DNA of 64,000 bases from Caulobacter vibrioides (GTDB lineage Bacteria > Pseudomonadota > Alphaproteobacteria > Caulobacterales > Caulobacteraceae). The DNA lies in assembly GCF_002310375.3 (NCBI RefSeq), contig NZ_CP023315.3:1054001-1118000 (forward strand). Direction: 5' to 3'. Below are positions 1 through 64,000 of this stretch, piece by piece. Below the pieces are notes generated by a model that saw nothing but the letters and a program-made list of their open reading frames with translations, ran no database searches and was not told the DNA's origin. The position numbers were made by a program, and so were the translations under genes. Position 1 is the stretch's first letter, and every line of letters starts with the position of its first letter.

Positions 1-690
1 CAGGTCGCCGCGGATCGACCAGCGGTTACGGTTGTTGACGTCGTTGCCGGTGGTCAGGTTGGTGAACAGGCCGTCGCGCTTGTTGTAGCTGCCCGAGACG
101 CGGACGGCGACGGTGTCGCTGAGCGGACCGGTGATCGTGCCCTTCAGCTGCTGGGCGTTGTAGTTGCCGTAGCTGCCTTCGATCTTGCCGCCGAATTCGT
201 ACTGCGGCTTCTTGGTGACGATGCTGATCGCGCCGGCCGACACGTTCTTGCCGAACAGGGTCGACTGCGGGCCGCGCAGCACTTCGATGCGTTCCACTTC
301 GGGCAGGTCATCCAGGGCCGCGGCCGAGCGCGAGCGATAGACGCCGTCGATGAACACGCCCACCGAGCTTTCGATGCCGTCGTTGCCGTTGCCGTTGCCG
401 AAGCCGCGGATCACGAAGTTCGTCTGGCCGGTCGCGTTGAACTGCGAGACCTTCAGCGAGGGAACGACCGATTGCAGGTCGATCAGGTCGCGGACCTGAG
501 CGCGTTCGATCGTCTGCTGACCGGTGACGGCGACCGAGATCGGCACGTCCTGCAGGGTCTGTTCGCGCTTGGTGGCGGTGACGACGATTTCCGAGATCGA
601 GTTGTCGGTGGAGGATTGGCTCTGGGCCAGGGCCGGCGAAGCAATGGCGAGCGCCAGGGCCGAGACCCCCAGCAGGTGGACGTTTCTCAT
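1..690 (-). CDS. TonB-dependent outer membrane receptor, N-terminal part (runs off window)
   Basis: The first 230 codons of a TonB-dependent receptor; the C-terminal beta-barrel lies outside the window. The protein starts with a signal peptide (MRNVHLLGVSALALAIASPA, then an ALA-Q cleavage site near residue 22). A TonB-box-like EIVVTA follows, then a typical plug domain with DVPISVAV, NFVIRGFG, VGVFIDGVY and VLRGPQSTLFGKN. GGGAG-type ribosome site GGGAG lies 6-10 bases before the ATG, and a perfect TATAAT on the minus strand (711-716) lies about 21 bases upstream. The family imports siderophores, vitamin B12 or sugars; the ligand cannot be told from the plug. It diverges from a TetR-type regulator, which makes that regulator the likely local controller. 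Confidence 0.93.
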   Translation of the reverse strand, partial: MRNVHLLGVSALALAIASPALAQSQSSTDNSISEIVVTATKREQTLQDVPISVAVTGQQTIERAQVRDLIDLQSVVPSLKVSQFNATGQTNFVIRGFGNGNGNDGIESSVGVFIDGVYRSRSAAALDDLPEVERIEVLRGPQSTLFGKNVSAGAISIVTKKPQYEFGGKIEGSYGNYNAQQLKGTITGPLSDTVAVRVSGSYNKRDGLFTNLTTGNDVNNRNRWSIRGDL

Positions 691-710
691 GAGATACTCC
701 CTGATTTTTT

Positions 711-716
711 ATTATA
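711..716 (-). promoter_or_regulatory. Sigma-70-like -10 element of the TonB receptor
   Basis: ATTATA on the plus strand reads TATAAT on the minus strand, about 21 bases upstream of the receptor ATG. No convincing -35 hexamer is visible at the expected distance, which suggests activator dependence or a weak promoter. This is inference from consensus only. Confidence 0.4.
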
Positions 717-940
717 GGCCGCGCGGCTTCCCGACCCGCCTCGAGCAATTACGGATTTCTTTTGGGGAAGAGCGGACGTGTTGACGTTGGGTAAGGACGA
801 TCCTGGCCAGCCGAGCGCACCGTTCAAGACGGTCGCCTTGGCCTGGCCGTGGATGAGGACGCTTTGCGTCATGTTATCGCCCCAGCACGCGCGAGCTTGC
901 ATCTCGAGCGTTGCAGATCCGAACTTAACATGGTCTCGAT

Positions 941-960
941 ATTCTAACGCAAGTTAGAAT
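941..960. promoter_or_regulatory. Palindromic operator candidate (TetR-type)
   Basis: ATTCTAAC-GCAA-GTTAGAAT is a perfect 8-base inverted repeat with a 4-base centre, AT-rich within a GC-rich region. It lies 73 bases upstream of the TetR-family start codon and 251 bases upstream of the divergent TonB receptor. TetR dimers typically bind such short palindromes next to their own gene, so it is the best candidate autoregulatory site. The rest of the 691-1032 gap shows no convincing gene. Confidence 0.55.
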
Positions 961-1032
961 TTATCGGATTGATCCCCGCCGCGTTACAGCGGAGGTTGGC
1001 GTAACGATGCTCGATCGGCGCGAGAACCGACG

Positions 1033-1686
1033 GTGTCGCGGAGGAGAGCTCGCTTGGCGAAGGGCGAAGACCCTGGCGTTCTGATCGAAGAGGTCAGGCC
1101 CCTGGCGCAAAGTCAGAAGTCGATGAAGAAGCGCGAGGCGATCCTGCGCGCGGCCATCGAGATCATCAACACCAAGGGCTTCGCCGCGGCCACCATGACC
1201 GACATCGCCGCCGCGCTCGATCTGCGCGACGCGGCGCTCTACTACTATTTTCCCAACAAGCAGGCCCTGGCCTATGCCGGCCACCAGCGTTCCCTGGAGC
1301 GCTTCGAGGCCATCCTGAGCACGATCGAGGCCGACGGCGGCACGGGCCTGTGCAAGCTGCGGCGGTTCCTGCACGCGGTGCTCGAGGACGGCGTCGTCAA
1401 CGGGCCCCAGCTCTATTTCGGCGATCATTCCTATCTGGACGCGGCGCAGCAGCGTGCCATCGACAGCTGGACCGGGCGGCTGGCGCGGAAGCTGGAGCGC
1501 ATTCTTGAGGAGGGCATGGCCGACGGCACGATCGCGCCTTGCGAGCCGCGGCTGGTTGTCCAGCTCCTGGTCGGCATGCTCATCTGGCTGACCAAGTGGA
1601 CGCCGACGACGCCCGGGCTGACGAACGAGCGCCTGCTGGAGGCCATCGAGACGACGGCCCTTTCCGGCCTGGCGCGATCTAGCTGA
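1033..1686 (+). CDS. TetR/AcrR family transcriptional regulator
   Basis: 217-residue one-component repressor. The N-terminal helix-turn-helix is clear: REAILRAAIEIINTKGFAAA, then TMTDIAAALDL, then AALYYYFPNKQALAYA, the classic TetR recognition-helix block, at about residues 33-75. The C-terminal part is the ligand-binding helical domain and does not show which ligand it senses. The GTG start at 1033 gives the longest frame; an ATG at 1123 just before the HTH gives a 187-residue protein nearer the usual family length and may be the true start. Its stop overlaps the convergent YjbR-like gene by 8 bases. It is divergent from the TonB receptor, with a palindrome between them. Confidence 0.85.
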   Translation: MSRRRARLAKGEDPGVLIEEVRPLAQSQKSMKKREAILRAAIEIINTKGFAAATMTDIAAALDLRDAALYYYFPNKQALAYAGHQRSLERFEAILSTIEADGGTGLCKLRRFLHAVLEDGVVNGPQLYFGDHSYLDAAQQRAIDSWTGRLARKLERILEEGMADGTIAPCEPRLVVQLLVGMLIWLTKWTPTTPGLTNERLLEAIETTALSGLARSS

Positions 1687-2022
1687 TCCCCAGAGCCGCC
1701 CTGGCCTTGCGGGTAAGCTTGGCGGCCACGAGGGCGTGGGCCGTCGCCAGCCAGTCGGCCATCTCCGCGTCGTCCTCGGCGGCCATGTCCGCAAACCAGA
1801 CCCACCGGGCGCGCGCCAGATAGGGCGCGGGCTTGGCGCGGCCCGACTCGGTCAGCACCTCGAAAGCGACGTCCGAGGCCTTGAACGAGAAGCTGTCGCC
1901 GGCCGCCGCGCGGACGGCGAACATCTTGTCGGCCACCTTGAACACGTGATTGTCGCCCCACTGGATCGAGAGGGTCGCGCCCGGCAGGGCCAGGCACGCC
2001 TTGTCGAACGCCTCGGGCGTCA

Positions 2023-2023
<1 letters not shown>
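1679..2023 (-). CDS. MmcQ/YjbR-like DNA-binding domain protein
   Basis: 114-residue protein beginning MTPEAFDKACLALPGA, with IQWGDNHVFKVADKMFAV and FEVLTESGRAKPAPYLARAR, the hallmarks of the YjbR/MmcQ (DUF419) family of small CyaY-like-fold proteins. The biochemical role of the family is not established. The ATG was chosen because it overlaps the stop of the upstream msrA by one base (TGATG), indicating translational coupling, and because this is the family's usual N-terminus; the 19 residues further upstream are arginine-rich shadow sequence. Confidence 0.85.
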
Positions 2024-2676
<653 letters not shown>

Positions 2677-2752
2677 GGCGGGCCTTTCGCGGCGGATAAC
2701 GCTTTGGGGCAGATATAGGCGCGGTCGTCGACGCTTTCATCCCGTAACGTGC

Positions 2753-2780
2753 TTGCTACCGGCGAGCCCCTGAGTATATT
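2753..2780 (+). promoter_or_regulatory. Promoter candidate for tRNA-Ser
   Basis: TTGCTA and TATATT are separated by 16 bases and end about 50 bases before the mature tRNA. Both resemble -35 and -10 hexamers. The assignment rests on consensus and position only. Confidence 0.4.
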
Positions 2781-2830
2781 GCGCGCCTTCCCGCGCCGGG
2801 GGTCTCAACCACCCCCGACTCGAGTGCGCT

Positions 2831-2920
2831 GGTGAGGTGGCCGAGTGGTTGAAGGCGCACGCCTGGAACGCGTGTATAGGGGAAACTCTATCGAGGGTTC
2901 GAATCCCTCTCTCACCGCCA
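2831..2920 (+). tRNA. tRNA-Ser (anticodon GGA)
   Basis: A 90-base class II tRNA with encoded CCA. The acceptor GGTGAGG pairs with TCTCACC with a G discriminator. The anticodon stem CACGC/GCGTG encloses the loop CTGGAAC, giving anticodon GGA, which reads UCC and UCU. The long variable arm (TATAGGGGAAACTCTATC) is the serine/leucine-type extra stem, and GGGTTCGAATCCC forms the T arm. Confidence 0.97.
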
Positions 2921-2950
2921 CTACTTTCCAATGAAATCAAAGGCTTGATG

Positions 2951-2978
2951 GGCGTTCGGGGCGTTCGGGGCGTTCGCC
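2951..2978 (+). repeat. Short tandem repeat (GCGTTCGGG)x3
   Basis: Three consecutive copies of the 9-mer GCGTTCGGG (the last one degenerate) 30 bases downstream of tRNA-Ser. The surrounding 2921-3224 gap has no gene I can support. Function unknown. Confidence 0.6.
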
Positions 2979-3062
2979 ATTCGGCGTCGAACCCGCTGAC
3001 GCCCTTTGTCTGGTTCTATCTGGGACCGGGCGTTCCCCGGGGCGGTCGGGCCTTTACCTCAA

Positions 3063-3168
3063 TGCGTCCTTCGAGGCGCGCTCGGGCGCGCGCACCTCAG
3101 GATGAGGTGTTCAGCAACAGTGTTCCTCATCCTGAGGTGCGAGCCGTAGGCGAGCCTCGAAGGACGCA
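3063..3168. repeat. Large intergenic palindrome (TGCGTCCTTCGAGGC ends)
   Basis: The ends TGCGTCCTTCGAGGC and GCCTCGAAGGACGCA are perfect inverted repeats. The inner arms CGCACCTCAGGATGAGG and CCTCATCCTGAGGTGCG also pair, leaving a loop around TGTTCAGCAACAG. It would form a very long hairpin between tRNA-Ser and the phytase 3' end. Similar GAAGGAC/CCTCAGG palindromes are common intergenic repeats in Caulobacter and relatives (from memory). It could act as a terminator for the phytase transcript. Confidence 0.8.
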
Positions 3169-3224
3169 GGGGCGGTGGGCCCCTTCATCCGCCTCAGCAG
3201 ATTCGGCCCGACTGCGGGCCCGCC

Positions 3225-5258
3225 CTAAAGCCCCAGCTTCGCCGCGATCGCCGACCAGGGCACGAGCTTGAAGTTCTGGGTCTGGGGTGGGGAGATGTTG
3301 CGGCCGTCCTGGGCCACGAAGGCGCCGGCCTCAAGACCCGCGCCGAGCGAGGCGCTGCTGACGTCCAGGCCGTCGGTCTCCGAGATGCCGTCGATGCCCG
3401 TCTCGCCGTTCGCGCCGACCGTGAAGCTGCCGACATAGGCGTTGTCGCCTTCGCGGCGGAACACGGCGTAGGTGTTGTCGCCCTGGCTGGACAGCACCAG
3501 GTAGCCCTTGCCCTTGGGCTGACGATAGAGGCCGATGCCTTCCAGGTCGGCCTTCAGGGCGGGGTGCTCGCCGATGCGGGCGATGGCCTTGCGGGCGGTT
3601 CCGGCGCTGGCGTCGGCGCCCAGCTTCCAGAGGGCGGCGTCCTCTTCGGCGACATAGAGCGCGCCGGTCTCGTCGTCGGCGACGCAGCCCTCGGTCTGGG
3701 TGTCGAACTTGACGTCGCGCACCGGCTTGGCGGCGACCTTGCCGGTCTTGGTGGCGGTCAGGCTGTACTGCCGCACCAGGCCGTCCGGATCGCTGACGAA
3801 CACCGAGACCCGGCCCTTGCGGTCCTGGTACAGGCACAGGCCGTAGGGATCCGAGAGGCCGCTGGCCTGCACGCCGTCGGCGACATTGGTCAGCAGCCGG
3901 GTGTCGGGATCCAGCGTGTAGAGCGCGATCGCGCGATGGGTTCGGTCGCTGGCCGCGACCAGGGTCACCGTCTTGCCGCCGAGCTTGAAGCCGTTCCGCA
4001 GGTCGACATTGTTCATCTTGCCGTCGGGCAGGTACTGCAGCGGCTTGCCGGCCAGGTCATAGACCAGGATGCCGCCCTTCTTGTCGGTGGCGATGATGAC
4101 GCTTTTGGCCGGATCGGTGGGGTGCGCCCAGATCGCTGGGTCGTCGGCTGCGTCGCCGTCGTTGCTGACCGGCTCGGTCTCCATGGTGGGGCGCACCAGG
4201 GCCAGTTGTTTCGGGGGGCGGGCCGCGTCGGCCTGGCCCATCGGCAGGTTCAAGGCCTTGGCGACCTCGGACCAGCCCACGACCTTGATGTCGGGGTTGT
4301 TGTTGGCGTCGTTGGCCACCAGCAGGACGCCGCCGGGGAACTCGGTCCCCACGCCGGCGCGGGTCGCAAAGAGGCCGGCCGCTTCCTCGATCGCCGGGCC
4401 GCCGTTGCGCTCGAGCCGGAAGGCGCCGATCCAGCGGTCCTTGGCGTTGCGGTCATAGACATTGTAGTCGCCCGCGCCGTTGTTGGCGGCGATCAGGAAG
4501 CTGGCGGACGGGCCGCCGTCGACCAAGGCCAGACCGCCCACCTCGCTGGCGATCCGGCCCAGACGATTGATGTCGACGATGACGGGGATCGGCTCGGCTT
4601 CGGGATCGGCGTCATAGCGCCAGACGCCGACGTCCTGCTGGGCGACGTACAGCGCGCCGGTGTTGTCGTCGGCGACGCAGAACTTGGCTTCCGACGACAG
4701 GCGCAGGCGACGCACGACGCGGCCGTCGAGCTTTCCGTCCGCCACCGGATAGAGCAGCCACTGGTCCAGTTCGCCGTCGCGGCCCATGGCGTAGGCGTAG
4801 AGCGCGTTGTCGCGCGCGCTGCGATAGAGGCACAGACCCTCGCCCGAGAAGCCCAGCTTGATCTCGCGGGCGTCGACCGGCGTCACCGCGCCGCTGGCGT
4901 TGTCGCGCGCGAACAGACGCAGGCGGCCGGCCTGGCTGTCCAAGGCGGCGATGAGCGTGCGCTGCTGGTCGGCGCGGGCGTCCACGGCTTGGATCTCGCC
5001 GCCAGGAACCGCCATCAGCGGCTGGCCATCGAGGCCGAAAAACTCAAGACCGCCCAGGTCGCCGCTGGCGGCGATCACCCCGCCGTCGGCGCGCTTGGCG
5101 TCCGGAATGAAGACGACGCCGTTGGCGCCGCCACGCGTCAGCGGCGTGGTGGCGCGCGTGACCTGCGCCGAGGGCGTGGGCGAGGCGGTGCTTTGGGCGA
5201 CGGCGGCGGAAGCAAGGCTCAGCGCCAGCAGGCTGCTAGCCAGGAAAAATCGGTACAT
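3225..5258 (-). CDS. Two-domain beta-propeller phytase (3-phytase), exported
   Basis: 677 residues with a signal peptide (MYRFFLASSLLALSLASAAV, cleavage near AQS). Beta-propeller phytases hydrolyse phytate with calcium and release phosphate in the periplasm or outside the cell. The second half (from about residue 355) is a full propeller, with DDPAIWAHPTDPAKS, ATDKKGGILVYDL and GLSDPYGLCLY, and is the likely catalytic domain. The first half is a divergent, probably incomplete propeller without the DDPAIW motif, the dual-domain arrangement known for some phytases. It diverges from a TonB receptor across Pho-box-like repeats, suggesting phosphate-starvation control and joint use of phytate or its products. 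Confidence 0.9.
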   Translation of the reverse strand: MYRFFLASSLLALSLASAAVAQSTASPTPSAQVTRATTPLTRGGANGVVFIPDAKRADGGVIAASGDLGGLEFFGLDGQPLMAVPGGEIQAVDARADQQRTLIAALDSQAGRLRLFARDNASGAVTPVDAREIKLGFSGEGLCLYRSARDNALYAYAMGRDGELDQWLLYPVADGKLDGRVVRRLRLSSEAKFCVADDNTGALYVAQQDVGVWRYDADPEAEPIPVIVDINRLGRIASEVGGLALVDGGPSASFLIAANNGAGDYNVYDRNAKDRWIGAFRLERNGGPAIEEAAGLFATRAGVGTEFPGGVLLVANDANNNPDIKVVGWSEVAKALNLPMGQADAARPPKQLALVRPTMETEPVSNDGDAADDPAIWAHPTDPAKSVIIATDKKGGILVYDLAGKPLQYLPDGKMNNVDLRNGFKLGGKTVTLVAASDRTHRAIALYTLDPDTRLLTNVADGVQASGLSDPYGLCLYQDRKGRVSVFVSDPDGLVRQYSLTATKTGKVAAKPVRDVKFDTQTEGCVADDETGALYVAEEDAALWKLGADASAGTARKAIARIGEHPALKADLEGIGLYRQPKGKGYLVLSSQGDNTYAVFRREGDNAYVGSFTVGANGETGIDGISETDGLDVSSASLGAGLEAGAFVAQDGRNISPPQTQNFKLVPWSAIAAKLGL

Positions 5259-5292
5259 GACGTCCTCGCCGCGCGCTGTCCCGAAGGGACAA

Positions 5293-5299
5293 ATGACAG
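5293..5299 (-). promoter_or_regulatory. Pho-box half site upstream of phytase
   Basis: ATGACAG reads CTGTCAT on the minus strand, a perfect PhoB half site 35 bases upstream of the phytase ATG. I see no good second half site at 11-base spacing, so this is a weak call on its own. Confidence 0.35.
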
Positions 5300-5346
5300 T
5301 TTATGGGGGCTTTAGACGCAGTGCATGTCATTTCTGTAACAGCTGA

Positions 5347-5397
5347 CTGTATTGAAACTGACATGAAAATGCAGTCGCTCCGTCATCCGACTGTCGT
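5347..5397 (+). promoter_or_regulatory. Array of Pho-box-like direct repeats
   Basis: Heptamers resembling CTGTCAT occur in one 11-base register: CTGTATT (5347), CTGACAT (5358), a poor one at 5369, CCGTCAT (5380) and CTGTCGT (5391). The pairs 5347/5358 and 5380/5391 have the exact 7+4+7 PhoB geometry, and the two pairs are 33 bases apart. The array ends 48 bases before the TonB receptor ATG. PhoB binding such repeats under phosphate limitation is established; its action here is inferred. Confidence 0.6.
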
Positions 5398-5445
5398 CTC
5401 ACCGTGATCCCCCGAGGCTAACAGGCGTCCCCAAGGAGCGTCGCC

Positions 5446-8178
5446 ATGACGCCAAAGGGGATTCCTATGTTCAACCGCTCGAAAGCGGCGCTTCTGCGTC
5501 GCGCCAGCCTCTTGGCGATGTCCGCTGTCGTGGTCTCTGGCGTCGCTCACGCCGATGAGGCCGTGGCTCAAGATCCCAACGCCGTCAGCAACGTGGTCGT
5601 CACCGCCCGCCGTCCCCTGGCCGAGAGCCAGGCCGCGGCGATGCAGATCCAGAAGAATTCCGACTCGCTGATCAGCGTCCTGTCGGCCGACGCCATCGGC
5701 GACCTGCCGGACCAGAACATCGCCTTCGCCGTCGGCCGTCTGCCGGGCGTGGCGATCGAGCGCGACCAGGGCCAGGCCCGTTACGTCAACCTGCGCGGCG
5801 CGCCGGTCTACTGGACCACGCTGTCGTTCGACGGTCTCAGCGTCGTCAGCCCTGAGGGCCGTGCGACCCGCTTCGACAACATCCCGTCGGCGATCGCCAG
5901 CCTGATCACGGTCGAAAAGGCCATCGTCCCGTCGATGCCGGGCGACACGGTCGCGGGCAACGTCGACATCCGCACCCGTCGCGCCTTTGACTACAAGGGG
6001 CAGAAGATCACCGGCAAGCTGGGCGTTGGCCGCGTGAAGCTGGGCGGCGGCGACGAGCTGGACAGCAACCTCGTCTATTCGAACGTGTTCGGCGACAAGC
6101 TCGGCATCGTGGCTCAGGCCTCGTACTATTCGCGCGAGATGGCGACCGACAACTGGGAGACCGATCCCTATCTGTCGAACACGGTCGACCCGAACAAGCA
6201 CTTCGCTCGTGAACACGAGAACAAGCACTATCGCCTGACCCGTCGCAACATGTCGGCGTCGATCCGCGCTGACTACAAGTTCGACGACAACAACGCGATC
6301 TTCGTCAGCACGATCAACACTTACTATAACGACGACGAGCTGCGCGATAACTTCCTGATCCGTCTGGACCAGGGTACCGACGCGGCCGGCAACGGCTACA
6401 CCAGCAACGCCTTCATCAATGGCAATAACCCCGTCGCGGGCACGGTCTATGGCGCGCGCATCAACGCCCGCATCGACTACCGCAACACCAAGGAAGGCAT
6501 GTCCACCAACACGGTGGGCGGCGAGCATAAGTGGGGCAAGCTCGGCGCGTCCTGGCGCATGAACTACACCTACACCCAGGACGGCCGTGACACCCCGGCG
6601 ACGTTGGCCTTCCAGAGCCCGTCGACCTTCTCGCTGCGTCCGACGATCGACTACGACTTCAGCAACCCCGACCTGAACACGATCCGCTTCTTCCAGACGG
6701 GCGGCACGACCACGGCGCGCGCCAAGGGCGCCCAGGTCACCAATATCGAAGACTTCCAGTTCCCGCTGCAGAGCGCCGGCATGCTAAAGGGCGGCGACTT
6801 CACGGGCGCCTACACCGCCAAGGCCGACTTCGACTATGAGAGCGAACTGTTCGGTCGCGAGACCAAGTTCGAGTTCGGCGGTCTGTGGACCTCGCGCATC
6901 AAGAAGTCGCGTGAAAGCAGCTTCACCCGCGCCTATTCGGGCACGGGCGTGCCGACCTGGGGTCAGTTCGCCACCAATATCGAGTATCTGGGCAGCCAGA
7001 ACCTGAACTACGCCTTCCGCTACACCAACAAGGACTACACGATCAATTTCGTCGATGAGCTGGTGAAGACGGGCCAGGCGACCAAGGCTGATACGCGCAC
7101 CAACTACTGGCGCCTGGGCGAGACGATCACCGCCGGCTATGCGATGGCCACCACCCGCTTCGATTGGGGCAACATCGTCTACGGCGTGCGCGTCGAGCAC
7201 ATCGAGAACGAAGGTCAGGCCTTCGTGAACTTCCCGGCCTCGGGCACGACCCCGGCCGGCCTGCGTCTGGTGAACGTCGCTAGCGACGACACGCTCTACT
7301 ATCCGAGCGCGCACCTGAACTGGAACCTGCGCGAAGACCTGAAGCTGCGCGTCGGCCTCACCACCTCGGCCTCGCGCGCCGACTTCGACGACCTGCGCCC
7401 GAACTTCACCTTCAGCGACTCCAACCAGACGATCTCGGGCGGCAATCCGAACGCCAAGCCTGAGCGCCAGATGGGTATCGACACCTATCTGGAATGGTAC
7501 GCCGACCGCGAGACCTTCGTGTCGGCCGGCGTGTTCTACAAGGACCTGAAGGACGTTCTGGTCCAGACCTCGAAGACGTTCGGTGACACCTCGCTGAACT
7601 CGGCCGGCGTCGATCGCTCGGGCTATGCGTTCAGCAGCATCGGCAACGCCGGCGAAGGCCACATCAAGGGCCTTGAAGTCTTCTTCACGGGCACGGCCGA
7701 GAGCTTTGTCCAGTCGCGCAACCTGCCGGCCTGGCTGGGCGGCTTCGGGACCCGTCTGTCGGGCACCTGGACCTCGTCGGAAGTCACCCTGCCGTCGGTC
7801 GGCGGCGTGCCGGCCCGCACCATCTCGGTGCTGGGCACCTCGGACGCGGTCTATAACGTCCAGGCCATCTACGAGAAGTACGGCCTGACCATGCGTCTGG
7901 CCTATCAGTACCGCACCCCGTGGGGTCAGTCGGTGGGCGAATACCGCGTGACCAACGGCAGCGTCTTCGCCTCGGGCAATGGCGATATCTTCTGGGATAG
8001 CGACGAGGAGCTGGACTTCTCGGCCCGCTACCAGGTCAACAACAACATCGAAGTGTTCTTCGACGCCAGCAACCTGACCAACGCCGGCGCCCGCCGCTAC
8101 GCTGATCAGAGCCGCTACACGATCGAGTACGAGAAGTTCGGCCCGCGCTACGTCGCTGGCGTGCGCTTCAACTTCTAA
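5446..8178 (+). CDS. TonB-dependent receptor linked to phytase
   Basis: 910-residue outer membrane receptor. Signal peptide (hydrophobic stretch LLAMSAVVVSGVAHA), TonB box NVVVTARR, then a plug domain with IGDLPDQNIAFAVGRLPGVAI, YVNLRGAP and GDTVAGNVDIRTRR, followed by the barrel, ending in GPRYVAGVRFNF with the C-terminal aromatic needed for outer-membrane assembly. The ATG at 5446 has AAGGAG eight bases upstream; an in-frame ATG at 5467 with an upstream AAAGGGG is an alternative. The divergent phytase and the Pho-like repeats suggest uptake of inositol phosphates or another phosphate-linked ligand, but the ligand is inferred. Confidence 0.93.
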   Translation: MTPKGIPMFNRSKAALLRRASLLAMSAVVVSGVAHADEAVAQDPNAVSNVVVTARRPLAESQAAAMQIQKNSDSLISVLSADAIGDLPDQNIAFAVGRLPGVAIERDQGQARYVNLRGAPVYWTTLSFDGLSVVSPEGRATRFDNIPSAIASLITVEKAIVPSMPGDTVAGNVDIRTRRAFDYKGQKITGKLGVGRVKLGGGDELDSNLVYSNVFGDKLGIVAQASYYSREMATDNWETDPYLSNTVDPNKHFAREHENKHYRLTRRNMSASIRADYKFDDNNAIFVSTINTYYNDDELRDNFLIRLDQGTDAAGNGYTSNAFINGNNPVAGTVYGARINARIDYRNTKEGMSTNTVGGEHKWGKLGASWRMNYTYTQDGRDTPATLAFQSPSTFSLRPTIDYDFSNPDLNTIRFFQTGGTTTARAKGAQVTNIEDFQFPLQSAGMLKGGDFTGAYTAKADFDYESELFGRETKFEFGGLWTSRIKKSRESSFTRAYSGTGVPTWGQFATNIEYLGSQNLNYAFRYTNKDYTINFVDELVKTGQATKADTRTNYWRLGETITAGYAMATTRFDWGNIVYGVRVEHIENEGQAFVNFPASGTTPAGLRLVNVASDDTLYYPSAHLNWNLREDLKLRVGLTTSASRADFDDLRPNFTFSDSNQTISGGNPNAKPERQMGIDTYLEWYADRETFVSAGVFYKDLKDVLVQTSKTFGDTSLNSAGVDRSGYAFSSIGNAGEGHIKGLEVFFTGTAESFVQSRNLPAWLGGFGTRLSGTWTSSEVTLPSVGGVPARTISVLGTSDAVYNVQAIYEKYGLTMRLAYQYRTPWGQSVGEYRVTNGSVFASGNGDIFWDSDEELDFSARYQVNNNIEVFFDASNLTNAGARRYADQSRYTIEYEKFGPRYVAGVRFNF

Positions 8179-8189
8179 AACCCGGCGCG

Positions 8190-8230
8190 CTCCCACGCCT
8201 GGCCCTGGCTTCCAGGGGCGGGCGTGGGAG
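8190..8230 (+). terminator. Hairpin terminator candidate after TonB receptor
   Basis: CTCCCACGCC and GGCGTGGGAG form a perfect 10-base stem starting 12 bases after the receptor stop codon, with inner complementarity CCTGG/CCAGG. There is no long T tract, so termination strength is uncertain. Confidence 0.55.
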
Positions 8231-8369
8231 GCCTCGCCACCGTTTGGGCCGGGGTTTCCTGGTCCGACATGAGCCAAGTGTTTCACCGGCGGCGTTTTGC
8301 CCCGGATGATCCTGAGTTTCGCGCCGGTTTCCCTGGCGTTCGGCGTTCACGCGCGTTAGCAGGGCGCCC

Positions 8370-9998
<1,629 letters not shown>

Positions 9999-10319
9999 CC
10001 CAACCTGGGTCCGATCAAGGCGAATCCAAGGCGCGGGCGTTGCGACGTCAGTCCGTGCGCGCCGAGCCACACCGGCGGCGTTTCAACAGTCTTTCCGCCC
10101 CCGGTTTGGCCCCTGAGCCTCTGCGGCGCCCGCAGCGCGCATGTGGCCAAACCGGTCCGGAGCGACCGCAACGCCGCGATGTAATCGGTTACGAGCGCGA
10201 AACATGTCGCAAAAGCGACAGGAACGGCGGCGAACTTGCCGCGAGAGCGGCTTCGAATTCGCCGTCAGGTTGCTCCATTTATCATAAAAATATGCCTAAA
10301 AAGCCGCTTGAAAAAAGAT

Positions 10320-10333
10320 TGCTAGCGCTGTCA
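10320..10333. promoter_or_regulatory. LacI-type operator candidate 1
   Basis: TGCTAGCGCTGTCA matches the LacI/GalR-family consensus-like palindrome TGTTAGCGCTAACA at 11 of 14 positions and keeps the central GCGC. It lies 42 bases upstream of a second site, about four helical turns. Confidence 0.45.
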
Positions 10334-10361
10334 ATTGGGCATTGCGGCGATCAAAGACCAA

Positions 10362-10375
10362 TGTTACCGCTAACT
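10362..10375. promoter_or_regulatory. LacI-type operator candidate 2
   Basis: TGTTACCGCTAACT matches TGTTAGCGCTAACA at 12 of 14 positions, with perfect GTTA/TAAC arms, 118 bases before the receptor ATG. Caulobacter sugar regulons use LacI-family repressors with related palindromes; the regulator is not encoded in this window. Confidence 0.5.
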
Positions 10376-10493
10376 AGTCTTCCCTGCCTCGAATTTCGAC
10401 TCGGGTAGGGAAGCGGGAAGAGCGCTCCGGAAATGCTTCCGGTTCGCAACAAAAACAGCGCCCCAGAGAGGGCTTTTATTAGGGGGAACGGCT

Positions 10494-13400
10494 ATGAAGC
10501 GGCTTCGTCGCTTGCATGCGTCTGCCTCGTGCGTCGCCATCACGGCGGCCATGTTCGCCAGCCCGGTGCTGGCCCAGCAGGCTCAAGACAACACGGTTGA
10601 TCAGGTCATCATCACCGGCATTCGGGCTTCGCTCGAGCGGTCGATCGAGATCAAGCGGACCAATTCGGGCGTCGTCGACGCCATCTCCGCCGAAGACATG
10701 GGCAAGTTCCCGGACACCAACCTGGCTGAATCCCTGCAGCGGATCACGGGCGTGTCGATCGACCGGACCAACGGCGAAGGCTCGCAGGTCACGGTTCGCG
10801 GCTTCGGCGGCGGCTTCAACCTCGTCACCCTGAACGGCCGCACCATGCCGACGGCCAACGTCGCCACGGTCGGTGGCGACCAGACTTCGGACACCGCCGG
10901 CGGCACCAGCCGTTCGTTCGACTTCTCGAACCTGGCCTCGGAAGGCGTCACCACGCTGGAAGTCTACAAGACGGGCCGCGCGGCGGTTCCGTCGGGCGGC
11001 ATCGGCGCGGCCATCAACGTCAAGACCCGCCGTCCGCTGGATGGAAAGCCGGGCCTGACGGGCAGCCTCGGCGTCAAGGCCGTCTATGACCAGAGCATGG
11101 ACAAGAAGGTCGACGACGGCGGCAGCAAGATCACCCCGGAGTTCTCGGGCCTGATCAACTGGGCCGACGACAGCGACAAGTTTGGCGTCGCCCTGTTCGG
11201 CGCCTATCAGAAGCGCGACTTCACCAGCCGCAGCGTGACGTCGAACGACTGGAACATCCGCACCTATGCGGACTTCATCAACCCGTCGAACGGCTTCGTC
11301 CGCAACGGCGGCGCCACCCAGATCACCGGCGCGCCGTCCAGCGGCTCGACCCTGGTCGCTATCCCGAACGACAGCCGCTACCACTTCTCGCAAGGCGAGC
11401 GTGAGCGGATCAACGGTCAGCTGACCGCGCAGTATCGTCCGACCGAGACCCTGACGGTCACGGCCGATGTTCTGTACGCCGTGAACAAGTCGTTCGAGCG
11501 CCGCAACGACAGCACCAACTGGTTCAACCGTCCGTTCGACAAGGTCACGTTCGACAACAACCCCGTCGTCGCGACCGCCGTGCTGCTGCAAGAGCAGCTC
11601 AGCGGCACCAAGGACATGGGCTTCGAGCAGCAGTACCGCAGCAACGAAGACACCTTGGAGTCCTACGGCCTGAACGCCGAGTGGGATCTGTCCGACCGTC
11701 TGCATGTCCGTCTGGACGGCCACATCTCGAAGGCCGACTCCGGTCCGCACTCGTCGAACGGCACCAGCTCGACCACCGTTTCCATCGGCGCGCCGATCGT
11801 TTCGGCGCACTCGGTGGATTACAGCGGCACGGTTCCGATCCAATCGATCACGATCAGAGACGCGGCTCCGCGCGGCAACGGCAACAACGCCCTGGACGCC
11901 GGCGACCTGGGCAGCCAGGTGGCCCGCACCTGGACCAACAGCCAGCAGCACGAAGTCAAGGAAATCCGCGCCGACGTCACCTATGACCTCGACGACAACG
12001 GCAGCCGCTTCGACTTCGGTTTCAACTACCGCACGTCGAAGATGAATCAGGCCGGCAGCTCGACGCAGCAGGATCTGGGCAGCTGGGGTATCTCGAACCC
12101 CCGCGACGTTGAGCAATTCGCGCCGGGCGTGGTCAAGGCCTTCTGCCTGGCCTGCCAGTTCAACGAGTTCGACCTGAAGCAAAGCGGCGCCGGCCTGGTG
12201 TCGTTCCGCGGTGACGCGATTGACCTCTACAACGCGATGTCGAAAGCCTACACCGCTCGCGGCAATGCGGTGTCGATCACCGGGCAAGCCAACAACCGGG
12301 TCGATGAAGACATCCTGGCCGGTTACGCCCAGGTGACCTGGAAGTCGGAACTGGGCGGCATGCCGGCCACTCTGGTGACCGGTGTCCGTTACGAGGAGAC
12401 CGAGGTCACCTCGACCTCGCTGATCCGCACGCCCAGCGCCATTGTGTGGATCTCGGACAACGACTTCCGTCTGGACACCGCCAGCACCTTCTCGCCGCTG
12501 TCGGGCGAGGGCAAGTACTCGAACCTGCTGCCGGCCCTGGATTTCAGTGTCGATCTTCGCGACGATCTGGTCGGTCGCTTCTCGTTCAGCCGCACCATCG
12601 CGCGTCCGGACTACGGCAACCTGTTCGCCGCCAAGACGGTCGGTACGCCGAACCGTCCGATCGCCAACGGGGCCATTCCGCTGGGCACCAGCGGCAACCC
12701 GGATCTGGAGCCGCTGATCTCGGACAACTTCGACGTCTCGCTCGAGTGGTACTACAAGCCCAGCAGCTACATCACGGCCGGCTTCTTCGAGAAGCGCGTG
12801 AACAACTTCGTGGGCACCGGCACGTTCACCCAGAACCTCTTTGGTCTGCGTGACGTGAGCTCTGGTCTGGATGGCACGCGCTCGGGCCAAGCCCGCGCGC
12901 TGCTGACGACGATCGGGGCCGATCGCACCGACGTGAATCTGTTCACGATGGCGGCCCTGCTCCAGACCACCGGTTCGGCGGCGGCGGCCCAGGCTCAGTT
13001 CCAGGCCAACCGCGGCGCCTCGGGCGACCTCAACCAAGCCTTCGTGGATCAGATCCTGGCGGCCGTTGATATTGCGCCCAACAGCACCGATCCGCTGATG
13101 AGCTTCCAGGTCTCCCAACCGATCAACAATCGGACGGGCAAGATCCACGGCTTCGAAATTGCGGCGCAGCACTTCTTCGGCGACACCGGCTTCGGTGTGT
13201 CGGGGGCCTATACGCTGGTCCGCGGCGACGTGGCCTTCGACAACGGCGCGAGCCCGTCGCAAGATCAGTTCGCGCTGCTGGGTCTGTCGGACACGGCCAA
13301 CGCGACGCTGATCTACGACAAGAACGGCATCTCGGCCCGCGTCGCCTACAACTGGCGTGACAAGTTCCTGCAAGCCACCAACCGTGGCGGCTCGCGGAAC

Positions 13401-13595
13401 CCGGTCTATGTCGCGCCGTTCGGCCAGCTGGACATCAACGTCAGCTACGACGTGACGCCGAAGCTGGCGATCTCGCTGGAAGGCATCAACCTGACCAAGG
13501 AGAGCCTGCGGACCTACGCTCGTGATCCGAACCAACTGTGGTTCGCTCAAGAGCTGGATCGCCGGATCCTCCTGGGCGCGCGCTACCGCTTCTAG
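10494..13595 (+). CDS. TonB-dependent receptor, carbohydrate-type
   Basis: 1033 residues. Signal peptide ending near ASPVLAQQ, TonB-box-like VDQVIITGI, then the motif block IRASLERSIEIKR, VVDAISAEDMGKFPDTNLAE and LQRITGVSIDR, which is characteristic of the large TonB receptor group found in sugar-utilisation loci of Caulobacter, Xanthomonas and sphingomonads. Plug (about residues 45-190) and barrel follow, ending in ILLGARYRF. It starts a cluster with SapC-like, JmjC-like and tryptophan-halogenase-like genes, a recurrent neighbourhood in such loci. A hairpin and a repeat separate it from them, so cotranscription is uncertain. The substrate is not readable from the sequence. Confidence 0.93.
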   Translation: MKRLRRLHASASCVAITAAMFASPVLAQQAQDNTVDQVIITGIRASLERSIEIKRTNSGVVDAISAEDMGKFPDTNLAESLQRITGVSIDRTNGEGSQVTVRGFGGGFNLVTLNGRTMPTANVATVGGDQTSDTAGGTSRSFDFSNLASEGVTTLEVYKTGRAAVPSGGIGAAINVKTRRPLDGKPGLTGSLGVKAVYDQSMDKKVDDGGSKITPEFSGLINWADDSDKFGVALFGAYQKRDFTSRSVTSNDWNIRTYADFINPSNGFVRNGGATQITGAPSSGSTLVAIPNDSRYHFSQGERERINGQLTAQYRPTETLTVTADVLYAVNKSFERRNDSTNWFNRPFDKVTFDNNPVVATAVLLQEQLSGTKDMGFEQQYRSNEDTLESYGLNAEWDLSDRLHVRLDGHISKADSGPHSSNGTSSTTVSIGAPIVSAHSVDYSGTVPIQSITIRDAAPRGNGNNALDAGDLGSQVARTWTNSQQHEVKEIRADVTYDLDDNGSRFDFGFNYRTSKMNQAGSSTQQDLGSWGISNPRDVEQFAPGVVKAFCLACQFNEFDLKQSGAGLVSFRGDAIDLYNAMSKAYTARGNAVSITGQANNRVDEDILAGYAQVTWKSELGGMPATLVTGVRYEETEVTSTSLIRTPSAIVWISDNDFRLDTASTFSPLSGEGKYSNLLPALDFSVDLRDDLVGRFSFSRTIARPDYGNLFAAKTVGTPNRPIANGAIPLGTSGNPDLEPLISDNFDVSLEWYYKPSSYITAGFFEKRVNNFVGTGTFTQNLFGLRDVSSGLDGTRSGQARALLTTIGADRTDVNLFTMAALLQTTGSAAAAQAQFQANRGASGDLNQAFVDQILAAVDIAPNSTDPLMSFQVSQPINNRTGKIHGFEIAAQHFFGDTGFGVSGAYTLVRGDVAFDNGASPSQDQFALLGLSDTANATLIYDKNGISARVAYNWRDKFLQATNRGGSRNPVYVAPFGQLDINVSYDVTPKLAISLEGINLTKESLRTYARDPNQLWFAQELDRRILLGARYRF

Positions 13596-13618
13596 TCGGA
13601 AGTCTCTGGAAGCAAGGA

Positions 13619-13644
13619 TGGGGTCGCCGCTTGCGGCGGCCCCA
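13619..13644 (+). terminator. Hairpin terminator candidate
   Basis: TGGGGTCGCCGC-TTGC-GGCGGCCCCA forms a strong stem with one mispair, followed by TTATTCCTTT, 25 bases after the TonB receptor stop. Confidence 0.65.
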
Positions 13645-13669
13645 TTATTCCTTTGAAGTCAGCGTTTCC

Positions 13670-13784
13670 AGAGCCCTTTAGCTTTAGATGGCATCATCTA
13701 AAGCGTTAAAACGGGCCCTGAATATATGATTTTAGAGCCTGTTTATCTGGTTTGGATGGTCTCATCCAAGCCAGACAGGCTCTA
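13670..13784. repeat. CTAGAGC-type palindromic doublet, copy 1
   Basis: Two consecutive hairpin units. The first has core TTTAGATG-GCAT-CATCTAAA inside AGAGCCC/GGGCCC. The second runs from TTTAGAGCCTG to CAGGCTCTAG with core CTGG-TTTGGATG-GTCT-CATCCAA-G-CCAG. The linker (TGAATATATGATTTTAGAGCC) is AT-rich. It is a member of the dispersed family also found at 35543, 39983, 41559 and 56635. Confidence 0.75.
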
Positions 13785-13800
13785 GCGTGGGTAGGCGTCC

Positions 13801-14523
13801 ATGAACCGAGTGCTTCTCAACAATGTCGATCATGCCGATCTGCGCGTGATCGCCACTCACGGCGTGGCGTTCGGCGACGGCGTCAACCAGACCCTGCTGC
13901 TGCCCACCGAGTTCGAGGCGGCGCAGCGCGAGTATCCCATCCTGATCCGCAAGGACCCGACGGGCGCCTATCAAGCCGTGGCGCTTCTGGGCCTTGATCG
14001 GGACGAAAACCTGTTTCTGGGCGAGGCGGGCTGGAACGCCCGCTATGTCCCGGCCGTGCAGCGTCGCGGCCCCTTCTCGATCGCGCTCCAGCGTGACACG
14101 CCAGGCGGCGAGCCGCGTCCGATGATCCATGTCGATCTCGACCATCCGCGCGTCAGCGCCACTGAAGGCGAGCGACTGTTCCTGTCGGCCGGCGGAAATT
14201 CGCCCTACCTGCAATCGGTCAGCCAGACCTTGGGCCAGATCCACGACGGCCTGGAGATCGCCGGCCCGATGTTCGCGGCCTTCGAGCAGTACGCGCTGAT
14301 CGAGCCGATCGATATCGAGATCAAGCTCGATGACAGCACCAGCTACGCCGTGCCGGAGGTCTACACCATCGCGCCGGACCGGCTGAACGCCTTGACCGGC
14401 GAGGCCTTGGAGCGCCTGCATCAGTCTGGCCTGCTGCGCGCCGCCCAATGGATCGTGTCGTCGATGGGCAATATCGAGGACCTGATCGCGCGCAAGAACC
14501 GCCGCCGGGCTGATCTGGCATGA
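13801..14523 (+). CDS. SapC family protein
   Basis: 240 residues without a signal peptide. MNRVLLNNVDHADLRVIATH, FEAAQREYPILIRKD, LLGLDRDENLFL and the later PMFAAFEQYALIEPIDI identify the SapC-like family. The name comes from a Campylobacter S-layer locus, but in alphaproteobacteria and xanthomonads these proteins sit in sugar-uptake clusters, and their biochemical role is unknown. The stop overlaps the next gene's start (ATGA), so the three genes from here to 17073 are probably one operon. The association with the JmjC-like and halogenase-like genes is the main clue to function. Confidence 0.88.
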   Translation: MNRVLLNNVDHADLRVIATHGVAFGDGVNQTLLLPTEFEAAQREYPILIRKDPTGAYQAVALLGLDRDENLFLGEAGWNARYVPAVQRRGPFSIALQRDTPGGEPRPMIHVDLDHPRVSATEGERLFLSAGGNSPYLQSVSQTLGQIHDGLEIAGPMFAAFEQYALIEPIDIEIKLDDSTSYAVPEVYTIAPDRLNALTGEALERLHQSGLLRAAQWIVSSMGNIEDLIARKNRRRADLA

Positions 14524-15554
14524 CCGCGCTGACGGCCCGACGGACGCTCGAAACCACGGTGGCGACGCCGGGCGAGATTCCGTTCGAGGCCGTCCTGGCC
14601 GGCCAGACGCCGATGCTGTTCAAGGGGCTGGTTCGCGACTGGCCCATCGTCCAGGCGGGGCTGCAATCGCCTCAAGACGCCCGCGACTATATCCGCGCCC
14701 ATGATCGCGGCGGCGCGGTTGTCGGCTATAGCGGCGCGCCGGCGATCAAGGGCCGGTTCTTCTACGACGACACGCTGACGGGCCTGAACTTCAAGGCCGA
14801 GCGCGCGCCGCTCGATGCATTCCTGCGCCGGATCGAGGCGGTCGAGGGCCAGGCGGACGCACCCTCGATCTATATCGGCTCAACGGACCTGGACGCCTAT
14901 TTCCCCAGCCTGAAGGCCGAGAACGATCTGGGTCTGGGACCAGAGGTCTATGGCCCGCAGCCGCCGATGGCCGGGATCTGGCTGGGCAGCCGCACGGTGG
15001 CGTCCGCCCACTACGACATGTCCAACAACATCGCTGTCTGCGCCGTGGGCCGGCGGCGTTTCACCCTGTTTCCGCCCGACCAGGTCGCCAACCTCTATCC
15101 CGGCCCGCTGGAGCCGACGCCGGGCGGCCAGGTGGTCAGCTTGGTCGACTTCGAGTCTCCGGACTTGGACCGCCACCCCCTGTTTCGCGAGGCCCTGGCC
15201 AACGCCCAGGTCGCTGAGATGGAGCCAGGCGACGTTCTGGTCTACCCCGCGCTCTGGTGGCATCAGGTCGAGGCCTTGGACGGCTTCAACGTGCTGATGA
15301 ACTACTGGTGGAACACCACGCCCGCCTATGTCGACACGCCGATGACCACGCTGATGCACGCGCTGCTCAGCCTGCGCGACCGGCCCGACTTTGAGAAGCA
15401 GGGCTGGAAGGCGTTGTTCGACTACTATGTGTTCGGCCCCGCTGAACGGGCCGGCGCACATCTGCCCGAAGCGGCGCGTGGGCCGCTGGGCCCGCTTGAT
15501 GATCTCAAGGCCCGACGCTTGCGCGCCTGGCTGCTCGACCGACTGAACCGATAG
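14520..15554 (+). CDS. Cupin-like JmjC-domain 2-oxoglutarate/Fe(II) oxygenase
   Basis: 344 residues of the cupin_8/JmjC (HIF-asparaginyl hydroxylase-like) fold. The iron ligands are visible: HYD in SAHYDMSNN (about residues 164-166) and a distal histidine in YPALWWHQVEAL (about 248). The pattern GRRRFTLFPPDQVANLYPGP lies between. Such enzymes hydroxylate protein side chains or small molecules using oxygen and 2-oxoglutarate; the substrate is unknown. It is translationally coupled to the upstream SapC gene and followed 19 bases later by the halogenase-like gene with a GGGGGAGGGG ribosome site. Confidence 0.88.
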   Translation: MTALTARRTLETTVATPGEIPFEAVLAGQTPMLFKGLVRDWPIVQAGLQSPQDARDYIRAHDRGGAVVGYSGAPAIKGRFFYDDTLTGLNFKAERAPLDAFLRRIEAVEGQADAPSIYIGSTDLDAYFPSLKAENDLGLGPEVYGPQPPMAGIWLGSRTVASAHYDMSNNIAVCAVGRRRFTLFPPDQVANLYPGPLEPTPGGQVVSLVDFESPDLDRHPLFREALANAQVAEMEPGDVLVYPALWWHQVEALDGFNVLMNYWWNTTPAYVDTPMTTLMHALLSLRDRPDFEKQGWKALFDYYVFGPAERAGAHLPEAARGPLGPLDDLKARRLRAWLLDRLNR

Positions 15555-15573
15555 GCAAGGGGGAGGGGACGCC

Positions 15574-17073
15574 ATGGAACCTCAAACGATCCGCAAGGTG
15601 GTGATCGCTGGCGGCGGCACGGCCGGCTGGATGGCCGCCGCCGCGCTGGCCCGTCAACTGGGCCCGCTGCTCGACATCACCCTGGTGGAGTCCGAGGACA
15701 TCGGCACCGTCGGCGTCGGCGAGTCGACCATTCCCACAGCGCGGACCTTCAACGCCCTGCTCGGCATCGACGAAGCCGAGTTCATGCGAACCACCCAGGC
15801 GACCTTCAAGCTCGGCATCTCGTTCGAGAACTGGGGTGAGATCGGCGATCGCTACATCCACTCCTTCGGCCAGGTCGGCAAATCCACCTGGATGGGCGGT
15901 TTCCATCACTTCTGGCTGCAGGCCGTGGCGCAGGGCTTCGGCGGCGATCTCGGCGACTACTGCTTCGAGCTGAAGGCGGCCGAGGGCCAGCGGTTCTATA
16001 CGGGCGAGGAGAGCCCGTTGAACTACGCCTACCATCTGGACGCCGGTCTTTACGGGCAGTTCCTGCGCCGCATGGCCGAGGCCGACGGCGCGCGCCGGAT
16101 CGAGGGCAAGATCGCCAGCGTCCGCCAGCGAGAGACGGACGGCTTCGTCGAGGCGCTGGTCATGGAGTCTGGCCAGGTGGTCGAGGGCGACCTCTTCATC
16201 GACTGCACCGGCTTCCGCGGCCTGCTGATCGAGCAGACCCTGAAAGCGGGCTATGAGGACTGGAGCCACTGGCTGCCGACCAACAGCGCGCTGGCGGTCC
16301 AGACCCGCTCGACCGAGCCGGCGGTTCCCTACACCCGGGCCATCGCCCACCGCGCCGGCTGGCGCTGGAAGATCCCGCTGCAACATCGCGTGGGCAACGG
16401 GCTCGTCTACTGCAGCGATCACATCTCGGACGACGAGGCGATGGCGATGTTGACCAGCCAGATCGAGGGCGAAACCCTGATCTCGCCGCGTCTGATCCGC
16501 TACCGCACCGGCCGCCGTCGCAAGACCTGGGACAAGAACGTGGTGGCGCTTGGCCTGTCCAGCGGCTTCGTCGAGCCCTTGGAGTCGACCTCGATCCACC
16601 TGATCATGATCGGGATCACGCGCCTGATGCAGCTGTTCCCGTTCGGTGGGATCAGCCAGGCGGCGATCGATCGCTACAACCGACAGGCCGATGACGAGCT
16701 GGAGAAGATCCGCGACTTCATCATCCTGCACTACAAGGTGACCGAGCGGTCCGACAGCACGTTCTGGGACCAGGTGCGGACCATGGACATCCCCGACAGC
16801 CTGGCTCACCGCATCGCGCTGTTCCAGGAAAGCGCCCAGGTCTTCCAGGCGCCGGGCGAACTGTTCCAGGTCGACTCGTGGCTACAGGTGATGCTGGGCC
16901 AGCGGATCATGCCCAGGACCTATCACCACATGGGCCGGCTGATGCCGCCCCAGCAGCTGAAGCAGGCGCTGGACGACCTCAAGCGCAACATCGCCGGGGC
17001 CGTTTCGCGCCTGCCGCAGCACCAGGCGTTCCTGGATCACTATTGCGCCCCGCCGGTCAGCAAGAGCGCCTGA
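15574..17073 (+). CDS. Tryptophan halogenase family flavoprotein
   Basis: 499 residues. FAD-binding motif AGGGTAGWMAA at residues 12-22, the halogenase motif WRWKIP at 263-268, a lysine at 79 (ATFKLG) in the place of the catalytic lysine of PrnA, and the glutamate in VEPLESTSI. The family's best-known reaction is FADH2-dependent chlorination of tryptophan. Members beside TonB receptors and SapC in sugar loci have no proven halogenase activity, so the substrate and reaction here are open. Last gene of the SapC/JmjC/halogenase operon, 13 bases from the convergent glycosyltransferase. Confidence 0.9.
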   Translation: MEPQTIRKVVIAGGGTAGWMAAAALARQLGPLLDITLVESEDIGTVGVGESTIPTARTFNALLGIDEAEFMRTTQATFKLGISFENWGEIGDRYIHSFGQVGKSTWMGGFHHFWLQAVAQGFGGDLGDYCFELKAAEGQRFYTGEESPLNYAYHLDAGLYGQFLRRMAEADGARRIEGKIASVRQRETDGFVEALVMESGQVVEGDLFIDCTGFRGLLIEQTLKAGYEDWSHWLPTNSALAVQTRSTEPAVPYTRAIAHRAGWRWKIPLQHRVGNGLVYCSDHISDDEAMAMLTSQIEGETLISPRLIRYRTGRRRKTWDKNVVALGLSSGFVEPLESTSIHLIMIGITRLMQLFPFGGISQAAIDRYNRQADDELEKIRDFIILHYKVTERSDSTFWDQVRTMDIPDSLAHRIALFQESAQVFQAPGELFQVDSWLQVMLGQRIMPRTYHHMGRLMPPQQLKQALDDLKRNIAGAVSRLPQHQAFLDHYCAPPVSKSA

Positions 17074-17086
17074 TCGGGGTTGGCGC

Positions 17087-18391
17087 CTACTGCGGCAGCG
17101 GCGCGAACAGCTTCTGCAGGGTGGCGCCGATCCGCGTGGCGGCGGCGTCGCCCTCGGGCAGGCCCATGGCGCTCAGCTCGCCGCCGATGCGCCGGCCCAC
17201 AGCCAGCAGCGGACGGCTGGTGACCTGGGCCTTGGCCAAGGCCTCTACCGCCTCGGCGTAGCGCGCGGCGTTGAGGTTTTCGAGCGCCCAGGCGCGAGCG
17301 GCCTTGCCGGTCTCAAGGCGCAGGGCTGCGTCCGCCACCAGGCGTTCCAGCGTGGAGCGCAGCTCGTCGACCACGATCTCGCCGTCGACCTTGAAGACGA
17401 GGTCGTCGGGCAGTTCGCCGTAGAAGCCGGCGCGCGCCACGACCGTGGGTCGCCCGCTCAGCATGCCCTCGCAGGCCGAACCCGACGCGCCCTCCAGCAC
17501 CGGCTTGCGCAACGCGACCATGATGTCGGCCTCGTCGAGGCGGCGGTCGAGGGTTTCGTCGTCCACCGCGCCGTCGATGACCAGGTTTTCGAAACCCACC
17601 TCGGCCGCGACGCCTTCCAGGCGCGCGCGCTCTTCGTCGGAGATCGGGCCCACCAGGCGATAGACGCACGCCTTCAGCGCTTCTGAGCCACCCAGGGCCT
17701 CAATGACGTCGGCGACACGCTTGTTGGGGTTCATCACCCCGACCGTGGTGAGGGTCAGCTGCGACTTGGCCTTCGGCGCCCCCGGCGGAGTCGCGCGATC
17801 GGGGCAGCACAGCGGCGTCACCGCCACCGGACCCACACACGCAGCCTCCAGCTTCGGCGCATAGAAGCGCGCGTGCGCGAGGGCGGCCTCGCAGCGGCCC
17901 GCCAGCCATTCGGTCATCGGCACATGCTGGGCGATCTCGCCCATGTCCAGCATCTGGCCCGAGCGAACGGCCACCGCGTGCGGCAGAGCGTCCGGGCCGT
18001 AGGTCGCCACGATCTCGGCGTCGTGCCGGTGGTAGTCCAGGCCGTTGTAGTACAGCCAGCCCGAGAACAGGTTGTAGATGTAGAAGTCGTGGAAGATCCC
18101 CAGGCAAGGCGCGGCGTCCAGGATCGCGAACACGCCGGCGTGGAAGGGATAGTTGTCGCCGATATTGACGACGACCACGTCGAACTCGGCCCTCAACCGG
18201 CCCAGGTCATAGGCGCGCCAGTGGTGGACGGGCAGGGCGGTCGGGTGCAGCGGCTCGGCCGGATCGTTCTGGTCCTCGCAGCGCAGGATCTCGACCTGAT
18301 GGCCTCGCGCGGCCAGGTGCTTGGCGACCTCGGCGCTGACGCGGCCGATGGACGAGCGCAGGACGAAGGGCGTCACCCAGCAGATCTTCAT
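17087..18391 (-). CDS. Glycosyltransferase family 1/4
   Basis: 434 residues. The N-terminal half starts MKICWVTPFVLRSSIGRVSAE with LAARGHQVEILRCEDQ, a GT-B acceptor domain. The C-terminal donor domain has LTLTTVGVMNPNKRVADVIEAL, then EADIMVALRKPVLEGASGSACEGMLSGRPTVVARAGFYGE, the glycosyltransferase-4 E-x7-E region. It transfers a sugar from a nucleotide donor, probably to a surface polysaccharide. The start was set at the ATG 10 bases downstream of the FkbM methyltransferase stop; a longer frame upstream is only Arg/Pro-rich overlap. Cotranscription with the methyltransferase fits synthesis or capping of a surface glycan near the S-layer/O-antigen locus. Confidence 0.85.
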   Translation of the reverse strand: MKICWVTPFVLRSSIGRVSAEVAKHLAARGHQVEILRCEDQNDPAEPLHPTALPVHHWRAYDLGRLRAEFDVVVVNIGDNYPFHAGVFAILDAAPCLGIFHDFYIYNLFSGWLYYNGLDYHRHDAEIVATYGPDALPHAVAVRSGQMLDMGEIAQHVPMTEWLAGRCEAALAHARFYAPKLEAACVGPVAVTPLCCPDRATPPGAPKAKSQLTLTTVGVMNPNKRVADVIEALGGSEALKACVYRLVGPISDEERARLEGVAAEVGFENLVIDGAVDDETLDRRLDEADIMVALRKPVLEGASGSACEGMLSGRPTVVARAGFYGELPDDLVFKVDGEIVVDELRSTLERLVADAALRLETGKAARAWALENLNAARYAEAVEALAKAQVTSRPLLAVGRRIGGELSAMGLPEGDAAATRIGATLQKLFAPLPQ

Positions 18392-18401
18392 CGTCTCGTC
18401 C

Positions 18402-19760
18402 TCAGCGGCCCAGCAGGCGCTTCTCGGCGTCACCGCCGGCGCGCACGAAGGCGATATTGGCCGAGACGACCTTGGCGGCGGCCTTGGCGCTGGTCGTCGT
18501 GCAGGCGCCGGTGGTCTCATCGATCATGTAGGCCTTGAAGCCCGCATCGCCGAACGCCTTGAACCACTGCGCCGGGGTCTGGCCGACGCGCGCCAGGTGC
18601 TCGGGGCCGAACTCGGCGAGAATGGCGAGATCCGGGTTCTTGGCGATGACGCCCGTCATGCCGGCCAGCACGTCCAGCTCGGCGCCCTCGACGTCGATCT
18701 TGACCACGTCCAGCCGATTGGCCGGCGTCACGTCGTCGAGCCGCACGACCTCGACCTCGATTGTCCTGGCCTCTTCGGCGTCCGGCAGGGCGTAGAGCGA
18801 GCTGTGGCCGATGATGTCGCTGACGTGGAAGGTCAGACGGCCAGGCGTCTCGCCCACGGCCTGATCGCGCACCTCGACCCACGACAGGCCATTGAGGTAC
18901 TTCATCTTTTCCAGGTTCGAGCGCGGGATCGCCTCGGGCTCGAAGGCGATGACGCGACCGCCGGGTCCCGTCGCCCAGGCCATCACCAGCGTCAAGAGGC
19001 CGATATTGGCGCCGACATCGGCCACTACCATGCCCGGCTGGATCAGGCGTCGCAGCACGTCGCCGGTGCCGGGCTCCAGGCCACGGCTGGTGGCGTTGGC
19101 CAGCATCGTCACGAAGGTCGGCAGGTTGCGCGGCGCCAGCACATAGCCGTCGCGCATGCGGATGGCCATCGAGTCGTCATCATAGGCGATGAGCGGCCGC
19201 TGCTTGATCTCCAGCTCATCAAAGCGGGGGCCGAACAGGGCGGGGAGGGTTTCGACGCGCGTCAGGGCGGTCTGTCCGACCGTCTCGATCATGTGGAGGC
19301 GCTCGGTGTGCGCGCGGGCGATCGTGCCCTGCTCCACGGCCAGTTGGCCTTGCTGGAGGGCGAGAGCGTCCTGCGTCGTCAGAAGGGCGGCCAACTGCTG
19401 GCCGTGCCCATTGGCCAGCGCGGCGAGCGCGGAGACCGAGCGGCCGTGTTCGAGGGCCAGGGCTTGCAACTGGTGTTCAAGCTGAACGACATGAAGCCGG
19501 GTATGGCGCAGTTCCTCCAGCAGCGCCTGGCTCAAAGCGCGCTGCTCGCCCAGGTCATGCAGCACCGGCGCCTGCAGGTATCGCCGCGCATAGTCGGCGA
19601 CGCGGCCGAACAGCTTGGCGGCGATCCGTCGGGGCAGGGCGAGCCGACGCCGGCCTGCCGCTGCGGGCGCGTCCTGGGCGGGTGCGCCGTGGCTGGCCAA
19701 GGGGGCCTGCTCGCCGCCCAACGGCGCGACCGCGTCGTTCCGCGAGGGCGAAGCAGCCAT
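18402..19760 (-). CDS. FkbM family SAM-dependent methyltransferase
   Basis: 452 residues. The C-terminal domain (about 220-450) is an FkbM methyltransferase: VVADVGANIGLLTLVMAW (SAM-binding motif I), GRVIAFEPEAIPRSNLEKM, VVRLDDVTPANRLDVVKIDVEGAELDVLAGM. The N-terminal 200 residues are rich in leucine, glutamine, histidine and alanine with heptad character (EQRALSQALLEELRHTRLHV), likely a coiled coil. FkbM proteins often O-methylate sugars of O-antigen or capsule. The ATG at 19760 was preferred; a TTG at 19799 adds 13 residues. Neither has a clear ribosome site. First gene of a pair with the glycosyltransferase. Confidence 0.85.
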   Translation of the reverse strand: MAASPSRNDAVAPLGGEQAPLASHGAPAQDAPAAAGRRRLALPRRIAAKLFGRVADYARRYLQAPVLHDLGEQRALSQALLEELRHTRLHVVQLEHQLQALALEHGRSVSALAALANGHGQQLAALLTTQDALALQQGQLAVEQGTIARAHTERLHMIETVGQTALTRVETLPALFGPRFDELEIKQRPLIAYDDDSMAIRMRDGYVLAPRNLPTFVTMLANATSRGLEPGTGDVLRRLIQPGMVVADVGANIGLLTLVMAWATGPGGRVIAFEPEAIPRSNLEKMKYLNGLSWVEVRDQAVGETPGRLTFHVSDIIGHSSLYALPDAEEARTIEVEVVRLDDVTPANRLDVVKIDVEGAELDVLAGMTGVIAKNPDLAILAEFGPEHLARVGQTPAQWFKAFGDAGFKAYMIDETTGACTTTSAKAAAKVVSANIAFVRAGGDAEKRLLGR

Positions 19761-19928
19761 GGCGGATCGTATCGCAAGATCAAGGCGTAGCGGACGCAAG
19801 GGGATTCTCGTGAACTGAAACGACGGCGTCCGGCCATGAACGCCGGATCGGCCGCGACTATGGCAGGCGCGAGGTCGCGAGGCGAGGGATAGCGACGGCG
19901 CTTGAGGGCAAGCCGCCGCGTCGCGGTC

Positions 19929-21443
19929 CTAGGTCAGGCCGTCGTGATGCAGGAACGCCGTTTGCGCGCCCACCAGATTCACCGAGCTGCCGTCGAAGAA
20001 GGTGAACGTCATGCTGGTCATGTGGTCGATCGACTCAGGCGCGGACGTGACGCGGCTGTCGAAGATAACGACCTGCAGACCCTTGAGCATGATCGACACC
20101 TGCTCGGTGTGGGCCACGAAATACTCGACGAACTGCTTGACCAGCTCCTGGCTCGCAAAACCGCTGAAGGCCGGCAGAGCAGGCTTGGCGGGGGCCACAG
20201 GCGGAGGCGCGGTCTCCACGGGCGTCGGAGTCGGCGTCGGGGCCGAGCTGTCCACCGGGGTGGGAAGGTTGTCCTGGCCGGTGGGCGGCGCCACGACCGG
20301 CGGCGTCGGCGTCACGGGTTCCACGTCGCTCGGCGCGTTCGGAGCCGTCGTCGTAACAGTGTAGTGCGGGCCCCGCTCGATCAGATCCAGGAGGATCTGC
20401 GGCAGCTTCTCGACCTCGATGACCGCGATCTGCTCAGACGCAGCGCCGGCCACCAGGGTGCGCACCAGGTGCACGGCCTCGACCTCGGTCCAGCCGCCTT
20501 GGGCGAAGCGCACGTCGATCGTCCACTGACCGATCTGCGACAGGCTCAGGGCGGCGCTGTCAGCGCCGCCGGACACCGCGCCGCCGGCCACAGTGCTGCG
20601 GGCGTAGGCGAGGGTGTGCTCCGGCGTGGGCAGGGTGCTCATCAGAGCCACCAGCGCCAGGACCGACGACACGGTCTCGGCCGGCGTCGGGGCGGGAACG
20701 CTGACCGGCGTCTCGCTGGTGTGACGCGCACCCAGGCTGACGGCGCTCTCGCTGGTGTAGTCGCTGAAATCCAGCGCCATCGCCGCCTCGGCGATCGCAT
20801 CACGCGCGGCCGGGGCCAGCGTAGCGGACTCGACCTTGATCTCGGTGGCCATCATCGCGGCGGCCAGGATCATCACGGCTTGGCTGACCGGAACCTGGGC
20901 CGAGGCGTTCGCGCCCGGCGCGGCGACGACGCCCCCGACGATGCTGGCCGGCGAGCTGGTGCTCAGCAGGGTTGGCCGATGGGCGCTCGAGGGCGTCGTC
21001 GTCGCGCCGCTCTCGGCCGCCCGGGCTTCGCCGCTCTTGAAGAAGGCGGTGCCGACGATCGCCACCAGCAGGGCGGCGGGGTGGATCGAGACGTTGTCGC
21101 CGCGCTCGGGCCGCTTAATCAGCGGGTGACGGGCGACCATGTTGCGCACCAGGGCGCTGAAATCGAGGCCGCGCGCGACTTCTTCGTAGGCGGGGCCGGC
21201 GATGATGTACTCACCGTCGATCCGCGCGAAGTGGATCACCACTTCATTGTCGTCGGCGCGATAGAAGATGAACCAGGGATCGTTCTCGTCGCTCATCCCG
21301 CGGTCGGTTCCGACGCGGATGCCGGCGCGGATCAGCGCGCTCTCAACCCGGTAGAACTCGGCCAGCTCCTGCTGCGTCCAGTCGCTGTAGCTCGGCTGGA
21401 CGCGCGGTGCGCGCTGAAAGAACGAAAGGACCTGTGCGGCCAT
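19929..21443 (-). CDS. Unknown protein upstream of the S-layer gene
   Basis: 504 residues, family not recognised. A charged N-terminal region (residues 1-115, with PWFIFYRADDNEVVIHFARI) is followed by a short hydrophobic segment (AALLVAIVGTAFF, about 123-135). Next is an Ala/Ser/Thr-rich stretch, a Pro/Thr-rich linker (about 370-430), and a C-terminal region resembling the start (FTFFDGSSVNLVGAQTAF). No cleavable signal peptide is obvious, so a single-span membrane protein is possible. It follows the XRE regulator by 68 bases on the same strand and diverges from the S-layer gene, suggesting a role in S-layer production or sensing. That role is inference. Confidence 0.75.
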   Translation of the reverse strand: MAAQVLSFFQRAPRVQPSYSDWTQQELAEFYRVESALIRAGIRVGTDRGMSDENDPWFIFYRADDNEVVIHFARIDGEYIIAGPAYEEVARGLDFSALVRNMVARHPLIKRPERGDNVSIHPAALLVAIVGTAFFKSGEARAAESGATTTPSSAHRPTLLSTSSPASIVGGVVAAPGANASAQVPVSQAVMILAAAMMATEIKVESATLAPAARDAIAEAAMALDFSDYTSESAVSLGARHTSETPVSVPAPTPAETVSSVLALVALMSTLPTPEHTLAYARSTVAGGAVSGGADSAALSLSQIGQWTIDVRFAQGGWTEVEAVHLVRTLVAGAASEQIAVIEVEKLPQILLDLIERGPHYTVTTTAPNAPSDVEPVTPTPPVVAPPTGQDNLPTPVDSSAPTPTPTPVETAPPPVAPAKPALPAFSGFASQELVKQFVEYFVAHTEQVSIMLKGLQVVIFDSRVTSAPESIDHMTSMTFTFFDGSSVNLVGAQTAFLHHDGLT

Positions 21444-21511
21444 GCGTTAAACGCTTCCCCACGCGTTGAGACGGAGACCGACTACGGACGATCTCCTTTA
21501 CACTAACCTAA

Positions 21512-21811
21512 CTATTCCTCGCCGAACAGGATTTCGTAGGTGATGGGATCGTAAAACCGCATCAGCTCCCGCACGAAAGCACGTTCCGGCGTGCCCAGGG
21601 CAATGGCCCAGTCGCGATAACGGTCCGGCGGAATGCGACCGCGGCCCGTCTCGAGCTGCGAGATGAACGTGTAGTAGTCCGCGCCGACCTTGGCCGCGAG
21701 TTGGCGTTGCGAGAGACCGGCGGCCTCGCGCATCTCCTTGAGCCATCGGCCACCTTCGCGGCGGAGGTCCTGGACCTCCGGGGCGCTACGACGCTGTGGG
21801 TTGCCGTACAT
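21512..21811 (-). CDS. XRE-family helix-turn-helix regulator divergent from the S-layer gene
   Basis: 99 residues. The HTH is LKEMREAAGLSQRQLAAKVGADYYTFISQLETGRGRI, a typical XRE/Cro fold with an unusual YY in the turn, followed by DRYRDWAIALGTPERAFVRELMRFYDPITYEILF. ATG at 21811 is preferred because AAGG lies 9 bases upstream; a GTG at 21841 is the alternative. Its own promoter region overlaps the complex repeats upstream of the S-layer gene, so it is a natural candidate to regulate both directions. Downstream lies the 504-residue unknown protein, probably in the same operon. Confidence 0.85.
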   Translation of the reverse strand: MYGNPQRRSAPEVQDLRREGGRWLKEMREAAGLSQRQLAAKVGADYYTFISQLETGRGRIPPDRYRDWAIALGTPERAFVRELMRFYDPITYEILFGEE

Positions 21812-21873
21812 ATATAAAGCCTTGCTAGCCGAGAGACGCACATGCCAGCACGCGCGTCAGGCGAATTTGGACC

Positions 21874-21953
21874 CCTTGTATAGCGCATTCCGGAGGGGGG
21901 TACAAGGAACGCTATATAGCCATTTTGCTGTACCGGTTACGAAAATGCTGTAC
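21874..21953. promoter_or_regulatory. Interleaved inverted and direct repeats between XRE gene and rsaA
   Basis: Two inverted repeats are interleaved: CCTTGTA (21874) with TACAAGG (21901), and TATAGCG (21879) with CGCTATA (21910). Further on, TGCTGTAC occurs twice (21926 and 21946), exactly 20 bases apart on the same helix face. This density of symmetric sites just upstream of the rsaA promoter and the XRE gene suggests operators, plausibly for the XRE protein. Confidence 0.5.
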
Positions 21954-21969
21954 GGCGCCATTTCGGGTA

Positions 21970-21997
21970 TTGTGGACGTATGTCGTTTGCTCTATAG
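21970..21997 (+). promoter_or_regulatory. rsaA promoter (-35 TTGTGG, -10 CTATAG)
   Basis: TTGTGG and CTATAG are separated by 16 bases. The block TTGTGGACGTATGTCGTTTG, then CTCTATAGGCATC, then the leader CAGGGGGTGTGGGATTTACT, closely resembles the C. crescentus rsaA promoter and leader as I remember them. The predicted start near 22003 leaves a leader of about 60 bases ending in the ribosome site GGGAG. Confidence 0.65.
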
Positions 21998-22065
21998 GCA
22001 TCACTGCTCCCATGCGCGCCAAACGGTCGCAGGGGGTGTGGGATTTACTTTGGGAGACAAGCCAA

Positions 22066-25000
22066 ATGGCTTACACACTGACCCAGCTCGAAACGTTCTT
22101 TAAGAACGCCAACGCTGGCACCGCCGCGACCGCCGCTCAAATCACCGGTCTGCAAGGCATCGCCAACCAAAACGCCACGGGCGTGTTGACCGACGCAGCC
22201 GCGCTGCAATCGGCCATCGACCTGGCCTCGGACGTGACCACCGCGGTCAGCATCCAGACCTACCAATTCTTCACCGGCAAGGCGCCGAGCGAAGCTGGTC
22301 TCGCCTTCCTGAACGCCGCTTATGTCGGTTCGGGCGTGCAAGCCGGCCTGAACGGTGAAAACCGCTACATCGCCCAGTCGGTCTCGCTGGCCCTGGACAA
22401 CCCGGACGCGGAAGCCAAGTTCGCCGCCACCTACGGCTCGCTGTCGATCATCGAAGCGACCAGGCCGCCTACAACGTGATCGTCGGTAACTCGGCCGCCG
22501 CCGCTGCTGGCATCAACGTCGACGCCGCTGTCGCCTTCCTGACCAGCGCTTCGTCGATCGCCTACTACACCGCCTTCGTGAAGGCCAACGTTCCGGGCCT
22601 GCTGGCTTCGGAAGTTGACCTGGCCGTCAAGGCCGCCGTGGTCGGTTCGATCATCTACAACGCGACCGTGTTCAACAACGGCGCTGGCGTCGGTTCGTAC
22701 GCCACGGCCGCCAACAACCTGGTCAAGGACCTGGCTGACGACGGCAAGCTGGTGAACAACAACACCGCTGGTATCGACCTGTTCACCGCCTATCCGGTGG
22801 TCCCGGGCGTCGGTTCGACCTACGCTCTGAGCATCAACGCCGACACCCTGACGGGCACCGGTGGCAACGACACCTTCACGGGCGTCGTGAGCGCTACTGC
22901 CAACACCACCACGGCCACCACCGGTGACGTGCTGAACGGCGGCGCTGGCACCGACACCCTGAGCCTGACCGTCGCCTCGACGGCCAACCCGGGTCTGCTG
23001 CAAACCTCGAGCATCGAAACGGTCACCGTTCGCGCTCTGGGCGATGCGACCATCGACCTGCTGCTGGCTAACGATATCGTCAACCTGAACAGCACGGGCG
23101 GCACCAACGACCTGACGGTGAACAACGCTCAGGTCGCTACGACCTTCGGCGTTTCGAACACCATCACGACGGGCGGCGCCACCGCTGACCTGACTGTCAA
23201 CTTCCGCGCTGTTGACGTTCTCGGCACCGCCGACGTCGCCAAGCTCAGCGTTGAGTCGGCTGGTTCGTCGGTTCTCGCGGCCGGTCAAACGGTCCCGACC
23301 GTCACCGAATCGGTCCTGACCGTCGGCGCTGGCGTTGAAGCCATCTCGCTGGCCACCAAGGGTTCGAACTGGGTCAACGTTGTTGGCACCGCCACGGTCG
23401 ACAAGCTGACCGTGACCGGCGACGGCGTGAACACGATCACCGTGGGCACCATGAAGGCCGCCGCCACGATCGACGCTTCGACGTCGACGGGCACGAACAC
23501 CTTCGCCCTGGGCACCGCCCTGTCGACCGGCGACGTCGTCACCGGCGGTACGGGCGCTGACACCGTCTCCTTCACGGCTTCGAACACCGCGTCCGTGACG
23601 ATGTCGGGCGTCGAAACCCTGCAGGTCAACGGCGGCACGGCCGTCACGACCTTCAGCGCCAACCCGAACCTGACCTCGCTGAACGTCCGCAGCACCGACG
23701 CGACCACGGTCGCTGGTCTGACCACGCTGTCGAACCTGAACTATCAGGGCACCCAGCTGGCGGCTTATGCCGGCACCTCGGGCAACGTCTCGCTGAACAC
23801 CGCTTTCGCGGGCGCCAGCGACGCTCTGGCCATCAACGTTGGCAACCGTGGCGTCACCGCCAACGGCGGCTACAACATTGGCACCCTGAAGGTGTCGGGC
23901 GTTGAAGGCATCACCCTGACCCAGACCGACATGCTGGCCACGGGCACGACGACCGCTGTCATCCACGACACCGGCCTGAAGACCCTGACCGCCACGACCC
24001 CGGGTAACCTGGCTCTGACGCTCAGCACCTTCGCCAGCAACGCTCCGGGCTTCTCGGGCACCGCCAGCACCACGGGCAGCAACTCGGTCACCTCGATCGA
24101 CCTGAGCGCCGTCGTCGGCACCGGCAACATGACGTTCGAAGCCGGCACCTTCGCCGCCGCTGCGACCGTCAAGGCCGCGACCGGTGGCAGCAACTTCACG
24201 TTTGGCGCTGAAACCGCCTCGGACGTGATCACCGTCACGGGCGGTAACGGCGTTGACTCGATCACCACGGGTAACGCGGGTACGTTCACGGTCACCCTGG
24301 GTGGCGGTGCGACGAACACCTTCGACGGTTCGGCTCTGACGGCTGCCGCCAGCGGCAACACCGTCAACGTGACGGGCGGCGACGGTGCTGACACCATCAC
24401 CGGTGGCGCCAACGTCGACACCATCGTCGGCGGCGCCGGCAACGACATCATCACCGGTGGTCGTGGCGCTGACGTCATCAACGGTGGCCTGGGCGCCGAC
24501 ACCTACCGCGTCGCGGTTGGCTCGGCTGCTGTTGCCGCCACGGGTGAAACCCAAACGATCACGGCTGCTGTCAACGGCGCCGGTAACGTTGCTGGCACCT
24601 ACGTCATCGCCGTTGGCGGTGGTTCGACGGTCCAGTTCACGACCGACGCGACCCCGACCGCCGCTGAGTTCGTGACCGGTATGGCTGCTGCCCTTACGGC
24701 CGCCGCCGCTGGTCGCTACACGGTGTCGACCGCTGGCGCTGACATCACCCTGACGTTCGCGAACACCCTGGGTAACGTCGCCAACACGACGGTTCAGGTC
24801 TTCAACAGCGCCACCGCCGCTGGTGCGACGGCTGCTCTGACGAACGGCCTCGACATCACCGTGACGAACACGACGCAAGGCGTGAACGCTGTGGCCGCTG
24901 TCGACGCTGACTCGACCTCGACCGCGATGGACCAACTGACGTTCGTGTCCAACTCGGACATCATCGACGTTGTGGCCGGCGCGATCGTGATCAACGGTGG

Positions 25001-25304
25001 CGACGCCGGTACCGCCGCTGCTGCTGGCAACGCCAACATCTCGGCGACGGGTCTGGCCACGTTCCACGTCAACGACAACACCCTGGCTCTGAAGCTGACG
25101 GCTATCGCCGCCGACCTCGCCGCCGGTGGTGAAGCTGCTCGTGAAGCCGCGGTCTTCGTTGACCAAGGTCAAGCCTATCTGTTCCTCAGCGACGGTGTCG
25201 CTGGTTTCAGCGCTGGCGACGCCGTGATCCAACTGGTTGGTATCACGACCCTGGCGAACGGCATGACGCTGTCGGGTGGTGGCGACATCACCGCCATCAG
25301 CTAA
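22066..25304 (+). pseudogene. rsaA: S-layer protein RsaA, split by an apparent 1-base deletion
   Basis: Monomer of the paracrystalline surface layer, secreted by RsaD/E/F and anchored to O-antigen through its N-terminal domain. ATG at 22066 with GGGAG upstream. The first frame stops at 22477-22479 (137 codons). The frame continues from 22461 if one C is restored: ACC-AGG would be ACC-CAG, joining SIIEAT to QAAYNVIVGN. The repaired gene encodes 1079 residues: N-terminal anchoring domain (QTYQFFTGKAPSEAGLAFL), long Thr/Ala/Gly-rich beta lattice region, RTX calcium repeats near codons 765-815 (GGAGNDIITGGRGADVINGG), and a C-terminal type I secretion signal ending GDITAIS. Codon use is strongly biased throughout, including after the break, so decay is recent or the deletion is a sequencing error. 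Confidence 0.85.
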
Positions 25305-25317
25305 GCTGGAAGTTTGG

Positions 25318-25339
25318 CGCTCCCTCGAAAGAGGGAGCG
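25318..25339 (+). terminator. Hairpin after rsaA
   Basis: GCGCTCCCTC-GAAA-GAGGGAGCG forms a stable stem 13 bases after the S-layer stop codon. It precedes the stronger terminator at 25352 and may protect the mRNA 3' end. Confidence 0.7.
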
Positions 25340-25351
25340 TTCGACCTCATG

Positions 25352-25382
25352 AAACCCCGGCTCTTCGGAGCCGGGGTTTTTT
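25352..25382 (+). terminator. Rho-independent terminator of rsaA
   Basis: AAACCCCGGCTC-TTC-GGAGCCGGGG followed by TTTTTT. A perfect GC-rich stem and a T run make this a textbook intrinsic terminator, separating rsaA from the less abundant exporter transcript. Confidence 0.9.
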
Positions 25383-25393
25383 GTTGGGCACCT

Positions 25394-25593
25394 AGATCTA
25401 CTGTGTCCACAACTGCACAGGGTTGTCTGGGATAGTCGTCGTCAGCGGTGCGTGCGCTTGGCTCTGGCCCGTCACCGATGGTGTGTCAGGCGCCAGCACA
25501 AACCCCCTCAGTATCTTCGCCCAAGGCTCGGGCGCGCTCTCGACCAGCGGTTCCGGAGGAGCCAGCGGTGGCGACATCACCGCGATCGTCTAA
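25394..25593 (+). pseudogene. Remnant of an S-layer/RTX protein 3' end
   Basis: An open frame without a start codon runs from the TAG at 25393 to TAA at 25591. It ends in SGGASGGDITAIV, almost the same as the last residues of the S-layer protein (LSGGGDITAIS). The nucleotide match GGTGGCGACATCACCGC is exact. It is followed by its own pair of hairpins. This looks like the tail of a duplicated or replaced S-layer gene. Confidence 0.55.
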
Positions 25594-25605
25594 TAACGAT
25601 TGAGG

Positions 25606-25631
25606 GACGGCATGGCTTCGGCCATGCCGTC
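25606..25631 (+). terminator. Hairpin after the S-layer 3' remnant
   Basis: GACGGCATGGC-TTCG-GCCATGCCGTC, a perfect 11-base stem with a TTCG loop, 12 bases after the remnant's stop codon. Confidence 0.75.
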
Positions 25632-25641
25632 AGTCTAAAGG

Positions 25642-25680
25642 AAGGCCGCCTTGTCCTCGGACAGGGCGGCCTTTTCTTTT
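25642..25680 (+). terminator. Rho-independent terminator before rsaD
   Basis: AAGGCCGCCTTGTCC-TCGGACAGGGCGGCC followed by TTTTCTTTT. A GC-rich stem plus T tract. The remaining DNA to the rsaD start (25681-25835) presumably carries the rsaD promoter; no clear hexamers are seen. Confidence 0.85.
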
Positions 25681-25835
25681 GCGCGCTGAGATGCGATACG
25701 CAGCGCTGTAACTCGCGCTTGGGGCGATAGGTGGTTCACTGATGACTCAATTGAGCCATCTTTACGTGTTGCTGGTCCGATCCTCTGCAACCGCGCACTC
25801 AAACCTGCTGTTGTCCGCCCTCCTTTAGGCTACCG

Positions 25836-27569
25836 ATGTCCATTATCTCCTCCGGCGCCAAACCCACCGTGCTCGACGCGGCGGTGAAGGTGGCCAAGCC
25901 TGCGGTGATCGCGGCGCTGGTTTTCAGCTTCTTCATCAACCTGCTGGCGCTGGTCAGCCCGCTGTACATGCTGCAGGTCTATGACCGCGTCCTGACCAGC
26001 CGCAACGTCGCCACCCTGGTGGTCCTGACGTTGATCTGCGTGTTCCTGTTCCTGGTCTACGGCGCGCTGGAAGCGCTTCGGACCCAGGTTCTGGTGCGCG
26101 GCGGCTTGAAGTTCGACGCCATGGCGCGCGATCCGATCTTCCGCTCCGTCCTCGACTCCACCCTGACCCGGCGCGGCGCCGGCGGTCAGGCGTTCCGCGA
26201 CATGGATCAGGTGCGCGAGTTCATGACCGGCGGCCTCATCGCCTTCTGCGATGCGCCCTGGACGCCCGTATTCATCATCGTGTCGTGGATCCTGCATCCC
26301 TTCTTCGGGATCCTGGCGATCATCGCCAGCGTGATCATTTTCTGGCTGGCGGTGATGAACGATCGCGCCACCAAGAACCCCATCCAGCTGGCGACCGTCG
26401 CCTCGATCGCCGCGCAGAGTGATGCGAACGCCACCCTGCGCAACGCCGAGGTCATGAAGGCCATGGGCATGTGGGGCGGACTGCAGGCCCGCTGGCGCGC
26501 CCGTCGCGACGAGCAGGTGGCCTGGCAGGCCGCCGCCAGCGACGCCGGCGGCGCGGTGATGTCGGGCATCAAGGTGTTCCGCCAGATCGTTCAGACCCTG
26601 ATCCTGGGCGGCGGCGCCTATCTGGCCATTCACGGCGAGATCTCGCCCGGCGCGATGATCGCCGGCTCGATCCTGGTGGGTCGCGCCCTGGCCCCGATCG
26701 AAGGCGCCATCGGCCAGTGGAAGGGCTTCATCGGCGCCCGTGGCTCGTGGGACCGCCTGCAGCTGATGCTGCGCGCCGAGTCCGACCGCACCGACCACAT
26801 GGACCTGCCCGAGCCGCGCGGCGTGCTGTCGGCCGAGGCCGCCTCGATCATGCCGCCCGGGGCCCAGGCCGCGACCATGCGCCAGGCCAGCTTCCGCCTC
26901 GACGCCGGCACGTCGCTGGCCATCGTCGGCCCCAGCGCGGCGGGCAAGTCCTCGCTGCTGCGCGGCATTGTCGGCGTGTGGCCGTGCGCGGCCGGCGTGA
27001 TCCGTCTCGATGGCTACGACATCAAGCAGTGGGACCCCGAAAAGCTGGGTCGTCACGTGGGTTACCTGCCGCAGGACATCGAGCTGTTCTCCGGCACCGT
27101 GGCCCAGAACATCGCCCGCTTCGGCGAGTTCGAGGCGCATGACGTCATCGAAGCCGCCAAGATGGCCGGCGTCCACGAGATGATCCAGGCCCTGCCCGAC
27201 GGCTACGACACCGCCATCGGCGAAGGCGGCGCCTCGCTCTCGGGCGGCCAGCGCCAGCGTCTGGCCCTGGCCCGCGCCCTGTTCCGCTCGCCGGCCCTGA
27301 TCGTGCTGGACGAGCCCAACGCTAGCCTCGACCAGGTGGGCGAAGTGGCGCTGACCCAGGCCATGGCCAAGCTGAAGGCCGCCAAGCGCACGGTCGTGTT
27401 CGCCACGCACAAGGTGAACATCCTGAGCCAGGCGGACTACATCATGGTCGTCAATCAGGGGGTGATTTCGGACTTCGGAGAACGAGACGTGATGCTGGCC
27501 AAGCTGATGGGCGCGCAACCGCCCCAGCCGCCCCAGCCGCCGATCCCCGCGCCGCAGCGCGCGAACTGA
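25836..27569 (+). CDS. rsaD: Type I secretion ABC transporter RsaD (S-layer exporter)
   Basis: 577 residues. Inner-membrane ATPase of the S-layer type I secretion system. The N-terminal membrane domain (about 15-300) contains VIAALVFSFFINLLALVSPLYMLQVYDRVL and further helices. The ATPase domain has Walker A GPSAAGKSS, Q-loop GYLPQDIELFSG, signature LSGGQRQRL and Walker B LIVLDEPNASLD. It belongs to the PrtD-type family without a peptidase domain, which exports substrates with C-terminal signals. Directly followed by rsaE 61 bases later. The gene is intact although its main substrate gene is frameshifted; two further S-layer-like substrates at 49-57 kb could still use it. Confidence 0.95.
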   Translation: MSIISSGAKPTVLDAAVKVAKPAVIAALVFSFFINLLALVSPLYMLQVYDRVLTSRNVATLVVLTLICVFLFLVYGALEALRTQVLVRGGLKFDAMARDPIFRSVLDSTLTRRGAGGQAFRDMDQVREFMTGGLIAFCDAPWTPVFIIVSWILHPFFGILAIIASVIIFWLAVMNDRATKNPIQLATVASIAAQSDANATLRNAEVMKAMGMWGGLQARWRARRDEQVAWQAAASDAGGAVMSGIKVFRQIVQTLILGGGAYLAIHGEISPGAMIAGSILVGRALAPIEGAIGQWKGFIGARGSWDRLQLMLRAESDRTDHMDLPEPRGVLSAEAASIMPPGAQAATMRQASFRLDAGTSLAIVGPSAAGKSSLLRGIVGVWPCAAGVIRLDGYDIKQWDPEKLGRHVGYLPQDIELFSGTVAQNIARFGEFEAHDVIEAAKMAGVHEMIQALPDGYDTAIGEGGASLSGGQRQRLALARALFRSPALIVLDEPNASLDQVGEVALTQAMAKLKAAKRTVVFATHKVNILSQADYIMVVNQGVISDFGERDVMLAKLMGAQPPQPPQPPIPAPQRAN

Positions 27570-27630
27570 CGTCCGCCGTTCCCCCTTTTCCCGGCGCCGG
27601 TTCACCGGCGCCTCTTAGGCTCAAGCTCAC

Positions 27631-28941
27631 ATGAAGCCCGCTCAGATCCAGCGTCCGACCGATAACTACAAGGGCGTCGCCCGCATTGGCTACGCCGTCA
27701 TCGCCTTCACCTTCGTAGGGGTCCTGGGCTGGGCCGCGTTTGCGCCGCTGGACAGCGCCGTGATCGCCAGCGGCGTCGTCAACTCCACCAGCAACCGGCA
27801 GACCGTTCAGCACCTCGAAGGCGGGATGCTGCGCAAGATCCTGGTGCGCGAGGGCGATCGGGTGAAGGCGGGTCAGGTGCTGTTCCAGCTGGACCCGACC
27901 CAGGTCGACGCCGCCGCCGGCATCACCCGCGCGCAGTACGTCTCCTTGCGCGCGCTTGAGGCCCGCCTGGTCGCCGAGCGCGATCAGCGCCCGACGATCA
28001 GCTTCCCGGCGGACCTTCTGGCCCAGCGCGCCGACCCCGCCGTCGCGCGCGCCCTAGCCGACGAACAATCGCAGTTCACCGAGCGCCGCCAGACCATCCA
28101 GGGCCAGGTCGACCTCTTCAACGCCCAGAAGGCGCAGTTCGAGAGCGAGGTCGACGGTATCGACCGTCAGACCCAGGGTCTGAGGGAGCAACTGGGCTTC
28201 ATCCAGGACGAGCTGGGCGACCTGCGGAAGATCTACGAAAAGGGCCTGGTGCCGCGGCCGCGCCTGTTGGCGCTGGAACGCGAACAGGCCTCGCTGTCGG
28301 GCTCCATCGGCAAGCTGACCGCCGACCGGGCCAAGGCCGTGCAAGGCATGGGCGAGACCCAGCTGAAGATCCGTCAGATTCGTCAGCAGTTCTTCGAACA
28401 GGTCAGCGAGGCGATCTCCGAGACCCGCGTGAAGCTGGCCGAAGTCAGCGAGCGCGAGATCGTGGCCGCAGACGCCCAGCGCCGCGTGAACATCGTCTCG
28501 CCGGTCACCGGCGTCGCGCAGGCGTTGCGCTTCTTCACCGAGGGGGCCGTGGTGCGGCCGGCCGAAGCGCTGGTGGATATCGCGCCCGACGAGCGCAGCT
28601 TTGAGATCCACGCCCAGTTCGCGCCGACCGATGTGGACAATATTCGCAAGGGCATGATCACCGAGGTGCGGTTGCCCTCGTTCCACTCGCGCGAGGTGCC
28701 GATCCTGAACGGCAAGATCGTCTCGATCTCGCACGATCGACTGACCGATCCCGAGGGTAAGGTGTCTTACTTCCTGGGCGTGGTGACGGTGGACATCAAG
28801 CAATTGCCGCCGCATCTGCGCGGCAAGGTCACCGCCGGCATGCCGGCCCAGGTGATCGTCCCGACGGGCGAGCGCACTGTGCTGCAGTACCTGTTCTCAC
28901 CGCTACGAGACACCCTGCGCACGACGATGCGCGAGGAATAG
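27631..28941 (+). CDS. rsaE: Type I secretion membrane fusion protein RsaE
   Basis: 436 residues, HlyD/PrtE-type periplasmic adaptor. One N-terminal membrane span (IGYAVIAFTFVGVLGWAAFA, about residues 20-40), a biotinyl-lipoyl-like half (SGVVNSTSNRQTVQHLEGGM, ILVREGDRVKAGQVLFQLD), a long alpha-helical coiled-coil hairpin (about 110-275), and the second lipoyl half with the C-terminal beta barrel (VNIVSPVTGVAQALRFF, LPPHLRGKVTAGMPAQVIV). It links RsaD to the outer membrane channel. It forms an operon with rsaD. Confidence 0.95.
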   Translation: MKPAQIQRPTDNYKGVARIGYAVIAFTFVGVLGWAAFAPLDSAVIASGVVNSTSNRQTVQHLEGGMLRKILVREGDRVKAGQVLFQLDPTQVDAAAGITRAQYVSLRALEARLVAERDQRPTISFPADLLAQRADPAVARALADEQSQFTERRQTIQGQVDLFNAQKAQFESEVDGIDRQTQGLREQLGFIQDELGDLRKIYEKGLVPRPRLLALEREQASLSGSIGKLTADRAKAVQGMGETQLKIRQIRQQFFEQVSEAISETRVKLAEVSEREIVAADAQRRVNIVSPVTGVAQALRFFTEGAVVRPAEALVDIAPDERSFEIHAQFAPTDVDNIRKGMITEVRLPSFHSREVPILNGKIVSISHDRLTDPEGKVSYFLGVVTVDIKQLPPHLRGKVTAGMPAQVIVPTGERTVLQYLFSPLRDTLRTTMREE

Positions 28942-29001
28942 GGCTAGGATTTCAACAGCCTGATTTGCAACGCTTTTCGGACGGCGGCGTGGGCGATGTA
29001 A

Positions 29002-30056
<1,055 letters not shown>

Positions 30057-30057
<1 letters not shown>

Positions 30058-30704
30058 TGGGCGCAACCCTCGACATCGGGGGCGTCGTCATCGTTGGCGG
30101 CGGGGGCCACGCCAAGGTGGTCATCGAGAGCCTGCGGGCCAGCGGTCGGGCCGTGGCGGCGATCATCGACGCCGACCCGACGCCGCGCGAGGTGCTGGGC
30201 GTGCCCGTGGTGGGCGACGACCTGGCCCTGCCGACCCTTCGCGGGCAGGGGCTGTCGGCGCTGTTCGTGGCGATCGGCGACAATCGGCTTCGCCAGAAGT
30301 TGGGGCGCAAGGCCCGCGAACACGGCTTTTCGCTGGTCAACGCCATCCATCCTTCGGCGGTCGTGTCGCCCAGCGCGCGTCTGGGCGAGGGGATCGCGGT
30401 GATGGCGGGTGTGGTGATCAACGCCGAGAGCTGGATCGACGATCTGGCCATCCTCAACACCGGCGCTGTCGTCGACCATGACTGCCGCCTGGGCGCGGCC
30501 TGCCATCTGGGCCCCGCCTCGGCCCTGGCGGGCGGGGTGTCTGTGGGAGAGCGGGCTTTTCTCGGTGTCGGCGCCCGGGCCATACCCGGCGTATCGATCG
30601 GCGCCGACACGATCGTCGGCGCCGGCGGCGTGGTCGTGCGTGACCTTCCGGACGCGGTCCTTGCGATCGGCGTGCCGGCCAAGATTAAAGGAGACCGTTC
30701 GTGA
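30057..30704 (+). CDS. GDP-perosamine N-acetyltransferase (NeuD/PglD-type)
   Basis: 215 residues. The N-terminal Rossmann-like part has VVIVGGGGHAKVVIESL, typical of the NeuD/PglD sugar acyltransferase family. The rest is a left-handed beta helix of hexapeptide repeats (SPSARLGEGIAVMAGVVINA, LNTGAVVDHDCRLG). The histidine in AVVDHDC is the expected catalytic base. It would acetylate perosamine to N-acetylperosamine. It overlaps gmd by one base and per by four (GTGA), so the three are tightly coupled. C. crescentus has an equivalent gene in the same position. Confidence 0.9.
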
Positions 30705-31816
30705 GTGATCTGCCGCGCATTTCCGTCGCCGCGCCGCGCCTCGACGGCAACGAACGCGACTATGTGCTGGAGTGCCTGGACTCCACCTGGATCTCGTCGG
30801 CCGGCCGCTTCATCACCGATTTCGAACGGGCGTTCGCCGACTACTGCGGCGTGAAGCACGCGATCGCCTGCAACAACGGCACGACGGCGCTGCACCTGGC
30901 CCTGGTGGCGATGGGGATCGGCCCCGGCGACGAAGTCATCGTGCCCAGCCTGACCTATATCGCCTCGTGCAATGCGGTGACCTATTGCGGCGGGACGGTG
31001 GTGCTGGTCGACAACGACCCGCGGACGTTCAACATCGATCCGGCGCTGATCGAGGCCAAGATCACGCCGCGCACCAAGGCGATCATGCCGGTCCACCTGT
31101 ATGGTCAGGTCGCCGACATGGATCCGATCCTCGCGATCGCCAAGAAGCACGGCCTGATGGTGATCGAGGACGCCGCCGAGGCCGTGGGGGCGACCTACAA
31201 GGGCAAGATGTCCGGATCGCTGGGCACGTGCGCCACCTTCAGCTTCTTCGGCAACAAGATCATCACCACCGGCGAGGGCGGGATGATCACCACCAACGAC
31301 GACGAGCTGGCGCGGGTGATGCGCCTGTACCGTAGCCAGGGCATGGACCCGAACCGCCGCTACTGGTTCCCGGTCGTCGGCTTCAACTATCGCATGACCA
31401 ACATCCAGGCCGCGATCGGCCTGGCGCAGCTGGAGCGCGTCGATGCGCACCTCGCGGCCCGCGAGCAGGTGGTGGCCTGGTACGAGGAAAAGCTGGCGCG
31501 CCTGGGCAACCGCGTGATCAAGCCGCACGTCGAGCCGACCGGTCGTCATGTGTTCTGGATGTACACGGTGCGTCTGGGCGAGGGGCTTTCGACCTCGCGC
31601 GACCAGGTGATCCAGGATCTCGATGCGCTGGGCGTCGAGAGCCGCCCGGTCTTCCATCCGATGCACGTGATGCCGCCCTATGCGCATCTGGCCACGGACG
31701 ATCTGAAGATCGCCGAGGCCTGTGGAGCCGACGGCTTGAACCTGCCGACCCACGCGGGTCTGACCGAGGCCGACATCGACCGCGTCATCGCGGCGCTGGA
31801 CCAGGTGCTGGTCTAG
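30701..31816 (+). CDS. per: GDP-perosamine synthase (PLP aminotransferase)
   Basis: 371 residues of the DegT/DnrJ/EryC1 aminotransferase family. Converts GDP-4-keto-6-deoxymannose and glutamate to GDP-perosamine. The PLP lysine is K186 in SFFGNKIITTGEGGM; D157 in VIEDAAEAVGA binds the PLP nitrogen; NNGTTALHLAL is the phosphate-binding region. Start is GTG, overlapping the upstream stop. Length and residues match the C. crescentus enzyme, whose internal lysine is also Lys186. Confidence 0.95.
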   Translation: MSDLPRISVAAPRLDGNERDYVLECLDSTWISSAGRFITDFERAFADYCGVKHAIACNNGTTALHLALVAMGIGPGDEVIVPSLTYIASCNAVTYCGGTVVLVDNDPRTFNIDPALIEAKITPRTKAIMPVHLYGQVADMDPILAIAKKHGLMVIEDAAEAVGATYKGKMSGSLGTCATFSFFGNKIITTGEGGMITTNDDELARVMRLYRSQGMDPNRRYWFPVVGFNYRMTNIQAAIGLAQLERVDAHLAAREQVVAWYEEKLARLGNRVIKPHVEPTGRHVFWMYTVRLGEGLSTSRDQVIQDLDALGVESRPVFHPMHVMPPYAHLATDDLKIAEACGADGLNLPTHAGLTEADIDRVIAALDQVLV

Positions 31817-31819
31817 CCG

Positions 31820-32857
31820 ATGCGCATCGTCCTGCTGTCCTCGATCGTGCCGTTCATCAACGGCGGGGCGCGCTTCATCGTCGAGTGGCTCGAGGAGAAG
31901 CTGGTCGAGGCCGGCCACGAGGTCGAGCGGTTCTACCTGCCGTTCGTCGACGATCCGAACGAGATCCTGCACCAGATCGCGGCCTGGCGGCTGATGGACC
32001 TGACCCAGTGGTGCGACCGGGTGATCTGCTTCCGGCCGCCGGCCTATGTGGTGGACCATCCCAACAAGGTGCTGTGGTTCATCCACCACATCCGCACCTT
32101 CTACGACCTGTGGGACACGCCCTATCGCGGCATGCCGGACGACGCCCATTACCGCGCCGTTCGCGACAATCTGCGCGCGCTCGACACCCAGGCGATCTCT
32201 GAGGCGCGGGCGGTGTTCACCAACTCTCAGGTCGTGGCCGACCGCTTGAAGGCCTTCAACGGCCTGGACGCCACGCCGCTGTATCCGCCGATCTATCAGC
32301 CCGAGCGCTTCACCCACACCGGCTATGGCGACGAGATCGTGGCCATCTCGCGCCTGGAGCCGCACAAGCGCCAGGCCCTGATGATCGAGGCCATGCAGTA
32401 CGTGAAGACCGGCGTGAAGCTGCGTCTGGCGGGCACGGCGTCCAGCCCCGAATATGGCCGACAGCTGGTCAAGATGACCCATGACCTGGGCGTCGCCGAT
32501 CGGGTCATTCTCGAGGATCGCTGGATCAGCGAGGACGAGAAGGCCGACATGCTGAAACAGGCTCTGGCCGTCGCCTATCTGCCCAAGGACGAGGACAGCT
32601 ACGGCTATCCCTCGCTGGAGGGCGCCCACGCCCGCAAGCCGGTGATCACCACGACCGACTCCGGCGGGGTGCTGGAACTGGTCGAGCACGGCCGCAACGG
32701 CCTGATCAGCGCGCCCGATCCGAGGGCGCTGGCCGAGCAGTTCGACCGGCTGCACGCCGACAAGCCGGCGGTGGCCAAGATGGGGACCGCCTCGCTGAAC
32801 CGTCTGGCCGACATGAAGATCGATTGGACCACCGTGGTGGAGCGTCTGACCTCATGA
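31820..32857 (+). CDS. O-antigen glycosyltransferase (GT4 type)
   Basis: 345 residues. Begins MRIVLLSSIVPFINGGARFI, the nucleotide-sugar transferase GT-B start. The donor domain has EIVAISRLEPHKRQALMIEAM, LRLAGTASSPEYGRQL and the E-x7-E motif in DEDSYGYPSLEGAHARKPVI. It starts 3 bases after per and is probably an N-acetylperosamine transferase extending the O-antigen; the assignment of linkage is inference. Corresponds in position to an lps gene of the C. crescentus rsa locus. Confidence 0.88.
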   Translation: MRIVLLSSIVPFINGGARFIVEWLEEKLVEAGHEVERFYLPFVDDPNEILHQIAAWRLMDLTQWCDRVICFRPPAYVVDHPNKVLWFIHHIRTFYDLWDTPYRGMPDDAHYRAVRDNLRALDTQAISEARAVFTNSQVVADRLKAFNGLDATPLYPPIYQPERFTHTGYGDEIVAISRLEPHKRQALMIEAMQYVKTGVKLRLAGTASSPEYGRQLVKMTHDLGVADRVILEDRWISEDEKADMLKQALAVAYLPKDEDSYGYPSLEGAHARKPVITTTDSGGVLELVEHGRNGLISAPDPRALAEQFDRLHADKPAVAKMGTASLNRLADMKIDWTTVVERLTS

Positions 32858-32867
32858 GGAAGTCCGC

Positions 32868-33905
32868 ATGAAGGTTCTGGTCGTCAACAACGCCGCGCCG
32901 TTCCAGCGGGGCGGCGCCGAGGAGCTGGCCGACCATCTGGTCCGCCGCCTGAACGCCACGCCCGGCGTGCAGTCCGAGCTGGTGCGCGTGCCGTTCACCT
33001 GGGAGCCCGCCGAGCGCCTGATCGAGGAGATGCTGATCTCCAAGGGGATGCGGCTCTACAACGTGGACCGGGTCATCGGGCTGAAGTTCCCGGCCTATCT
33101 GATCCCGCACCAGAACAAGGTCCTGTGGCTGCTGCACCAGTTTCGTCAGGCCTATGACCTGTCGGAAGCGGGCCAGAGCCACCTTGATTTCGATGACACG
33201 GGCAGGGCGGTGAAGGCGGCGATCCGCGCGGCCGACAACGTCTGCTTCGCCGAGTGCCGCAAGATCTACTGCAATTCGCCCGTCACCCAGAACCGCCTGA
33301 TGAAGTTCAACGGGGTGAGCAGCGAGGTGCTCTATCCGCCGCTGAACGACGGCGAGCTGTTCACCGGCGGCGAGCATGGCGACTATGTCTTCGCCGGCGG
33401 CCGGGTCGCGGCGGGCAAGCGCCAGCACCTGTTGATCGAGGCCCTGGCCCTGCTGCCGGGCGGCCTGCGCCTGGTGATCGCCGGGCCGCCGGAAAACCAG
33501 GCCTATGCCGATCGCCTGACCAAGCTGGTCGAGGACCTGGACCTCAAGGACCGCGTCGAGCTGCGCTTTGGCTTCCACCCGCGCGAAGACATCGCACGCT
33601 GGGCCAACGGAGCCCTGATCTGCGCCTATCTGCCCTTCGACGAGGACAGCGTGGGTTACGTGACGATGGAAGCCTTCGCCGCGGGCAAGGCCGTGCTCAC
33701 CGTCACCGACTCCGGCGGACTGCTCGAGATCGTCAGCGCCGACACCGGCGCGGTGGCTGAGCCGACCCCGCAAGCCCTGGCCGAGTCGCTTGATCGTTTG
33801 ACCTCGGATCGGGCGCGGGCGATATCACTGGGTGACGCGGCGCGCCGGCTATGGCGCGACAAGAATGTCACATGGGAAGAGACGGTCCGCCGTCTTCTTG
33901 ATTAA
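32868..33905 (+). CDS. O-antigen glycosyltransferase (GT4 type), paralogue
   Basis: 345 residues, the same length and layout as the upstream neighbour (KVLVVNNAAPFQRGGAEELA at the N-terminus; DYVFAGGRVAAGKRQHLLIEAL and DEDSVGYVTMEAFAAGKAVL in the donor domain), so the pair arose by tandem duplication. GAGGAAG between the two genes is its ribosome site. Likely adds another perosamine linkage or starts the repeat. Confidence 0.88.
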   Translation: MKVLVVNNAAPFQRGGAEELADHLVRRLNATPGVQSELVRVPFTWEPAERLIEEMLISKGMRLYNVDRVIGLKFPAYLIPHQNKVLWLLHQFRQAYDLSEAGQSHLDFDDTGRAVKAAIRAADNVCFAECRKIYCNSPVTQNRLMKFNGVSSEVLYPPLNDGELFTGGEHGDYVFAGGRVAAGKRQHLLIEALALLPGGLRLVIAGPPENQAYADRLTKLVEDLDLKDRVELRFGFHPREDIARWANGALICAYLPFDEDSVGYVTMEAFAAGKAVLTVTDSGGLLEIVSADTGAVAEPTPQALAESLDRLTSDRARAISLGDAARRLWRDKNVTWEETVRRLLD

Positions 33906-33961
33906 GCCACAAATATTAGGTTGAAGGCCACGTTAAGACGCGGTCCGCTACAGTCTGGGAA

Positions 33962-35545
33962 ATGCGAGTGCTGTCGAAAGTTCTGTCCGTGCGAACGTCA
34001 CTGATCGCCTTGGCCGTGGCCATGGCCGTCGTCGGTCGCGCTGATCTCGCTCAAGCCGAGACCTTGGCTGACGCGATCACTGCGGCCTATCAAAGCAATC
34101 CGAACATTCAGGCCCAGCGCGCCGCTATGCGCGCGCTTGATGAGAACTACACCCAGGCCCGCTCGGCCTATGGCCTTCAGGCCAACGCCTCGGTCGCCGA
34201 GGTCTACGGCTGGTCCAGGGGCGTGAACGCCAAGAGCGGCGTCGAGGCGGCCAGCCAGACCTCGACCCTGTCCCTGAGCCAGGCCCTCTATACGAACGGC
34301 CGCTTCTCCGCCCGCCTCGCGGGGGTCGAAGCGCAGATCAAGGCCGCGCGCGAAAACCTGCGTCGGATCGAGATGGACCTGCTGGTCCGCGTGACCAACG
34401 CCTATGTCTCGGTGCGTCGCGACCGCGAGATCCTGCGCATCAGCCAAGGCGGCGAAGCCTGGCTGCAGAAGCAACTGAAAGACACCGAGGACAAGTACAG
34501 CGTCCGCCAGGTGACGCTGACCGACGTCCAGCAGGCCAAGGCCCGTCTGGCGTCCGCCAGCACCCAGGTCGCCAACGCCCAGGCGCAATTGAACGTCACC
34601 GTGGCGCTCTATGCATCCTTGGTGGGCCGCCAGCCCGAGACGCTTGAGCCCGAGCCGGATGTCGACGGCCTGCCCACAAGCCTGGATGAAGCTTTCAACC
34701 AGGCGGAACAAGCCAACCCGACCGTTCTGGCCGCAGGCTATACCGAGAAGGCTTCGCGCGCGGGTGTCGCCGAGGCGCGGGCCCAGCGCCTGTTCTCGGT
34801 CGGCGCGCGCGCCGAGTACCGTAACGGCTCGAGCACGCCCTACTACGCGCGGGGCGGCCTGCGCGAGGACACCGTCAACGCTTCGGTGACGCTGTCGCAG
34901 CCGCTGTTCACCAGCGGTCAGCTGAACTCGTCGGTGCGGCAGTCGATCGAGGAAAACAATCGCGACAAGCTGCTCTTCGAAGACGCGCGCCGCAGCATGG
35001 TGCTGGCCGTCTCGCAGTACTGGGACAGCCTGGTGGCCGCGCGCAAGTCGCTGGTCAGCATCGAAGAAGAGATGAAGGCCGACACGATCGCCTTCTATGG
35101 CGTGCGGGAAGAAGAGCGTTTCGCGCTCCGCAGCACGATCGAAGTGCTCAACGCCCAGGCCGAACTGCAGAACGCCCAGATCAATTTCGTCCGCGGGCGC
35201 GCCAACGAGTATGTCGGCCGGCTGCAGCTGCTGGCGCAGGTCGGCACGCTTGAGGTCGGCAACCTCGCCCCGGGCGTGCAGCCCTATGACCCCGAGCGTC
35301 ACTTCAAGAAGGTGCGTTACCGCGGCGCGCTGCCGACCGAGCTGATCATCGGGACCTTCGATCGGATCGCCTTGCCGCTGGAGACCAAGAAGCCGGCGCC
35401 GGGCGACACCTCGCCGATCCGGCCGCCCTCCAGCGAACTGCCTGCCAAGCCGATCTCGGCCGACAAGGTGACGCCGCCGGCGTCGATCAACGACCTGCCC
35501 GCGCTGAGCGACGATACGCCGGTCCAGACCGCGCCACGGAACTAG
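33962..35545 (+). CDS. rsaF: Type I secretion outer membrane protein RsaF (TolC family)
   Basis: 527 residues. Signal peptide ending near LAQAET, then two TolC-type repeats of helical hairpin and beta strands: LADAITAAYQSNPNIQAQRAAM, STLSLSQALYTNGRFSARL, and the second copy SVTLSQPLFTSGQLNSSVRQS. The proline-rich C-terminal tail (about 455-527) is periplasmic and dispensable-looking. It provides the trimeric outer-membrane exit duct for S-layer secretion with RsaD and RsaE. C. crescentus has two such genes; only one is in this window. The TAG stop belongs to a CTAGAGC repeat. Confidence 0.92.
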   Translation: MRVLSKVLSVRTSLIALAVAMAVVGRADLAQAETLADAITAAYQSNPNIQAQRAAMRALDENYTQARSAYGLQANASVAEVYGWSRGVNAKSGVEAASQTSTLSLSQALYTNGRFSARLAGVEAQIKAARENLRRIEMDLLVRVTNAYVSVRRDREILRISQGGEAWLQKQLKDTEDKYSVRQVTLTDVQQAKARLASASTQVANAQAQLNVTVALYASLVGRQPETLEPEPDVDGLPTSLDEAFNQAEQANPTVLAAGYTEKASRAGVAEARAQRLFSVGARAEYRNGSSTPYYARGGLREDTVNASVTLSQPLFTSGQLNSSVRQSIEENNRDKLLFEDARRSMVLAVSQYWDSLVAARKSLVSIEEEMKADTIAFYGVREEERFALRSTIEVLNAQAELQNAQINFVRGRANEYVGRLQLLAQVGTLEVGNLAPGVQPYDPERHFKKVRYRGALPTELIIGTFDRIALPLETKKPAPGDTSPIRPPSSELPAKPISADKVTPPASINDLPALSDDTPVQTAPRN

Positions 35546-35649
35546 AGCGTTTCGCGACCTGACGGCGTCAGGCCGCGAGCTCTAGTCTTCTGTTTCGAAG
35601 CCTTTTTCTTCACGCGAACCGGAACCACTTCGCTCGAAAAATGCTCTAG
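35543..35649. repeat. CTAGAGC-type palindromic element, copy 2
   Basis: Starts CTAGAGCG at the rsaF stop and ends GCTCTAG at the stop of the convergent glycosyltransferase; both TAG stop codons are part of the element ends. Inner palindromes include CCTGACGGCGTCAGG with CGCGACC/GGCCGCG and a second unit with TTCGAAGC. It probably serves as a bidirectional terminator. Confidence 0.75.
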
Positions 35650-36935
35650 GCCAGAGCCGCCAAAGCCCGCGTCATCGCGATCCAGGCGTCGCGGTTGAAC
35701 GAGACGTGGCCGTTGCGCGCCGTCGCGGCGGCCAGGGCGTCGCGCCAGGCGTCGTCGGAGATCAGGCGGGCCAGTTTCTCGGCGGCGTCGGTCACATCCG
35801 CGTCGGCCCAGCGTCCCGCCCGATAGATGACGCCGTCGCCCTCCACAGGGACCAGCCGATAGTCCACCAGGCGGCTGGACGCGGGGTCCATGAACTCGAC
35901 GTTCGAGGACCAGCCCGTCGCTAAGGTGGGCTTGCCAAGCCAGATCGCCTCGGCGAGCAGCAGGCCGTAACCCTCTGAGCGGTGCAGGGACAGCACGATG
36001 TCGCTGCTGGCCGTGAGGGCCGCCATGTCCTGCGCCGACAGATTATCGGTCAAGAGCCGGATCGAGGGATCGCCGGCCACGTCTGCGGCGAGCGCCTGGA
36101 AGGTCTCGGGATAGAGATCCGCGCCGACGATCTTGCAGACCAGCATAGCCGGACGGGTGGCGCGGGCCGTGGCCTGCTGGAAGGCGCGTAAGGCCGCGCG
36201 GGGGTTCTTGCGTTGCGCCGTCGAGCGCAGGTCGAAGGCCATCAGCACCACGACCTGGTCGTGCGGCAGTCCAAAGCGGGTGCGATCGGCCTGCGGTCGC
36301 GGATTCAGGTAGAGCGGGTAGGGGGCCGGCGCAACCCTCACGCGCTTGGGCGCGACGCGTCGGATCGCGTCGGCGGCGAAGGCGGACGGGGTCCAGACCT
36401 CGTCGACGAAATCGAAGGCGGGAAGCCAGTCGGACGGAACCTCTTCCAACTCCCAGGCCCAGTAACCGACATGCCGGCGACCCTGTAACAGGCGGCCCTC
36501 GGTGTCTCGCACCCATCGCAGAAGCTCGGGCGGATTGATGTGCGAGATCGTGACCCCTCGCTCGCCGGGGTCCGGGGGAGGGAAGGCGGGGGGGATTTCG
36601 GCGGCGAACCCGACGGACGCCGACAGGTCCAGCGCGCGAACGGGCAAGCCCATGTCCGCAAATCCGCGCGCCAGCATCCGCGCGCCTTCGCCGAGGCCAT
36701 GCACTGCGCCGTGGAAGCCGATGATCGTCACGGGGAGCGCGGGCGAAAGGCCCCTGGGACCAGCGCCCTTCCGGGCGCGCGCCAAGGCGGCTCTTTCCGC
36801 CCTCCGACCTTGATGGGCCGCCAGGGCCTGATCCAGGGCGTCCAGGCTCGCGCGCGGGACCCCAGCGGCGACATGGGCTGATCGCCGGATCGGTGTCGGC
36901 AGGCGCCGCCACAGGGCAAGCAGGCGCGACGTCAT
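35646..36935 (-). CDS. Glycosyltransferase family 1/4 near the O-antigen locus
   Basis: 429 residues. The N-terminal basic stretch (MTSRLLALWRRLPTPIRRSA) precedes a GT-B fold: VTIIGFHGAVHGLGEGARML, GYWAWELEEVPSDWLPAFDFVDEVW, the donor domain with VVVLMAFDLRSTAQRKNPRA and SDIVLSLHRSEGYGLLLAEAIWLGKP (E-x7-E), then ATGWSSNVEFMD. This subgroup is typical for polysaccharide biosynthesis. ATG at 36935 is preferred; one at 37058 would leave only 31 bases to the divergent gene. It lies convergent with rsaF. Confidence 0.85.
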   Translation of the reverse strand: MTSRLLALWRRLPTPIRRSAHVAAGVPRASLDALDQALAAHQGRRAERAALARARKGAGPRGLSPALPVTIIGFHGAVHGLGEGARMLARGFADMGLPVRALDLSASVGFAAEIPPAFPPPDPGERGVTISHINPPELLRWVRDTEGRLLQGRRHVGYWAWELEEVPSDWLPAFDFVDEVWTPSAFAADAIRRVAPKRVRVAPAPYPLYLNPRPQADRTRFGLPHDQVVVLMAFDLRSTAQRKNPRAALRAFQQATARATRPAMLVCKIVGADLYPETFQALAADVAGDPSIRLLTDNLSAQDMAALTASSDIVLSLHRSEGYGLLLAEAIWLGKPTLATGWSSNVEFMDPASSRLVDYRLVPVEGDGVIYRAGRWADADVTDAAEKLARLISDDAWRDALAAATARNGHVSFNRDAWIAMTRALAALA

Positions 36936-37089
36936 GGCTGATGCGGGCGGGCGAAACGCATGGGCGATCGTATAGCCGTTCAGGCTGCGCCAACGCCAGC
37001 AAAGGTGCGCGAGGCGGCGCGACGCGCGCTTGTCATGCGAAAGGTTTGCATGCAGCAATGGCCCGCCATTGGGGTGAGGGGAAGAGTAC

Positions 37090-38625
37090 GTGTCGACTGA
37101 GTGGAACGCCGGCTATGTTACGGACATCGACTATACGTTTGGCTACTACGGCGAGCTGAACCCGCTCCGCTGCCGCCTTCCGCTCCTGATGGTCGGGCGT
37201 CACGCCCCGAAGATCGAGAACGCCTGCGAACTGGGGTTTGGCCAGGGCCTGTCGGTGTCGATCCACGCCGCCGCCCAGCCCGGGGTCAACTGGTACGGCA
37301 CGGACTTCAATCCGTCCCAGGCGGCCTTCGCCACGGAAATGGTTCGCCTGTCGGGCGCCGAAGCCAAGCTTTACGACGAGGCCTTCGCCGAGTTCTGTAA
37401 CCGTCCGGACCTGCCGGACTTCGACTTCATCGGGCTGCATGGCATCTGGACCTGGATCTCGGATGACAACCGCCATGTCCTGGTGGACTTCATTCGCCGC
37501 AAGCTGCGCCCGGGCGGCGTGCTCTACATCTCCTACAACACGCTGCCGGGCTGGTCGGCCTCGGCGCCGATCCGCCACCTGATGAAGCGCCATGCCGACG
37601 TCATGGGCGCGCCGGGGCAGGGGGTTGTTGGTCAAACCGACGCTGCGCTGGGCTTCATTGATCAGTTCCTGGGCCTTGATCCGCTGTACGCCAAGGCCAA
37701 TCCCGGCGCCGTCGAGCGGCTCAATCAGGTCAAGGGACAGGATCGAAAGTACCTGGCCCACGAGTACATGAACCGTGACTGGCACCCCATGTACTTCGCC
37801 GACGCCGAGAACTGGCTCAGCGGCGCCAAGGTCGGTTACGCCGGCTCAGCGCACGTGCTGGACAACCTGCCCGAACTGAACATGACGCCGCAGCAAGCGG
37901 AGTTCATGCGCGGCGTCCCCGATGTGTCTTTGCGTGAAACCCTCCGCGACTTCTGCATGAACCAGCAGTTCCGCCGCGACTACTGGGTGCGCGGCGTGCG
38001 GACCTTGGCCGGCCATGAACAGGTCTCCGCGATGCGTGAGGAGCGTATCGTCATGACGGTCAATGAGGCGAACCTGCCCAAGACCGTACGCGGCGTCTTG
38101 GGTGAGGCGAGTCTGAAGGACGAAATCTATCGGCCGATCTTCGAGCTGCTGCTCGATAACAAGCCCCATTCCATCCATGAGCTGGAAACGCACGTCGCCG
38201 GCAAGAACGTGAACTTTGCCCAGATGAACTCGGCCCTGATGATCCTGATGGGTCTGGGCGTCATCACCCCGGCGGCGTCTGCGGCGGACGTCAACAAGGC
38301 CAAGGCCCGGACGCTGGCCTTGAACAAGGCGATTGCGTGCCGCTCGATGGCGGTGGGAGACATCGCCCACTTCGCCTCGCCCGTCACGGGCGGTGGGATG
38401 CTGGCGCCGCGTTTCCCTCAACTGTTCTGGCTCGGGCGGCAGAGCGGCGGGAAGACGCCGGCGGACTTGGCCACCTACGCCTACCAGATCCTGCAAAGCC
38501 AGGGGCAGGCCATCGTCAAGGACGGCGCCCCGCTTCAGGGCGAGGACAACCTCACCGAATTGAAGTCTCAAGCCGAGTTCTGGGCGAAAGATGTTCTGCC
38601 CATCTGGACCGCATTGGGAATCTAG
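37090..38625 (+). CDS. SAM-dependent methyltransferase with regulatory domain
   Basis: 511 residues. N-terminal class I methyltransferase (about 40-200) with ACELGFGQGLSVSIHAAAQP as motif I, GTDFNPSQ at the end of strand 2 and PDFDFIGLHGIWTWISDDNR. The middle and C-terminal part is the methyltransferase regulatory domain of unknown function that accompanies this enzyme type in many surface-polysaccharide clusters (REERIVMTVNE, PIFELLLDNKPHSIHELE). Starts with GTG after GGGGAAGAG. The substrate is unknown; position next to O-antigen genes suggests a sugar or glycolipid. Confidence 0.8.
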   Translation: MSTEWNAGYVTDIDYTFGYYGELNPLRCRLPLLMVGRHAPKIENACELGFGQGLSVSIHAAAQPGVNWYGTDFNPSQAAFATEMVRLSGAEAKLYDEAFAEFCNRPDLPDFDFIGLHGIWTWISDDNRHVLVDFIRRKLRPGGVLYISYNTLPGWSASAPIRHLMKRHADVMGAPGQGVVGQTDAALGFIDQFLGLDPLYAKANPGAVERLNQVKGQDRKYLAHEYMNRDWHPMYFADAENWLSGAKVGYAGSAHVLDNLPELNMTPQQAEFMRGVPDVSLRETLRDFCMNQQFRRDYWVRGVRTLAGHEQVSAMREERIVMTVNEANLPKTVRGVLGEASLKDEIYRPIFELLLDNKPHSIHELETHVAGKNVNFAQMNSALMILMGLGVITPAASAADVNKAKARTLALNKAIACRSMAVGDIAHFASPVTGGGMLAPRFPQLFWLGRQSGGKTPADLATYAYQILQSQGQAIVKDGAPLQGEDNLTELKSQAEFWAKDVLPIWTALGI

Positions 38626-39192
38626 GACGTGTCACTGCGCGCTTGGCGAGAGTTGAGCGCGCGGTATGCGCCGGCGAAGACTCTGTGTCTGCGTCCAGGT
38701 CGCCTTTCTGGAGAATGATCGGCAGAAGATCCAACGCTCGTCAGCGTAGACCTGGCCTCAAGGATGTATTTTGCCAAAGCCCAAGAGTTTATCCAAAACT
38801 GTAACGATCTGAGCCGGGCTTATGATCTTCTTTCGTGATGTGGAGCGTTCGTCGGAGCACTCTATGAATTGATCAGCACCATTCTTTCGTTCTAAGGGTC
38901 TCAGTGTCATCACTGATATTTTGACCTATGCGTCAGGAATCTGAGGCGCGCTCCGCAATAGCGGAAGTTGTGCTCTGAATTCACGACCTACTGTGGGATT
39001 TTCGTCGCAGAAAGGTTGCGGACCGACGCCGGTTAAGATATGGAAGAAGGGTCTACCCACAAGACTTCCCATTAGCCCCGCCGGAGACTGTGTCACCGGC
39101 GGGGCTTATTGCATCTGGGGAGCGTCGGCGCGCGACCATGGGAGCGCGACCGCAGAGGCGGCGTTCCGTCCGCCCAGCCTTGAGACGTCGGA
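38626..39192. other. Gene-poor gap of lower GC
   Basis: About 567 bases with no supportable gene on either strand. The stretch 38770-39000 is markedly less GC-rich than its surroundings. It contains a small stem GCGCTCCGC-AATA-GCGGAAG and, on the right, a strong hairpin at 39074-39106. A small RNA cannot be excluded. Confidence 0.5.
39074..39106. terminator. Hairpin terminator, downstream of DUF599 gene
   Basis: AGCCCCGCCGG and CCGGCGGGGCT form a perfect 11-base stem with loop AGACTGTGTCA. It lies about 87 bases beyond the stop of the minus-strand DUF599 gene and could work in both directions. Confidence 0.7.
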
Positions 39193-39942
39193 TTAGATGC
39201 GATCTTCGGGCGGCGTAGACGACACGCGGCTCAGATGCGGGCCATGCACGACCGGCTGCCGCTCCAGGATCTGCCGCACCTTGCGCACCGCCACGGAGGC
39301 GCTGCTTTGACGCTGTCGCCACAGCAGCAGCAGCATCGCGCCGAGCGTCGCGGTGAGGAAGGGCAGGGGGCCTAGCAACCAGACCGCCGCCGCAAGCGCG
39401 AAGTAGTAGGCGCGGACGCCCGCATTGAAGGCCGACAGCGCCGGGTTCAAGATCCCGCCTGCGGCCTCGGCGTACTCCGCGAGCACCGCGTTTGGCGCCC
39501 ACATCGGCGTGGCGCCGATCGCGGCGAGGCAGTAGTTCATCTGACGGATCGCCCAGATGAAGTCGAGCAACCCCCGGGCCAGAGCCACCAGCACCAGGCC
39601 CAGCTTGATCTGAAACATCAGCGGCGTGGTCTTGGCCAGGACGGCCAGGCCCTCGACGCTCTTCAAGGCGTTGTCACCGCCGAACAGGACGCCGGCCGCC
39701 GCCGCGATCAGGATCAGGTTCGAGGACGCGAAAAAGCTCGCCGAATTGATCGCATGCCCCAGCAACTGACCGTCCAGCAGGGCGATCTCGCGGACGGCCA
39801 TTTCCTGCATCCACCGGCGGCGGATCACCGTCATGTCGGTGTTGAGCACGCCGCCGCTCTCGCCGATGCGCTTGAGCATCGGCTCGTACAGCAGCCAGCA
39901 GCAGGCGAAGACGGTCAGGACCAGGATGTCGAGCAACGGCAT
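39193..39942 (-). CDS. DUF599 family inner membrane protein
   Basis: 249 residues with about four membrane segments: LLDILVLTVFACCWLLYEPM at the N-terminus, FASSNLILIAAAAGVLF, LMFQIKLGLVLVALARGLLDF and YYFALAAAVWLLGPLPFLTAT. The pattern NTDMTVIRRRWMQEMAVRE plus INSASFFASSNL and AIRQMNYCLAAIGA matches DUF599. The function of the family is unknown. The C-terminal 40 residues are cytoplasmic and basic. Confidence 0.85.
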   Translation of the reverse strand: MPLLDILVLTVFACCWLLYEPMLKRIGESGGVLNTDMTVIRRRWMQEMAVREIALLDGQLLGHAINSASFFASSNLILIAAAAGVLFGGDNALKSVEGLAVLAKTTPLMFQIKLGLVLVALARGLLDFIWAIRQMNYCLAAIGATPMWAPNAVLAEYAEAAGGILNPALSAFNAGVRAYYFALAAAVWLLGPLPFLTATLGAMLLLLWRQRQSSASVAVRKVRQILERQPVVHGPHLSRVSSTPPEDRI

Positions 39943-39982
39943 GATGCAAGTCTAGACCCAGGCAGGGAGTCGGAAAACCAGC

Positions 39983-40097
39983 TTAGAGCCTTGCGCGTCA
40001 AAGCGGGATCGCTTTGACGCGATAACAAGGCTCTAAATCAAACACTTAGAGCGTGACGAGCGCCGAAACCGGTGTCCACTTTCGGCGTCACGCTCTA
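39983..40097. repeat. CTAGAGC-type palindromic doublet, copy 3
   Basis: Two hairpin units. The first is TTAGAGCCTTG to CAAGGCTCTAA with core GTCAAAGCGGGATCGCTTTGAC. The second is TTAGAGCGTGACG to CGTCACGCTCTAG with core GCCGAAA/TTTCGGC. The linker is AATCAAACAC. The right-hand CTAG supplies the stop codon of the MFS gene. Confidence 0.85.
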
Positions 40098-41528
40098 GTC
40101 CTCATGGATGAGACTATGTCGGCTCGTATCCTTCAGGATGATCGAACAGACCAGCCCGACGGCCATCACCGCAGCGACATAGACATAGAAGGTGCTCTCC
40201 AGGCCTTCGTGCTTGAAGGCCAGGGCGACCATCTCCGCCGTGCCGCCGAACAGCACATTGGCCAGGGCGTAGGGCAGGGCCACGCCCAGGGCGCGGATCT
40301 CGGCCGGGAACATCTCGGCCTTCACCACGGCGCTGATCGAGGTGTAGCAGGACTGGAAGGCGACGCCCGCCAGGATCAGCGCCAGGGCCACCCCGACGGA
40401 GTTGGTCTGGCTGATGGCGGTCATGATCGGCCAGATCGTCAGGACTCCGCCGCCGAAGGCGATGATCAGCATCGGCTTACGGCCGAAGCGGTCGGACAGC
40501 CAGCCCGCCAGCGGCTGCATCAGCATGAAGGCGATCAGGCTGAGCGCGCTGATCTCCGAAGCCTGGGCCTTGCTGAAGCCGGCCGTGTTGACCAGGAACT
40601 TCTGCATGTAGGTGGTGTAGACATAGAAGGTCAGCGACCCGCCGGCGGTCAGGCCCATGATCAGCAGGCTCTCGCGGGGATGGCGCCGGATCAGCGGCAC
40701 GATCAGCGACACGAAGAACAGCACCAGGAACGCCGCGCCCAGATATTGGCCGGCCTTGGCCAGCGGTCCGCCGGTAAGCCCCAGGGCGGCCGCGACGATG
40801 GTCAGCAGCAGGAAGACCGCCGCGCTGGCGACCTGGGTGCGGGACAGGGTCTCGCTTTGCGCGGGCCGCTTGAACGAGATGCTCTCCTCCAGGCCGCGCC
40901 GGATCCAGAACACCACGACCGCCAGCAAGGCACCGATGACGAACGGCACGCGCCAGGCCCAGGCTCTCAGCGCCTCTTCGCCCAAGGTGCGTTGCAGGAC
41001 GATCAGCACGCCCAGCGCCAGGAGTTGCCCGGCGATCAGGGTCACATAGTGGAAACTGGACCAGAAGCCGCGCCGGGCCTTGCCAGCCATCTCGCTCATA
41101 TAGGTCGCGCTGGCGCCGTACTCGCCGCCGACCGACAGGCCTTGCAGCACGCGCGCGAACAGCAGGATCGCCGGCGCCCAGAGGCCGATGGTGTTGAAAT
41201 CGGGGGTGATGGCGATGATGAAGGCGCCCGCGCACATCAGCGAGACGGACACCGACAAGGCGGCGCGCCGGCCGGCGTGGTCGGCGTAGAGGCCCATCAG
41301 CCAGGCGCCGATCGGGCGGGCGACAAAGCCCAGAAAGAACACCGCCGCCGCCTGCAGCAGCTGGACGGTCTGGTCGCCCTTGGGGAAGAAGGCCGGTGCG
41401 AAATAGAGGGTGAAGGCGGCGTAGGCGAACCAGTCGTACCATTCGACCAGGTTCCCGGCCGAGCCGCCCAGGATCGCCCTGGCCCTGGCCAGCGGCGTGA
41501 GGCGCGCGGCCTCGGCTGTCGCCGTCAT
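40095..41528 (-). CDS. MFS transporter of the metabolite:H+ symporter type
   Basis: 477 residues, 12 membrane helices. ILGGSAGNLVEWYDWFAYAAFTLYFAPAFFP in helix 1, RPIGAWLMGLYADHAGRRAAL (the MFS loop 2-3 motif), ARVLQGLSVGGEYGASATYMSEM and DRFGRKPMLI in the second half identify the MHS subfamily (KgtP, ProP, ShiA relatives), which imports organic acids or osmolytes with protons. The substrate cannot be read from sequence. The ribosome site GGGGGAGA lies inside a perfect 12-base hairpin directly upstream of the ATG. The gene is bracketed by inverted copies of the CTAGAGC doublet. Confidence 0.92.
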   Translation of the reverse strand: MTATAEAARLTPLARARAILGGSAGNLVEWYDWFAYAAFTLYFAPAFFPKGDQTVQLLQAAAVFFLGFVARPIGAWLMGLYADHAGRRAALSVSVSLMCAGAFIIAITPDFNTIGLWAPAILLFARVLQGLSVGGEYGASATYMSEMAGKARRGFWSSFHYVTLIAGQLLALGVLIVLQRTLGEEALRAWAWRVPFVIGALLAVVVFWIRRGLEESISFKRPAQSETLSRTQVASAAVFLLLTIVAAALGLTGGPLAKAGQYLGAAFLVLFFVSLIVPLIRRHPRESLLIMGLTAGGSLTFYVYTTYMQKFLVNTAGFSKAQASEISALSLIAFMLMQPLAGWLSDRFGRKPMLIIAFGGGVLTIWPIMTAISQTNSVGVALALILAGVAFQSCYTSISAVVKAEMFPAEIRALGVALPYALANVLFGGTAEMVALAFKHEGLESTFYVYVAAVMAVGLVCSIILKDTSRHSLIHED

Positions 41529-41530
41529 GA

Positions 41531-41560
41531 AATCTCCCCCTCAGCTTGGAGGGGGAGATT
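41531..41560 (-). promoter_or_regulatory. Leader hairpin covering the ribosome site of the MFS gene
   Basis: AATCTCCCCCTC-6 bases-GAGGGGGAGATT is a perfect 12-base inverted repeat ending two bases before the start codon. In the mRNA the GAGGGGGAGA arm is the ribosome binding site, so the folded form would block translation. Confidence 0.6.
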
Positions 41561-41673
41561 AGAGCGTGATAGCCGAAAGTGTGAGCGGTTTCGGCGGCCA
41601 TCACGCTCTAAATGTTTGAAATAGAGCCTTTTTAACGCCCGAAATCGATTCCGATTTCGGGCTAAAGACTCTA
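41559..41673. repeat. CTAGAGC-type palindromic doublet, copy 4
   Basis: Inverted relative to copy 3 at the other side of the MFS gene. Units TTAGAGCGTGATAGCC to GGCCATCACGCTCTAA, with inner CCGAAA/TTTCGG, and AGAGCC to GACTCT with core GCCCGAAATCGATTCCGATTTCGGGC. Linker ATGTTTGAAAT is the complement type of copy 3's linker. Confidence 0.85.
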
Positions 41674-41702
41674 CGCGAACGCCGTGTCAGGGCAAGGCGG
41701 TG

Positions 41703-41858
41703 CTAGATCCTGCCCATCAGGACCAGGATGATGAGGATCACCAGGATCAGGCCCAGGCCGCCGCTAGGAAAGTAGCCCCACGAACGGCTGTGGCCCCAGG
41801 TGGGCAGCGCGCCGATCAGGGCCAGGATCAGGAGAATAATGAGAATCGTGCCGAGCAT
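41703..41858 (-). CDS. DUF3309 small membrane protein
   Basis: 51 residues. Translation from the ATG at 41858 gives MLGTILIILLILALIGALPT, then WGHSRSWGYFPSGG, then a second hydrophobic stretch LGLILVILIILVLMGRI. Two membrane segments around a WGHSRSWGY turn are diagnostic of DUF3309. Ribosome site GGAGGG lies about 12 bases upstream. Its function is unknown; these proteins are widespread in alphaproteobacteria and often stress-linked. Confidence 0.85.
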   Translation of the reverse strand: MLGTILIILLILALIGALPTWGHSRSWGYFPSGGLGLILVILIILVLMGRI

Positions 41859-41962
41859 GGTCCGAAGGTTCCCTCCGAGCCCGCGTCAGCCACCGTGGCG
41901 ACGCGAGGTCATGGGTTCGGAATTCGTGGCTGCGCTTGTCGGTTCCGAGGAGAAAGGTTCCC

Positions 41963-42355
41963 TCAAGAGGGCGCGTCTTCGGCCTTGCGGATCTTGATGG
42001 CCCACAGGGTTCCGATCACCGCGCCCTTCACGCGCGGCAGGGTCAAGAGCGTCAGGGCCACCAGCGGGATCAGGGTCACCGGGACCACGAGCCAAGGCGA
42101 GGCTTCCCAGATCCAGGGGAAGAACAGCAGCGGCGCGATGATGATGTGGCCGACGAAGAAGATCGTGAAATAGGCCGGGCCGTCATCGGCGGGATACAGA
42201 CCCAGCTCGTGGCCGCACGCCTCGCAGAGGGGAGAGACCTTCAGATAGCGACGATAAAGCCGGCCGTCGCCGCAGTTGGGGCAGCGGTGACGCAGGCCGC
42301 GCTTGAGGCCTGTGAAGACGGAGGTGGCGGGCTGGGGTTCGGACATGGCGTCCAT
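41963..42355 (-). CDS. DUF983 family membrane protein with zinc-ribbon
   Basis: 130 residues. CPNCGDGRLYRRYLKVSPLC...CGHELG gives two CxxC pairs of a zinc ribbon (residues about 25-48), followed by DDGPAYFTIFFVGHIIIAPLLF and a second membrane segment PWLVVPVTLIPLVALTLLTLP, then a basic end. This is the DUF983 architecture; in some relatives it lies near cytochrome oxidase genes, but not here. An ATG three codons in (42346) is an alternative start; no ribosome site decides. Confidence 0.85.
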   Translation of the reverse strand: MDAMSEPQPATSVFTGLKRGLRHRCPNCGDGRLYRRYLKVSPLCEACGHELGLYPADDGPAYFTIFFVGHIIIAPLLFFPWIWEASPWLVVPVTLIPLVALTLLTLPRVKGAVIGTLWAIKIRKAEDAPS

Positions 42356-42413
42356 ATGCGCTCGCGGCGACGGCTAGAAAAGGGCGACCAGCCGTCGCAT
42401 GAGGCGGTCGAGG

Positions 42414-42551
42414 CTAGTGCTTGGCGTCGCGCGCGGCGCCGCTGACGGCCTTGCCGGCGGCCGAGACGTCGCGGCCCACGCCCTCGATGGTGTTGCACGC
42501 CGAGACGAGCAGCGCCGAAGCGGCGGCGGCGAGGACGACGAACTTGCGCAT
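42414..42551 (-). CDS. Entericidin-like small lipoprotein
   Basis: 45 residues: MRKFVVLAAAASALLVSAC, then NTIEGVGRDVSAAGKAVSGA and a short tail ending AKH. The lipobox LVSAC gives an acylated cysteine at 19, and NTIEGVGRDVSAAGKAV is the entericidin A/B hallmark. Ribosome site GGTGGAG lies about 9 bases upstream. Entericidins are small outer-envelope lipoproteins linked in E. coli to a toxin/antidote pair, but single copies in alphaproteobacteria are of unknown function. Confidence 0.88.
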   Translation of the reverse strand: MRKFVVLAAAASALLVSACNTIEGVGRDVSAAGKAVSGAARDAKH

Positions 42552-42644
42552 TTTCGATAACTCCACCTGTGACGCGGTCGGCGGACCTTAGCCATGCGCC
42601 GCGCCGGGCTTCAAGGGCTCGGCGCGGCGAAGGGCGTCGGGCGC

Positions 42645-43064
42645 TTAACGGACCCGGCGGACGGAGCTGAACCGGTCGTTCTGCCGATTGCTCAGCACCC
42701 CGACATCGTAGTCGTAGACCCAGCAGCGTCCCTGGAAATAGGCGTGCTCGCAGAACTCCCACGCCCCGCGCGAAATGCGCATCGAGGAAACGCGGTCGTT
42801 GAAGCCGATCCGCGTGAGGTCAGGCATGTCGCCACGGATGGGTCGCGCATCGCCGTAGAAGTCACGGTGCTCGAACAGCACGATCCCACCGCCGCCCCAG
42901 CGGTCGCGACGGTCATCTCGCCGATCGTCACGCCGATCGTCGCGGCGATCATCGCGATTTTCGTAGCGATGATCGCGGCGGTCCCAGTCGCGGTCCTGGG
43001 CCGCAGCTTCGCCGCCCAGCAGCGCCAGGGCGCCGCAGGCGATCAAGAAGGCCGTCTTGCGCAT
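42645..43064 (-). CDS. Exported beta/gamma-crystallin-like protein
   Basis: 139 residues. Signal peptide MRKTAFLIACGALALLGGEA with cleavage near AAAQ. A charged spacer of RRDD tetrapeptide repeats (about residues 33-58) follows, then one beta/gamma-crystallin motif pair: GIVLFEHRDFYGDARPIRGD, LTRIGFNDRVSSMRI, WEFCEHAYFQGRCWVY and NDRFSSVRRV. Such domains often bind calcium at N/D-x-x-S sites, here NDRVSS and NDRFSS. Eleven bases downstream of its paralogue at 43076, so cotranscribed. The role is unknown; envelope or stress protection is inferred. Confidence 0.85.
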   Translation of the reverse strand: MRKTAFLIACGALALLGGEAAAQDRDWDRRDHRYENRDDRRDDRRDDRRDDRRDRWGGGGIVLFEHRDFYGDARPIRGDMPDLTRIGFNDRVSSMRISRGAWEFCEHAYFQGRCWVYDYDVGVLSNRQNDRFSSVRRVR

Positions 43065-43075
43065 GGCGGGCCTCC

Positions 43076-43678
43076 CTAGCGAACGCGACGGATCGAGCTG
43101 ATGGCGTCGTTCCACTCGCGCGGCAGAACGAACTGGTCGGCGTCCAGGCGGCTGCAGCGGCCTTGATAGTTGGCGTGCTCGCAGATCTCCCACTGACCCC
43201 GGACGATGCGGATCGACGAAGCCCTGTCGTTGAAGCGCGCGACGTCGAGATCGGGCGTATCGCCCATCACTTCGTAGACGCGCCCTTGGTAGCCGGTGTC
43301 CTCGAACAGCAGGATGTCGCCGCGATAGCCGCCGCCGCCGCCCGGACGTCCGCCGCCGCCATTCCAGCCGCCGCCACCCTGGCCCGGTCCGACGAAGCCG
43401 GCGCATTGCAGGCGGCCGTCGCGGTTCTCAAGGCCCTGCGCGCCGCACTCGCGGGTGCGGGCGCTGCTCCATTCCCAGCCGCCGCGATCGGTCTGGCAGC
43501 GCGCCCAGACCTGGCCGTTGAAGGCCGTGATCTCGCGGCACGAGCGGGTGTAGGAGCCGCGCGGCGGGTCGTCGTAGCGGCCGTTCCAGTAGGGGGCCTG
43601 GGCGGCGGCCGAGCCGGCCATGCCCAAGGCTGAGAGGGCCAGGACGGATAGGGCCGCGAGTGCGAAAGTCTTACGCAT
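43076..43678 (-). CDS. Exported CVNH plus beta/gamma-crystallin protein
   Basis: 200 residues. Signal peptide (KTFALAALSVLALSALGMAG, cleavage near AAAQ). A cyanovirin-N-homology region at about 38-95 (GSYTRSCREITAFNGQVWAR, CQTDRGGWEWSSA, RLQCAGF) is followed by a Gly-rich linker (about 96-118). Then comes a beta/gamma-crystallin domain: ILLFEDTGYQGRVYEVMGD, LDVARFNDRASSIRIV, WEICEHANYQGRCSRL, NDAISSIRRV. CVNH domains bind glycans in some proteins, so a carbohydrate-binding envelope protein is plausible. The start has GGGGGAA upstream. It pairs with the shorter crystallin-like gene downstream. Confidence 0.85.
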   Translation of the reverse strand: MRKTFALAALSVLALSALGMAGSAAAQAPYWNGRYDDPPRGSYTRSCREITAFNGQVWARCQTDRGGWEWSSARTRECGAQGLENRDGRLQCAGFVGPGQGGGGWNGGGGRPGGGGGYRGDILLFEDTGYQGRVYEVMGDTPDLDVARFNDRASSIRIVRGQWEICEHANYQGRCSRLDADQFVLPREWNDAISSIRRVR

Positions 43679-43980
43679 GATGTTCCCCCAACTGAGGCTT
43701 GGTTGTTGACGCCAGCTAACCGCCCCGCAACTGAACGGCGGCTGAACGACTTGGCGCAAAGATTTAGCGGTATTCGCATTGAGCGTGGGCGCTCATGCGG
43801 ATGGAAATCCTCATCCGGCGTTTATCCTTGAGCCGACCTCCGGTCAGTCCCGGGGGGACAGGCTCAGCATTAGGATTTTGTGCGAGCCGAGGCTGGCAGT
43901 CGTCCTCACCCTGAGCTTGTCGAAGGGCGAGGACGGCAGACGCGACGCGATCAACACCCAACGTCAAAACGGCAAAAGGT
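43679..43980. other. Gap with a GTCGAAGG-type repeat
   Basis: 302 bases without a gene. It holds the segment CCTCACCCTGAGCTTGTCGAAGGGCGAGG near 43907-43935, whose ends CCTC and GAGG pair. It resembles the CTTCGACAAGCTCAGG repeat common between genes in alphaproteobacteria (from memory). Nothing else stands out. Confidence 0.5.
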
Positions 43981-46083
43981 CTAGCGTTCTCCCGGTCGAT
44001 AGTCGGCCTTGATGTGACCCTTCAACTGATCCTCGGTGAAGCGGACGGGTTTGGTTTTCATGGCCACGAACAAGGGCGTCTGGTCGGCGTAGTGGGGCGA
44101 GTTGGCGTCCAGCGTCGCCGACCCGAACTGGTGGATACTCTCCGAACGTAACAGTCCTGCCTTGTCCCAGGTCACCAGCATCACGAAGGTGTCGCCGCCA
44201 TCGGCGGTGGTTGTTCCGTCTTTCTGGGGTTTGCCCCAGACCGAACGGAAGGTGTCGGCGGCGCCGTCGATCGGCAGATCGACCTTTCCGCGCCGGATGC
44301 GATTGACCTCGCCCCATTCAGGATCGAGGCGACCAAAGTGGGTCTTCAGGGTCTTGATCGCCGCGCGCAGGCCGTCGATCGGGGCGGGGGGCACGTCGCC
44401 GTTCGTGTTGGCGAACAGGATCGGCTGGCTCATCAGGGCGGCCAGGGCCGCGCTGCGATTGGCGCGGTCGGCCTTCTTGTCCCAGGCGCGCAGGATGCGC
44501 TGGGCTTCGGCGAGGTCGGCATCGCCCTTGGGATCGACCGCCAGCACCTCGCGCACCATCGCCATGACGCTGGAGCGGTCGCTGAAGGCGACGTCGAACT
44601 TGTGAGCCCGGAAGCTCGCGTCGGTGAGCGCGCGGTCGGCGCCGTAGGTCTCCAGGGCCCGCCAGGCGCGGTTGGTCATGTTGGTCTGCAGGCCCATGGA
44701 CGCTGGGAAGTCCGCCGGCTTCAGGTTGTCGGCCGCCTCGCTGGCCTCAAAGGGCGTGTTGTTGGAGTTGAACACCAGGCCCGACTTGGGATTCCACAGC
44801 TGCGGGCTGTTCTCGACCGGCAGATAGCCTTGCCAGATCAGGTCTGAGCGGTCGCCCGGCAGCACGCCGCCCCAGTCGGCCTTGGCCTTGCGGTTCGGAT
44901 ACTGGCCATTGTGCACGAAGCCGATGTTCCCGGCCGCGTCGCCGTACACATAGTTCAGGCTGGGGATGGCGTGGGTGGCGATCGCCGCGCGCCAGTCCTC
45001 GACGGTCCGGGCCCGGTTCAGACGCCAGTACTGCAAGGGCTGACGCCATTCGCCCATGCCCGCATAGCGGACGGCGAAGACGCCGTGATCGGTCTCCAGC
45101 ACCGGCCCGTGCGCCGAGCGCAGCACGGCCTTGCGCACCGGCAGGACGATGGGGCCGAGCAGCTTCACGCGCAGGGTGACATAGCGCTTTTCGAAGTCCT
45201 TCCACTGGCCGTCCAGCCGGTACTGGTTCTTGTTGGCCGGGTTGATCGTCAGTCGGTAGACATCGACGAGATCAGGCTTGGAGACGGTGTTGGCCCAGCC
45301 CAGCGTGGCGTTGTGGCCATGCAGCATGAACGGCGAGCCGGGGAAGAAGCCGCCGGCCACATGCCAGCCCTGGCCGCTCTGGACCACGGCCTCATACCAG
45401 GCGACTGGACCGGTGTAGGGCTGGTGGGAGTTGACCAGCAGCCGCGTGGCGCCGTCGACGCTGCGCGAGGGGGCGGTGGCCAGGCCGTTCGAGCCCTTGG
45501 GCGGTGGTCCCTTCGTGGCCGGCGCGGTGATCCGGCGAAGCTCGCCGTCCAGCCCGTAGAAGAAGGGCTGCTTGAAGATGAAGCCGGCGGCCACGTCCTG
45601 GCCCGTGACGGGCAGCAGGCCGGGCTTGGCCTTCTCCGGATGCTTGGCGACATAGAGGCTGACCCCGTCGGCATAGGCCTCCATGATCGCGCGCAGCTCG
45701 GCGGGCAGCTCGGCATAGCGCCTGTCGACCGTGGGCCAGACCTCCAGCAGCGAGACCACATAGTCGGTGGGCGCGGCGCTGGCGCCCTTGTCGCGGGCCA
45801 GCACGCCGCGCGTGGCCAGCACCACGTCCTGCAGGGTGTCGAAGTCGTCCTCGCTCTGGGCGTAACCTAGGCCAAATGCGGCGTCGGCGTCGGTGCGTCC
45901 CAGGATGTGGGGCACGCCCCATTCGTCGCGCCGGATGCGGACGTCATAGGCCTTGGCCTTGTCGAGCAACGCTTGCCGGCTGGGCGCCTTGGGAAGACTG
46001 GCCTGGTCGATGGCGATCAGCCCCAAGGCCGCGACCACCACCAGCGCCACAAGTCCGCCGATCCCGCGCAGGATCCACTTCAT
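43981..46083 (-). CDS. Penicillin acylase family (Ntn-hydrolase) amidase
   Basis: 700 residues. N-terminal hydrophobic segment (WILRGIGGLVALVVVAALGL) acts as a signal or anchor; the enzyme is periplasmic. Alpha-chain motifs VRIRRDEWGVPHILGRTDADAAFGLGYAQSEDD are followed by the autocatalytic cleavage site G197-S198 (KGSNGLATAPSRS), whose serine becomes the N-terminal nucleophile. VNSHQPYTGP and the asparagine-rich FNSNNTP belong to the beta chain. Related enzymes hydrolyse beta-lactam side chains or acyl-homoserine lactones; the substrate here is unknown. The ATG at 46083 follows GGGGGAGACGGGG and was preferred over 46122. Confidence 0.9.
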   Translation of the reverse strand: MKWILRGIGGLVALVVVAALGLIAIDQASLPKAPSRQALLDKAKAYDVRIRRDEWGVPHILGRTDADAAFGLGYAQSEDDFDTLQDVVLATRGVLARDKGASAAPTDYVVSLLEVWPTVDRRYAELPAELRAIMEAYADGVSLYVAKHPEKAKPGLLPVTGQDVAAGFIFKQPFFYGLDGELRRITAPATKGPPPKGSNGLATAPSRSVDGATRLLVNSHQPYTGPVAWYEAVVQSGQGWHVAGGFFPGSPFMLHGHNATLGWANTVSKPDLVDVYRLTINPANKNQYRLDGQWKDFEKRYVTLRVKLLGPIVLPVRKAVLRSAHGPVLETDHGVFAVRYAGMGEWRQPLQYWRLNRARTVEDWRAAIATHAIPSLNYVYGDAAGNIGFVHNGQYPNRKAKADWGGVLPGDRSDLIWQGYLPVENSPQLWNPKSGLVFNSNNTPFEASEAADNLKPADFPASMGLQTNMTNRAWRALETYGADRALTDASFRAHKFDVAFSDRSSVMAMVREVLAVDPKGDADLAEAQRILRAWDKKADRANRSAALAALMSQPILFANTNGDVPPAPIDGLRAAIKTLKTHFGRLDPEWGEVNRIRRGKVDLPIDGAADTFRSVWGKPQKDGTTTADGGDTFVMLVTWDKAGLLRSESIHQFGSATLDANSPHYADQTPLFVAMKTKPVRFTEDQLKGHIKADYRPGER

Positions 46084-46244
46084 CCCCGTCTCCCCCGTCC
46101 CTTGTTCGTTGCCCGCGATCATGGGGGGAGGGCCCGGCGGTGGAAAGGGCCGGGTTCGACGAAACCTTGCTGAAACTTCACGAGAACGACGTTCTTTGAA
46201 CGCCTTTCACCTGCTACCAAGGGGAAACATCAGGGAGGCGCGCG

Positions 46245-46997
46245 ATGGCTCGCAAGTTCATGGTTCCGGCCTTGGCCGTTCTGGCGTTCGCGGTCGCCGC
46301 TCCGGCGATGGCGCAGGTTCCCGCCCACATCGCCAAGGCCGTGGCCGATCCGTCGCGCCCGGCCGCGGAAACGGCCCGTGACGCCGCCCGGCGTCCGGGC
46401 GAGCTTCTCGCCCTGGCCGAGCTGAAGCCTGGCGACACGGTGGTCGATTTCATCATGGGCGGGGGGTATTTCACCCGCATCATCTCGGGCGCCGTCGGCG
46501 CGAAGGGCGTGGTCTACGCCTACCAGCCCGCCGAGTTCATCCAGTACGCCGCCAAGTATGGCGAAGACCTCAAGGCCGTGACGGCCGTCTTGGCCAACAG
46601 CAAGCCGCTCAACGGCCCTCTGACGGCGCTGGACCTGCCCGACAATGTCGATGCGGTGATCACGGTGCAGAACTATCACGACATGCACCTGAAGCCGTTC
46701 CCGACCGATATGGCCGCTAAGGCCAACGCCGAGATCTTCAAGTCGCTGAAGCCGGGCGGCGTGTTCCTGGTCATCGACCATTCCGCCGTCGCCGGTTCGG
46801 GGATCAGCGTCGTCGATACCCTGCACCGCATCGACATCGCCGCCGTCAAGCGCGAGGTCGAGGCCGCCGGCTTCAAGCTCGAGGCCGAGAGCCCGCTGCT
46901 GGCTGATCCGGCCGACGCGCGGACGATCAACGTCTTCGACCCGGCCATTCGCGGCAAGACCGATCAGTTCATCCTCAAGTTCCGCAAGCCGAAGTAG
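46245..46997 (+). CDS. Exported class I methyltransferase-like protein
   Basis: 250 residues with a clear signal peptide (MARKFMVPALAVLAFAVAAP, AMAQ cleavage). The mature part is a SAM-methyltransferase fold: LKPGDTVVDFIMGGGYFTRI (motif I, with a degenerate I-M-G-G-G), NVDAVITVQNYHDMHL, and FKSLKPGGVFLVIDHSAVAG. Periplasmic proteins of this type are common in Caulobacter and relatives, where access to SAM is unclear, so methyltransferase activity is doubtful. Confidence 0.85.
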   Translation: MARKFMVPALAVLAFAVAAPAMAQVPAHIAKAVADPSRPAAETARDAARRPGELLALAELKPGDTVVDFIMGGGYFTRIISGAVGAKGVVYAYQPAEFIQYAAKYGEDLKAVTAVLANSKPLNGPLTALDLPDNVDAVITVQNYHDMHLKPFPTDMAAKANAEIFKSLKPGGVFLVIDHSAVAGSGISVVDTLHRIDIAAVKREVEAAGFKLEAESPLLADPADARTINVFDPAIRGKTDQFILKFRKPK

Positions 46998-47013
46998 CGG
47001 TTCTGGCGGCTGG

Positions 47014-47634
47014 TCACGGAACCTCGGGCAGGCTCCACGCCGCGAAAGCCGGCCGCGCTTTCAGGCGTCCATAATAGGCGGTGAGGGCAGGGCGTTCGTC
47101 CCGATCGATCGGGCTGTGCAGCCAGCGATGCACCGACAATCCCAGCACGATATCGGCCAGGGTGAAGGTCTCGCCGGCCGCATAGGCGCCCGTGTCGACC
47201 AACCGCGCATCCAGCAGTCCCATGGCCGTGTTCCAGGCTTTGATGCTGGTCTCGATCTGGTGCGGATCGTCGAAGCCTGGGAATTTCCGCACCAGCCCCG
47301 CGAAGGCGTATCGCCAGGCCGTGTTCAGCTCCGTGGCCTGCCAGTCCATCCACTGGTCGACCAGGGCCCGCTGGCGGCGGTCGTCCGGGAAAAGCGGAGA
47401 GCCGGCCGCCAGATAGCGGCAGATGGCGTTGCTCTCCCACAATGGCCCGTGCGCGTCGATCAGCACGGGCACGAGCGCGTTCGGGTTCAGTGTCAGGAAC
47501 GCTGGGTCGCGGGTCGGGGCGAAACCGGCGCCCCAGTCCTCTCGCGCATAGTCCACGCCCAGTTCGTCCAGGGTCCAAAGAACCTTGCGGACGTTGATCG
47601 AGGATGTGCGGCCAAGGACCCTGGGTAGGGTCAA
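47014..47634 (-). CDS. Glutathione S-transferase
   Basis: 206 residues. N-terminal thioredoxin-like domain RVLGRTSSINVRKVLWTLDEL with a serine near residue 11 as glutathione activator, DPAFLTLNPNALVPVLIDAHGPLWESNAICRYL with the cis-proline and ES motif. C-terminal helical domain from residue 85 (QRALVDQWMDWQATELN). Start is TTG at 47634 overlapping the stop of the upstream small gene. Likely conjugates or reduces electrophiles. Confidence 0.88.
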   Translation of the reverse strand: MTLPRVLGRTSSINVRKVLWTLDELGVDYAREDWGAGFAPTRDPAFLTLNPNALVPVLIDAHGPLWESNAICRYLAAGSPLFPDDRRQRALVDQWMDWQATELNTAWRYAFAGLVRKFPGFDDPHQIETSIKAWNTAMGLLDARLVDTGAYAAGETFTLADIVLGLSVHRWLHSPIDRDERPALTAYYGRLKARPAFAAWSLPEVP

Positions 47635-47807
47635 CGCGTCATCCAGGGCTTGGACTTGCCGGTCGGGGCTGCGGCGCTGGCGCGTTCGACCTTGCCGCTG
47701 GAGGCCTTGGGGCCATGCCCGTGGCGGCCCTGGGCGGCCTTTTTCAGGCGCAAGGCGCGCTGCATCGGCGTCTCGCCATCGGGGGCGGTGTCGGTCTTGT
47801 CGGTCAT
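47631..47807 (-). CDS. Small basic protein upstream of GST
   Basis: 58 residues, MTDKTDTAPDGETPMQRALR followed by LKKAAQGRHGHGPKASSGKV and ending PTGKSKPWMTR. The protein is highly basic, glycine- and lysine-rich, and not assigned to a named family by me. The start at 47807 avoids overlap with the divergent gene, and the coding end overlaps the GST start, supporting a real two-gene operon. Confidence 0.65.
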   Translation of the reverse strand: MTDKTDTAPDGETPMQRALRLKKAAQGRHGHGPKASSGKVERASAAAPTGKSKPWMTR

Positions 47808-47870
47808 AGGTGCGATGTAGGCCTCGAATGGCGCCTTGAGAAGGCCGCGCTTGAACGTCAGTCTGGAAAG

Positions 47871-48434
47871 ATGTCGACCCGTCGCCTGGTTCCCGCCCTG
47901 ATCCTTCTCACCGCCTTGAGCGCTGGGGACGCCCACGCCCAGGCCCAGACGCCGCCGGCCGAGGGGCCGAACGCGGTGTCGCCGGTGCTGATCCTGCCGC
48001 CGACCCTGCCGCCCAAGCTGCTCTCGTCCTATCCGGCCCAGGATCAGGTGGTGGCGCCCGGCGTGCTGGTCCTGAAGGTCGCCTTCGACCAGCAGATGTC
48101 GCCGACGGCCTGGAACTATGCGCCCGCCGCCGACGCCCAGCCGATGGACTGCGTCAAGACGCCCCGCCTGCTGGCCGACCAGAAGACCTTTGTTCTGCTG
48201 TGCCGTGTCCAGCCCAACCGGACCTATGGCGTCACCCTGAACGCCGAGCGGACCGGGGGCTTCGCCAATCTCGGCGACAACCCCGCCCAGACGGCCGTCC
48301 TGACCTTCAAGGTCAGCGCCGAGGCGCCCGTCACCACGCTGCGGCGGGCCATGCAGGCCGCGGGCCTGAAGGACGACCAGACGCCCGTACAGGACGCTCC
48401 GCCGCTGTCGGCGGCCTCCGGCGCGACCCGCTGA
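47871..48434 (+). CDS. Exported Ig-like domain protein
   Basis: 187 residues with a signal peptide (MSTRRLVPALILLTALSAGD, cleavage near AHAQ). A proline-rich stretch precedes an SbsA-like Ig domain (about residues 60-155): LLSSYPAQDQVVAPGVLVLKVAFDQQM, YAPAADAQPMDC, KTFVLLCRVQPNRTYGVTLN. A C-terminal tail follows. Function unknown. The ATG has GGAAAG upstream and diverges from the small basic gene. Confidence 0.8.
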   Translation: MSTRRLVPALILLTALSAGDAHAQAQTPPAEGPNAVSPVLILPPTLPPKLLSSYPAQDQVVAPGVLVLKVAFDQQMSPTAWNYAPAADAQPMDCVKTPRLLADQKTFVLLCRVQPNRTYGVTLNAERTGGFANLGDNPAQTAVLTFKVSAEAPVTTLRRAMQAAGLKDDQTPVQDAPPLSAASGATR

Positions 48435-48479
48435 GCTTCAACGCTGGCGCGCCGCGCCGGGCTCACGCATCATTGTCCT

Positions 48480-49259
48480 ATGACGGCGGAATCAACTGGA
48501 CGCGATTGGACGGGGGCGGACCTCGCGGTGGTGGTGGGCGACTACATCGCCCAGTTGGAGAAGACGCTCGCCGGCAAGCCCGTCGACCGCGCCGCCCACG
48601 ACCGCACCGTCCGCTTTGTCACCGGCAAGGCCGACGGCCCGATCAGCTGGAAGCAGGGCGAGATCTCGGCGGTGCTGTCGTTGATCGGCGTGCCGATCCT
48701 CAAGGACCAGCCGCCTCGCTGGGCCTATGACAACGCCCTGCTCGACGCGGTCGAGGACCAGCTGGCCGCCAAGCCCGCCCTGCTGGCCGCCGCCGTGCGC
48801 CCCGCCGCCCTGTTCACCGCCCCCAGCGCCGTCGCCCTGATCGAGGCCGCCCCGCCCAAGCCGATGCCGATGACCGAGCGCCTGATCCAGGCCATCCAGC
48901 GGTTCGACATGGGCGGCCGCGAGGCCGACGACCGCTTCCTCAAGGGCCTGGGGATCGCCAGCGTCGTCGCCCACGAGGCCCGCCGCCTGTCGGATCGCGG
49001 CCGTCCGGACCTGGCCGGACGTATCCGTCCCGCGCGCGGCGGCGACCCCGAGGGCTGCGACGTCATTAGCTTTGGCCTCGACGAGATCCCGCGCCTGATC
49101 GTGGTCAAGGCCACCCTGGCCGGCGAGGTCTCGCCCTTCGGCCTCTCCCAGGCCGAATACGACCTCTCCAAGGCCCAGCCCCACGCCTTCCGCCTCCGCC
49201 GCGTCTACGACCTCTTGGGCGAGGCGCGGTTCTACCGCCTGAAGCCGCCGTTTGGGTGA
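48480..49259 (+). CDS. DUF3883-type C-terminal domain protein
   Basis: 259 residues, no signal. The C-terminal part (about 190-259) GCDVISFGLDEIPRLIVVKA, TLAGEVSPFGLSQAEYDLSK, then FRLRRVYDLLGEARFYRL follows the DUF3883 pattern, a PD-(D/E)xK nuclease-like fold of restriction and other enzymes. The usual E-x-K appears as VVK here, so the acidic ligand is replaced and nuclease activity is doubtful. The N-terminal half is unassigned. A damaged copy of its 3' end occurs beyond the next gene. Confidence 0.7.
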   Translation: MTAESTGRDWTGADLAVVVGDYIAQLEKTLAGKPVDRAAHDRTVRFVTGKADGPISWKQGEISAVLSLIGVPILKDQPPRWAYDNALLDAVEDQLAAKPALLAAAVRPAALFTAPSAVALIEAAPPKPMPMTERLIQAIQRFDMGGREADDRFLKGLGIASVVAHEARRLSDRGRPDLAGRIRPARGGDPEGCDVISFGLDEIPRLIVVKATLAGEVSPFGLSQAEYDLSKAQPHAFRLRRVYDLLGEARFYRLKPPFG

Positions 49260-49279
49260 GGGGGGGGCGGGGGGGCTCA
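49055..49279 (+). repeat. Direct repeat, left copy (intact DUF3883 3' end)
   Basis: The final 205 coding bases of the DUF3883 gene plus the G-rich tract after its stop are repeated at 51821-51994 with a 45-base in-frame deletion and scattered changes. The two copies bracket the S-layer-like gene. Confidence 0.8.
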
Positions 49280-49414
49280 TCCATGGTCAAGCTCGCCCTA
49301 GAGGCGCATGGCGCGCAAAAGCCTCTTGAGGGTGTTTAGTAAACTCTATACCGTGCTTGTCATCGCGGGGGCGCGATGGTCGTCGCAAGGCGACGGATTG
49401 GGAGCACGCGTATC

Positions 49415-51643
49415 ATGGCCTCGACCCTTCACACGCTGAAGACGTACTACAGCAACATCATGCGGGCGGACTTCGCCCGGATCCCGACGCAGCATCAGAC
49501 CCTGCTGAACACCCTGTCGGCTCAAGTCGATTCCGGTGCGCTGAGCGCGGCAAGCGCCCAATCGCTGATCGCGAAACTGGCGATCGAAAGCACCTCGGTG
49601 GCCAGCTTGTCCTACAGCTTTTTCACCGGTGGAACGCCGTCGAGCGTCGGGTTTGACTACCTGATCTCGCCGACAGGCCCCAACCCGAACAATCTCAACT
49701 CCAGCTACTACGCGACCTTCAACGTCGAGAACCGCTTCATCAACTTCGCGATGAACCTGGGCAAGGTCGGCGAGGGCGCGACGTGGTTCACCGCCAACTA
49801 TGGCGACATGACCACCCGGCAGGCGCTGATCAAGGCCTATACCGAGATCTTCGCGACCGTCCCCAGCGACGCCAAGGTCGACGCTCTTCTGGGCGACCAG
49901 GTCTCGAACGGACAGGGCGGGACCTTCAGCCGGCAAGCCTATTTCGCGGCTTTCAGTAATGACGGGCTCGAGGGGCTGGGCACCAAGGCCGCCATCGTGG
50001 GCTGGTTGCTGTCGGTGGCGACCAAGGAGGGGCTGGGCCCCTACGCGGCGGCCAATGACGCCTTCCTGGCGGACCTCGGCCCCGACGGCGTGGCTTTGTT
50101 CCGCAGCGGCCTGCTGACCGCCTACGGTCCGGCGGCGCCGGCGGGCGTGGCCGGCGAGGCCCTGACCGTCGCCGGAGACAAGTCGGTGTCGCCGACCGCC
50201 TCGGACGCGGCTCTGAAGTCGACGGCCAACAACGACACCCTCACCGTGACCGGCGACATCGCCGGCGGCGTCACCATCGACGCCGGCGCGGGCCGCGACA
50301 CCGTCAAGGTCACGCTGGGCACGTTCGGCAAGATCACGACCAGCGACGGCGGCGACGCCCTCACGCTGGGACATCTGTTGTCGACGACGGCGACGCTGGG
50401 CGTACCCGCCCAGTACGGAACGGTCGCCCTCGGCGCTAACAACAACGTCGTCACCCTGAAGGGCAGCATGGCCGTCGGCACCAGCCTGACGGCGGCGGGG
50501 ACGAACAACGTCCTGCATGTCGACCGCACGGGCGCGGTGGACGCCACCTTCTACGACGGCGCGATCAGCGGCTTCCAGACGGTGTACTACCATTCCTCGC
50601 GCACGGCGTCGGTGAGCGGCGCATCGGTGCTCTACAGCGTGGTCGACAACGCGGCCGACAAGGGCTCGGTCAATTTCAACCTGAACAACAACGAGGTCGT
50701 CGTCCTGAAGGACACGCCCAACGCCGCGGTCGTCACCACGACCGCCGTGGCCAACGGCCAGGCCAAGGTCGACATCCACCTACAGGCCTTCAAGGGCGCG
50801 CCCACGACCGTCGCCAGCCCGACGATGGGCGGCGGCTTCAGCGTCGACGGCGGCTCGATCGGTCTTGGGATCTATGCCGGCGGCGGGGCGTCCAATCAGA
50901 ACGGGACCCTGGTTCTGCACGTCGACTCCGACAGCACCGCCGGCCTGATCTACGGGTGGTCCACCAGCCTGGCCGCGCCCACCTTCCGCGACGCCCTGCC
51001 CAACCTGACCATCGTCGGCGCGGGAAAGCTGACCGCCCAGATCTACAACACCTTCTCGAACGTGGACGCCAGCCAGGCCGGTGACCTCAGCCTGACCTAC
51101 GCCATCGGCGTCAGCGCCACGGCCCAGACCCTGCGCCTTAGCGATGGAACCAACGACCTGAAGCTGGTCTTCACGGCCCCCAGCGGCTCTCTCAACTTCA
51201 CCCCGGCGGTGTCGAAGGTCTATCTGGGAGCCGGGGCGGACACCGTCAGCCTGGCCAGCAGCCTGCTGGCGGGACGGACCGAACTCACCTCCCTGTCCAA
51301 CCTCTTCATCAAGGACGGGACGGCCTTGGGCGCGCCGCCCGAGATCGTCGGGTTCCAGAAGGGCTTCGACCACTTGGTGCTCGACGGCATGGTCCGCGCC
51401 GTCACGGCCAATGTGCAGGTCCAGGCCGATGGGAAGGCCTCGTTGCAGGACGCCCTGATCGCCGTCTCGGCCCAGGTCAGCGCCAACACCGCGGCGGTCT
51501 TCACCTTCAACGGCGACACCTATGTCTACGCCCAGGACAGCGTCGTCGGCGTCAATCTGGGCGATGGCCTGATCAAGCTCGTCGGCGTCACCGGCCTCAC
51601 CGTCGGAACCGGCGCGGGCAGCTACGACGTGCATTACGGTTAA
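49415..51643 (+). CDS. Second S-layer-like surface protein (RsaA-type anchor, type I secretion signal)
   Basis: 742 residues, no Sec signal. The N-terminal domain (about 1-250) carries SLSYSFFTGGTPSSVGFDYL, SYYATFNVENRFINFAMNLGKVGEG and YGDMTTRQALIKAYTEI, the pattern of the RsaA O-antigen-binding N-domain. The middle is Ala/Gly/Thr/Ser-rich beta sheet (TVTGDIAGGVTIDAGAGRDT) with few RTX nonapeptides. The C-terminus FNGDTYVYAQDSVVGVNLGD followed by GLIKLVGVTGLTVG closely resembles the RsaA secretion end, so RsaD/E/F may export it. Start at 49415 has GGGAG upstream and yields the RsaA-like MAST start. Surface attachment and function (second lattice, adhesin) are inferred. It lies between the two DUF3883 repeats. 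Confidence 0.85.
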   Translation: MASTLHTLKTYYSNIMRADFARIPTQHQTLLNTLSAQVDSGALSAASAQSLIAKLAIESTSVASLSYSFFTGGTPSSVGFDYLISPTGPNPNNLNSSYYATFNVENRFINFAMNLGKVGEGATWFTANYGDMTTRQALIKAYTEIFATVPSDAKVDALLGDQVSNGQGGTFSRQAYFAAFSNDGLEGLGTKAAIVGWLLSVATKEGLGPYAAANDAFLADLGPDGVALFRSGLLTAYGPAAPAGVAGEALTVAGDKSVSPTASDAALKSTANNDTLTVTGDIAGGVTIDAGAGRDTVKVTLGTFGKITTSDGGDALTLGHLLSTTATLGVPAQYGTVALGANNNVVTLKGSMAVGTSLTAAGTNNVLHVDRTGAVDATFYDGAISGFQTVYYHSSRTASVSGASVLYSVVDNAADKGSVNFNLNNNEVVVLKDTPNAAVVTTTAVANGQAKVDIHLQAFKGAPTTVASPTMGGGFSVDGGSIGLGIYAGGGASNQNGTLVLHVDSDSTAGLIYGWSTSLAAPTFRDALPNLTIVGAGKLTAQIYNTFSNVDASQAGDLSLTYAIGVSATAQTLRLSDGTNDLKLVFTAPSGSLNFTPAVSKVYLGAGADTVSLASSLLAGRTELTSLSNLFIKDGTALGAPPEIVGFQKGFDHLVLDGMVRAVTANVQVQADGKASLQDALIAVSAQVSANTAAVFTFNGDTYVYAQDSVVGVNLGDGLIKLVGVTGLTVGTGAGSYDVHYG

Positions 51644-51820
51644 AGCGCAGGGGCGAGAGGGATGGGGCGGGGGTGTAAGTTACCCCCGTCGCAACGCCGC
51701 GCAGACGTCTTCGCGGAGCCTTGTCCGCGCGCGATAGGGCGCACCGCTCGAAGCGCGTTGTTACATCGCTGATGATCTGTTCGAGCGCTTGCCCGTCCTC
51801 CGCCGACTTGGCCTCCACCG

Positions 51821-51994
51821 CTGCGACGTGATCAGCTTTGGCCTCGACGAGATCCCGCGCCTGATCGTGGTCAAGACCACCCTGGCCGGCGAGGTCTCGC
51901 CCCACGCCTTCCGCATCCGCCGCGTCTATAACCTGCCGGGCGAGGCGCGGTTCTAGCGGCTCAAGCCGCCGTTTGCGTGAGGGAGCGGGGGGGT
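51821..51994 (+). pseudogene. Truncated copy of the DUF3883 gene 3' end
   Basis: CDVISFGLDEIPRLIVVKTT, then LAGEVSP joined directly to HAFRIRRVYNLPGEARF, then TAG. Compared with the gene at 48480, 15 codons are deleted in frame and TAC became TAG. No upstream part is present. The gap 51644-52194 otherwise holds no supportable gene. Confidence 0.8.
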
Positions 51995-52194
51995 GCGAGC
52001 GCATCTCAAACCGCTAGCGCGCATCGCCTTAATCTCCGAGACTTGTATCTCGACGCCGCCGAGCGCGCCGCACGTTCAGCTTGACAGATTGTAGGCGGGG
52101 CGGAAAAAGATCGCCAAAAAGTAGAGTGTCGCTCGCGCGCAGTTCGCGCGGGGGCCTAGTAACGGCGCATCGGCGCCACGCGTGGAGTACGCCG

Positions 52195-55100
52195 ATGACG
52201 TCGACGGCGACCGTTAGTCCCAGCGGGACCAACCTTATTGACCAGCTGCTCTCGGGTCAGCGCTGGGCCAGTGGAGACCTGACGTTCGCCTTCGCGACGA
52301 GTGAGAGCGCACTAGGCTACGCCTTGGGCGATAGCGCCTTGTTCGGAGCGCTCACATCGTCAGAGCAGACAGCGTTCAAGCGCATTCTTGAGGACTGGGC
52401 GGCGGTCTCTGGGGTGACCTTCACCCAGGTCGCTGACCCCCAGGCCGCCGATATCGCGATCTATTGGTACCGCACGTCGGGACCGGCGGCCGGGGTTGTT
52501 CGGTATCCGGATGGCTCGCTGCAGGGCGGTGACATTCAACTACGCAGCGCTCTTACAGGTGCGGATCTTGGACAGAGCGGCAGTGCGAGCCATTTCTGGG
52601 CGCTTCGAGCCATTGGCGAAGCCTTGGGACTGAGCGCCAACATTGGCGGCTCCCCGACATCAAATAGCGTCCTAGTCTCCGAGACGGTGATGAGTGACTT
52701 CGGCTACTACGGGCACGACGTTCGCCTGATCGCCGAGGGCAGTTATCCGACCTCGCCCATGCTGAACGATATCGCGGCGATTCAGTACCTCTATGGGCCA
52801 AACAGCAACGCCTTTACCGGCAACCTGGGCGATACGACCTATACCTTCAGCGCCGGGGCCTCCGTCATCTTCCAGACCGCGGCCGACGGCGGCGGGACCG
52901 ACACCTTCAACTTCGGCGGCTATACGACCAATCTGTCGGTCGATCTGCGGCCGGGTGGCTGGACGGATCTCGGCGGGCAGTACGCGGTGCTCGACACCGC
53001 CGATGCGACCAAGAGGCCACCGGGCAACATCGCGGCGCCGCTCGGCGGCGGCGCCCAGCTGATTGAGAACGCCTATGGCGGCTCTGGGAACGACACGCTG
53101 ATCGGCAATTCGGCCAACAACGTTCTGCGTGGAGCCGCTGGGAACGACGTGCTGAAGCCGGGGGCGGGCGATGACACCCTGACCGGCGGGACGGGCGACG
53201 ACACCTTCGACTTTTCCGATGGCGGTGCTGGCCGCAAGCAGATTACCGACTTCGCCGCTGGCGACACGATCAAGCTGCGCGACGCGGCGGCCGGCGGAGC
53301 CATCCTGTTGGGCGACGGGGCCAGCCTGAACAGCGGTCAGGTCGCCTTTGGTTCAGACGGCTCCAACGCCGTGCTCCGTGTCGGGTTGGACGCCACGCCC
53401 GGCGCGGACCTGACCATTGTCTTCGCCAACGGCGCAGGTTTCGACAACCTGTCGCTAAGCGGACAAACGATCAGCTATGTCGCCGACAGCGCCGGCCCTC
53501 GGGTGACGGGGGTCGTCGTCCCCGCCAACGGCGCCTATCGCGCTGGCCAGACCCTGTCCTTCACCGTCAGTTTCCACGAGGCGGTGACCGTCACCGGGAC
53601 GCCGCAGCTGGCCCTGACGATCGGCTCCACCACGCGCCAGGCCGACTATGTCAGCGGCTCAGGCGGCTCCAGCCTTGTGTTCAGCTACACGATCCAGAGC
53701 GGCGACCTGGATACGAACGGCGTTGCGGTCGGAACCTTGCGGCTGAACGGCGGTACGCTGAAGGATACGACCGGCAACAACGCCGACCTGACCCTGAACA
53801 ATGTCGCGTCCACCACGGCGGTGCTGGTCGATGCGACAGCGCCGTCAGTCGCTTCGGTCGCCGCGCCGTCATCGGGCATCTACAAGGCCGGCGCCACGCT
53901 GGACTTCACCGTCGTCTTTGACGAGTCGATCACCGTCACCGGCGCGCCCAAGCTGGCTTTGACCCTGGACACTGGCGGGACGCTGGACGCGACCTATCTC
54001 AGCGGTTCTGGGACCAACGCCCTGGTCTTCCGCTACACCGTTCAGGCCGGAAACGCGGATGCCGACGGGGTGGCCCTAGGCTCCTCGATAGCCCTCAACG
54101 GCGGCACGCTAAAGGACGCGGCGGGCAACGACGCTGTTCTTATGCTGAACAACGTTGGTTCGACAACCAACGTGCGCGTCGACGCCGTCGCGCCGACTGT
54201 AGCCTCTGCTGCTGTCCCGACCGCACGCACCTACAAGACAGGCGACGTACTGGAATTCACCGTCAATTTCAGTGAGGCCGTCACCGTCACCGGAACGCCG
54301 CAGGTCGCCCTGACGATCGGCTCGACCGCGCGCCAGGCCGATTATGTCAATGGATCGGGCAGTTCGTCGCTCGTCTTCCGCTACACCGCGCAGAGCGGTG
54401 ACCTGGACAGCGACGGAATTGCGGTCGGACTTCTGGGTTTGAATGGCGGAACGCTGAGGGACGCGGCCGGTAACGACGCCGTCCGGACCTTGAACAGCGT
54501 CGGCTCCACCGCTGGCGTCCTGGTCGACGCGACATCGCCGACTGTCAACTCGGTCTCCGTCCCCCCGAACGGCGCCTACAAGGCCGGGGCAAGCTTGGAC
54601 TTTACTGTCAATTTCAGTGAGGTCGTCACGGTCACCGGGACGCCGCAGCTGGCCCTGACGGTGGGCGCGGCCACGCGTCATGCCGACTATGTCAGCGGGT
54701 CTGGTACGACGGCTCTGATCTTCCGTTACACCGTCCAGGCGGGTGAAACAGACACCGACGGCATTGCTGTTGGAACACTGGGGCTGAACGGCGGGATCCT
54801 CAAGGACGCAGCGGGCAACGACGCCAACCTGGTGCTGAACAGTGTTGGTTCATCCGTCGGTGTGCGGATTGATACCGCCTCACCGACCATCGGTTCTGCG
54901 TCTGGCCCGTCGGCGGCGACCTACAAGGTCGGCGACCATCTGGACTTCACGGTCAACTTCAGCGAGGCGGTGACGGTCTCGGGCTCGCCCAAGCTGGCCT
55001 TGACCCTGGACAGTGGCGCAACGGCGGGTGCGACCTATTTGAGCGGTTCGGGCACAAGCGCGCTTGTCTTCCGCTACGCCGTGCAAGCAGGCGACGCCGA

Positions 55101-56637
55101 TACGAACGGGGTGACGCTAGGCGCTGGAATCACCCTGAACGACGGGACGCTCAGCGACGCTGCGGGAAACGCCGCCACCCTGACCGGTCTCAGTGTCTCG
55201 GGCCTGTCCAATGTCAAGGTCGACGGGGGCGCGCCTACCGTTCAATCGATCGCTCGTGTCGGCGCTGCGGTCAGCAAGGCGACGAGCCAGTCGTTCACCG
55301 TCACCTTCAGCGAGGCGGTGACCGGCGTCGACGTCAATGACTTCGTCGTGACCGCCACAGAAACCGCCGAGGGGACGATCACCGGAGTCACGGGTTCGGG
55401 GGCGACCTATACCGTGAGCCTCGGCTCGGTGAGCGGCGACGGGACCCTGCGCCTGGACTTGAAGGGGGCGGGCACCGGGATCGCCGACGTGGCCAGCAAC
55501 GCGATCGCAGCGGGCTTCGCCAGTGGTCAGAGCGTCACGATTGACAACACCATTGTCACCCCGACGATCGCCGTCGTGGCTGGCGACGACACGATCAGTG
55601 CGGGCGAGGTCGCTGGCCTGACTCTGACGGGCGCGGTCGAGGCCGGCGCCACGGTAGCCCTGGCTATAGGCGGGATCGCCAAGACAGCCAGCGTCAGCGG
55701 GACAACCTGGACCTATGCCCTGACCCAGGGCGATATCGACGGCCTAGGGACAGGGGCCAAGACCATTGCGGTCACCGCTACCGACGCCGTGGGCAATGTC
55801 AGCACGACCGCCAGCCGGACCGTCACCATCGCCGCCAGCGCCCTGACCCCCGCGCCGACCCCCACTCCCCAACAGCCGCTCAGCGTTGTTGACCTGACCG
55901 CCCAGCCGGCGAGCACGTTCGTCAATCTGGTCTTGGGAAGCCTGAGCATCACCCCCGGATCGCTCAAGACCGGCAGCGTGACCACCACCTTGCCCGACGG
56001 CGCCGTTGTCCAGAACATGGCGGCCCGCGTTCAGGCCGATGTGAACGCCGCCCTCTCCGCCTTCAAGAGCGGCCTCATCAGTCAAGCCTTGTTCGAGGAG
56101 CGCCTGACTCTGGCTGTAGCCCCGACCACGGGCGTCGCTCACGACGCCTACAAGTTCTTCGCAGGGGTGACCCCGACCCGAGCGGGCATGTCCTGGTTGA
56201 TCGACTCGATCAGCAATCCCAACGATCTGACTGATCAGTACTACGCCAAGTTCACCGTCGAGAACCGCTATATCAACTTTGCGGTCAACCTGGGCAAGTT
56301 CGGCGAAGGGCATGCGGGGTTCGAGGCCAAGTACGGCAGCCTGAGCTTCTCCGAGGCGGTGGCCAAGGCCTATGGCGAGATCATCGGGGTCTTCGAGGCT
56401 CAAGCCGCGGGTTTCGATGTCGCCGCGGGGCTGCGCTATATCCAGGGGCAGGAAGCCTACTTCCTCGCGGTGGGCGGTGATGATCTGGGCGCCAAGGCCG
56501 CTATGGCCGGCTATGTGCTAAGCGTCGGAACCGCCTACCGCGTTGGCAAGTACTACGAGGCGCTTGAGGACTATGTCATCGCCACCGTCGTTGGCCAGGC
56601 CAACCCAGCGTCAGCGCCTGCGTGGGATCTCGGCTAG
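52195..56637 (+). CDS. Giant surface protein: inactive serralysin domain, Ig-like repeats, C-terminal RsaA-type anchor
   Basis: 1480 residues; start ATG with GGAG 7 bases upstream. Residues 1-200 follow the serralysin (M10) metalloprotease fold, with PQAADIAIYWYR, the Met-turn VMSDFGYYG and the following PMLNDIAAIQYLYGPN, but the zinc motif HEIGHALGLSH is RAIGEALGLSA (138-148), so all catalytic residues are gone. RTX repeats (GGSGNDTLIG, GAAGNDVL, GAGDDTLTGGTGDDTF) lie at about 294-340. Seven Ig-like repeats of about 115 residues start near 431, 551, 665, 780, 895, 1012 and 1121. A PTPTP linker precedes a C-terminal RsaA-like anchoring domain (about 1240-1480; YKFFAGVTPTRAGMSWLIDS, YYAKFTVENRYINFAVNLGK). 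No standard C-terminal secretion signal is apparent. Possibly a surface scaffold or adhesin. Confidence 0.85.
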   Translation: MTSTATVSPSGTNLIDQLLSGQRWASGDLTFAFATSESALGYALGDSALFGALTSSEQTAFKRILEDWAAVSGVTFTQVADPQAADIAIYWYRTSGPAAGVVRYPDGSLQGGDIQLRSALTGADLGQSGSASHFWALRAIGEALGLSANIGGSPTSNSVLVSETVMSDFGYYGHDVRLIAEGSYPTSPMLNDIAAIQYLYGPNSNAFTGNLGDTTYTFSAGASVIFQTAADGGGTDTFNFGGYTTNLSVDLRPGGWTDLGGQYAVLDTADATKRPPGNIAAPLGGGAQLIENAYGGSGNDTLIGNSANNVLRGAAGNDVLKPGAGDDTLTGGTGDDTFDFSDGGAGRKQITDFAAGDTIKLRDAAAGGAILLGDGASLNSGQVAFGSDGSNAVLRVGLDATPGADLTIVFANGAGFDNLSLSGQTISYVADSAGPRVTGVVVPANGAYRAGQTLSFTVSFHEAVTVTGTPQLALTIGSTTRQADYVSGSGGSSLVFSYTIQSGDLDTNGVAVGTLRLNGGTLKDTTGNNADLTLNNVASTTAVLVDATAPSVASVAAPSSGIYKAGATLDFTVVFDESITVTGAPKLALTLDTGGTLDATYLSGSGTNALVFRYTVQAGNADADGVALGSSIALNGGTLKDAAGNDAVLMLNNVGSTTNVRVDAVAPTVASAAVPTARTYKTGDVLEFTVNFSEAVTVTGTPQVALTIGSTARQADYVNGSGSSSLVFRYTAQSGDLDSDGIAVGLLGLNGGTLRDAAGNDAVRTLNSVGSTAGVLVDATSPTVNSVSVPPNGAYKAGASLDFTVNFSEVVTVTGTPQLALTVGAATRHADYVSGSGTTALIFRYTVQAGETDTDGIAVGTLGLNGGILKDAAGNDANLVLNSVGSSVGVRIDTASPTIGSASGPSAATYKVGDHLDFTVNFSEAVTVSGSPKLALTLDSGATAGATYLSGSGTSALVFRYAVQAGDADTNGVTLGAGITLNDGTLSDAAGNAATLTGLSVSGLSNVKVDGGAPTVQSIARVGAAVSKATSQSFTVTFSEAVTGVDVNDFVVTATETAEGTITGVTGSGATYTVSLGSVSGDGTLRLDLKGAGTGIADVASNAIAAGFASGQSVTIDNTIVTPTIAVVAGDDTISAGEVAGLTLTGAVEAGATVALAIGGIAKTASVSGTTWTYALTQGDIDGLGTGAKTIAVTATDAVGNVSTTASRTVTIAASALTPAPTPTPQQPLSVVDLTAQPASTFVNLVLGSLSITPGSLKTGSVTTTLPDGAVVQNMAARVQADVNAALSAFKSGLISQALFEERLTLAVAPTTGVAHDAYKFFAGVTPTRAGMSWLIDSISNPNDLTDQYYAKFTVENRYINFAVNLGKFGEGHAGFEAKYGSLSFSEAVAKAYGEIIGVFEAQAAGFDVAAGLRYIQGQEAYFLAVGGDDLGAKAAMAGYVLSVGTAYRVGKYYEALEDYVIATVVGQANPASAPAWDLG

Positions 56638-56744
56638 AGCCCTTTCCGATGTGATTGAGACGGTCAGATCGGATAAAAAAGGCTATTTTTCAAAAGTTTA
56701 GAGCGTTTTTCGATCCGATCACCGCTCCACACCGATCCGAGAGC
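56635..56744. repeat. CTAGAGC-type palindromic doublet, copy 5
   Basis: Begins CTAGAGCCC, supplying the TAG stop of the giant surface protein. First unit core CCGAT/ATCGG; linker TATTTTTCAAAAGTTTAGAGCG; second unit with CGATCCGATC paired to ACCGATCCGAGAGC. Same arrangement as copies 1, 3 and 4. Confidence 0.7.
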
Positions 56745-56770
56745 ACGCCAGGCGCATCAAGCTCGAAACA

Positions 56771-56800
56771 AAACCCCCGCCGGTGTCCCGGCGGGGGTTT
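56771..56800. terminator. Bidirectional intrinsic terminator
   Basis: AAACCCCCGCCGG-TGTC-CCGGCGGGGGTTT, a perfect 13-base stem with A-rich and T-rich flanks on both sides, between two convergent genes (giant surface protein and lepA). Confidence 0.92.
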
Positions 56801-56828
56801 GTAATCTCCGAGCTTCAGTTGCCCCCGA

Positions 56829-58637
56829 TCAATCCTCATCCATCTTCAGGGCGGCGATGAAGGCTTCCTGCGGGATCTCGACCTTGCCGAACTGGCGCAT
56901 GCGCTTCTTGCCGGCCTTTTGCTTGTCCAGCAGCTTGCGCTTGCGGCTGGCGTCGCCGCCGTAGCACTTGGCGGTCACGTCCTTGCGCAGGGCGCGGACG
57001 GTTTCGCGGGCGATGATGCGGCCGCCGATGGCGGCCTGGATCGGGATGACGAACATGTGCTGGGGGATGAGCTCCTTCATCTTCTCGCACATGCCCCGGC
57101 CGCGGCTCTCGGCGCGGTCGCGGTGGACAAGCATCGAGAGCGCGTCGACGGGCTCGGCGTTGACCAGGATCGACATCTTCACGAGGTCGCCGACGCGGTA
57201 GTCCTCCAGCTGGTAGTCGAAGCTGGCATAGCCCTTCGAGATCGACTTGAGGCGGTCGTAGAAGTCGAACACCACCTCGTTCAGCGGCAGGTCGTAGACG
57301 ACCATGGCGCGGCTGCCGACGTAGGAGAGCTCGCGCTGCTGGCCGCGACGGTCCTGGCACAGCTTGATCACGCCGCCCAGGAACTCGTCGGGGGTGAAGA
57401 TCGTGGCCTTGATCCACGGCTCGGCGATGTTCTCGATCTGCATGACGTCCGGCAGGTCGGCCGGATTGTGCAGCTCGATCTCCTCGCCGTTGCGCATGTG
57501 GATCTTGTAGACGACCGACGGGGCGGTCGCGATCAGATCAAGGTCGAACTCGCGGGACAGGCGCTCCTGGATGATCTCCAGGTGCAGCAGGCCTAGGAAC
57601 CCGCAGCGGAAGCCAAAGCCGAGGGCGGCGCTGCTTTCCATCTCGTAGGTGAAGCTGGCGTCGTTGAGGCGCAGCTTGCCGACGGCGGCGCGCAGGTCCT
57701 CGAAGTCGGCGGCGTCGACCGGGAAGAGGCCGCAGAACACCACGGGGACCACTTCCTTGAAGCCCTTGAGGGCTTCGGCGGTGGGCTTCTTCTCGTCGGT
57801 GATGGTGTCGCCGACGGCGGCGTCGGCCACTTCCTTGATGCTGGCGGTGAAGAAGCCGACCTCGCCGGGGCCGAGGTATTCGACGTCGGTGGCCTTGGGC
57901 GTGAAGACGCCGACCTTGTCGATGCGGTGGGTGGCGCCCGTTTGCATCATGCGGACCTGCTGGCCGGCCTTCAGCGAGCCGTCGAAGATGCGCACCAGCA
58001 CCACGACGCCCAGATAGGCGTCGTACCAGGCGTCGACCAGCAGGGCCTTCAGGGGCGCGTTCGGGTCGCCCTTGGGCGGGGGCAGGCGGGTGACGATGGC
58101 TTCCAGCACGTCGGGGATGCCGATACCGGTCTTGGCCGAGCACTCGACGGCGTCGGAGGCGTCCAGGCCGATGACGTCCTCGATCTGCGCCTTGACGCGG
58201 TCGACGTCGGCGGCGGGGAGGTCGACCTTGTTCAGGACCGGGACGATCTCGTGGTTGTTGTCGATGGCCTGGTAGACATTGGCCAGGGTCTGGGCTTCCA
58301 CGCCCTGGCTGGCGTCGACGACCAGGATCGAGCCTTCGCAGGCGGCCAGGGACCGGCTGACCTCGTAGGCGAAGTCGACGTGCCCGGGGGTGTCCATCAG
58401 GTTGAGGATGTAGGTCTCGCCGTCATTGGCCTTGTAGGTCAGGCGCACGGTCTGCGCCTTGATGGTGATGCCGCGCTCCTTCTCGATGTCCATGTTGTCC
58501 AGGACCTGGGCGCTCATCTCGCGCGCGGTGAGGCCGCCGGTGGTCTGGATCAGCCGATCCGAGAGCGTGGATTTGCCGTGGTCAATGTGCGCAACGATGG
58601 AGAAGTTGCGGATCTTGTCGAGGGGCGTCGAAGTCAT
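56829..58637 (-). CDS. lepA: Elongation factor 4 (LepA)
   Basis: 602 residues, the usual LepA length. Ribosome-associated GTPase. G1 [14 protein letters not shown] at the N-terminus, G3 DTPGHVDF, G4 NKVDLP, followed by domain II and the EF4-specific C-terminal part ([40 protein letters not shown]). Start at 58637 ([11 protein letters not shown]) is preferred; another ATG at 58649 adds four residues. No ribosome site is visible upstream of either, which may indicate a leaderless or weakly initiated message. Confidence 0.98.
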
Positions 58638-58798
58638 GCGCGTGCGCATATCACATTTGCGCCGCTTCGCGAGGGGCGTTGCGGTCGCGGTGAGGGCGTG
58701 AGCGGCGGTTATGCTTAACCGCGCGTTAAGTTTGGAGCCCCAAACCGGACGCAATGGCTTGCAACAGTGTTGCAAACAATTTGATCCGGAGGCCTGAC

Positions 58799-59497
58799 AT
58801 GGACCGTCGCAAGCTGATCCTCTCGAGCGCCGCCTTGGGCCTGTCCGCAGTCGCGTCGGAGGCCCTGGCCCGCCAGCGCATCACCTCCGAGCAACTGCCG
58901 CCGGCGCAGCCGATCACCGATCCCAACGCCCCGCCGCCCGCGCCGCAGGAAACCTATGCGCCGCCGGCCCCGGCCTCCAGCGGCCCCACCCCCACCTACG
59001 GCACGGGGCGGGCGCAGACCTACTCGGCGGACGAGATGATCCGCGCCACGTCCGACTTCCTGGGCGTCACGGCCGAAAGCGCGGGCGCGGCGATCGAGAA
59101 GGTGTTCAAGGACAAGGGCCAGCCCACCGCCTACATCGCCGGCGAGGAGGGCTCGGGCGCCTTCATCGCGGGCCTGCGCTATGGTCGAGGCCTGCTGTAC
59201 ATGAAGGGCCGCCCGACCCTGGAGGTCTTCTGGCAGGGCCCGACCATCGGCTGGGACTGGGGCGGCAACGCCAGCCGCGTCTTCACCCTGTGCTATGACC
59301 TGCAGTATCCGGACGCCATCTTCCGCCGCTTCCCCGGCGTGGAGGGCAGCGCCTATCTCGTCGGCGGCCTGGGCGTGAACTACCAGAAGGCGGACGAGAT
59401 CATCCTGGCGCCGATCCGCGCGGGCGTCGGCCTGCGTCTGGGGGCCAATGTCGGCTATCTCGGCTACAGCCGCGAGCGTCGCCGGCTGCCGTTCTAA
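58799..59497 (+). CDS. DUF1134 family exported protein
   Basis: 232 residues; start ATG with GGAGG 8 bases upstream. Signal peptide with RRK ([20 protein letters not shown], then EALARQ; a Tat-like double arginine without the full consensus). Proline-rich linker, then the DUF1134 domain ([24 protein letters not shown]-like [48 protein letters not shown]). The glycine-rich end resembles lipid-binding SYLF/DUF1134 proteins. Function unknown; periplasm or membrane-associated. Confidence 0.88.
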
Positions 59498-59500
59498 GGG

Positions 59501-59526
59501 GAGGCTCTCCTGCACGGGAGAGCCTC
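59501..59526. terminator. Hairpin between convergent genes
   Basis: GAGGCTCTCC-TGCAC-GGGAGAGCCTC, a 10-base perfect stem just after the DUF1134 stop and 7 bases before the end of the minus-strand UPF0114 gene. Likely terminator for both. Confidence 0.7.
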
Positions 59527-59532
59527 AAGGCC

Positions 59533-60060
59533 TCAGTGTTTGGACACCTTGGCGTTTAGCCAGTCCATCACAGCCAGCAGCACGCCTGAGACCACGAACG
59601 ACAGGTGGACCATCACCAGCCAGAACAGGCGCACCTGGTCCACGGTCTGCCCGGGCTCGGTGAGCTTGAGGAACGCCTTCAGCAGGGCGATGGCCGAGAT
59701 CGCCACGATCGAGGCGATCAGCTTCATCTTCAGGCCCGAGAAGTCGACCGTGCCCATCCAGTCGGGGCGATCCTCATGGCTGGCGGTGTCGATCTTGGAG
59801 ACGAAGTTCTCGTAGCCGGACAGGATGACGATCACCATCAGATTGGCCGCCAGCGACAGGTCGATCAGGGTGAGGGCCATCAGGATGGCGCTTTCCGGCG
59901 TCATCGACGGAACGCGTGGCAACTCCTGGAACAGCTCCTGGAAGAACACGACCATCAGCGCCGCCAGGGCCACGACGAGGCCGACATAGAACGGCGCCAT
60001 CAGCCAGCGGGACGCGAACAGACCGCGTTCCAGCCAGGTTTCCAACACGGGTTTCTTCAT
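59533..60060 (-). CDS. UPF0114 / YqhA family membrane protein
   Basis: 175 residues with four membrane segments: WLMAPFYVGLVVALAALMVVFF, ESAILMALTLIDLSLAANLMVIVIL, LIASIVAISAIALLKAFL and LFWLVMVHLSFVVSGVLLAVMDW. The motifs SRWLMAPFYVGL and SGYENFVSKID are diagnostic. Function unknown. Separated from the downstream-facing DUF4139 gene by 48 bases on the same strand. Confidence 0.92.
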   Translation of the reverse strand: MKKPVLETWLERGLFASRWLMAPFYVGLVVALAALMVVFFQELFQELPRVPSMTPESAILMALTLIDLSLAANLMVIVILSGYENFVSKIDTASHEDRPDWMGTVDFSGLKMKLIASIVAISAIALLKAFLKLTEPGQTVDQVRLFWLVMVHLSFVVSGVLLAVMDWLNAKVSKH

Positions 60061-60108
60061 GCGGCCCTCCGATACGCCCCAGCGTCTAGAGGTCCAGCAT
60101 GACGGTAT

Positions 60109-61830
60109 CTAGCGGGCGAAAGCCACCGCATAACGGAAGCTCCGGCGTTCGCCGGCCGGGAGCGTGACCCGCCAGGCGACCTGACCCTGGCGGATGTCGT
60201 GCTTCTGGGGTTCGGCCACGACCTTGAACTGCGGCGCGCTGGGGTCGTGACGGATCTCCACCGTGATCGGGACCGTCTTGGCGTTGGCCAGGTCGAGCTC
60301 GTAGGTGCGGCGCACGCGGCCTTTCGACAGCGTCCGTTCCTCGACCAGGCGCGGCCGGGCGTGAACGTCCATGGCGCGGCCGATGACGAGGTCCAGCGGC
60401 TCTCCCACCGCCACGTCGCGCACCGCCTGCTCGCCGGCGAAGGTCGGGCGGCCGGCGGCGGTCTCGATCGCCGACAAGGCGCCCGAGGGCAGGGGCTTGC
60501 CCAGACCGTTGGCGGTCTTGTTCTCCAGCCGCAGCACGACATTGGGCGTGATCAATGGCGCATCCGCCGCGTCATAGCCGTCATAGCTGTCCATCTCGAC
60601 GGCGTAGAGCCGCTGGAAGGCGACGTCCTTCTGGTCGAGGAAGGCCACCTGCTTGGTCTGCCGGGCGTTCAGGGTGACCAGCTCGGGCAGGGTGTAGAGC
60701 TTGTAGTCGCCCAGGTTCGACTGCTCGGCCAGCTTGGCGCGCGCGCCGGTGACCATGATCTCTTCGGCTCCGAAGCGAGCCATGGGCGCGGCCGACATCA
60801 CCGGGGGGATGGGCAGAGGCGGCTGCGGCGACGCCGGCGGTGGCGGCGCCTGGCCGAAGTGTGTGGTGTCCATCGGCCAACAGGCGCGGTGAATGGATCG
60901 GGCCTTGCCCCTGTCCACGTGGACGGGTGTGCGCGACAGCTTTCCGGCGACCGTCTGGGTCTTGGCGTTGGCGAACTGGCTGCCGCCGCTGTTGACCAGG
61001 GTCAGCCAGCCGGTCAGGTCCAGGCGCTGGCCGTCGGGGTGGATGCGCGCCACATAGTCGGCCTGCCAGTTCACGCCCAGCGCCAGGTACGAGACCGTCA
61101 GTTTCGCCCGCGTGGGCGCCGGGACCTCGACGATGGTCGAGAGGCTGGGCTTGTCGGTCAGGCCCTCGGGGACGGCGCCCAGCACCAGACGCTCGGCGCC
61201 GCCCGAGCAGCCCAGGGCTTCCACCCCTTCGGCCGTACGAACCATCAGGCCATAGGGGCCCTGGATCAGCGTCGCGTCGACGGTCTGCTGGCGGCCCGTC
61301 TTGCGGTTGGTGCGCACCACCTTGATCGGCTGGCCCAGGGAGCGCTCGACCAGGGTTCCGGGGCTCAAGAGGGCGTAGTCATAGTTTCGCTCGACGGCCT
61401 TGCCGGGCAGGCCCTCGACGGCGGCGCTTTGCGGGATCAGGCCCTCGGCGACGCCGTCGAACCGCAGCGTGTGGCGGCCGGCGGGCAAATCCACCGTGCG
61501 GGTCTCGGTGACCAGCACGAGGCCCTTCTCGCGCGCCTGCTGGCGGACCCAGGGCGACATGGCCTGGAACGGTCCGTCGCCGTCGCGATAGAGGGTGATC
61601 GCCACCGTCTCGGGCGCGCGCGACGCGAGGGTCTCGGCGTGGGCCGGAAGCGCGACGGCGAGGGCCAGGGCGAGGGCGGCGGCGGCAGCCTTCTCCTCCC
61701 CCGTGAAACGGGGGAGGGGGACCGCGAAGCGGTGGAGGGGGCGCTCGTCGGCGGCGATTACGCCCCCTCCGTCACGATGCGTATTCGCATCGCGCCACCT
61801 CCCCCGCCATGCGGGTGAGGAGGACTTCAT
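60109..61830 (-). CDS. DUF4139 protein with a repeat inserted in its signal peptide
   Basis: 573 residues. DUF4139 motifs: PQSAAVEGLPGKAVERNYDY, VERSLGQPIKVVRT, LTVSYLALGVNWQADYVARI, LTGWLTLVNSGGSQFANAKTQTVAGK and a beta-rich C-terminal domain with GERRSFRYAVAFAR. The ATG lies in the upstream gene's stop (TGATG), so it is translationally coupled. Residues 3 to about 46 are encoded by a palindromic intergenic repeat; immediately after comes AAAAALALALAVALPAHAET, a normal signal-peptide core. The protein therefore has an unusually long, Arg-rich N-region, and export may be impaired. The family is found in bacteria and eukaryotes with unknown function. Confidence 0.85.
   Translation of the reverse strand: MKSSSPAWRGRWRDANTHRDGGGVIAADERPLHRFAVPLPRFTGEEKAAAAALALALAVALPAHAETLASRAPETVAITLYRDGDGPFQAMSPWVRQQAREKGLVLVTETRTVDLPAGRHTLRFDGVAEGLIPQSAAVEGLPGKAVERNYDYALLSPGTLVERSLGQPIKVVRTNRKTGRQQTVDATLIQGPYGLMVRTAEGVEALGCSGGAERLVLGAVPEGLTDKPSLSTIVEVPAPTRAKLTVSYLALGVNWQADYVARIHPDGQRLDLTGWLTLVNSGGSQFANAKTQTVAGKLSRTPVHVDRGKARSIHRACWPMDTTHFGQAPPPPASPQPPLPIPPVMSAAPMARFGAEEIMVTGARAKLAEQSNLGDYKLYTLPELVTLNARQTKQVAFLDQKDVAFQRLYAVEMDSYDGYDAADAPLITPNVVLRLENKTANGLGKPLPSGALSAIETAAGRPTFAGEQAVRDVAVGEPLDLVIGRAMDVHARPRLVEERTLSKGRVRRTYELDLANAKTVPITVEIRHDPSAPQFKVVAEPQKHDIRQGQVAWRVTLPAGERRSFRYAVAFAR
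61692..61823. repeat. Palindromic repeat inside the DUF4139 coding region
   Basis: Outer arms TCTCCTCCCCCGT and ACCTCCCCCGCCATGCGGGTGAGGAGG flank GACCGCGAAGCGGTGGAGGGGGCG, GATTACGCCCCCTCCGTCAC and a small AT-poor hairpin GATGCGTATTCGCATC. The element type (CTCCCCC...GGAGGGGGCG...GGAGG) is a common intergenic repeat in Caulobacter (from memory). Here it reads open in the DUF4139 frame. Confidence 0.75.
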
Positions 61831-63203
61831 CACCACCCCGTCTCGACCGTGAAGGTCAGCACGGTTTCACCATTGGCGGGCACCGGCACGCTCCAGCCCA
61901 GGGTCCCGGCGTCGATGCGGCGGCCCTTCAGGCTTTCGGCCTTGACGGTGCTGTCACGCCCAAGGCCGCCTTGGCGCAGCTCGATCGTCACGGGTTGGTC
62001 CTTGGCGTTGCGCAGCAGGTACTTCATCTCGTAGCGCGTCAGGCGCTTGGAGACGCGGGACTCCGCCACCAGGGTCGCCTGGCTGGAGACGTCGAAGGCC
62101 TCGCCGGTCTTGATCGACAGCTCCGAGCCCGCCGGCGTGTGGCCGATGGCGTTCTCGCCGACGAACTTCGGATCGCCGGCCGCGTCGCGCATATAGACCC
62201 GCATCGTCCCCATCGGCAGCTGGGCGCCCAGACCCGCCAGCTTGGCGTTGCTGAACTGGATGGCGACGACGGCCTTGGTGGGTTCGGCCTGGCTGGTGAA
62301 CCAGCCTTCGCGAACCTCATAGACCTTCTTGGCGGTGACGCCCTGGGCCGACAGGAAGCCGACCTGCTTGTTCTGGTTGGAGGCGATCGTGGTGCGCTCG
62401 GGCAGGGGATAGACATAGTAGTCGGCCACCCGCTCGCCGACGCCGCTTTCGGTTCCGGCGCTGATCATGCCGGGCGACCGGCGCGGCCGGAACACGCCAC
62501 CGTCGTTCAGCTGGTTGACGTCGCCCGCCACCAGCTGGGTCCGGGCGTTCTCGAACGGCGTGCCGGAATTGTTCGACAGGGTGATCCAGCCCTGCAGGTC
62601 CATCGTGCTCTTGGCCTCGTCGAACAGGGCCACATAGTCGGCCTTCCAGGAGAGGCCTGAGGTCAGGTAGCTAAGCTTGGCCTGCCGCGCCCCGGCGGTG
62701 GCGGCCTCGACACTGACCGACAGGGTCGGACGGGCGCGCAGGGTCTCGGGCACCTTGTCGAAGATCACGCGGGTGGGGACGCCGTCGTCGCGCAGCACCT
62801 CGATCCGGTCGCCGATCTTCAGCACCACGCCCTGGTTAGCGGCCAGCACGGTGGCGACCTCGGTGGTCTCCTTGCCATCGCCGGGATTGGTGCGGACGAT
62901 CTTCACCTGCTGGCCGACCGCCTTCTCCATCAGCTTGTCGGGCGTCAGCAGGTCGTAGTCGAAGTTCTGCTCCAGGATGGTCACGCCGGGCGCCGAGAGA
63001 CTGACCGTCTCGGGGCGGATCGCGGCGGAGACGTCCTTGAACTCCAGCTTCTGACGTCCGGCCTTCAGGTCCAGCGGGCGGGCGTCCTCCACCAGGGCCA
63101 GGTTGGAATTGTAGATGGTGACCGAGACGTCGCGGCCCTGCGCGTGGGCAGTGAGCGGGGCGAGTAGCAGCGCGGCCGAGGCCAGCAGCATGCGGCGGTT
63201 CAT
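61830..63203 (-). CDS. DUF4139 family exported protein
   Basis: 457 residues. Signal peptide MNRRMLLASAALLLAPLTAH, AQG cleavage. Then VTIYNSNLALVEDARPLDLKAGRQKLEF, LEQNFDYDLLTPDKLMEKAVGQQVKIVRT, and the DUF4139 core LSYLTSGLSWKADYVALFDEAK, LQGWITLSNNSGTPFENARTQLVAGDVN. It is the paralogue of the downstream gene, about the same core with a normal signal peptide. The two form a tandem-duplicate operon with overlapping stop and start codons. Function unknown; probably periplasmic. Confidence 0.9.
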   Translation of the reverse strand: MNRRMLLASAALLLAPLTAHAQGRDVSVTIYNSNLALVEDARPLDLKAGRQKLEFKDVSAAIRPETVSLSAPGVTILEQNFDYDLLTPDKLMEKAVGQQVKIVRTNPGDGKETTEVATVLAANQGVVLKIGDRIEVLRDDGVPTRVIFDKVPETLRARPTLSVSVEAATAGARQAKLSYLTSGLSWKADYVALFDEAKSTMDLQGWITLSNNSGTPFENARTQLVAGDVNQLNDGGVFRPRRSPGMISAGTESGVGERVADYYVYPLPERTTIASNQNKQVGFLSAQGVTAKKVYEVREGWFTSQAEPTKAVVAIQFSNAKLAGLGAQLPMGTMRVYMRDAAGDPKFVGENAIGHTPAGSELSIKTGEAFDVSSQATLVAESRVSKRLTRYEMKYLLRNAKDQPVTIELRQGGLGRDSTVKAESLKGRRIDAGTLGWSVPVPANGETVLTFTVETGW

Positions 63204-63394
63204 CGACGTCCTCCCGTGTATTTACAGAAGTAAGCTACACGGGATTGAGGCGGAGTCGAGGCGGTTGAGCGCTTGCCAATCCGAACTTCCCGGCGAACGC
63301 CCGGACCCAGAGCCAGCCTCAGCCTAAGAAGGGCCTGGCGCGCCTGCGCCTTGCGATCTGGGCCCCGGCGTTCGCCGGAGAAGTCGGTGGAAGG

Positions 63395-63985
63395 CTAGCC
63401 GCCCCACACCTGCTTGAGGCGCGCGTCGCGACCGCAGCCGGTGCGATAGGCGAAGTAGTTCAGCTTGTTCCGCTTGGCGTAGTCGCGGTGGTATTCCTCG
63501 GCCAGATAGAAGGTCTGCACCGGCAGGATCTGCGTCTTCATCGTGCCGGTCTTCAGGCGCTTGGCGGCCTCAGTGCGGGACTTCTCGGCGATCGGGCGCT
63601 GGGCGGGCGTGACGAACACGGCCGGGCGGTAGGACGGTCCCCGGTCGCAGAACTGGCCGCCGTCGTCGGTGGGATCGACCAGCTTCCAGTAGCGGTACAG
63701 CAGAAAGCCGTAGTCCAGCTTGGCCGGGTCATAGGTGACGCGGACGGCCTCGTAGTGGCCGCTGGTCTCGCTGGTGACATCCCGATAGGTCGGGTTCTTC
63801 AGGTGGCCGCCGGTATAGCCGCTCTCGACCTTGAGGACGCCGGGCACGCCCTGCATGTCGTGCTCCATGCACCAGAAGCAGCCGCCGGCGAAGATGGCGG
63901 TCTCGGTCTTGGGGGCGGCGAGGGCGGGAGCGGTGGCGCCAAGAACGGTGAGGGTGGCGGCGAAAAGGACGATCAGGCGGCGCAT
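63395..63985 (-). CDS. msrA: Exported peptide methionine-S-sulfoxide reductase
   Basis: 196 residues. Signal peptide MRRLIVLFAATLTVLGATAP, cleavage near ALAA. Catalytic motif AIFAGGCFWCMEHDMQGVPG, GYTGGHLKNPTYRDVTSETSGHYEAV, DPTDDGGQFCDRGPSYRPAVFV, and Y-rich HRDYAKRNKLNYFAYRTGCGRD, all MsrA. The signal sequence puts it in the periplasm, where it would repair oxidised envelope proteins, complementing the cytoplasmic MsrA at 2023. Confidence 0.94.
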   Translation of the reverse strand: MRRLIVLFAATLTVLGATAPALAAPKTETAIFAGGCFWCMEHDMQGVPGVLKVESGYTGGHLKNPTYRDVTSETSGHYEAVRVTYDPAKLDYGFLLYRYWKLVDPTDDGGQFCDRGPSYRPAVFVTPAQRPIAEKSRTEAAKRLKTGTMKTQILPVQTFYLAEEYHRDYAKRNKLNYFAYRTGCGRDARLKQVWGG

Positions 63986-64000
63986 CGGGGTCTCCGGCAG

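What the first reader, a model, noticed from the sequence alone, without database searches (positions are those of the whole stretch)
52195..56637. Catalytically dead serralysin fused to seven Ig-like repeats and a C-terminal S-layer anchoring domain
Seen: the HEXXHXXGXXH motif is replaced at all four key positions (RAIGEALGLSA) while the surrounding serralysin framework, Met-turn and RTX repeats are kept. The C-terminal 240 residues match the RsaA-type N-terminal domain, moved to the opposite end of the protein. Known: C. crescentus has an active S-layer-associated serralysin, SapA, exported by the RsaA transporter. Inference: a pseudo-protease that may bind S-layer or O-antigen as a scaffold, decoy or adhesin. 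The route of export is open, because the usual type I signal is not obvious.
Basis: partly seen in the sequence, partly recalled or inferred. Interest (0 to 1): 0.8.

Follow-up and report, generated by a model that had tools for sequence, protein, structure and literature searches.

The report
Surface-anchored, catalytically dead serralysin pseudo-protease
This Caulobacter gene encodes a protein with a protein-cutting-enzyme head that has lost its cutting parts, set on a stalk of immunoglobulin-like domains and ending in the kind of anchor that holds the bacterial surface coat, and its relatives show that the loss is old and shared, so the head probably binds rather than cuts.

The parts
52195..56637 (+). 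whole gene, 1480 aa
   Evidence: GGAG seven bases before the ATG, seen
52195..53484 (+). pseudo-serralysin head, residues 1-430: dead metzincin half (about 12-205), RTX beta-roll (206-345) and the part that ends serralysins (346-430)
   Evidence: inner borders approximate
52606..52638 (+). RAIGEALGLSA in place of HEXXHXXGXXH, residues 138-148
52690..52698 (+). Met-turn M166-S167-D168: Met kept, Tyr ligand lost
53077..53211 (+). RTX calcium-binding nonapeptides, residues 295-339
53485..55227 (+). five alike Ig-like stalk units, residues 431-1011
55228..55830 (+). two further Ig-like units (Big_5 type 1012-1113; Ca_tandemer type 1114-1212)
56059..56598 (+). C-terminal RsaA_NTD-type anchor, residues 1289-1468; O-antigen binding inferred
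56599..56637 (+). C-terminal tail ending APAWDLG and stop; candidate uncleaved type I signal (inferred)
25836..28941 (+). type I ABC transporter (TIGR01842) and adaptor (TIGR01843), the likely RsaD/RsaE
   Evidence: names RsaD/RsaE inferred from the place after rsaA
33962..35545 (+). TolC-type outer membrane protein (TIGR01844), the likely RsaF
   Evidence: name inferred

Best explanation
An exported cell-surface protein of three working parts. (1) It is exported by the type I (Rsa-type) transporter encoded in the same window (inferred from RTX repeats, no Cys, pI 4.3, and the same layout as SapA). (2) Outside, the C-terminal RsaA-type domain binds Ca2+ and the LPS O-antigen (domain shown by sequence, binding inferred). 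(3) A stalk of Ig-like units, of a length that varies between species, carries a serralysin-fold head that no longer binds zinc or cuts (loss of the site shown; inactivity inferred). The head is kept as a non-cutting binding module (adhesin or receptor type, ligand unknown). The lineage joined an active, secreted serralysin of another branch (nearest named relative Oceanibaculum pacificum, the rest mostly metagenome proteins) to the Caulobacter anchor and fixed the loss of the active site (order of events inferred).
Against: No ligand, localisation or expression data. The catalytic half varies more in the dead clade than in the active one (mean column entropy 0.99 against 0.60), the beta-roll hardly (0.67 against 0.59), which also fits a head kept for folding or export alone. 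The gene is rare: 2 of 75 genomes of the genus and 2 of 390 of the family have it, and its site is not conserved (G026 has other neighbours, read by eye). dS comes from a simple count on GC-rich codons and is rough. A related head without the anchor (Phenylobacterium) is dead as well, so loss of the site is not tied to the anchor alone. O-antigen binding by this divergent anchor is not shown.
Confidence: 0.55

Rival explanations
1. Ballast: the head has no ligand. Its RTX beta-roll is kept because it helps export and folding, and the metzincin half rides along; the working parts are stalk and anchor (spacer or surface brush).
For: Catalytic half more variable than the beta-roll in the dead clade but not in active relatives; anchor kept best.
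Against: Catalytic half still at dN/dS about 0.3 (rough); fold predicted intact; 83 of 340 head columns are invariant and identical in the ten dead and ten active rows.
Confidence: 0.22
2. Regulator of S-layer editing: the head takes up S-layer protein or a SapA inhibitor without cutting, and so tunes or shields SapA on the same O-antigen chains.
For: Same anchor type as SapA and co-occurrence with an apparently intact SapA in both genomes that carry the gene; pseudo-peptidases sometimes regulate active kin (PMC11266112, start of abstract in the listing).
Against: The head belongs to a different serralysin branch from SapA; SapA-like genes with intact motif and anchor occur in genomes without it (L046 in G027, L049 in G073); its site is about 27 kb from rsaA and far from sapA.
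Confidence: 0.13
3. Decaying lineage: loss of catalysis is simple relaxation and the protein is on the way out.
For: Residues at the dead positions differ among the ten rows (R/Q; A/V/T; E/A/Q/L; A/S/T); a related dead head in Phenylobacterium (G333) has a broken frame.
Against: Ten long proteins with the same architecture down to 54% head identity, purifying dN/dS. G333's loss is probably separate and its genome has no RsaA_NTD.
Confidence: 0.07
4. The head has gained another activity (other metal or substrate).
For: None direct.
Against: No His shared by all nine anchored database heads (positions listed); the dead positions vary; only two columns show a nearly fixed new residue.
Confidence: 0.03

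Closest known systems
SapA of Caulobacter crescentus (S-layer-associated protease; NCBIfam NF051884)
   Same: Serralysin unit first, RsaA-type anchor last; no obvious type I signal; appears to be exported by a type I system (PMC3034196 passage)
   Different: SapA is described as a protease in that review and keeps HEIGHAIGLAH and MSY in the own-genome copy; no Ig-like units among its Pfam matches; its head is from another branch; P0001 scores 135 bits against a cut-off of 1200
Secreted serralysin-Big proteins such as P0016 of Oceanibaculum pacificum
   Same: Closest active-type heads (49-58% identical), followed by Ig-like units
   Different: HEXXHXXGXXH and MSY kept, no RsaA_NTD; RTX repeats near the C-terminus (by eye)
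RsaA N-terminal domain (PDB 6t72, Pfam PF19198)
   Same: Anchor by sequence, E 2e-28, with LVDSTTNTNDLNDAYY of RsaA aligned to LIDSISNPNDLTDQYY here; this falls in the Ca2+-binding loop 77-100 named in PMC6978808 (passage)
   Different: C-terminal instead of N-terminal; attached to a different protein
Phenylobacterium sp. J426 dead head (P0123, G333)
   Same: Motif also lost (QQIAVALGLKD, VLSS)
   Different: No RsaA_NTD in that genome, RTX tail, frame break, probably a separate loss
Metallopeptidase pseudo-peptidases reviewed in PMC11266112
   Same: Fold kept, active site lost
   Different: The word serralysin occurs 0 times in that review; the main-text passage seen concerns ADAMs, the other passages are references

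Membership tests
Serralysin (M10B) protease | serralysin fold with RTX beta-roll | tested here: met
Serralysin (M10B) protease | zinc site HEXXHXXGXXH | tested here: not met
   absent in 10 of 10 anchored proteins; an inactive homologue, not a functional member
Serralysin (M10B) protease | Met-turn Met and Tyr ligand | tested here: not met
   Met kept in 9 of 10 (Leu in P0003), Tyr lost in 10 of 10
Serralysin (M10B) protease | proteolytic activity | not testable with these tools
   needs purified protein
SapA | NF051884 equivalog score of 1200 bits | tested here: not met
   135.3 bits; the own-genome SapA candidate gets 1184.3, just under the cut-off
SapA | C-terminal RsaA-like domain | tested here: met
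   SapA layout from PMC3034196
SapA | common descent of the serralysin head | tested here: not met
   SapA rows lie on a distant branch in both trees
RsaA_NTD (PF19198) anchored proteins | curated score of 27 bits | tested here: met
   143.1 bits
RsaA_NTD (PF19198) anchored proteins | binding to LPS O-antigen with Ca2+ | not testable with these tools
   known for RsaA (PMC6978808 passages); the model of this anchor was too poor to judge
Type I secretion substrate | RTX repeats, acidic, no Cys | tested here: met
Type I secretion substrate | C-terminal uncleaved signal | tested here: inconclusive
   tail with WDL in 9 of 10 and PAWDL in 7 of 10; no model for the signal was available

The most novel reading that the evidence does not exclude
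A class of S-layer-anchored pseudo-serralysins in which an imported protease was disarmed and fixed as a surface receptor: it grips S-layer protein, a protease inhibitor or an outside partner (host, prey, phage) by the old substrate cleft without cutting, and works alongside live SapA on the same O-antigen.
Probability: 0.2. Interest if true: 0.75.

Novelty: new variant of a known kind. Interest (0 to 1): 0.5.

Why it matters
Pseudo-proteases are best studied in animals (recalled). A conserved bacterial one of the serralysin family was not found in four searches of the paper library. Here the active-type sister proteins, the dead clade and an apparently live SapA in the same cell are all at hand, so what a protease fold does after losing its zinc could be tested directly on a tractable surface-display organism. 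It also shows that the RsaA-type domain is a common C-terminal anchoring tag (7 of the 10 RsaA_NTD genes of this genome; the domain occurs in 33 of 390 genomes of the family).

Tried and rejected

Row choices: for the trees I took all nine anchored database proteins (P0001 included), 24 of the other proteins listed and 14 loci (47 rows, none dropped after that). The ten 'active' rows of the column count are the ten database proteins nearest by identity without RsaA_NTD; the un-anchored Phenylobacterium head, which is as near but dead, was left out of both sets there. Of the genus loci fetched, 28 of 28 other than the own and G026 ones (L025-L052) show an HEXXH-type motif in the best-matching frame (sought anywhere in that frame); further match rows had no locus and were not looked at, except G026's second row. 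The protein search lists the best 120 of 2785, scored only 7985 candidates, and takes only proteins of 0.55-1.75 times the query length.

Full report

The dead site. HEXXHXXGXXH reads RAIGEALGLSA, there is no HExxH anywhere, and residues 1-345 hold only two His. The Met-turn reads TVMSD: the Met is there, the Tyr that completes the zinc site is not (roles of these residues recalled from the metzincin literature).

Is it fixed or decaying? A search of 5.8 billion proteins with residues 1-430 (best 120 of 2785 hits listed) gave eight more proteins that carry RsaA_NTD, at 54-83% identity over the head; a search of 75 genomes of the genus gave one more orthologue, in G026 (RsaA_NTD confirmed). With P0001 these are ten. 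In all ten the three His, the Glu and the Tyr are lost (in P0001 itself the third His position is a gap). The ten nearest database relatives without RsaA_NTD (49-58% identity; one named Oceanibaculum pacificum) keep all five. One un-anchored head is an exception and is dead: Phenylobacterium sp. J426 (54%). A second search with residues 1-205 (19 hits) and a third with the Phenylobacterium head (19 hits) added eight new proteins besides that head itself, all with HEXXH. Of 141 columns invariant in ten active-type heads, only 11 have lost the active residue in every dead head, and all five catalytic columns are among them. Between P0001 and G026, dN/dS is about 0.30 in the catalytic half, 0.53 in the beta-roll and 0.31 in the anchor by a simple count (rough). 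So the fold is kept and the chemistry is dropped. Against an active role of the head: in the dead clade the catalytic half is clearly more variable than the roll (0.99 against 0.67), which is not so in active-type relatives (0.60 against 0.59).

Descent. In trees of 47 heads, with and without the trait's own columns, the ten anchored dead heads form a clade (100/96, then 98/97) beside the active-type serralysin-Big proteins, while SapA and its kin sit on a distant branch. The Phenylobacterium head, with a frame break and an RTX tail, is either a sister or, more likely, a second loss; its genome has no RsaA_NTD match. The anchored fusion therefore arose apart from SapA: two serralysin lineages, one live and one dead, have met the same kind of C-terminal anchor.

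Anchor and export. The C-terminal place of the domain is normal here. SapA is described as an RTX protease N-half with an RsaA-like C-half, with no clear type I signal but apparently exported by a type I system (PMC3034196, passage). In this genome 11 RsaA_NTD matches lie in ten genes: seven at the C-terminus (this gene, SapA, a protein with HELGHALGF, an FG-GAP protein, two RTX proteins and a short one) and three at the N-terminus (rsaA, the neighbour P0002 and L019) (the RTX repeats of L015 read by eye). RsaA binds O-antigen through this domain with Ca2+ (PMC6978808, passages). The window holds type I transporter genes and an O-antigen-type sugar cluster (gmd, aminotransferase, glycosyltransferases). 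P0001 has RTX repeats, no Cys and pI 4.3, as expected of a type I substrate; that the Rsa system exports it is inferred.

Stalk. Across the ten proteins the head (ends near 420-430) and the part after the stalk (267-274 residues) keep their length while the stalk runs from 553 to 1005 residues, as expected of a spacer that sets how far the head stands from the O-antigen. Whether the head stands above or below the RsaA lattice is not known.

Mechanism. Shown: architecture, lost zinc site, predicted fold, old and shared loss, variable stalk. Inferred: export by the Rsa transporter, O-antigen anchoring, inactivity, and a binding role of the head. I hold the binding module on a stalk most likely (0.55), ballast next (0.22), SapA or S-layer regulation third (0.13).

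Novelty. Four searches of the paper library showed no report of a dead serralysin of this kind; most subscription papers are absent from it. It is a new variant of the SapA-like layout, not a new kind of system.

Noticed in passing
window 22067-25304: The rsaA-like S-layer gene has a frame break in its anchor domain near 22455-22480: two frames match RsaA structure 6t72 at 13-133 and 136-246 separately. Real loss of the S-layer or a sequencing error; a lab strain with broken rsaA is known (PMC12896265 passage).
   Followed up: partly
window 49376-51643: Neighbour P0002, 755 aa, has RsaA_NTD near its N-terminus (E 7e-64): a second S-layer-type protein or paralogue.
   Followed up: partly
window 49054-49272 and 51820-51993: Direct repeats (84-92% identical) flank P0002; the second copy looks like a remnant of the gene at 48480-49259 (Pfam NOV_C), so P0002 sits in a duplicated or inserted stretch.
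   Followed up: partly
L016 5320-7029: Another RsaA_NTD-anchored protein with HELGHALGF, possibly a live metalloprotease of a non-serralysin kind; no peptidase family matched in Pfam at E 0.001. L017 carries FG-GAP repeats and the same anchor.
   Followed up: partly
L070 8872-12404 (Phenylobacterium sp. J426): A dead serralysin head without anchor and with a frame break before an RTX tail.
   Followed up: partly
G303 C1:2274256-2279604: Three RsaA_NTD matches in about 5 kb in a genome of another genus of the family.
   Followed up: no
window 60109-63203 (-): Two adjacent genes with weak DUF4139 matches, below the curated cut-off.
   Followed up: no
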